Of a stretch of DNA of 28,886 nucleotides, positions 1-28,886 are shown one piece after another. The stretch comes from a virus: positions 1 through 28,886 of the IMG/VR virus record IMGVR_UViG_3300010885_020099; one strand, given 5' to 3'. Positions within the stretch are counted from its first letter, which is position 1. Every line of letters starts with the position of its first letter. Below the pieces are notes generated by a model. The model had not been told where the DNA came from and searched no databases. It saw nothing but the letters and a program-made list of their open reading frames with translations. Made by a program: the position numbers and the translations under genes.

Positions 1-768
1 GGCGACTGGGACGCAATGGTTGGACAGTTCTTTGAGCAGTGGCAACACTCTAAGCACGTTGTACGGTCCTTTAATATTCCCAAGGAATGGCCCAAGTACT
101 GCGGCATTGACTATGGCTACGCTGCCCCTTACGCAGCCGTTTGGCTTGCTATTGATAACGATAGCCGGGTTTGGGTCTATAGAGAAATCTATGCTACCAA
201 TGTTCAAGCAGAAGACCAAGCCCGTTTAATTTTGGAAGCCGAACATAACGCTGGCGAGCCAGAAGTAATCCGAGTCGCTGACCCCTCTATGTGGGGGCAT
301 CGCGGCACACCGCTAACCATTGCTGACATTTATGGTCAGGAAGGTTGCGGCCTTATTCAGGCGGACAACGACCGAATTAACGGTTGGTCTCGCCTGCACT
401 ACTACCTCAATGATGGCCCCGCTTGCGAAATGCACCGGGAAATGGGTTGGAAAACCTGTCCCATGCTTCACGTCTTTGAGGATAAGTGCCCAATGTTTAT
501 TGAAACCATCCCGGCTCTACCTCGCAGCAGCGTGAAGCCTGATGATGCGGAAACAAGAAACGTTGACGACCACATAGCAGACGCTTTACGCTATGTGATT
601 ATGGCAGTTGGCACTTACGCACGTCCTATCATTTACGACACCGAACCCTCCATGCGACAGGGCCTTCCCGACTCCATGAGCGAGGCGGCGGAACCAATCC
701 AATCCGATGAGACATTTACTCTTTGGGGCGGAGATAGATTTGTCGGGGATTTCGGAATTCCCTTCTAA
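1..768 (+). CDS. Terminase large subunit, C-terminal part (5' end cut by window)
   Basis: The frame is open from base 1, so this is the C-terminal 255 residues of a longer protein. It matches the RuvC-like nuclease half of a large terminase, which cuts concatemeric DNA during packaging at the portal. Visible acidic positions fit the nuclease: Asp37 in GIDYG at the first beta-strand, Asp94 in VADPSM, and Asp189/Asp190/Asp194 in DDHIADALRY near the C-terminus. The start GDWDAM is the usual stretch just before the nuclease domain. The ATPase half with Walker motifs lies outside the window. The stop is ten bases before the portal ATG, and the order terminase then portal is standard. An ATG at base 16 is internal and is not the true start. 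Confidence 0.9.
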   Translation, partial: GDWDAMVGQFFEQWQHSKHVVRSFNIPKEWPKYCGIDYGYAAPYAAVWLAIDNDSRVWVYREIYATNVQAEDQARLILEAEHNAGEPEVIRVADPSMWGHRGTPLTIADIYGQEGCGLIQADNDRINGWSRLHYYLNDGPACEMHREMGWKTCPMLHVFEDKCPMFIETIPALPRSSVKPDDAETRNVDDHIADALRYVIMAVGTYARPIIYDTEPSMRQGLPDSMSEAAEPIQSDETFTLWGGDRFVGDFGIPF

Positions 769-778
769 GGAAGAACGC

Positions 779-2347
779 ATGGCTATTACTTCATTCAGAA
801 GGGAACTCGCTGAGGCTTATACTCAGCCCACTGCCGTGGATGAGGCCAAGCAGCCCTCGCAAAAGAGGTCTGGTTACGCCGTAGGTATCCCGATTGGTGG
901 TAGCACCGAGATTAACCCCGGAATGAACGTTTCCGGTGGCAGTCTTGACCGTGAAACCTTCATGCGTCAACTGCTTCAGGCGTACCTTGCCTGTCCTTGG
1001 TCTTCCGCAGCCATTGACGTTATTGCTCGTACATGCACCGCTGGTGGCGTAGATGTTGTTTACGACACGGTTGCCTATGGCGATTCGGCTATGCCCGACG
1101 CTCCCGCCGAGGTAATCAAAGTTCAGCAACTGCTGAAGTATGTCAATCCACATGATGACATTCGCCAATTGATGCGTAATGTTATGACTGACTTGCTTAT
1201 TTTTGGTGATTCATTTACTGAGGTTGTTCATGTTATGGGCGAACCCGTAGCGCTTTACCCACTTGACCCCGCAACCATCACCATTCTTTCTGATGAGCAT
1301 GGAATGATTAAGGGTTACGCACAAAAGACTGAAACCAACCGCAGGGCTAAGTTTAAGCCCAATGAGGTTATTCACATTAAGTTTGATGCCCCCGGCAACG
1401 GCTTGTATGGAGTTTCCCCCACGCAGAAGAACATTCTGCCCATTACTTCTTGGCTGTTTACCGCTGCTCTCGTTAAAGAGACGATGAAGCGTGGTGACCC
1501 GCTTCGTGCCCACGTTGACTGGCCTCTAGCGCTCCCCGAGAGTGAAATGAAGCGCCTCCAACAGCAATACGCTATTCGTAACCTCGGTGCCCGTAACATT
1601 GGTAATCTTTTTGAGACCAAAGGTGGCGCTCAGGTTAATGAAATGGGCACCAACCAGATTTCCAACTGGCTCAACACGCTTCAGCAGCGTCGTGACGAGA
1701 TTCTTTCAGGCTATGGCGTACCACCTTCCAAGGTTGGCGTTATTGAGGCCGGTAACCTCGGTGGCGGTACTGGTACCGCACAAGACAAGACTTTTCGAGT
1801 CAACACTTGTGGCCCAATTCAAGAGATTGTGTTGGAAAAGTTTTCTTTTGCCCTGCTTAACCAATGTTTTGGTGTCACAGACTGGTACCTCAAGTTTGGC
1901 GTAGTTGACTGGCGAGACGACGAAGTTATCGAGCAAATCCGTGACCAGCGCATTCGCAATGGTTCTTGGACTCTTAACAAGGCCCGTGCCGACATTGGCG
2001 AACCTCCGGTTCCCGGTGGCGATGACGCCATCTTGGTTGACCGTCAAAACATGGTTCTATGGGCTGACCTTAGCGACCTGTCCGCAGCCAACCTTGCTGC
2101 TGTTCAAATGGGCGCTGAACCCAAGAATGCTGTACAGATGGGCAATACTGCTCCATCCAGCACTCCAACGACCAAGCAGGCTCCACCCATCTTGGGTGCC
2201 CCTCAGGCTCCTAAGGGCTCTGAGTCGGCTCCTAGGGGCCCCGTAGAGGAATCAAACGCATTGGGTGCTTCATGGCGCATTGCTTATCAGAAGCGCCGTA
2301 AGCAGGTTCTAAAAGACCTGCCCCACTTGGAGGATGACAATGCCTGA
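779..2347 (+). CDS. Portal protein
   Basis: This 522-residue protein resembles HK97-type (PF04860-like) portals, which form the dodecameric ring at one capsid vertex for DNA entry and tail attachment. Typical stretches are DLLIFGDSFTEV (about 138-149), PNEVIHIKF followed by GLYGVSP, and the crown/stem region with GYGVPPSKVG (about 311-320). The last 90 or so residues are rich in Pro, Ala, Gln and Thr and look disordered. I chose the ATG at 779 because an AAGGAAG ribosome site at 767-773 precedes it. The frame is open upstream to an ATG at 707, but that overlaps terminase and adds residues that do not look like a portal N-terminus. The stop overlaps the next small ORF by eight bases. Confidence 0.88.
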   Translation: MAITSFRRELAEAYTQPTAVDEAKQPSQKRSGYAVGIPIGGSTEINPGMNVSGGSLDRETFMRQLLQAYLACPWSSAAIDVIARTCTAGGVDVVYDTVAYGDSAMPDAPAEVIKVQQLLKYVNPHDDIRQLMRNVMTDLLIFGDSFTEVVHVMGEPVALYPLDPATITILSDEHGMIKGYAQKTETNRRAKFKPNEVIHIKFDAPGNGLYGVSPTQKNILPITSWLFTAALVKETMKRGDPLRAHVDWPLALPESEMKRLQQQYAIRNLGARNIGNLFETKGGAQVNEMGTNQISNWLNTLQQRRDEILSGYGVPPSKVGVIEAGNLGGGTGTAQDKTFRVNTCGPIQEIVLEKFSFALLNQCFGVTDWYLKFGVVDWRDDEVIEQIRDQRIRNGSWTLNKARADIGEPPVPGGDDAILVDRQNMVLWADLSDLSAANLAAVQMGAEPKNAVQMGNTAPSSTPTTKQAPPILGAPQAPKGSESAPRGPVEESNALGASWRIAYQKRRKQVLKDLPHLEDDNA

Positions 2348-2429
2348 TGGTCCGCCGCCTCCTGTAAACGTTTATCAGGGCATGACCGCCGCTAAGGCTG
2401 CCGCTCTGGTTCCCAAGCAAGTCGGCTAA
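2340..2429 (+). CDS. 29-residue small ORF coupled to portal
   Basis: A short ORF starts inside the end of the portal gene (eight-base overlap) and ends in TAATG, sharing one base with the next start. It encodes MPDGPPPPVNVYQGMTAAKA and nine more residues: a proline-rich N-terminus followed by an Ala/Lys-rich stretch. No Shine-Dalgarno sequence of its own is clear. Its exact fit between two genes suggests it is translated by coupling, either as a real peptide or as a leader carrying ribosomes from portal to the basic protein gene. I do not recognise it. It may be only a coupling device. Confidence 0.45.
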   Translation: MPDGPPPPVNVYQGMTAAKAAALVPKQVG

Positions 2430-2965
2430 TGGGCACCAATTCTGCCGTAAGGGCTGCTGCTGCCCGTGCGATGCACGCCAAATATGGCGTTGGGCATCAA
2501 ACCGGCGCTCAGTTAATGGCCGAACGAAGAAATCTGCAAAAGGCTCGTTTAGGTAGAGCCCACTCATACCGCAAACGTGGTAATCGCACCATAAGGTCTT
2601 TACTTATTAAACAGGTTTTGGGCAAAAGGTTGCGAAGCAGCAATCGCTTGATTCAGGCTGAACACAGGCGTGGACAAGCCAACCTTGTTAGAGCGCAACA
2701 TCTTCATTATTTGCAAGTATCCGGCAAACATCCAATCGGTGTGAGGTACATACATGGGCGTAAAAACCCTAAGCAAATTATTCGTAAACCTACCGGCATG
2801 CCAAAGAAATTTCGTTCTGAAATTGCTCCGGGCGGTTATTTAAAGCGCACCAAATGGGGAAGCGCTCGACAGCATCATTACAAGAGTCACATGGTTCAAC
2901 GACACAAGCGATTTCGTGAGGTGAAGAAATGGCGACACAGGGGCAACAAGTACACAGCCAGATAG
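2429..2965 (+). CDS. Highly basic hypothetical protein (178 aa)
   Basis: The protein is dominated by Arg, Lys and His, with very few acidic residues. Examples are MAERRNLQKARLGRAHSYRKRGNRTIR and KSHMVQRHKRFREVKKWRHR, shown in part. It has no membrane segment and no domain I recognise. It starts at TAATG on the preceding small ORF and has no ribosome site of its own. It overlaps the next gene by 37 bases. The position between portal and capsid protease is where many phages encode minor head or internal virion proteins, so a DNA- or RNA-binding head component is possible. That is inference from charge and position only. Codon use resembles its neighbours, which supports real coding. Confidence 0.6.
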   Translation: MGTNSAVRAAAARAMHAKYGVGHQTGAQLMAERRNLQKARLGRAHSYRKRGNRTIRSLLIKQVLGKRLRSSNRLIQAEHRRGQANLVRAQHLHYLQVSGKHPIGVRYIHGRKNPKQIIRKPTGMPKKFRSEIAPGGYLKRTKWGSARQHHYKSHMVQRHKRFREVKKWRHRGNKYTAR

Positions 2966-3153
2966 CCACTTATGCCCGTTCAGCGTTTGCTATTGGGTAT
3001 GCCAAGCATACGGATGTGGTTACCGACGATGCAAAGGTTCTTTGCATGTCTGCCATCAACTATGCCATTGAAAACGCTGAAAGTGAATTTGTAATGTCTA
3101 TTGTTGAAGCAATGGGAGAAAAGGCCGGAGAACTATGCACTACGCAGGAATAA
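2929..3153 (+). CDS. Hypothetical protein (74 aa)
   Basis: This small, mostly helical protein is of unknown function. The ATG at 2929 lies inside the end of the basic-protein gene and has a convincing ribosome site just upstream (GAGGTGAAG, about 2918-2926). The sequence is rich in Ala, Ile, Val and Glu, for example YAKHTDVVTDDAKVLCMSAI and FVMSIVEAMGEKAGEL, and is probably soluble. Two Cys residues are far apart and form no metal motif. The gene overlaps the next microprotein ORF by 19 bases. It may be a minor head-assembly factor by position, but nothing in the sequence proves this. Confidence 0.65.
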   Translation: MATQGQQVHSQIATYARSAFAIGYAKHTDVVTDDAKVLCMSAINYAIENAESEFVMSIVEAMGEKAGELCTTQE

Positions 3154-3218
3154 GTTTTCTCTTAGGCATTGCCGCCTTGGTTTACATTGTTTTTATTTCT
3201 TTGGACAAAAATAGTTAA
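3135..3218 (+). CDS. 27-residue single-span membrane microprotein
   Basis: The encoded peptide is MHYAGISFLLGIAALVYIVF followed by ISLDKNS: one hydrophobic span of about 18 residues and a short polar tail. The ATG at 3135 has a GGAG ribosome site at 3127-3130 (CCGGAGAACT before ATG). The stop TAA at 3216-3218 directly abuts the ATG of the protease gene at 3219 with no spacer. Ribosome site, in-frame packing and clear membrane character together suggest a real gene. Function is unknown. It could be a small lysis or membrane-targeting peptide, or could serve mainly to couple translation into the protease gene, which has only a weak ribosome site. Confidence 0.55.
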   Translation: MHYAGISFLLGIAALVYIVFISLDKNS

Positions 3219-5693
3219 ATGTCTTCTGAAGGATTTTCCCCGCCTACGTCGGTACGCCACAACGCTGCCCGCTCATTGGAACTTCGTAGGAAACATCATC
3301 GTGGTATGACAATGGTTGGCGTGGCTCGTGCCCGTGACCTGTCAAACGGTAAAAACATCTCGGCGGACACTATTCGCCGGATGCACTCATATTTCGCACG
3401 TCACGAAGTGGATAAAAAGGGTAAAGACTGGGCTAACCAGTCTAACCCTTCTGCCGGATACATTGCTTGGCTTGGTTGGGGTGGAGACTCTGGCCGCTCT
3501 TGGGTGAACGGCATTATCCGCAAACTTGACTCTAAGAGTACTCAGGAAAGCGTTGTAACAATGTCTTCTAATTCAACTCGTGCCGCTGTAGTCCGAGGAA
3601 CCTTCCTTCGTCCCGGCCTTTCTAAGAACAATCGCCTCTACACCAAGGAAAATATTGGTAAGGCAGTTGCCCGGATGCAAAGCAAGATTTCTTCTGGCTC
3701 TGGTCTCCCCATCACAATGGCTACTAGCCACCGTGCCGCTTACGACGATGATGCAACCTCCACAGTTGGTCGCATTACTCACGTTTCTATGCTTCCTGAT
3801 GGCTCAGCCCAGTTTGAGGCTGATATTGCCAATACCGCCGCTGGTCGTGACGTTGCCAACCTTGCCGTTGGTAAGTTCATTAAGGGCATCTCCATTCGTG
3901 GGGAATGGGCTGGCGAAATGAAGACAGTAGACCACGAAGGCGCAGAGGCTATGACTGCTGATGACCTTGAAGTTTATGGTATTGACTTTACTCATCGCCC
4001 CGGCGTTGAGGGTGCTGAAATTGAATTGGCCCGACTCATGGAGTCCGCTGGTTCCAGCAACATGATTTTTGAGTCCGTAGATGACGCCGAAATTATGGAA
4101 GCCGAAGATTTGGCTACCATTTTACGTCACGACAAAGGACATGACGATTGGCACAAGGCCAATGGCGATAAGCCCTGCAAAGACGAGGCTGAATGCAGGG
4201 CAATGGCCGCAAAGTATCAGCAACGTAAAATGGATGCTCAAAACTTTAAGCCTCCCGTCAAGGCCGAGGACGTTCTTTCCGTAGAGTCTGACGCAACCTC
4301 AATGGATAAGGTTGCCGAGGCTCTTACCGCTATTAACCACGCCGTAGGCGAGGCTCTGGACACGTTAGAGGCCGACAAGGCTCCTTATGGTGCAGTTGCT
4401 TATGCTGACCCCGGCTACCAGTCCGACAAGAAGAAGCGATACCCGATTGACACTGAGAAGCACGTTCGTGCCGCTTGGTCATACATCAATCAGGCTGACA
4501 ACGCATCTCAGTACTCTCCAGCGCAGGTGCGCCGGATTAAGTCCAAGATTAAGTCTGCTGCTTCTAAGTTCGGCATCAACATCAAGGAGGAGCAGGAAAT
4601 GCTCGCCAAGGAAATTCAAGATGTTCTTGAGGCTTACGCTTCTACCACCATTGACAACGGTGCAGCAACTATCAGCATCGGTGGATACACCGACGACGCT
4701 GGTAAGTTGGCCGCTGTTGCTAACAGGCTCGCTACGGCAGCCGTGGTGGCACTAAACGCTGTTGACCCCGATGGAGATGGTGACATTTACCTCACCATGC
4801 CTGATGGGACCAGCGACAGTTCTGGCTCTGACTTCCACGACCCCGAGGGGGATGACGAGGAGGGTGAGGAGACAGACGACAACAACATGGAAAGCGAATG
4901 TCACGAATGTGGCGGAATGCTTCCTGAGGGCGCTGGCTTTTGTCCCGGCTGTGGTTGCATGACCCTGCCAACAAATGTAGCGATTCCTAGTTGCAATCAA
5001 TGTGGCGCCGAGACCCCAGAAAGCGCCATGTATTGCCCCACTTGCGGGCACCCAGTACCACAGGCTGAATCGGACGATTCTGCCCTAGACACGAAGGAGG
5101 CCCTAGTGGCTGACGACCAGACCCCCGTTGAGGCTTCAGCGGACGAGTCAGGGCAGGAAATTGTTGCTGCCCCGGCCCGCACGCTTACCGACGCGGACAT
5201 TTCGGCTCTTGCATCCGTTTTTGCGGCTGCATTGAAGCCAATCGAGAGTGCCCCTGAGGCAGAGGAGACCCCTGAGGTTGCTCCTGAGGAAGCCCCTGAG
5301 GCTCCCGCAGAAGAGACCCCCGAGGTTGCTCCCGAGGCTGAAGAAGCACATGAGACCACTCAGGAGACTGTTGTGACCGAGAACAATGTTACCTTTACCG
5401 CTGAGCAGGTTGCCCAGATGGTTTCAGAGGCTGCCACCAAGGCCGCTACTGAGGCTGTTGAAGCCGCCCGCACCGCTGCCGTTGAGTCCTACAGGACTGG
5501 CGAGGGATTCCGCAAGGGATACACCTCATCTTCCACTGGCTCTGACCTCAGTGACCTCAGTGAATCAGACGAACTCGACCCCCGCATGCTTGCGGAGATG
5601 AATAGTAGTGACTTCCGCAAGGTTCAGTCCGCTGTTTGGGGCGAGACCCCGTTTTTCAAGAACAAGTTCGCTCAGGCTGAGCGCGGCTTCTAA
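3219..5693 (+). CDS. Capsid maturation protease fused to zinc ribbons and scaffold-like C-terminus
   Basis: This 824-residue multidomain head-assembly protein begins with a phage module (about 28-104) with VGVARARDLSNGKNIS, YFARHEVDK and YIAWLGWGGD, often seen on phage capsid proteases. Residues 122-270 resemble herpes-fold prohead proteases: NNRLY, candidate catalytic His171 in ATSHRAA and candidate Ser225 in KGISIRGEW. Residues 389-453 form a Lys/Tyr-rich helical module (DUF6582-like) with YPIDTEKHVRAAWSYI. An acidic stretch (about 540-557) leads into two CxxC-x10-CxxC zinc ribbons (Cys561/564/575/578 and Cys592/595/606/609). Then comes a Glu/Pro/Ala-rich linker with EETPEVAPE twice (682-690, 698-706) and an Ala/Glu helical, scaffold-like end. 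Proteases of this class normally self-cleave and digest the scaffold inside the prohead. Two internal in-frame starts are possible and are listed separately. The protease call is firm; the domain borders are approximate. Confidence 0.82.
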   Translation: MSSEGFSPPTSVRHNAARSLELRRKHHRGMTMVGVARARDLSNGKNISADTIRRMHSYFARHEVDKKGKDWANQSNPSAGYIAWLGWGGDSGRSWVNGIIRKLDSKSTQESVVTMSSNSTRAAVVRGTFLRPGLSKNNRLYTKENIGKAVARMQSKISSGSGLPITMATSHRAAYDDDATSTVGRITHVSMLPDGSAQFEADIANTAAGRDVANLAVGKFIKGISIRGEWAGEMKTVDHEGAEAMTADDLEVYGIDFTHRPGVEGAEIELARLMESAGSSNMIFESVDDAEIMEAEDLATILRHDKGHDDWHKANGDKPCKDEAECRAMAAKYQQRKMDAQNFKPPVKAEDVLSVESDATSMDKVAEALTAINHAVGEALDTLEADKAPYGAVAYADPGYQSDKKKRYPIDTEKHVRAAWSYINQADNASQYSPAQVRRIKSKIKSAASKFGINIKEEQEMLAKEIQDVLEAYASTTIDNGAATISIGGYTDDAGKLAAVANRLATAAVVALNAVDPDGDGDIYLTMPDGTSDSSGSDFHDPEGDDEEGEETDDNNMESECHECGGMLPEGAGFCPGCGCMTLPTNVAIPSCNQCGAETPESAMYCPTCGHPVPQAESDDSALDTKEALVADDQTPVEASADESGQEIVAAPARTLTDADISALASVFAAALKPIESAPEAEETPEVAPEEAPEAPAEETPEVAPEAEEAHETTQETVVTENNVTFTAEQVAQMVSEAATKAATEAVEAARTAAVESYRTGEGFRKGYTSSSTGSDLSDLSESDELDPRMLAEMNSSDFRKVQSAVWGETPFFKNKFAQAERGF
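4584..4601 (+). promoter_or_regulatory. Possible internal translation start (M461) in the protease/scaffold gene
   Basis: A complete AAGGAGG Shine-Dalgarno sequence at 4584-4590 lies eight bases before an in-frame ATG at 4599. Initiation here would give a 364-residue protein lacking the protease domain but keeping the acidic stretch, zinc ribbons and scaffold-like end. The start falls at a domain border, just after the DUF6582-like module, which favours function. The Lys-Glu-Glu codons themselves spell AAGGAGGAG, so chance is a real alternative. Confidence 0.5.
5094..5108 (+). promoter_or_regulatory. Possible internal translation start (V630, GTG) for a scaffold-only product
   Basis: AAGGAGG at 5094-5100 is followed after five bases by an in-frame GTG at 5106. 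Initiation would give a 195-residue protein containing only the Glu/Pro/Ala linker and the helical C-terminus, a typical scaffold size and composition. It falls just after the second zinc ribbon. Nested protease/scaffold genes are known, for example lambda C and Nu3. Lys-Glu-Ala codons could create the motif by chance. Confidence 0.5.
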
Positions 5694-5727
5694 CCCTACC
5701 CCTACCAAGAAATAAGGAGATGCCATT

Positions 5728-7293
5728 ATGGCTACTGACCTTGAAGAGGCTTTGGCTCTTACCGCGGCTGGCGCTGCGGCACTTGTCCAAAAGCACATTG
5801 ACCCTACGCTGCTTGAATACCAGCGCCGCTACGCACCGGTTGTGCGCGCCCTTCCTTCTGTGAAGTGGGGAAGCACGGTGTACTACTTCAACAAGCGCAC
5901 CACGCTTCCTTCTGGTGGTTTCGTAACTGACGGTGGCGCTCGCCCCATCAGCACGTCGAACTACAACCAAGAAAACTTCCAGATTCGCTTGCTCCAGAGT
6001 GTTGGCGCAGTGACTGGTTACTCACAGGCTGTTACGGCTGACCTTATCGGTGACCTCCGTGCCCGTGAAATTGAAGGCGCTGCTCGCGGCCTTTACTGGG
6101 ACCTTGAGGCTGCCCTTATGTGGGGTGCCGAGGCTCCTACGCAGCAAGGTGCTTACCCACAGTTCGACGGACTTGACGTTATCTGCTCGCAGTTCTCGTC
6201 AACCGCTTACAGCACTTCTTCCACCAACATCAACCCCGGTGTCGGCGGCGGAACCATTGACAACTACGGCGGCGGCTCTACTTGGGGCGCCCCCAACTTC
6301 AACCCTTGGCTTGATGGCAAGGACCAGAACGCTCTTGACTTCGGTGGCAATAACCTGTCGCTCGGTGGTCTTGACCTTCTGATTGACCTTGTTGAGTCGA
6401 ATGTTGCTGAGCCCGTTGAGAACTCCGAGTGGATGTTCCTCATGTCGCCTAACGCTAACTCACGCCTTTCCCAGTTGCTCGTTAACCAGCAGCGTTTCGT
6501 GGACAAGGTTGAGATTGCTCCCGGCCTCATCGTAGGTACCTACCGTGGTGTTCCAATTGTGAAGACTTCGTTCCTTGCTCCTCGCACCAACAAGATGGTT
6601 CTTACCTCAGCAACTGGTTCACAGGCCGGTGGCGCCCTTTCATCTGGTACTTTCAAGTACAAGGTTTCGGCTGTTATTGCTCGTTACGGTGAAATTCAGG
6701 CTTCGATTGAATCCACTGCTACCGTTGGTGGTTCAGTTACTGCTGGCTCGGTTGCTCTCGTCATCGTTCCCCCCACGGGTCCCGATGGTGGTTCGGCTAC
6801 GCACTACAAGGTATACCGCACCGCCCTTAATGGTCTCACCAACACTGAGACTCTTATCGGCATGGTTGACGCTACCTACCTTGACAGCGCTGGCACTGTT
6901 CGTACCACGTCAATCATTACTGACACTGGTGGCGCCCTTGTGCCTAACGATGGAACTAACGCCATCGCCTCGGCCCCAAGCACCTACTACTACGGAAATG
7001 CCAACCTGAAGCCTTTGGGCGCCAGTGGCGAATCCAACATCTACCTCATGTCGCGTGACCCGAACTACATCGTTCGTCCTTACGTCCGTGAGATGCAGCC
7101 TGTTAACGTTTACCCGACCACTTCATCGCCTGACAGCCTCCCGTTTGCATTCGTTGCAGACACCACGCTGGCTGTTCGCGGTGCCAAGTACATTGGTCGC
7201 CTTGCAAACGTCGCTACTGCGCTGGACTCAACTGCTGGTAATGGGATTCTCCCAACCAACAGCAGTTACACTCCTAACTTCATTGTTGACTAA
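5728..7293 (+). CDS. Major capsid protein
   Basis: This 521-residue protein follows the protease/scaffold gene and has a strong ribosome site (AAGGAG, about 5714-5719). The N-terminal half looks like an HK97-fold capsid subunit: a helical N-terminal arm, then a stretch with STVYYFNKRTTLPSGGFVTD, a long helix with DLRAREIEGAARGLYWDLEAA, and WMFLMSPNANSRLSQLLV. Residues from about 288 to 415 look different: a Gly/Thr/Ser-rich beta segment with FKYKVSAVIARYGEIQAS and ATHYKVYRTA, like an Ig or FN3 fold, inserted before the C-terminal capsid region (NIYLMSRDPNYIVRPYVREM, about 435-454). Codon choice is strongly C-ending (AAC, GAC, TTC, CGC), as expected for the most abundant virion protein. The capsid call is secure by position and sequence; the insertion fold is inferred. 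Confidence 0.88.
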   Translation: MATDLEEALALTAAGAAALVQKHIDPTLLEYQRRYAPVVRALPSVKWGSTVYYFNKRTTLPSGGFVTDGGARPISTSNYNQENFQIRLLQSVGAVTGYSQAVTADLIGDLRAREIEGAARGLYWDLEAALMWGAEAPTQQGAYPQFDGLDVICSQFSSTAYSTSSTNINPGVGGGTIDNYGGGSTWGAPNFNPWLDGKDQNALDFGGNNLSLGGLDLLIDLVESNVAEPVENSEWMFLMSPNANSRLSQLLVNQQRFVDKVEIAPGLIVGTYRGVPIVKTSFLAPRTNKMVLTSATGSQAGGALSSGTFKYKVSAVIARYGEIQASIESTATVGGSVTAGSVALVIVPPTGPDGGSATHYKVYRTALNGLTNTETLIGMVDATYLDSAGTVRTTSIITDTGGALVPNDGTNAIASAPSTYYYGNANLKPLGASGESNIYLMSRDPNYIVRPYVREMQPVNVYPTTSSPDSLPFAFVADTTLAVRGAKYIGRLANVATALDSTAGNGILPTNSSYTPNFIVD

Positions 7294-7334
7294 CAACAAT
7301 AGTTAGTAAGTAGTAAGTAGTACATTCTAGGAAA

Positions 7335-7376
7335 GCGGCGGGGGTGGTCCCCTCGTTCCTCCCCCACTCCCGCCGC
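7335..7376 (+). terminator. GC-rich hairpin after the major capsid gene
   Basis: Bases 7335-7347 pair with 7364-7376 to give a 13-bp stem with one G-T wobble and a 16-base C/T-rich loop. It lies in the 118-bp gap between the capsid gene and the next ORF, the largest gap in the first 12 kb. No T-run follows, so it is not a classic rho-independent terminator. It may be an RNA stability element or a partial terminator that keeps capsid transcript in excess. The rest of the gap holds only a short degenerate TAGTAAG repeat (about 7303-7320) and the next ribosome site. Confidence 0.5.
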
Positions 7377-7411
7377 CCCTAGTACTTCCCTCCCCCCTTG
7401 AAGGATTTTCT

Positions 7412-7699
7412 ATGACTCTCGTTGCTAAGAAACAACCCGGTGGCTCTAACGAATTTGAATGGCTCGTTGGCGGCGATGAAGGTGCCATTGAGGTATCTGC
7501 ATCATTTGCACATTTTCTTTGCTCGGCAAAGCACAGCGATTTTTATGTTGTTGATGCCCCTGTTGCCCCTAAGCCCGCCAAGAAGCCAGCCGAAAAGGTT
7601 GCCCCACTGGTCAAGGACGAGGACCCATCCGAGGAACTAAACGACGCCCTTGAGGTTTCGTCCCCAACTAAGCGACGTAGCACCAAGACTGACAAGTAG
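7412..7699 (+). CDS. Hypothetical head protein (95 aa)
   Basis: The ATG at 7412 is preceded by GAAGGA (7400-7405). The first 50 or so residues look like a small compact domain (EFEWLVGGDEGAIEVSASFA, then FLCSAKHSDFYVVDA). The remainder is a Pro/Ala/Lys and then acidic tail ending in a basic TKRRSTKTDK, probably disordered. I do not recognise a family. Its place between capsid and connector suggests a small head accessory or decoration protein, but this is position only. The layout (short domain plus charged tail) resembles the 80-aa protein encoded before the sheath gene. Confidence 0.65.
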   Translation: MTLVAKKQPGGSNEFEWLVGGDEGAIEVSASFAHFLCSAKHSDFYVVDAPVAPKPAKKPAEKVAPLVKDEDPSEELNDALEVSSPTKRRSTKTDK

Positions 7700-7705
7700 G
7701 CAGCC

Positions 7706-8392
7706 ATGACAAACGAAGGGTCCCAATACAACGACCCCGTTTCTTTGGCTACGCCTGCTGATATGATGCTTCGTTACCCAGAGTTGATTCAAGACATTGA
7801 CCCCAATGTTATTGCTGATATTCTTGTGGAAGCAACCAGTCACCTTGAAGACCGCACCGGTCGAAGGCTTGCTCCGTTTACGGGCCACATTTATCAAGAC
7901 CGTCTCTGGGGCATTGACCCTTCCGAGTACGGCAACACTGCCGACCTTCCCCTAGACATTTATGGGGCGCTTGGCGTTTCTCACGCTATTGCTTTAGGTT
8001 CTTCCACACTGGTTCGCCACTTTTGGCTTGACCAATTTGCTCCGGTTTACCCGGAACTGTGGACTTATTCTATTCAATCTATGACTCTTTTCCGTACCTA
8101 CGGTGACTTCCAACCTATTCAATTTGACCAAGGCGGCATCCGTGGACCGGATGTTACTGACGGTCACTGCTGGCTCCGGTTGGGAACATTTGCGCCCGAA
8201 GGTAGTCGAATTCAGGTTGTTTACAGTGGCGGATACACCAATGGTGTTCCTCCGTCTCTTCGCCGTGCTTGCCTTTTCCAAGCCGCTAAATTTGTAATCC
8301 TTGAATGCGAACCTCAAACCCGCAAGGAAATGAACCTTCAAGAAATGGATATGCAAGTTGAAAACCTTATCGCTCCTTGGGTTCGTGGCTAA
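7706..8392 (+). CDS. Head-tail connector (adaptor) protein
   Basis: This 228-residue protein has the usual plan of portal-adaptor proteins. The N-terminus is helical (ATPADMMLRYPELIQDIDPN, then ILVEATSHLEDRTGRRLAPF). The middle is beta-rich with a VVYSGGYTNGVPPSLRRAC element, and the C-terminal helix ends in NLIAPWVRG. The phrase YxGGYxxxxxPxxLrrA is typical of such connectors. They form a ring below the portal that extends the DNA channel. The gene starts six bases after the preceding stop and ends in TAATG shared with the next start. The family assignment rests on pattern and position. Confidence 0.6.
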   Translation: MTNEGSQYNDPVSLATPADMMLRYPELIQDIDPNVIADILVEATSHLEDRTGRRLAPFTGHIYQDRLWGIDPSEYGNTADLPLDIYGALGVSHAIALGSSTLVRHFWLDQFAPVYPELWTYSIQSMTLFRTYGDFQPIQFDQGGIRGPDVTDGHCWLRLGTFAPEGSRIQVVYSGGYTNGVPPSLRRACLFQAAKFVILECEPQTRKEMNLQEMDMQVENLIAPWVRG

Positions 8393-9111
8393 TGCCTGAA
8401 GCCAGTTGGGCGGAGTCAATTGTCAACGTAGATATTAGTTCTTTTGAAGGACTGGCTATTCGTTTACACGCCATAAATCACAGAATTTTGTTTATGGCTG
8501 AGGCTTATGAGGAAATTAAGCATTATTTTGGCGAAATGGAACGAGTTCGTTTTGCTGGGAAGGGTGCTGCTCCCGAATATGGCATTAATAGCCAATGGGC
8601 ACCTCTTGCGGATAGCACTGTTCAAAAAAAGGCGTTAAATCTTTATGCTTTAGGTTGGTCTTCAGATATTCTTATTGAATACGGCTTTTTATCCGCAGCC
8701 GCAATGGACCCTAAACTTGATTTTACAAGCAACAAAATGATGCTGGTAATAGACCCCCGTAACAAGGGCGCTCATGCTAGTGATAATTATGGTCAATATC
8801 ACCAACACGGTGAAGGTGTACCAACTCGTGAAGTGGTGACCATTACCCCCGTTGTGTATGTTGAAGTAGGCCGCATTGTTAAAAACTGGTTGCTGCACCT
8901 TCAACCTGCTGAAAGAACTGCCATTCATCAAGCCAACGTTCAAGCGGCTCAAGTCAAGCGCAACATGTTCTCAAAGAGTAGGCAAGCATTTACGCGAGGC
9001 GTTCAGAGAGGTAGGGCTATTGCAGTCTCTGCCGGTACTGCGGCGGCTGGCGTGGCTAAGGGCTTTGCTTCAAAGATTAAGGGCGGCCTTGGCCGATTCA
9101 GGAGAGGCTAA
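8392..9111 (+). CDS. Neck protein, phage virion morphogenesis (Mu gpG/P2 gpS-like)
   Basis: The 239-residue product carries the pattern of the virion morphogenesis family (PF05069-like). It has SQWAPLADSTVQKKA with the conserved W-x-P-L and T-x-x-K, then a helical turn with LYALGWSSDILIEYG, then GQYHQHGEGVPTRE, where YHQxG and PxR are characteristic. Such proteins complete the neck or tail end so that heads and tails can join. The C-terminal 60 residues are basic and Gly/Ala-rich (KGFASKIKGGLGRFRRG), which is unusual. I chose ATG 8392, which overlaps the previous stop as TAATG. The frame extends to a TTG at 8377, but that start is less likely. Confidence 0.62.
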   Translation: MPEASWAESIVNVDISSFEGLAIRLHAINHRILFMAEAYEEIKHYFGEMERVRFAGKGAAPEYGINSQWAPLADSTVQKKALNLYALGWSSDILIEYGFLSAAAMDPKLDFTSNKMMLVIDPRNKGAHASDNYGQYHQHGEGVPTREVVTITPVVYVEVGRIVKNWLLHLQPAERTAIHQANVQAAQVKRNMFSKSRQAFTRGVQRGRAIAVSAGTAAAGVAKGFASKIKGGLGRFRRG

Positions 9112-9782
9112 TGGCTAGAGAAAATGCTTGGTGGAATAACTGGAACTTTTCTTACTTGCCAGATGTTTATGGCCCCGTTTACGGTGGTCATTCTGTTCAA
9201 GAAGCCATGTATGCCACATTGGAAAAATGGTTACCTTCCTACATTGAAGAAACCAACCGCCAATTAGGTCAAAAGGTTTTGGAAATTCCTACGGAATACC
9301 GTTTTCGCCCTGATTATAGGACTTTACCCAAAAGTTCTACTGCCGCTATTCTTATTGACGTAACGGGCACATCAGGCACTCCTCAAGTTTATCAAGAATT
9401 TATTCGTGCAAATTGGAAAGCACGAGTTATGGTATTTGTTTATGGTACTAAGGATTGGCAAGAAACCCAAGCCTTAACTAACGCTTACGCCGCTTGCGTT
9501 CGGGCCGCAATCATCCAACATCGTGGTTTAGAAGGCTTTGCCGAAACGACCATGTGGAGGGGTGAGGAGTACCGAGAAGGCGAACATAGTGGTACCCGTA
9601 CAACCGGTGTCGCTATTATTGATTTTGAAATTACGGTTGGCAACGCAATGAATATGTACGGTGGCGTGCCCAACCCTGAATACGCAGGAACAGGAGTCGT
9701 TACAGACCCCTCCCTCTTGCCTCCATCACCGACAATCACCTCTACTGAGGTCAATGTCACTTTGAACAAGGAAACTTTATGA
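9111..9782 (+). CDS. Probable tail terminator or neck protein (223 aa)
   Basis: The start overlaps the previous stop by one base (TAATG). The protein has an N-terminal aromatic segment (ENAWWNNWNFSYLPDVYGPV), then an alpha/beta region with SSTAAILIDVTGTSGTPQVY, ARVMVFVYGTKDWQETQALT and a late strand with TTGVAIIDFEITVGNA, ending in a Pro/Thr-rich tail. This order (helix, strand, strand, helix, final strand) and the place just before the sheath fit tail terminator proteins that cap the tube and bind the neck. No signature motif proves it, so the function is inferred mainly from position. Confidence 0.5.
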   Translation: MARENAWWNNWNFSYLPDVYGPVYGGHSVQEAMYATLEKWLPSYIEETNRQLGQKVLEIPTEYRFRPDYRTLPKSSTAAILIDVTGTSGTPQVYQEFIRANWKARVMVFVYGTKDWQETQALTNAYAACVRAAIIQHRGLEGFAETTMWRGEEYREGEHSGTRTTGVAIIDFEITVGNAMNMYGGVPNPEYAGTGVVTDPSLLPPSPTITSTEVNVTLNKETL

Positions 9783-10021
9783 ACGACAAAGTAACTATCA
9801 TTGTCCAAAGCCCTCATAATCTTAACGATATAGATGGCCGCCAACTTAATCAAGGCGCATCTTACACAGTGAAGCGTAGTGAATTAATTAATTCTTATCT
9901 TGAATTTGGTTTTGCTACTGAGGCTGAAGAAGCCGAAGAAGACAAATCCACCCCAGCAAAGTCCCCCCGCAAGCCACTAAACCCGGTTTCGGAAAACTCA
10001 CAGGAGAACTCAGATGGCTAA
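9779..10021 (+). CDS. Hypothetical protein (80 aa) before the sheath gene
   Basis: The start is an ATGA overlap with the preceding stop, and the end overlaps the sheath start by eight bases, so it is embedded in a coupled chain. The N-terminal 48 residues look folded (KVTIIVQSPHNLNDIDGRQL, then YTVKRSELINSYLEFGFA). The remainder is acidic, then Pro/Lys/Asn-rich and probably disordered. I do not recognise the family. A small neck or sheath accessory protein is possible from position. Confidence 0.62.
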   Translation: MNDKVTIIVQSPHNLNDIDGRQLNQGASYTVKRSELINSYLEFGFATEAEEAEEDKSTPAKSPRKPLNPVSENSQENSDG

Positions 10022-11543
10022 TGCCCCCGGCGTTTCGGTTACCGTCAACGCACCTACTTCTAATCCCCAAACCAATAGCCCTACCGGCACTTGGTTTGTT
10101 GTTGGCAACTGTCACGGTCCAGCCAACATTCCAGTCCCAATCAACTCGCTTAGCGATTTTCAAACTTACTTCGGTAAGATTGTCAACTCTTCGCTGACCG
10201 GTCGCTACACCGTGAGTAGCATCAGCAGCAACACGCTGTACGACTCGTTGGATGTTTACTTCCGCGAGGGTGGAATCAACGCTTACGTTGTGCGCCCAAT
10301 TGCAGCAGCAGCCGTTGCCGCTACTGGTGCCGCTGGTACGTTCCTGAATTTTACCGCCGCCTCCAAGGGAACTTGGGCCAACTCGGCTTCTGGTACTGAC
10401 ACGAGTGGTGTTATTATTACACTGACTAACATTACGGCTACGTCATACACCCTTAGCATTGCTTACAATAATCAGGTCATGGCTGTTTCGCCCACCCTGA
10501 ACACCAACACGGATGCCGTTAACTGGTTGGCTTCGCAGAACAACTATCAAGTTCTTGTTTCTGCTACCGCGGGCGTTTCTCCCACGGTTCCTTCTACTTC
10601 AATTATTTACTTGACTTCTGGTACGGACTCAACTGCTGCCACTGACGCTGAGTACTTGCTTGCGCTGAATGCCATCAACGACTCCTATGGCCCCGGTCAA
10701 GTTTCGGTCCCCGGTATTACCAGTGACACGACTCACAAGAACCTCCTGAACCATGCGCAAATCAACAACCGGGTTGCCATTATGGACGGCGCAGACACTG
10801 CTGTAGTTGCTACCCTGACCACCGCTGTTAGCGTAGTTCAAACTGGTGGCGCTTCAGCCGCTACGGACTCTTCTTATGGCGCATTGTTTTCACCTTGGGT
10901 TGTTGTTCCCGGTATTGCTTCAACCACGCCTTCGTCCACGGCTCCCGTGTTCAACCGCATTGTTCCCCCATCTTGTATTGTTGCTGGTAACATTGCCGCT
11001 ACTGACGTTAAGAATGACTGCAACGTTCCTGCCGCTGGCCTGATTAACGGAAGTTCTGCTTACGCCATTGGCCTTTCGCAGACCTTTACCGCCGCTGACC
11101 GTGGAACCCTTAATGCCGGTCAGGTTAACTTGCTTCGTAACATTAATGGACAAATTGCTATCTACGGCTTCCGTAGCACTGCAACTGACCAGAATTGGGT
11201 TTACCTCAACAACGTGCGCTTCCGCATGCAGATTGTTCGGGACTTTGACGTTATCGCTGAGAACTACGTGTTCGCAGAGATTGACGGTCGTGGACAGATT
11301 TTCTCGACGCTGGGTGGCGCTCTTGCCGGTCAGTGCCAGAACTACTGGCTCCGCAAGTCCATCTACGGCGCAAATGCCGAGGATGCCTTCAGCATCAATG
11401 TTGGTCCTCAGGTCAACACTGCTATTACAATCGCCGCTGGTCAAATCAACGCTCAGGTCAACCTGCGCATGGCCCCCTTCGGTGAATTTGTCAACGTTCA
11501 AGTTACTAAGTACCTTGTAAGCGCCCCGCTTCCTACGGTATAA
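10014..11543 (+). CDS. Tail sheath protein
   Basis: The 509-residue protein shows the sheath N-terminus: PGVSVTVNAPTSNPQTNSPT followed by GTWFVVGNCHGPANIPVPIN, then SLSDFQTYFGK and DVYFREGGINAYVVRPI. The C-terminal domain has INGQIAIYGFRSTATDQNWV, the long helix VRFRMQIVRDFDVIAENYVF, and a final beta part. Sheath subunits polymerise around the tube and contract at infection, so this gene defines the phage as contractile-tailed. A CAGGAGA ribosome site precedes the ATG, which overlaps the previous gene. The central region (about 100-300) is Thr/Ser/Ala-rich and variable, as expected of the outer sheath domain. Codons are biased to C-endings as in the capsid gene. Confidence 0.9.
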   Translation: MANAPGVSVTVNAPTSNPQTNSPTGTWFVVGNCHGPANIPVPINSLSDFQTYFGKIVNSSLTGRYTVSSISSNTLYDSLDVYFREGGINAYVVRPIAAAAVAATGAAGTFLNFTAASKGTWANSASGTDTSGVIITLTNITATSYTLSIAYNNQVMAVSPTLNTNTDAVNWLASQNNYQVLVSATAGVSPTVPSTSIIYLTSGTDSTAATDAEYLLALNAINDSYGPGQVSVPGITSDTTHKNLLNHAQINNRVAIMDGADTAVVATLTTAVSVVQTGGASAATDSSYGALFSPWVVVPGIASTTPSSTAPVFNRIVPPSCIVAGNIAATDVKNDCNVPAAGLINGSSAYAIGLSQTFTAADRGTLNAGQVNLLRNINGQIAIYGFRSTATDQNWVYLNNVRFRMQIVRDFDVIAENYVFAEIDGRGQIFSTLGGALAGQCQNYWLRKSIYGANAEDAFSINVGPQVNTAITIAAGQINAQVNLRMAPFGEFVNVQVTKYLVSAPLPTV

Positions 11544-11590
11544 CAAACTCATTTAACAAGTTTCCCTACACAACCTCTTAAGGAGTTAAT

Positions 11591-12028
11591 ATGGCTGTTT
11601 CAGACGGCAGGCACTTTTATGGTTCACAGCAACAGTGGCTTGCAACCCTCAATGTTGGAGGTACCGACTATGGTATTTTTGACACGTTTTCCGGTGGCGA
11701 CGTAACTGCCACTGTCAACAAGCATCGTCCCGGTGGAATGGGTCCAGAAGTGTCATACATGTCACTTCCTTCCTACTCCGATGTGGTCCTGAATAAGGTT
11801 TACCACACGCAGGCGGACCACGCTCGAATTGCTACCTTGCACCAGCAGGTTGGCAAGGCACTGGCTACGGTTTCCCTTCAGCCCCTTGATGACCAAGGAA
11901 GCCCTTGGGGCTCCCCCCGTGTCTACCAAGGGCGCATCACCTCCGTCAAGGACGGTGGTACGGACTCAGGCTCCAATGCCCCTCGTATGTTCGAGATTGA
12001 CATTGCAGTTGAAACCGTTGCAGGTTAA
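11591..12028 (+). CDS. Tail tube protein
   Basis: A 145-residue protein directly follows the sheath, the standard place for the inner tube subunit. It is a compact beta protein: DGRHFYGSQQQWLATLNVGG, then TFSGGDVTATVNKHRPGGMG, then DVVLNKVYHTQADHARIATL and a last strand with APRMFEIDIAVETVAG. The SGGDVTATVNKHRPGG and VxLxxxY pattern resembles myovirus tube proteins. Subunits stack as hexameric rings inside the sheath for DNA passage. A strong ribosome site (AAGGAG, about 11580-11585) precedes the ATG. Length and codon bias fit an abundant tube subunit. Confidence 0.85.
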   Translation: MAVSDGRHFYGSQQQWLATLNVGGTDYGIFDTFSGGDVTATVNKHRPGGMGPEVSYMSLPSYSDVVLNKVYHTQADHARIATLHQQVGKALATVSLQPLDDQGSPWGSPRVYQGRITSVKDGGTDSGSNAPRMFEIDIAVETVAG

Positions 12029-12072
12029 CAACTAATCTGGTAAAGTAGGGGATACTTCCAAGGAGGAACAAC

Positions 12073-12636
12073 ATGGTTAATTTTGAAATTTCTGACGCAG
12101 ACGAGGGGGCCGTTTCCACGGGACCTGACGAGGGGTTTAAGGAAGAGGCTTCTTTTGAGGCTAGTTCCGCTCACACGGAAACCCCCCTCATCTCGTTGAA
12201 GAGTCGTCGTGAAGAGATTGTTAACGGCCTGTTCGTTGACATTCAGGTTCCACGATGGAACGACCCGGAAATCTTTGTCCGGTATCGTCCAATTTCAGCG
12301 ATTAAATTGAATTCGGCTATTGAGCGTCGTCGTAAGCAAAAGACCGAAGATTGGTCAATCCTTGCTAACGCCGACATGCTGGTTGAGGCTTGCCTCGGAG
12401 TGTACTGCATCCTTCATGGAAACATGGATAACAAGTACAGTCTTCGCATTGCTGACGCTAGTGGCGACTTCACCAAGTTTGACCCAGACCTCTCCGCAGC
12501 ACTCGGCATTCCTGCTGAGCGTGCGGTTGATGTTTGTCGGTCTCTTTACCTGACTGAAGGCGACCTCATTGACGCTGCTAACCGCTTGTTCAAGTGGTCT
12601 GGTATTGCAAATGAAGAGGCTGACGAGACTTTTTAG
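12073..12636 (+). CDS. Tail assembly chaperone, short (zero-frame) product
   Basis: This 187-residue protein is encoded just upstream of the tape measure, where phages carry the G/GT chaperone pair. It starts after a full AAGGAGG ribosome site (12060-12066). The first 40 residues are acidic and probably disordered. Then come FVDIQVPRWNDPEIFVRYRP, helices with KLNSAIERRRKQKTEDW and MLVEACLGVYCI, and a helical end with GDLIDAANRLFKWSGIANEE. Chaperones of this kind coat the tape measure and recruit tube subunits. The gene ends at a shifty stop (TTT TAG). A -1 shift there adds 75 residues, so two products are expected. Confidence 0.78.
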   Translation: MVNFEISDADEGAVSTGPDEGFKEEASFEASSAHTETPLISLKSRREEIVNGLFVDIQVPRWNDPEIFVRYRPISAIKLNSAIERRRKQKTEDWSILANADMLVEACLGVYCILHGNMDNKYSLRIADASGDFTKFDPDLSAALGIPAERAVDVCRSLYLTEGDLIDAANRLFKWSGIANEEADETF

Positions 12637-12677
12637 CCTCCCTGAGTGACGACCCGTTCGTAGAGACGGGCGCTCAC
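12628..12677 (+). promoter_or_regulatory. Probable -1 frameshift site: shifty stop plus downstream hairpin
   Basis: The zero frame reads ACT TTT TAG with five T in a row (12630-12634). The Phe tRNA on TTT can slip back one base and re-pair perfectly, after which TTA GCC TCC is read. Eleven bases or so after the run, 12646-12651 and 12653-12658 can pair with 12665-12670 and 12671-12677. This gives about a 12-bp hairpin with two single-base bulges and a six-base loop, a plausible stimulator. The heptamer is not the canonical two-tRNA slip site, so efficiency is uncertain. Confidence 0.62.
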
Positions 12678-12860
12678 GCCATCCTGTTAGGGATGGACCC
12701 CAACAAAGTGATTGACAGGGGCAGGGACGATTACCTTATCCAAATTGCCTTAATGCGCAAAGCCTTAACCCTCAGAAATGAGGAAAAAATTGAAGAACTT
12801 GAGGCTTCTGCAAAATTAATCGCCATGCACTTGGCGGAAGTAATTGGCAAAATATTTTAA
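12633..12860 (+). CDS. Tail assembly chaperone, -1 frameshift extension
   Basis: In the -1 frame, reading from TTA at 12633 gives 75 residues to TAA at 12858: LASLSDDPFVETGAHAILLG, then MDPNKVIDRGRDDYLIQIAL, and a Lys/Glu-rich helical end. Joined to the upstream protein it gives a 262-residue product, equivalent to lambda gpGT. No good start codon serves this frame alone: the ATG at 12693 has TTAGGG directly against it, too close for a ribosome site, and would drop the first 20 residues. Slippage is therefore the best explanation. Absence of its own start, charge and helix pattern, and position before the tape measure support the call. Confidence 0.65.
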   Translation, partial: LASLSDDPFVETGAHAILLGMDPNKVIDRGRDDYLIQIALMRKALTLRNEEKIEELEASAKLIAMHLAEVIGKIF

Positions 12861-12955
12861 CTAACCGCACGATTTAGAAAATCTTTATTGGTCGTGGCGG
12901 CTAGTGACATTAGCCGTCGCTATTTAGCGGCGGTTTTTGTCGTTTAGGAGTCCTT
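12861..12955 (+). promoter_or_regulatory. Leader before the tape measure with mutually exclusive hairpins
   Basis: Within this 95-bp gap, 12896-12903 can pair with 12911-12918 (8 bp, one wobble, 7-base loop). The right arm of that hairpin overlaps the left arm of the terminator hairpin at 12913-12921, so only one can form at a time. This is the geometry of an antiterminator and terminator. The gap ends with the TAGGAG ribosome site of the tape measure gene. Confidence 0.45.
12913..12938 (+). terminator. Rho-independent terminator-like hairpin before the tape measure
   Basis: Bases 12913-12921 pair with 12926-12934 (9-bp GC-rich stem with two G-T wobbles and an ATTT loop), followed at once by a T-run (12934-12938). 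This is a canonical intrinsic terminator shape. It sits inside the tail operon, so it probably reduces rather than abolishes expression of the tape measure and baseplate genes relative to sheath and tube. Confidence 0.7.
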
Positions 12956-15900
12956 ATGAGCATGAGTGGTGGCGGTGGTGGCGGTGGCCACGGAATTACT
13001 ATTCCCATTGCGTTCCCGGGGGCTCCTGAGGGCGCTGCTGAACTTGATGCCGTAGCCTCTTCCTCGGAAAGGGCCGGTGCAGCGGCTGAAGTTGCTAGTG
13101 GTAGTTATCGCATCATGTCGGAAGGGCTTGGCGCTGCGGCTGGTGCCAGTCAGGTTCTTACTTCCGAGATGGGCCGCATGGGTGGTTCGGTACTACGCAC
13201 CACCGGTGAAATTGACGCACAAAATGCCGCTCTTTTAAATATCAATAGAACTATTGAAACCAACACGTCGCTTCTTGCGGCCAGCACTCCCGCTCAGGCT
13301 TCTTATCTTAGCCAAATGGAGGCCCGCATCCTCGCTGAAAGGCGTATGGCGGATGCCGCCGCTGCGGGCATGGGTCGTGTGGAGCGTAAATTGGCTGGCC
13401 TAGAGGCAATGGGTTCTCCGGGCCTTTACAAGGCCGCTGGAGTAGCCGCTGTTGGTATTGGTGTTGCTGCTTATGAGGGCATCAAGAAGTATACCGAACT
13501 TAATAAGTTGCTTGTTCAGTCCGTAACCCACGCTGGTGTAGCCAAAGACAAATTGCCAGCGCTTATGAGTGGAGTTATCAGCATTGGTAAGGAAACTGGA
13601 CAATCTTTCAACGATATTGCTAATGGCTTGTATCGTATTGCGTCAGCGACAGCCTCCCTGAATCATCACCGTGGCGCATCAACTAAGCAGTTGCTTGAAT
13701 TGTCTCGTGAAAGTTCCATCTTTAACATTATGGCAGGCGTCCCTGCCGGTGCCCAATCGGAGCAATCTGCTCGTTTGTTCGGTATTATGCGCAACATTGG
13801 ATTAAAGGGAGCCACGACCGACAAACAAATTGCTCCTTTGCTGACTGCTGCTTCTGGTGCCGCCGACATGCGCGCCTCCGAACTGGTTGGAGCCCTTGGG
13901 CGTGGTCCCCTTGTGACCGCCAAATTGAATCATTTGAGCGCCAATGAAGTTCTTTCGTGGATTGGTCTGATGACAAACATGGGTATGACTGGCTCTACTG
14001 CCGGTACTGCCGTCAAGACAGCCATAACTACTTTCTTGCACCCAACCCAAATTGGCGCTCAAGCCGGTGCCATGTTTGACATTACGCAAACGGGTATGGC
14101 TGAAGCCAAATCAATGGGCTACAAGGGCAAGAGCGGTATGCAAGCCGTTATTCAATACATGACTGACCGTATTGGAACTTATGCACCTCCTTCAGCACCA
14201 GCCTTTAAATACAAAGGTAAAGCCGACCAAGAAGCCTTTGCTCAAAAATTGATTTCGTTTATGGGTCCCGGCACGGACCCCGCAATTCTCAATGATTACA
14301 TGAGCGGCGCCCTTCAGACAAGGGCACATTCAAAATTAACTGGCCAGCAGGCTCACGATGACCCAATCAAAAAAGCAAAAGCAGACATAGACGCCATTAC
14401 CAATGCTATTTTGAAACAACTTTGGGGCGGCACTAAGACTATGGGCCCAGTGGCTACGTTGTTGTTAAATTCTAAAAAATATAGCAACATGATGGGATAT
14501 ACCGCCGAACATTCTTCTCAGAAAGATTATCAAGCCAAGGCAAAACTTGCTATGGCACAGCCCGGCGTGCAATTTGCTCGCATGAAAGAAACTATTAACG
14601 CTTCTTTTATTGAAATTGGTAAAGAGTTATTGCCTATTGCATTAACTATTGGTCATATTTTGACTGGCATCGTAGGCGCTTTTGCTAAATTTAAATGGGC
14701 ACTGCAAGGTCTTTTGATTGGTGCCAGCATATTGATTGGCACTGCCATGTTGTCTAAGATGGCTGCATTTGTGCGTGGTCCACTTCGGGGCATGGTTGGA
14801 GCCTACGGCAGTCTTGCCGAGCGCGCTGTGAACAAGTTTACGCCTTATCAGGTTACTCAAAGCAGTAAGGCCACAATGGCCTACAAGAGGAAATCAGACC
14901 AACTGCTTGTAGAAGCAGCAATGGACCAAGTGCGTGCAGGACAAATGCAACTTGAGGCCGCTGAAATCAACGCAACTCGTGGCACCGGAATGGGCCCCGG
15001 TGGTGGTGGTGGTCCTCGTGGCGGCCCGAGCGGAGGTCCTGTTGGAACCGGCACCCGCATGCGTGAAACTACTATGGTTCCAATGGGTCACGGCACCGTT
15101 GTGCCCATAAATGCCCGAGGTGAAGTTACACAGCCGGGACGTATGGGCGTTGTAAGTCGCGAGGCTTACATGGGACGCACTAGAGAAGCCGTGATGATGG
15201 GTGGCACCAGAACTTATGCTCAGGGCACCAAGAGTGCATCTGGAGCCCTTGGATACGGATGGAAAACCCGTGAGGGAGTTGCCAATGCTCTCCTACACAC
15301 CGGTCGGTTGAGCCCAGAACAATTGCAACGCATGGGACCGGCTGGACTACATGCTCACTTAAGGGCGCAAGGTTTTAGCGAAAAAGTCGCAAAGGCTACT
15401 GTTGCGGAACACGTTAATGCGGGAGCCGTTGTAGGCACTGCTGTTAAAACTAATCTTGGAAGCGTTATTCCAAAGGGTGCAGTTGCCACCGAAGTACGCA
15501 CTCTGGGTGGCGCTGCACTTTCTGCTGGAAAAGTCGGTTTGGGCTTGGCAGGTCGCATGGCCGGTGGTCTTTTGTCCGCAGCAACTGGTCCTATCGGCAT
15601 GATGGCCATGATGCTGGCTCCAATGGCTGCCCCGCTTATCGGTAAGGGCATCGGCGCAGCCATCAGCGGCCTTTCCAGTTTGTTTGGCGGAGGCGGAGGC
15701 GGAGGCGAAGGCGACAAATTAGGCAATGGTCAAACTGTTAGTGCCCCCAATTTAGCAAATACGGGTGCAATTGGTCAAATTAATGATAAAAGAAAAAACA
15801 ATCAAAAAGAAATTGATAAAATTAATGCACGAATTGCTAATCATACATCAAAAAATCCAAGCAAAGATTTTGCTCGTTTGGCTCAACTTGAAAAAGACCA

Positions 15901-16864
15901 AAGACGATTAGACAAATCAGCCAAACAGTGGGCTGACCCTGCGCGCAATATTAACAAAAGGCGTCATGACGTCAAAGTGGGTAATAAAACTTTATCAAGC
16001 ATGCAGGCAATATTTAAACAAAGAAATAAGGACTCAAGCGGGAAAGGGGCTTGGGTAAGAACAAGCCTTGCCGATGATGGCTTTTACGCTAAAAGTGCTA
16101 ATGAGTTTATGCAACATGCGGCCAGTGACGCTGCTAAAATGCTTAGTAAAAAATCTCTTTCTAAAAAAGTATATGGCCAGGATGGCTACGTGTTGAGTAT
16201 GAAAGAAAAACGCAATCAAGCAATGAGCGATTTAAAAACAAAATATGGGATGAGCATTACTGCGGGACAAGCAGCGATGATGGGGAGTGGAAACGCGAAA
16301 GACATTATTGGATATTTAAGAAAACAGCGAACTCTTAACACTCAGGCTATTCTTAGCAGTCCATTTGCCAAATCAACAGACGTTGACTGGAATGCTCGTT
16401 TTAAGGCTCAAACCACAGCCCGCAATATGTTGCGAGGTGCTAGGGGTGCTTATGGCCTCAAGCCGGGAGAGAATTGGGAAGCAATTGCCAAAACGGAGGG
16501 CTCGGCGGTCCGTCTTAGGGCTATGGGGGCAGATTTTCGTCACGCTAAATCAAAGCAAACAGACCTTAAAAATATGGCTTTTCAAGCAGCATTTACTGGG
16601 CATAGTGACTTGGCTAAAGTGTACACAAAGGCTGCGGACGAAGCCGGAAAAACTGCTCATCACATTAAAGATGGTTTTACACAATTGGCTCATCAAATTG
16701 CTGAACAAAGTGGAAAACACACCAAAAGACAATCTGTTGTTAAAATTGAAGATGATTCAGTTGATAAATTGGTTAAAAAATTGGGCGATTCAAATAAGCA
16801 ATTGTCTAGTGCGATTCAGGCTGGTATTATTCAGGGCGTTAAAGACGCTCTAGCGAGGTCTTAA
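12956..16864 (+). CDS. Tail tape measure protein
   Basis: At 1302 residues this is the longest protein here and lies directly after the chaperone, as tape measures do. It begins with a Gly-rich start (MSMSGGGGGGGHG). A TP901-like core follows (about 160-480), with hydrophobic AAGVAAVGIGVAAYEGIKKY, helical ELNKLLVQSVTHAGVAKDKL and ETGQSFNDIANGLYRIASAT. Hydrophobic, membrane-like segments lie near 559-580, 582-604 and 867-905. There are Gly-rich linkers near 680 and 911-917. Residues from 918 on are Lys/Gln/Asn-rich helices. With about 1.5 angstrom per residue the length would suggest a tail near 200 nm, an estimate only. The ATG follows TAGGAG with good spacing. From about 15,720 the DNA turns abruptly A/T-rich. 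Confidence 0.87.
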   Translation: MSMSGGGGGGGHGITIPIAFPGAPEGAAELDAVASSSERAGAAAEVASGSYRIMSEGLGAAAGASQVLTSEMGRMGGSVLRTTGEIDAQNAALLNINRTIETNTSLLAASTPAQASYLSQMEARILAERRMADAAAAGMGRVERKLAGLEAMGSPGLYKAAGVAAVGIGVAAYEGIKKYTELNKLLVQSVTHAGVAKDKLPALMSGVISIGKETGQSFNDIANGLYRIASATASLNHHRGASTKQLLELSRESSIFNIMAGVPAGAQSEQSARLFGIMRNIGLKGATTDKQIAPLLTAASGAADMRASELVGALGRGPLVTAKLNHLSANEVLSWIGLMTNMGMTGSTAGTAVKTAITTFLHPTQIGAQAGAMFDITQTGMAEAKSMGYKGKSGMQAVIQYMTDRIGTYAPPSAPAFKYKGKADQEAFAQKLISFMGPGTDPAILNDYMSGALQTRAHSKLTGQQAHDDPIKKAKADIDAITNAILKQLWGGTKTMGPVATLLLNSKKYSNMMGYTAEHSSQKDYQAKAKLAMAQPGVQFARMKETINASFIEIGKELLPIALTIGHILTGIVGAFAKFKWALQGLLIGASILIGTAMLSKMAAFVRGPLRGMVGAYGSLAERAVNKFTPYQVTQSSKATMAYKRKSDQLLVEAAMDQVRAGQMQLEAAEINATRGTGMGPGGGGGPRGGPSGGPVGTGTRMRETTMVPMGHGTVVPINARGEVTQPGRMGVVSREAYMGRTREAVMMGGTRTYAQGTKSASGALGYGWKTREGVANALLHTGRLSPEQLQRMGPAGLHAHLRAQGFSEKVAKATVAEHVNAGAVVGTAVKTNLGSVIPKGAVATEVRTLGGAALSAGKVGLGLAGRMAGGLLSAATGPIGMMAMMLAPMAAPLIGKGIGAAISGLSSLFGGGGGGGEGDKLGNGQTVSAPNLANTGAIGQINDKRKNNQKEIDKINARIANHTSKNPSKDFARLAQLEKDQRRLDKSAKQWADPARNINKRRHDVKVGNKTLSSMQAIFKQRNKDSSGKGAWVRTSLADDGFYAKSANEFMQHAASDAAKMLSKKSLSKKVYGQDGYVLSMKEKRNQAMSDLKTKYGMSITAGQAAMMGSGNAKDIIGYLRKQRTLNTQAILSSPFAKSTDVDWNARFKAQTTARNMLRGARGAYGLKPGENWEAIAKTEGSAVRLRAMGADFRHAKSKQTDLKNMAFQAAFTGHSDLAKVYTKAADEAGKTAHHIKDGFTQLAHQIAEQSGKHTKRQSVVKIEDDSVDKLVKKLGDSNKQLSSAIQAGIIQGVKDALARS

Positions 16865-16866
16865 CG

Positions 16867-17625
16867 ATGAGTGACAGCAGTGGTGCCCCCAGACTAATTA
16901 CCCTAACGCCCAGAATTGGAAAAAAAACTGGATACCATTCCATCAAGGCGGGTCTTAGCGGAGACACGACCTATGGCCCTAATAGCGGTTCTGGTGGTTG
17001 GCAAATTGTTGACCGACCCAAAATGGTTGCGGCCACACAATGGATGGACAGAGCGCCTTTTAACTTGCAAATGGACCTTATCCTTGACAAAAGCATTACT
17101 GTCGGGATACCTTCTGGTCAGGCTGTGCCTACTGGACCCAACTTGTCAATTGAAGCCGAATGCAGGCAACTGGAAAGTTGGGCCGACAAAGTTCCCAATA
17201 GTCTAATTCCTCCAATTATTAAAATTAGCGGTCCGGTTCCCGGAACCGAAAAAGTTTGGGTTATGCACACTTTGCAATTTAAAGAAGCCATTCGTGATGT
17301 GCGGGCTGGATTTAGGTATCAACAAAATGTTCATGTGGAGTTTTACGAATATACGCCTCCCTTGAATAATATTCTAGGAACCTACAAAGATGGCCCTGCT
17401 GCAAATTGGTCTAATAACCAAACACTTAACACGGGAACTCAATCGTACTATTCTTATACGGTGAAGCAAGGAGACACGTTGCAAAAAATTGCTAATAAAT
17501 TTTACGATGGCTCTAAAAAACAAGTTCAGAATATTGCTACGTTTAATGGCATTAGAGACCAACGCTCTCAACTGTACCCCGGTCAAATTATTATTCTTCC
17601 AAGGGATTCAATTACATGGCAGTAG
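16867..17625 (+). CDS. Baseplate/tail hub protein with LysM domain
   Basis: This 252-residue protein ends in a LysM domain (about 196-247) with YTVKQGDTLQKIANKFY, an IATFNGI core and LYPGQIIILP. The first 180 residues form a beta-rich domain (WQIVDRPKMVAATQWMDRAP; FEAIRDVRAGFRYQ-like stretch around 140-155) of the kind that caps the tube at the baseplate. LysM binds peptidoglycan glycans, but in contractile tails such proteins (T4 gp53-like or their equivalents) mainly link tube and hub. The order tape measure, LysM protein, hub, spike, wedges is standard. The start follows the tape measure stop by two bases, and the end overlaps the hub gene by ten. Confidence 0.78.
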   Translation: MSDSSGAPRLITLTPRIGKKTGYHSIKAGLSGDTTYGPNSGSGGWQIVDRPKMVAATQWMDRAPFNLQMDLILDKSITVGIPSGQAVPTGPNLSIEAECRQLESWADKVPNSLIPPIIKISGPVPGTEKVWVMHTLQFKEAIRDVRAGFRYQQNVHVEFYEYTPPLNNILGTYKDGPAANWSNNQTLNTGTQSYYSYTVKQGDTLQKIANKFYDGSKKQVQNIATFNGIRDQRSQLYPGQIIILPRDSITWQ

Positions 17626-18647
17626 AGGGTTTTAATCCACTTCTGGATTTTACTAACTTTAACATCAACGGCGTTCCTATTGAAAGTTATTTTCCTGATT
17701 TTCGATACGCTCTGAGTAACGCTATTCTTCAACGAACTATTGGTGGAACCTCAACCCTGACGCTTCAGTTGACTGACCCCACAAGGGCTATTCTTAACGC
17801 AAAAAACCATACAGATGGCTCTTATCTTTTGCAACACGGTTTGAGCGTTTCTATCCATGACCCCGCTTCGCCCAATCCTATGGTGTTTATGTTGGCGCAG
17901 TTTACCAAAGCCTCAGACCAAGCACAATTGGTGTTAGAGGCCGAGGCCGTTTATCGTTTACGAACTCTCAACAACACTAATAGTGGTCCTATTGCTACTA
18001 CTGGGGATATTAACGCTTTTTTTCAAAGCCTTATTGATGAATGCAATCAGGTATACGGGTCAAATTACAAACTGGTAGCGGCTTCCTACAACGCTTATGG
18101 CATTTACCTTGTCGCTGGCACCTCCATTGATTTGAGCGGATTAAACGATGCGGGTACGGCGTCTACTTATTCAAGAGGCAACGCATTAGACTTGACGGAA
18201 GATTCGTGGACCGCAATGCAGCGAGTGGCTGGAACCCTTGGGTGGAGATTCTGGGAAAGTAACGGCACTTTTTTTATTGGGCCAGACGAATATTGGCTGG
18301 GACTAGGAGCGCAAAAAGGCGTTTATCCAGTAAATGCTTTGTATGGTAAAACCACTCTTTCGCAATTGCAAGAATTTACCACTTCCGTTCAATTGATAGA
18401 TTACGACTGGGACATAGGAAAACCTTTTGGCTCCGCAACTGCTACTTGCATGTTAGATTTTTTTGATTTTTACCCCGGAGAAATTATTAACCTTCATCAA
18501 GTGGGTCCCGCTACCGGTAATTGGATGGTATTTTCTATTCAACGTGACTTGTTTAATCCTCAAAGTACAATTACTTGTCAAATTCCAATGCCAAGCAATG
18601 CCATTATTCAAAGCACCAATACTATTACAGGAAGGCCGTTGGGATAA
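17616..18647 (+). CDS. Baseplate hub protein (gpD/T4 gp27-like)
   Basis: The 343-residue product has hub features. The beta-barrel start contains RTIGGTSTLTLQLTDPTRAI and a GLSVSIHDPASP strand pair. A helical and beta middle has DLTEDSWTAMQRVAGTLGWR followed by FWESNGTFFIGPDEYWLG, which is the typical test of late control gpD-like hubs. The last domain contains ATCMLDFFDFYPGEIINLHQ and returns to a beta barrel. Trimers form the socket that carries the spike and joins the tube. The ATG lies inside the LysM gene end, and the stop shares a base with the spike start (TAATG). Confidence 0.75.
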   Translation: MAVEGFNPLLDFTNFNINGVPIESYFPDFRYALSNAILQRTIGGTSTLTLQLTDPTRAILNAKNHTDGSYLLQHGLSVSIHDPASPNPMVFMLAQFTKASDQAQLVLEAEAVYRLRTLNNTNSGPIATTGDINAFFQSLIDECNQVYGSNYKLVAASYNAYGIYLVAGTSIDLSGLNDAGTASTYSRGNALDLTEDSWTAMQRVAGTLGWRFWESNGTFFIGPDEYWLGLGAQKGVYPVNALYGKTTLSQLQEFTTSVQLIDYDWDIGKPFGSATATCMLDFFDFYPGEIINLHQVGPATGNWMVFSIQRDLFNPQSTITCQIPMPSNAIIQSTNTITGRPLG

Positions 18648-18979
18648 TGCGTACTAATAATGCACATATGAACCTGTCGGCATTGATGGGTAGCAGTTAC
18701 GGTAAAAGAATTCCTGTAGACCAGTTTCCGGGCGTTCACAGGGCTTACATCGTAGACACTGACAACACTAATAATGGACTTCCGCCCGGACAGGCTCGTT
18801 TTCGTATTCCAGCAATTGACAACAACATTGTTTGGGGTCCTGCGCCTTATCCACCGGCTTATGGCAGTATTGATGTGGATAATAACGGTATTCCATTAAA
18901 CGGAACTCAGTGCATTGTTGCCTTTGAGGGCAACATGACTACAGCACCTCTTATCATTTCTCTGATTAAGGCTCCGTAA
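18647..18979 (+). CDS. OB-fold baseplate spike/central protein (gpV/gp5 N-terminus-like)
   Basis: The product is 110 residues, short for a spike. It has the OB-fold pattern of gpV or gp5 N-terminal domains: HRAYIVDTDNTNNG, then QARFRIPAIDNNIVWGPAPY, then NGTQCIVAFEGNMTTAPLII. No beta-helix or lysozyme part follows, so the tip may be a separate protein or only this domain is present. I chose ATG 18647, which overlaps the hub stop as TAATG. The frame is open upstream to 18575, but that would place 24 residues inside the hub gene. Function by fold and by position between hub and wedge; moderate certainty. Confidence 0.62.
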   Translation: MRTNNAHMNLSALMGSSYGKRIPVDQFPGVHRAYIVDTDNTNNGLPPGQARFRIPAIDNNIVWGPAPYPPAYGSIDVDNNGIPLNGTQCIVAFEGNMTTAPLIISLIKAP

Positions 18980-18981
18980 CT

Positions 18982-19773
18982 ATGGCTACTCATTTTGCTA
19001 ATACTCGTTTTGCGGTTACATCAAATTCCACTACTACCGTTAACAGTGTTATAAACGCTGCAACCAGTGGAACCGTTAATTCTGTAACGAATTTGCAGGC
19101 GTCTTGGGGAACCGACGAAACCATAACGCTTGTTTGGACTGCCCCGACTGGCACCAATGTAAACATTAATGGCTACACGGTATTTCAATTAGTTTCGGAC
19201 TTGTCATCAGTAGATAATTTGCCAAAACCCACCAACTGGTCAGGGTATGTTTGGAAAATAGTAGCCTTTGTTGGCCAAGTGGTCAGCAAAACACCAAGCA
19301 CAAATACTTATGTATTGAACGAACCCGCAACGTCGTCAACGTTCCTACCTACAGGAATTGCCAATTCTTACTCTTTTAGGGTGGTGACTAATGGTGCAAA
19401 CGGTGTTCATAGCACGCCAACTGCTTTGACAACGTTTAAACCTCAAACAATTGCCAATGTAAACAATCCTTCGCATTTACCTAATCTTGTGCAATTTAAC
19501 AACGATGGCAGTTTCTTTACTAACGGTCAAAACTCTCAAGAAGAAATCATGGACAGCGTATCCATGTTCCTTGGGACTACGGCTGGCGATAGAACAGTAG
19601 TTCCGGGATACGGTATTGAAGACTTGACTTTTACTCAAATTGACACATCGGAACTGACTCATTCCCTATCAGCCTATGAACCAAGGGCCAAAATGACCCT
19701 AACTGTCAATTACGACGATTACGGTAATGCCAACTTGTCGGCTAACATTCGCTACAACCAAGAGGACGTATAA
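18982..19773 (+). CDS. Baseplate wedge protein, gp25/gpW-like with N-terminal FN3-like domain
   Basis: Residues about 184-263 resemble the gp25/gpW wedge family, with SQEEIMDSVSMFLGTTAGDR followed by TVVPGYGIEDL and a late MTLTVNYDD strand. The core phrase (helix, L-T-x-x-G-x-R, P-x-x-G) is the family mark. Residues about 32-152 look like an FN3 or Ig domain: ETITLVWTAPTGTNVNINGY, then TVFQLV and SYSFRVVTNGANGVHSTP. gp25-like proteins are usually about 100-130 residues, so this 263-residue form carries an added domain, perhaps to touch the host surface or a neighbouring wedge. It starts two bases after the spike stop. Confidence 0.72.
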   Translation: MATHFANTRFAVTSNSTTTVNSVINAATSGTVNSVTNLQASWGTDETITLVWTAPTGTNVNINGYTVFQLVSDLSSVDNLPKPTNWSGYVWKIVAFVGQVVSKTPSTNTYVLNEPATSSTFLPTGIANSYSFRVVTNGANGVHSTPTALTTFKPQTIANVNNPSHLPNLVQFNNDGSFFTNGQNSQEEIMDSVSMFLGTTAGDRTVVPGYGIEDLTFTQIDTSELTHSLSAYEPRAKMTLTVNYDDYGNANLSANIRYNQEDV

Positions 19774-22700
19774 ATGGCTTCCAACGGCTACCTTGCCCTT
19801 CCCGTTACAACGGACACTGACACCTTAATTCAGCAAGCATTGGCGAACGTTTCGCAGGCTTTATCTGGCTGGATTCCACGAGAAGGTAATCTTGAAGTAT
19901 TGCTACTAGAGCAATTTGCGGAGATGGTGACCGAGGCCGCCAACGTAGCCGGACAAGTTCCAATGGAAATTTTTAAGTACTACGGTTCTTTGCTGGGAGT
20001 GCAGCCTTTGAGCGGCGCTAAGGCCACTATCGCTACTAACTGGACCATCAACGCTGCTCCAACAAGCAGTTTAACCATTGCCGCAGGGACTCAAGCGGGC
20101 ATTTACTTGAATAACGTAGCCTATGTGTTTACGTTAGACAACGACTTGGTTTTTAGTAACACTGATTTGTCACTTACCAAATCAGGCGTTCATATGACCG
20201 CCGTTTCTTCGGGGACTGCATACAATAGTGTGACAGCCAATTCTTATTTAAACCTGACTTCCAGCAATTCCAATATTGGTGCCATTATTATTGAGGCTGC
20301 TCCGGGTCAAACTTCAATCGTTACTGGTACTACCAACACTTTGGGTACTGATGACGAAGGTACAAGCGTTTACTTAAATCGTCTAGCCTCAGCGCTGACG
20401 CTTTTGACCCCTAGGCCCATTACCGCTTCCGACTACGCCGAAATAGCCCCTAACATTGAAGGCATTTACAGGGCTGGCGCTATTGATGGGTATTACCCAT
20501 TCTGGAACTACTTGTCCTCAGCAGATGCTAAACCTTCCGTAATCGGCGGTTACACAACTGTCAACTCAACCGCTTCTACTGCTGGTGGTGCGTTGCAATT
20601 GGCAATGGGTGCATTGACCTCTGGCTTTGCTCCAACTTATTTTTACCCAACTTCGTCCTCAGTAGCGACAGTTCCTTCTATTGCAGCAGGAGCAACTAGT
20701 AATCAATTTTTAGGTTCTGTAACCAACTATTCCGCTGGTTCTGCTGGGTATTACCAAGGGTACAAGGCGGACTCTACCATTGCTACCACTACCGATACCA
20801 TTGGTACGGTTGGTGGAAGCACAATTAGTACAACTGGTGCAGGTTTTTCTACCGGTGGTGGTTATCTGCTGATTATGGCAACCGTTTCTGCGGGAGTCTA
20901 CGCTCCGGCTATCTGTGCTTACACTGCTTACAATGCAAGTAGTCATGATTTTACTGGCGTGACCGTTGTTTCTGGTAATAGTGCGTGGGCTTACGCTAAT
21001 GGTGCAATTGTGCAACAAGTTGCTAAAATTTCTCCCGAACCAGTTGTTTTTGCTTCAGTTAACGGTACCACTAAAGCCGTTACACTTGTCAATGGACTTC
21101 AAAACTACAATAGTTCGATTTCAACTGCCATTGTTGGCGGAACCGTGTCTTTAGGCCAAGGCATTACTCAGCAAATTGGTAGCAGTGCTGCTCCCATTTC
21201 AGCCAATCACGATTACGCTGCTTTGGCTTTAGTTGACAAGGTGACCGCAACAACAGGAAATCCTGTATTGACGGTTGTGGCTCATTACGCTGATAACAGT
21301 ACAAGGGTATTCGCTTCGTCGCTTAACACTCCCCTTGATTACACATCTGCTTTTACGGCGTTGACCACTAATGTATCGCACACGGGAACTGCTGCTTGGC
21401 CCACAACTCCCGTAACTGGTCAACCCACCAACTTACACGCACCTATTCAATACGTCAATATTGGACTGTACTGGGCTAACGGCACTAGCGGCAATACTCA
21501 CAAAGTTCGTTTTGTGTCCTTTTCTCAATTAGATGGAAGCCCTAACAACTTCCTGCCCGACTCAAGCCTGTCGGCACTTAATCAAACTAATGGCAGTACG
21601 GCCAGTTGGACACTTAATGCCGCTTTGACCTCCGTTGGTGGTTCTGGACTTCTCTATGCTGGTAGCGGTGTTGCTACTTCTGGTGACTACGTTGCCTTTA
21701 GTCCGATATTTAACCTTTCAGCAGGAGTTTATTCTTTCGATGCGTATGCTTACATTGGCGCAATTGCCGCAGTGGGTGCTTCTACTCATGCCGTAGAAAT
21801 TGATGTGGTCAATGGTAGTGGAACAAGCATTGCTCAATCATCTGTCAATATTACTACCAGCAGTAGTTCTGGTTTTATTACCGTACCGTTTGTAGTGCCA
21901 GCAGCAGCAGGTGATTGTCAAGTAACAATTACGTTTAAAACTGGTCTGAACATGACTTCTCAAAACGCAATTGTCTTTACTAAAATGGAAGTTGTTGCTG
22001 CTTCTAAAACGCTTGCGACAACTACTCCTTCATTAGGCAGCGTGGCCGTTAATTTAACAGTGGCTAATGCCAACGCTTTTTCCACCAATGGGGGAACATT
22101 TTTTATTACTGACACGTCAACCGCCACTACATACAAGGGCGCCTATACGGGCAAAACTGGTAATGTGCTAAATAATTGCACCTTAACTTCAGGCACTTTC
22201 ACCGTTACAACAACAGATGTTGTTTATCAACCCACAATGATTGGCAATTTAACGGCAGAAAGTATTGAAAAAAGTGGTTTTTGGACTGCTGGTGGCAATA
22301 TTGCTACGGCTGGTAGTCCAACTCCACGCAACGTAACGGTTATTCCTATGAACGATACGGGTGCCCCAATAAGCGCAAGTCTTACTCTTGCCACTCAGGC
22401 CTATTTTCAATCTTTGCGAGAAGTAAATTTTCGAGTTAATATTATTGAACCTAATTATGTGCCTATTGACATTACTTGGTCAGCAAACGCTGCCGCTGGT
22501 TATGACCCCAGTGCGGTTTTGACCGCAGGTAATGCTATTTTGTCTGCGTACATCAATCCCGCTGGATGGGGCGGAGGTTTAAACACGCCGCCGTTCTGGG
22601 ACCTTTCACAAAATACCATTCGTTATCTTGACATTGCCGGTATTTTGGATGATGTTTCAGGTTTGGCAAGTCTGACAAATGTAAATTTTAAATTAAGCAC

Positions 22701-22824
22701 AACGTCTTCGTATCCAGCAAATCCTGCCAATCTTGTTTTGCCGGGATACGCTTCCGTACCATTGCTGTTTAGCGTTAGCGGTACTGTTCAAACTAGCAAT
22801 TCTCCATTGTACGAGGTTGGCTAA
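19774..22824 (+). CDS. Baseplate wedge protein, gpJ-like, with large surface insertion
   Basis: The 1016-residue protein begins and ends like baseplate J: an N-terminal helical part with PREGNLEVLLLEQFAEMVTE, then APTSSLTIAAGTQAG, TDDEGTSVYLNRLASALTLL, RPITASDYAEIAPNIEGIYR, and a C-terminus with RNVTVIPMNDTGAPIS, TQAYFQSLREVNFRVNIIEP and a final IRYLDIAGILDDVSGL. Between about 280 and 830 there is a Ser/Thr/Gly-rich insertion, of which residues about 590-745 (SWTLNAALTSVGGSGLLYAG to TKMEVV) look like a carbohydrate-binding jelly roll. gpJ proteins are usually 300-400 residues. The gene abuts the gp25-like gene (TAAATG) with AGAGGA upstream. Confidence 0.76.
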   Translation: MASNGYLALPVTTDTDTLIQQALANVSQALSGWIPREGNLEVLLLEQFAEMVTEAANVAGQVPMEIFKYYGSLLGVQPLSGAKATIATNWTINAAPTSSLTIAAGTQAGIYLNNVAYVFTLDNDLVFSNTDLSLTKSGVHMTAVSSGTAYNSVTANSYLNLTSSNSNIGAIIIEAAPGQTSIVTGTTNTLGTDDEGTSVYLNRLASALTLLTPRPITASDYAEIAPNIEGIYRAGAIDGYYPFWNYLSSADAKPSVIGGYTTVNSTASTAGGALQLAMGALTSGFAPTYFYPTSSSVATVPSIAAGATSNQFLGSVTNYSAGSAGYYQGYKADSTIATTTDTIGTVGGSTISTTGAGFSTGGGYLLIMATVSAGVYAPAICAYTAYNASSHDFTGVTVVSGNSAWAYANGAIVQQVAKISPEPVVFASVNGTTKAVTLVNGLQNYNSSISTAIVGGTVSLGQGITQQIGSSAAPISANHDYAALALVDKVTATTGNPVLTVVAHYADNSTRVFASSLNTPLDYTSAFTALTTNVSHTGTAAWPTTPVTGQPTNLHAPIQYVNIGLYWANGTSGNTHKVRFVSFSQLDGSPNNFLPDSSLSALNQTNGSTASWTLNAALTSVGGSGLLYAGSGVATSGDYVAFSPIFNLSAGVYSFDAYAYIGAIAAVGASTHAVEIDVVNGSGTSIAQSSVNITTSSSSGFITVPFVVPAAAGDCQVTITFKTGLNMTSQNAIVFTKMEVVAASKTLATTTPSLGSVAVNLTVANANAFSTNGGTFFITDTSTATTYKGAYTGKTGNVLNNCTLTSGTFTVTTTDVVYQPTMIGNLTAESIEKSGFWTAGGNIATAGSPTPRNVTVIPMNDTGAPISASLTLATQAYFQSLREVNFRVNIIEPNYVPIDITWSANAAAGYDPSAVLTAGNAILSAYINPAGWGGGLNTPPFWDLSQNTIRYLDIAGILDDVSGLASLTNVNFKLSTTSSYPANPANLVLPGYASVPLLFSVSGTVQTSNSPLYEVG

Positions 22825-24014
22825 TGGCGTCGTCTTCCGCTTACATTGCTGCTTTTAATCAAGTAGTTTGCGATGGACACTCTGCAATTTTTACTGTTCA
22901 AAGTGGCACTCCACCGCAGGTGGGATTCTGGGCAAACATTACAAATGCTTCTACCACAAGCCTAAATGGCATTATGCAGGAAGTTGTTGACCGTACTGAA
23001 ACAACTTTTACTGTTTTAAATTCCACTGCCGTTGGTACCTACAATATCACCGGTAACGCTTCTTATAGTCCCAACGCTTCCATTCTTTACAGAACCGTTC
23101 CAGAATTTATTAGAACCAACGACCAAGCGGTTAAGATTTTGTCTACGGCGTTTCAATGGAATGCAGGAAGCGCTACATTAACGCTGCAAACCGGAGCCCA
23201 AATGCCTACGGGTATTACAGTTGGTTCTTTTGTATCCAATGGCAGTTTTAATGCTTACACAATGGTTAAATCTATTGCGTCCACTAGCATTGTGGTCAGC
23301 AATGTAGCAACTTCTGATGGTACAAGTCCGATTAAATTTACCAACACCTATCCACTTTATACTTGGATAAATACTTTTTCTAATTTGTTGGACACTATTG
23401 ATGGTTTGTCAAGAGACAATATTGATTTTACTGAAGTTGCCAGCAATGCCAATTTAAATAACATGGTGCCACCGGGCTGGTCGCAAATTATGGACGTTAA
23501 TCGCTGCCCCGTTTATGCCTTGCCTTGGCTTGCTCAATTGTTTGGCGTGACGCTTGTTGCAGATTCAACGCTTTCGTCATCGGCTCAGCGCACTGCTTGG
23601 CAAACGGCTATTAAAGAACGTTCTGCTTTTGACCGTGGAACTTTAGCCTTCATATTGTCTAAATTGGTTTCATATATCAATATTGCTAATGCTGGAACCT
23701 CGTTAGACATTAACACCAGCACCAACACAAGTTTGCCTAATTATCCCTACCCGGAACTTGTAGTTTTTGAGCAGACTAAGAATCCTTCAACACACTCTGG
23801 CCCTTACACCCAAGATGCTTACTATTATAATATTCTAATTCCATCTGCAAAAATTCCTACAATGAATTATGCCACTCTTTTGTCTACTACCGGCACCTAC
23901 GGCGCTTGGTCCTATTCCCACTACAGCGACATTCCTTCAGGGCTTGACGCCTTGCAGGCAAACGTAACTTCCATACAACCAGCCGGTTTAATGCTTACCC
24001 TAGGAGGATATTAA
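22824..24014 (+). CDS. Tail protein I-like (gpI) baseplate-to-fibre protein
   Basis: The start overlaps the gpJ-like stop (TAATG). Residues about 210-290 have the gpI pattern: VPPGWSQIMDVNRCPVYALP, then WLAQLFGVTLVADSTLS, a trimming QRTAWQTAIKERSAFDRGTL and AFILSKLV. The first 100 residues are a beta domain (GTPPQVGFWANITNASTTSL; TTFTVLNSTAVGTYNITG) and are not part of classic gpI, which is near 180-250 residues. gpI links the wedge to tail fibres, and the next gene is a fibre, as expected. The stop is shared with the next start. Confidence 0.68.
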   Translation: MASSSAYIAAFNQVVCDGHSAIFTVQSGTPPQVGFWANITNASTTSLNGIMQEVVDRTETTFTVLNSTAVGTYNITGNASYSPNASILYRTVPEFIRTNDQAVKILSTAFQWNAGSATLTLQTGAQMPTGITVGSFVSNGSFNAYTMVKSIASTSIVVSNVATSDGTSPIKFTNTYPLYTWINTFSNLLDTIDGLSRDNIDFTEVASNANLNNMVPPGWSQIMDVNRCPVYALPWLAQLFGVTLVADSTLSSSAQRTAWQTAIKERSAFDRGTLAFILSKLVSYINIANAGTSLDINTSTNTSLPNYPYPELVVFEQTKNPSTHSGPYTQDAYYYNILIPSAKIPTMNYATLLSTTGTYGAWSYSHYSDIPSGLDALQANVTSIQPAGLMLTLGGY

Positions 24015-25042
24015 TGCCCGTCTACTCTTCACGATTGAATTTGCCATCGCCCTCAGCAAGCGATGCGGCCAATGTTCCTGCCGACATGGCATCCTTGACT
24101 GCGGCTTTGGACAATGGGGCCCAATGGGTTGTGACTTCAGGTGCTACACCTGCTACAACAATTATTGGCACACTTTGGTCAAGGACCGACAACAGCAACA
24201 TTTATATTCTGACTAACGCTGGTTGGAGCCCTATCGGCATTGCTGGCAGCGTAGGAACTTCTGCACCTACCTCCCCATACGAGGGTCAAACGTGGCTTGA
24301 CACAAGCGTTTCTGGAGCCTCAGTTTTAAAAAGATACAACACTACTGCCGGTGGTTGGACCGTTACATACGCCAACGTAACGACTGCGGCAACTACGCCC
24401 AGCAATCCATTAACTGGTCAATTGAAGTACGAAACGGATTCAAAATTTGTCAAGGTTTACACCGATTCTGTGAACGGCTGGGTTCTTCCCAATGCTTCCG
24501 TTCCTTACGTTATGATTTCTCAAACTAACACATTGACTAAGGGAACTGCGCTTAATAGCGGAAACTTGCCCCTTGGTACCGATGGTGTCATGTTCCTTTT
24601 GGCTGCAAATGTTTCAAGCACAGCCAGTTCCGATGGTTATTTTGTTGCTGACACCGGGACCAGTCAAGGCTGGGTCCGAGTCACACAAGCCGGTATTTAT
24701 CGTTTTGATTTTGGTTGTGGAGTCAACGCTATTAGCGCCAACTGGGGCAACAGTGGAACAGTGACCGACTCCAACATTTCTTCTTTCCGAGCCGTTCTTT
24801 TAAAGCAAACCAACGGAACCGGGAACTGGACGACGGTAAACACCGGAAGCACTGAGTTCCCTCAAAAAGGCACTACTTCGGGCGTTCACTCAATTGGCTC
24901 CAGTAAGGTTGCGCTTGCGGCAAATGACCGTCTTGCGGTTGGCTATAGACTCTCCAATAATGGAACGGGAACGCTTGACTTCTCCTATACCGTAGCACAG
25001 GGACCCGACACTTACATCCACGGCGAATGGGTTGGCCCATAA
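24014..25042 (+). CDS. Tail fibre or receptor-binding protein with C1q-like end
   Basis: This 342-residue protein follows gpI, where phages encode receptor-binding fibres. The first part has two copies of a short fibre module: TSPYEGQTWLDTS with KRYNTTAGGWTV (about 85-118) and NPLTGQLKYETDS with VKVYTDSVNGWVL (about 130-160). From about 165 on it looks like a C1q/TNF-type jelly roll with WVRVTQAGIYRFDFGCGVNA, FRAVLLKQTNGTGNWTTVNT and VALAANDRLAVGYRLS, ending in TYIHGEWVGP. Such domains trimerise and bind surface ligands. No catalytic residues are seen. The start overlaps the gpI-like stop (TAATG), and the stop overlaps the lysin start. Confidence 0.66.
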   Translation: MPVYSSRLNLPSPSASDAANVPADMASLTAALDNGAQWVVTSGATPATTIIGTLWSRTDNSNIYILTNAGWSPIGIAGSVGTSAPTSPYEGQTWLDTSVSGASVLKRYNTTAGGWTVTYANVTTAATTPSNPLTGQLKYETDSKFVKVYTDSVNGWVLPNASVPYVMISQTNTLTKGTALNSGNLPLGTDGVMFLLAANVSSTASSDGYFVADTGTSQGWVRVTQAGIYRFDFGCGVNAISANWGNSGTVTDSNISSFRAVLLKQTNGTGNWTTVNTGSTEFPQKGTTSGVHSIGSSKVALAANDRLAVGYRLSNNGTGTLDFSYTVAQGPDTYIHGEWVGP

Positions 25043-25836
25043 TGTCTGACGCTCGCCAAAACATTGTTGACTGGGCCAAGTGGGGCGTTGAGAACCACGC
25101 TCAGTTTAATTATACTGAGGGCTCAACTCGCATGGAGGGTGTCCACAAGCCCGGAGTCCTTCCGGCTGACGCTGACTGCTCTGCCTTTGTAACCTATTGC
25201 TATTCTTGGGCTGGCGCTGCTGACCCCAATGGCCAAGGTTTTAATGGCACAGGTTACACCGGAACCCTTTTAGCCCACGGTACCCACATTCCTCTTGAGC
25301 AGGTTGTACCCGGCGATGTAATCGTTTATGGGGCTGGAACAGGCGACCACACTGCTCTAGTCGTAGAAGCCGGTACAGACCCACTGACGGTCTCTCATGG
25401 GCAACAGGGAGACCCCTCCTACTGCCGAGTCTCACAAGATGGCAGACAGCCCCAGACTTACCTTCGATTTGATACCACAAACATTAATAATGGCACAAGC
25501 CCGTACCATATCAACCCCGTTACCCCGCCCGAGGAGGCAAACATGGCTATTTCTCAAGTCATTACCGATTTCAAGCCCGGTCTTCAGCACGTTTTCCAGA
25601 TTGCTGGTGGCGTTTTGTACCACAAGTGGCGCAATACTGCTGGCAAGTGGAGCAACGAAGTCATTGCTGGCCCTCAGGGTGGAACCTCAAAGATTACCGC
25701 CAAGTTTGTTGGCGAACCCAAGACAGCCGTTGCCGGAAACCAGTTGGTCATTACCGCTGAGACCGACAATGGCGCTGCCTTTTACTTTGCCCAAGGTGTC
25801 TCTGGCACTTCATGGGGAGTAGTTCAACTACCCTAA
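25042..25836 (+). CDS. Endolysin, NlpC/P60-like cysteine hydrolase with C-terminal binding domain
   Basis: The 264-residue lysin has candidate catalytic Cys46 in ADADCSAFVTYCY and His103 in GTGDHTALVVEAG, with His119 in VSHGQQ as a possible third residue. This is the NlpC/P60 or CHAP-like order for cutting peptidoglycan peptides. A linker (about 150-167, PYHINPVTPPEEAN) leads to a C-terminal domain (168-264) with LQHVFQIAGGVLYHKWRNTA and a repeat-like SKITAKFVGEPKTAVAGNQL, probably wall binding. I chose ATG 25042 (TAATG overlap) rather than the in-frame ATG 25027, which adds five residues within the fibre gene. An internal start before the binding domain is listed separately. Confidence 0.75.
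   Translation: MSDARQNIVDWAKWGVENHAQFNYTEGSTRMEGVHKPGVLPADADCSAFVTYCYSWAGAADPNGQGFNGTGYTGTLLAHGTHIPLEQVVPGDVIVYGAGTGDHTALVVEAGTDPLTVSHGQQGDPSYCRVSQDGRQPQTYLRFDTTNINNGTSPYHINPVTPPEEANMAISQVITDFKPGLQHVFQIAGGVLYHKWRNTAGKWSNEVIAGPQGGTSKITAKFVGEPKTAVAGNQLVITAETDNGAAFYFAQGVSGTSWGVVQLP
25531..25545 (+). promoter_or_regulatory. Possible internal start (M168) for a free lysin binding domain
   Basis: GAGGAGG at 25531-25537 is followed after five bases (CAAAC) by an in-frame ATG at 25543. Initiation would give a 97-residue protein consisting exactly of the C-terminal binding domain. Some endolysins of Gram-positive phages are known to make such in-frame binding-domain subunits that assemble with the full enzyme. 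The placement at the linker end supports function; chance from Glu-Glu codons is possible. Confidence 0.55.
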
Positions 25837-25858
25837 CTCGCCTAAGGAGCCGAGCATC

Positions 25859-26191
25859 ATGCTTGCATCATTTACTGGATTTGCGTCTGTATGGACCGGT
25901 ATTGCCGGAGGGTTTGTAATAATCGGGGGAGCGATACTTGCACTAATGCGATGGGGTCATAGCCTTGTCGTGAGGTCCGTAGCATCACAACTTAATGAGA
26001 TACATCAGGAAGTTACCGCCAACGGAAAGGACACCCCCAGATTGGGTGATACGGCTGCACGCACAGAAGCCAAATTAGACCAAGTTATTGCAACATTGCG
26101 TCATCTGGACGAAGAACTAGATGAAGTTAAAGAGCAGTTAACTCGCCATCTTGGATGGCACGAGGGAGCCGAAGACATAGGGAGGATTTAA
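25859..26191 (+). CDS. Single-span membrane protein with coiled coil, holin candidate
   Basis: The 110-residue protein has one N-terminal membrane segment (about 8-29, VWTGIAGGFVIIGGAILALM), a basic turn with RWGHSLVVR, and a charged helix with heptad character (TEAKLDQVIATLRHLDEELDEVK in part). It directly follows the lysin and has a strong ribosome site (AAGGAG, about 25844-25849). Position and topology fit a holin or holin accessory, but no family signature is visible, so a membrane-anchored accessory protein is equally possible. The stop shares a base with the next start. Confidence 0.6.
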   Translation: MLASFTGFASVWTGIAGGFVIIGGAILALMRWGHSLVVRSVASQLNEIHQEVTANGKDTPRLGDTAARTEAKLDQVIATLRHLDEELDEVKEQLTRHLGWHEGAEDIGRI

Positions 26192-26565
26192 TGCCTCCGA
26201 TGGAAAATCATTGGGACTATCATCCCACTGTCAGGTCCGGTGAAGATTTACAATTTCGAGAAAGAGCAGCCGATTGGTTGCGCCTTGGAATGGGGTCTTG
26301 GACTTTTTTTATGTCATTTATCATTATGTTAAGCGTGTGGATGATAACCGGCTTGTTTACAGCAGACCCAAAACCATTTTTCTTACTTAACTTATGTTTA
26401 TCAATGTTAGCAGGACTTCAAGGTTCTGCACTACTTATTAGTGACAAAAGGGCTGACCGCATTAGGTCAGATATTGCAAAACATCATTTGGAAATTAGCG
26501 AAGAAATGCACAAACTTCTTCGTGAAATACATGAAGTTCACGTTCACGTCGAGGAGACCAAATGA
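26191..26565 (+). CDS. DUF1003-like membrane protein
   Basis: The 124-residue product has two membrane segments: WTFFMSFIIMLSVWMITGLF (about 31-50) and PFFLLNLCLSMLAGLQGSAL (about 57-76). It shows the DUF1003 (PF06210) pattern: a W-rich first span, D-P-x-P-F-x-L-L-N-L-x-L-S, then SDKRADRIRSD and a helical tail with His-rich ends. The role of this family is unknown to me. Here it sits in the lysis cassette, so a role with the holin or in the membrane at lysis is possible. I chose ATG 26191 (GGGAGG site, TAATG overlap) rather than ATG 26155. Confidence 0.68.
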   Translation: MPPMENHWDYHPTVRSGEDLQFRERAADWLRLGMGSWTFFMSFIIMLSVWMITGLFTADPKPFFLLNLCLSMLAGLQGSALLISDKRADRIRSDIAKHHLEISEEMHKLLREIHEVHVHVEETK

Positions 26566-26915
26566 CCATTGCCTTTATTGCCGCCGCTTGCATGTTGGTG
26601 CAAGATGCTTTGAACTCAGTAAAAGTTCAAGCACAATCAAGGCGTATGGGCTGGCTGGCTGGAATGATTGATGTGGCCGCTTGGCTTTGTTTTCTTGCTA
26701 CCACCAAATTTTCACTTGATGCCCTTCACAGTAATTCAACTTCTCAAAAAGTTATGGTTATTGGCCTTGTATCCTGCGCAAATCTTTTTGGTCAGCGCAT
26801 TGGTGAATCTATTGGTCGCAAATTAGTCAAAGATGAAACATCCGAAATTGACAAAAGCCAAAATTCAAGAATTGCAACTTTAGAAAAAAAATTGGGGATT
26901 AGGAGACAGAAGTGA
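26562..26915 (+). CDS. Multi-span membrane protein (117 aa)
   Basis: The start is an ATGA overlap. Hydrophobic stretches MTIAFIAAACMLVQDALNSV, MGWLAGMIDVAAWLCFLATT and VMVIGLVSCANLFGQRIGES suggest three spans, followed by a charged helix (about 92-117). The phrase NLFGQRIGESIGRKLV somewhat resembles the last span of UPF0316/DUF2179 membrane proteins, a weak likeness. With the two preceding genes it forms a three-gene membrane block. It could be a holin or antiholin, but I cannot assign it. The end overlaps the next gene by four bases (GTGA). Confidence 0.6.
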   Translation: MTIAFIAAACMLVQDALNSVKVQAQSRRMGWLAGMIDVAAWLCFLATTKFSLDALHSNSTSQKVMVIGLVSCANLFGQRIGESIGRKLVKDETSEIDKSQNSRIATLEKKLGIRRQK

Positions 26916-27634
26916 GAGAATCTGGCAAAAGGGGAAAAATGGAGGCAGAAATGCCAGCAATGGGAACGTTGAAGGATTACGCTAGTGCGTCATTCCCAAC
27001 CCCACCTCGCTCCTTTGACTACTCGCACAAAGTTTCTAATTACCCAATGGCGTTAAACGATAAGTTTGGTGACTGCACTATTGCAGGGATTGTTCATTTA
27101 ATTCAATTGGCTTACGCTGAGGTTGGCGAAGTATTTATCTACCCCGGTGATGATGCCGTTGAGGAAACCTATTTCACCCTGTCGGGCGGAGAAGATTCTG
27201 GGCTAGTTGAACATAATGTGCTGCAAACATGGCTTAAAGATGGATTATTTGATATTAAGATACTTGGCTACGCTCCTATCAACATTCGTGATAAAAAAGA
27301 AATTGCCAATGCTTTGTACGCTTTTGGTGGTCTTTATGTTGGCGTAGAAATGCCAGCGGAGGCTGAAAAACAATTTGAGGCTCATCAACCTTGGCATCTT
27401 GATGAAAATTCAGGAGCGCCTGCTGGCGGCCATTGTGTTGTAGCCAGCGGTATGAATAGTTTTGGTATGGACGTTGTTACTTGGGGAAATGTTACTTCCT
27501 TGTCTTGGGAATGGTGGAATCAATACGCTTCCGAGGCTTGGGTTGTTATTCCAGAAATCTTTGTTGAGGCTGGTCACGGTCCTGTGTGGAGCGTCAATAT
27601 TTCTCAACTTCAAAATGACTTAAGGAGCCTCTAG
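26912..27634 (+). CDS. Papain-like (C1/C39-type) cysteine peptidase
   Basis: The 240-residue product has the papain order of residues: Cys55 in NDKFGDCTIAGIVHLIQLAY, His174 in GAPAGGHCVVASGM and Asn193 in VVTWGNVTSLSWEWW. This is a complete Cys-His-Asn triad in a protein of near-papain length. Proteins like this occur in actinobacteria and their phages; the substrate is not known to me. It may cut a peptide in virion or wall, or a host protein. I use GTG 26912, preceded by AGGAG (about 26901-26905) and forming GTGA with the previous stop. ATG 26939 is the alternative. No signal peptide is seen. Confidence 0.65.
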   Translation: MRESGKRGKMEAEMPAMGTLKDYASASFPTPPRSFDYSHKVSNYPMALNDKFGDCTIAGIVHLIQLAYAEVGEVFIYPGDDAVEETYFTLSGGEDSGLVEHNVLQTWLKDGLFDIKILGYAPINIRDKKEIANALYAFGGLYVGVEMPAEAEKQFEAHQPWHLDENSGAPAGGHCVVASGMNSFGMDVVTWGNVTSLSWEWWNQYASEAWVVIPEIFVEAGHGPVWSVNISQLQNDLRSL

Positions 27635-28152
27635 TGACTGACCACATTATTGAACCCGGCGATGCCATTCTTGCTCGCAGCAAGGGTTTTTATGGCATGA
27701 TGATTCGGTTTGGACAGCGCCTTCGTTGGAGAAACACTAAAACTAATCATGCCGCATTGGTTATTGGTTTTGATGAACACGAAGAACCAATGTGTGCCCA
27801 AATGGCACGCAAGGGTCAAATTGTCAGGGCAAGAGACATTGCACCGGGCGGAGAATTGTTTGTTATTAAGGCCCCTAAAGGTATTGACCGGCAACGTGCC
27901 GTTGATTTTGGCAAGCGTTGCAAAGGCACTAAATATGGCGTATTGACTATTATCAGCATTGCGTTTAATCTTTTGAGCCCTCGTCCTGTGCGAATTGATT
28001 TTCGATTAGAGGATACGTTAATTTGTTCGGCTTTAGTGGCTAGGGCATGGGAACACGGTGGCTGGCTTTGCCCCACTGACCCATTTCAAATTACCCCCGC
28101 TGAACTTGAAACCAAGTTTGGCAATACGGGTTGGCCTGTAAATTATGTTTAA
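27634..28152 (+). CDS. Permuted NlpC/P60 (YiiX/YaeF-like) hydrolase
   Basis: The 172-residue protein has the circularly permuted NlpC/P60 order, with His before Cys: EPGDAILARSKGFYGMMIRF near the start, His39 in TKTNHAALVIGF and Cys131 in DTLICSALVARAW. YiiX-like enzymes act on peptide or lipid amide/ester bonds; the substrate here is unknown. The start is GTG 27634, overlapping the previous stop as TAGTG, with AAGGAG at 27622-27627 giving good spacing. A hydrophobic stretch (VLTIISIAFNLL, about 107-118) lies before the Cys. It is the third papain-fold enzyme in this 3-kb cassette, after the lysin and the C1-like peptidase. Confidence 0.65.
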   Translation: MTDHIIEPGDAILARSKGFYGMMIRFGQRLRWRNTKTNHAALVIGFDEHEEPMCAQMARKGQIVRARDIAPGGELFVIKAPKGIDRQRAVDFGKRCKGTKYGVLTIISIAFNLLSPRPVRIDFRLEDTLICSALVARAWEHGGWLCPTDPFQITPAELETKFGNTGWPVNYV

Positions 28153-28166
28153 GCGAAAGGTTTAGC

Positions 28167-28754
28167 ATGGCTTTTACAACGGTAACTGTTACAGGAACCA
28201 TTAAGGACGCTCAAGGCAATCCTTCTTCTGGTATTTATGTAAAGTTTAATTTGTCAACTAATTTGGTCTCAATGGATGATGGTATTATTGCTTCCAATGC
28301 CCCGGTAACCACTCAAACAGGCATTGATGGCCATTTTTCTATTGACCTTAAGGCTACGGACGACGCCACAACTCAACCCAAGGGTCAAGTTTACAAGTGT
28401 GAAGTTCAAACTCCTGCCACCTCAACAATGTATCAAGTGGGAACTTTCCCCGCTGTATATTTTGCCCTTTCGGCAGCCAATGCGCCAACAGTGGATATTT
28501 CAAACCTTCTTTACAATCAAACTACACCTAATGCCATTTTAACAACTATTATTCATGCTAAAGGTGATATAATTACGGGCACGGGAGGCAATGCTCCTGC
28601 TCGATTGGGGGCCGGAACTAATAACCGTGCTCTTGTAACAGATTCTACTCAAACCGTTGGCCTCAAGTGGGGTTATGCGGTAAACTATGGCAATACCCCA
28701 CCATCTTCAAACGTGCAGGTCGGAGACCTGTGGTTTGACACTAACGGACAATAA
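28167..28754 (+). CDS. Fibre-like virion protein (195 aa)
   Basis: The first 95 residues form a beta domain with TVTGTIKDAQGNPSSGIYVK and GIDGHFSIDLKATD, like carboxypeptidase-regulatory or collar-binding domains. Then comes a phage fibre motif: HAKGDIITGTGGNAPARLGA with NNRALVTDSTQTVGLKWG (about 132-170). The end TPPSSNVQVGDLWFDTNGQ echoes the GQxWxDT module of the tail fibre upstream. It is probably a fibre or fibre-attachment subunit. I chose ATG 28167 with GCGAAAGG before it; the frame opens upstream only to a TTG at 28131. Confidence 0.6.
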   Translation: MAFTTVTVTGTIKDAQGNPSSGIYVKFNLSTNLVSMDDGIIASNAPVTTQTGIDGHFSIDLKATDDATTQPKGQVYKCEVQTPATSTMYQVGTFPAVYFALSAANAPTVDISNLLYNQTTPNAILTTIIHAKGDIITGTGGNAPARLGAGTNNRALVTDSTQTVGLKWGYAVNYGNTPPSSNVQVGDLWFDTNGQ

Positions 28755-28767
28755 CTAGGAGACAGCA

Positions 28768-28886
28768 ATGCTCGTTCAACTTGGAAACATTAGCCCGACC
28801 TCCGGCCTGTCACCTGACGGGGCGCCTTCGGTCACCTACATCAACATTCCTGAGGATTACTCAGTCACTGAGGTAAGCGACGTTAA
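28768..28886 (+). CDS. Unknown gene, 5' part (cut by window end)
   Basis: An AGGAGA ribosome site is followed after a short spacer by ATG 28768, and the frame is open for 39 codons to the window end. The visible start reads MLVQLGNISPTSGLSPDGAP followed by SVTYINIPEDYSVTEV. This is too short to assign. It follows the fibre-like gene closely and is probably another virion or fibre protein. Confidence 0.5.
   Translation, partial: MLVQLGNISPTSGLSPDGAPSVTYINIPEDYSVTEVSDV

Follow-up and report, generated by a model that had tools for sequence, protein, structure and literature searches.

The protease of phage lambda is ClpP/SppA-like (a class also given in PMC8508860). The lambda C and Nu3 genes overlap, the scaffold being made from an in-frame internal start in the protease gene (as cited in PMC8508860). 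Phage Mu I/Z also carries an in-frame scaffold start within the protease gene, and in gene 27 of the Mu-like phage PaMx73 the proposed scaffold start is the Val codon V177, which follows an SD (PMC4378225). Herpesvirus UL26/UL26.5 and cytomegalovirus UL80 give 3'-coterminal, in-frame scaffold products nested in the protease gene (PMC4498786); four nested proteins are attributed to UL80 (PMC4498786, as cited there from its reference 7). The phage T4 core contains approximately 55 protease and approximately 580 scaffold copies (PMC9958956).

The window, 28,886 bases long, spans an entire virus record. A head gene at 3219-5693 was preceded by the portal gene (707-2347) and followed by the gene for the major capsid protein (5728-7293). 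Its 824-aa protein comprised, in order, an N-terminal helical domain, a gp21-like protease, DUF6582, two zinc ribbons, an acidic linker and a putative scaffold:

3219-5693, + strand: 824-aa open reading frame, putative protease/scaffold head gene.
3219-3548, + strand: N-terminal helical domain, phrog_2859-like, found joined in other phages to two distinct families of protease, and absent from some relatives.
3561-4070, + strand: T4 gp21-like prohead protease domain, residues 115-284 (phrog_207, Peptidase_S77/S78, Foldseek to 5jbl).
4383-4592, + strand: DUF6582 domain, residues 389-458 (Pfam PF20223, E 4.8e-21).
4899-5045, + strand: two zinc-ribbon motifs with CxxC pairs, residues ~561-609 (Pfam Zn_Ribbon_1 and DZR; sequence).

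The protease domain is T4 gp21-like. Comparison with T4 gp21 (5jbl_B) in Foldseek gave E 8e-4, probability 1.00 and TM 0.55-0.62, and His171 and Ser225, candidates for the catalytic His and Ser of a gp21-like protease, were invariant within the domain. Peptidase_S77 was matched in 8 of 18 members (best 9.6e-7); the Pfam match of the window member was to S78 alone (0.041, below the cut-off). A ClpP/SppA-like protease of the lambda gpC family was considered and rejected, since T4 gp21 was the sole structural match with E below 0.001 and the Pfam hints were to S77/S78. The C-terminal part would serve as a scaffold, to judge from its position before the capsid gene, its composition and its helices; the family libraries returned no convincing name for it. 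Its low-confidence model (pLDDT 59) opened with a short helix and a disordered acidic linker; a long helix came next, with V719 placed just ahead of it, and then a conserved helical end.

Protease (residues 115-284) and scaffold-like C-terminus share a reading frame that lies immediately ahead of the major capsid gene at 5728. As in lambda C/Nu3, a single protease and scaffold gene precedes the capsid gene and has a putative internal in-frame scaffold start; unlike lambda, the protease is gp21-like, and two conserved scaffold starts, M115, DUF6582 and the zinc ribbons are added. Mu and PaMx73 are alike in having the scaffold start in frame inside the protease gene, at a Val codon in PaMx73, but one internal start is described there, with no second scaffold or N-terminal-domain start. 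The protease fold is shared with T4 gp21, and the T4 copy ratio is of the kind that nested starts could yield, whereas protease and main scaffold (gp21 and gp22) are separate proteins in T4 and fused here. Herpesvirus UL26/UL26.5 and UL80, compared at the level of design (PMC4498786), share the nested protease-scaffold arrangement; their nested products come from separate transcripts, whereas internal ribosome-binding sites are predicted here. It is proposed that the gene operates in the manner of lambda C/Nu3 and Mu I/Z but with additional tiers. It departs from the known nested genes in its protease class, its extra domains, its pair of conserved scaffold starts and a further start at a domain border. 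The literature, coverage of which was incomplete, with most subscription papers outside it, yielded no phage gene in which two nested starts for the scaffold are conserved.

The start of the gene itself, M1, had a weak SD (energy -3.0 in the window). Mean SD pairing was weakest at this codon (-2.0 in 19 relatives, against -7.4 at M115 and -9.1 and -7.9 at the two other conserved starts). A small hydrophobic frame of 27 codons lies at 3136-3218, and its TAA abuts the ATG of the 824-aa gene. The resulting TAAATG junction suggests translational coupling and low-level initiation.

The preliminary description had placed two possible internal starts in this gene, M461 and V630, each behind a full AAGGAGG and each at a domain border, which may give protease, zinc-ribbon and scaffold products. 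The motifs and their positions were confirmed: AAGGAGG was present at 4584-4590, 8 nt ahead of the in-frame ATG 4599 (M461), and at 5094-5100, 5 nt ahead of the in-frame GTG 5106 (V630). M461 lies just past DUF6582 (389-458) and V630 past the zinc ribbons (~561-609). When the 261 in-frame internal ATG/GTG codons of the window genes were ranked by predicted anti-SD pairing, V630 came second, M461 third and V719, in the same gene, fourth. Pairing energies were -11.7 kcal/mol at V630 and -11.4 at M461, with a median of -6.6 at assigned gene starts, all scored against the canonical 16S 3' end, from which the anti-SD of the host may differ. AAGGAGG was not enriched in the window (4 copies, 3.3 expected from shuffles). 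Conservation was tested because this count alone was at chance, and relatives were examined because SD strength alone cannot tell a signal from Lys-Glu codons.

A scan of viral contigs gave approximately 48 loci with the gene. These and the window were reduced to 20 representative sequences of less than 95% identity to each other; nucleotide identity to the window was 61-66% for 18 of this set and 77% for L002. A second scan, with a C-terminal profile, enlarged the set to 42 distinct C-terminal sequences. The relatives behind all conservation counts below are not independent of each other. In a scan of genome contigs one weak match was obtained, to the DUF6582 region, and among the listed phage records the match was confined to the N-terminal domain.

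4584-4601, + strand: AAGGAGG-N8-ATG (M461), not conserved (start codon in 4/20; SD and ATG together confined to the window clade).

The start codon at M461 was missing in 16 of the 20 distinct sequences. Met was retained in four, two of these without a good SD: SD and ATG were present in the window and L002, L006 had ATG without an SD (-0.4) and L026 had a weak SD (-3.3). This is near to the loss of SD sequences in relatives that the preliminary description had itself named as refuting its proposal. Synonymous variation around M461 was ordinary. A conserved start at this position was rejected on the ATG column (4/20), and a zinc-ribbon product is therefore unsupported as a family feature. M461 may nevertheless initiate as a lineage-specific start in the window lineage, since SD and ATG are kept in L002 at 77% identity. 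This retention in L002 and the strong predicted pairing (-11.4) are also what speaks for the model exactly as first described, in which a product with both zinc ribbons and scaffold begins at M461 and one with the scaffold at V630; set against the 16 sequences that have no start codon and the ordinary variation nearby, that model is unlikely.

3561-3563, + strand: M115, an internal ATG with which the protease domain begins, conserved in the relatives (ATG 20/20, mean SD -7.4).

M115, absent like V719 from the set of starts first described, was the third invariant start codon ranked high in an alignment-wide SD scan. In 18 of the 20 representatives it was preceded by GGAG at a distance of 6-12 nt. 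The SD in the window was weak (CAGGAA at 3543-3548, -4.3); most relatives had CAGGAG. In five relatives without the N-terminal domain (L112, L116, L129, L136 and L142), which L099 resembles, the gene begins at the M115 Met with AGGAG upstream. In L149 the gene begins at the protease and the helical domain comes after it. The N-terminal domain was thus gained or lost while the M115 ribosome-binding site was retained. M115 would probably give a protease/scaffold form without the N-terminal domain. Separately, in L050-L080 the N-terminal helical domain is joined to a different protease family. The junction there had AAG-GA(T/A/G) shortly upstream of an ATG in 18 of 18 examined, and an alignment scan of this second family returned one more candidate start, with an SD in some members.

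On another reading the internal SD/start pairs are disused relics of gene fusion, or chance products of purine-rich Lys-Glu codons. In its favour, relatives that lack the N-terminal domain begin the gene at M115, the SD of M115 is poor in the window, and the AAGGAGG count is at chance; M461 is well suited by such an origin. Disused sites would, however, drift synonymously, and V630 and V719 have stayed constant despite 61-66% nucleotide identity to most relatives, which makes the relic or chance reading highly improbable.

5094-5108, + strand: AAGGAGG-N5-GTG (V630), conserved putative internal start for a 195-aa scaffold form (GTG 35, ATG 5; GGAG in 20/20).
5106-5690, + strand: proposed long scaffold product, 195 aa (alignment; low-confidence model with helices and a disordered acidic linker).
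5361-5375, + strand: CAGGAG-N6-GTG (V719), conserved putative internal start (GTG 20/20, GGAG exactly 6 nt upstream; ATG in L149).
5373-5690, + strand: proposed minimal scaffold product, 106 aa, with the long helix and conserved C-terminal helices.

Every distinct sequence covering V630 had GTG (35) or ATG (5) there. GGAG lay upstream in all 20 representatives, 6 nt away in 13 and 9 nt away in 7; start codon and GAG were constant while the spacer codons and spacer length varied. At V719 the pattern (C/A)AG GAG NNN NNN GTG was found in 20 of 20, and the most distant relative, the 35%-identical outlier L149, had CAG GAG AGT GAC ATG. The V719 Val was GTG in 20/20, against approximately 9.5% of Val codons overall, and Glu716 was GAG in 20/20, against 40% overall. 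The L149 scaffold, used as a search query, matched L149 itself only. In L026, L030 and L045 an extra domain of approximately 60 residues (FDVYPSAVANAW...) lies between the zinc ribbons and V630, and a stretch similar to it is placed elsewhere in L149 and L077.

Other Val codons served as controls. The 21 other well-conserved Val columns of the gene had at most 3 GTG apiece. Across ten head genes (approximately 98 conserved Val columns), all-GTG columns occurred only at 630 and 719, and the next-highest GTG fraction, 0.60, belonged to a column of the capsid gene. Only 2 of 188 conserved fourfold columns, again 630 and 719, were free of third-position change on the tree; taken by itself, a column without change is not especially rare under parsimony, the mean being 5.6 changes per column. 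In the alignment-wide scan, mean SD pairing among start-codon columns was strongest at these two. Mean SD energies were -4.4 or weaker at the further in-frame ATGs that are invariant or nearly so, namely M557 (before the zinc ribbons), M604, M153, M167, M734 and M794. The weight of evidence lies in the combination: both sites are the rare GTG, both stand behind a conserved SD, and Val is swapped only for ATG. The stretches of lowest synonymous variation included residues 617-632, 106-114, 714-724 and 651-662. At 651-662 (window 5169-5204) no start codon or SD was noted.

Similar peptides occur at M115, V630 and V719, with a border motif (S/T)(Q/K)E(N/T)xx(M/V)(S/T) that could be a cleavage site for the protease itself, the short forms then arising by proteolysis. 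Cleavage of the scaffold and self-cleavage are known for prohead proteases (T4 gp21, PMC9958956). Selection on protein leaves unexplained the use of GAG over GAA, of CAG over CAA and of GTG over three other Val codons, as well as the replacement of Val by ATG-encoded Met alone, so proteolysis as the sole source of the short forms is very unlikely. Internal initiation and proteolysis could coexist.

SDs and start codons are conserved at the level of codons, and nested in-frame starts are well supported, in a set differing from that first proposed: V630 stood as a conserved start with SD, and M461, needed for a separate zinc-ribbon product, did not. Conservation backs two putative scaffold forms, one beginning at V630 and the other at V719; a protease form without the N-terminal domain, beginning at M115, is backed less firmly in the window. 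On this basis, a gp21-like protease/scaffold fusion with a weak start of its own and conserved internal SD starts at domain borders, producing nested products, is judged highly probable. Ribosome use of these starts, product ratios and a role in assembly are what we infer. A scaffold of 195 aa would arise from V630 and a scaffold core of 106 aa from V719; scaffold copies would be abundant owing to the strong internal starts, and copies that bear the protease scarce owing to the weak M1. The long form would co-assemble with the scaffold, because the C-terminus is common to both, and would take the protease along into the prohead.

Tentatively, with slightly less than even confidence, the gene is suggested to be the phage equivalent of the nested UL80 family of cytomegalovirus. 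The gene would then encode four in-frame, 3'-coterminal products (full length, M115 protease form, V630 long scaffold and V719 minimal scaffold). Ribosome-binding sites of graded strength would set their ratios, the two scaffold isoforms would have separate roles, and the gene would have grown by domain insertion that kept the old sites. The codon-level evidence for several nested products, including two scaffold isoforms, goes beyond any single-genome SD call. If true, the arrangement would be a simple means to fix the protease-to-scaffold ratio and to deliver the protease into the prohead, and would parallel the herpesvirus nested scaffold genes. A test for GTG-only Val columns that switch to ATG could reveal hidden internal starts in other phage genes.

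Elsewhere in the window, an endolysin-like gene (NlpC/P60; 25027-25836) carried an in-frame ATG at 25543 behind a strong SD, GAGGAGG, on the boundary with a variable C-terminal domain. Relatives other than L152 were without this start signal and had different C-terminal domains; AAGGAG and ATG were kept in L152. ATG 25543 is possibly an internal start for a free wall-binding domain.
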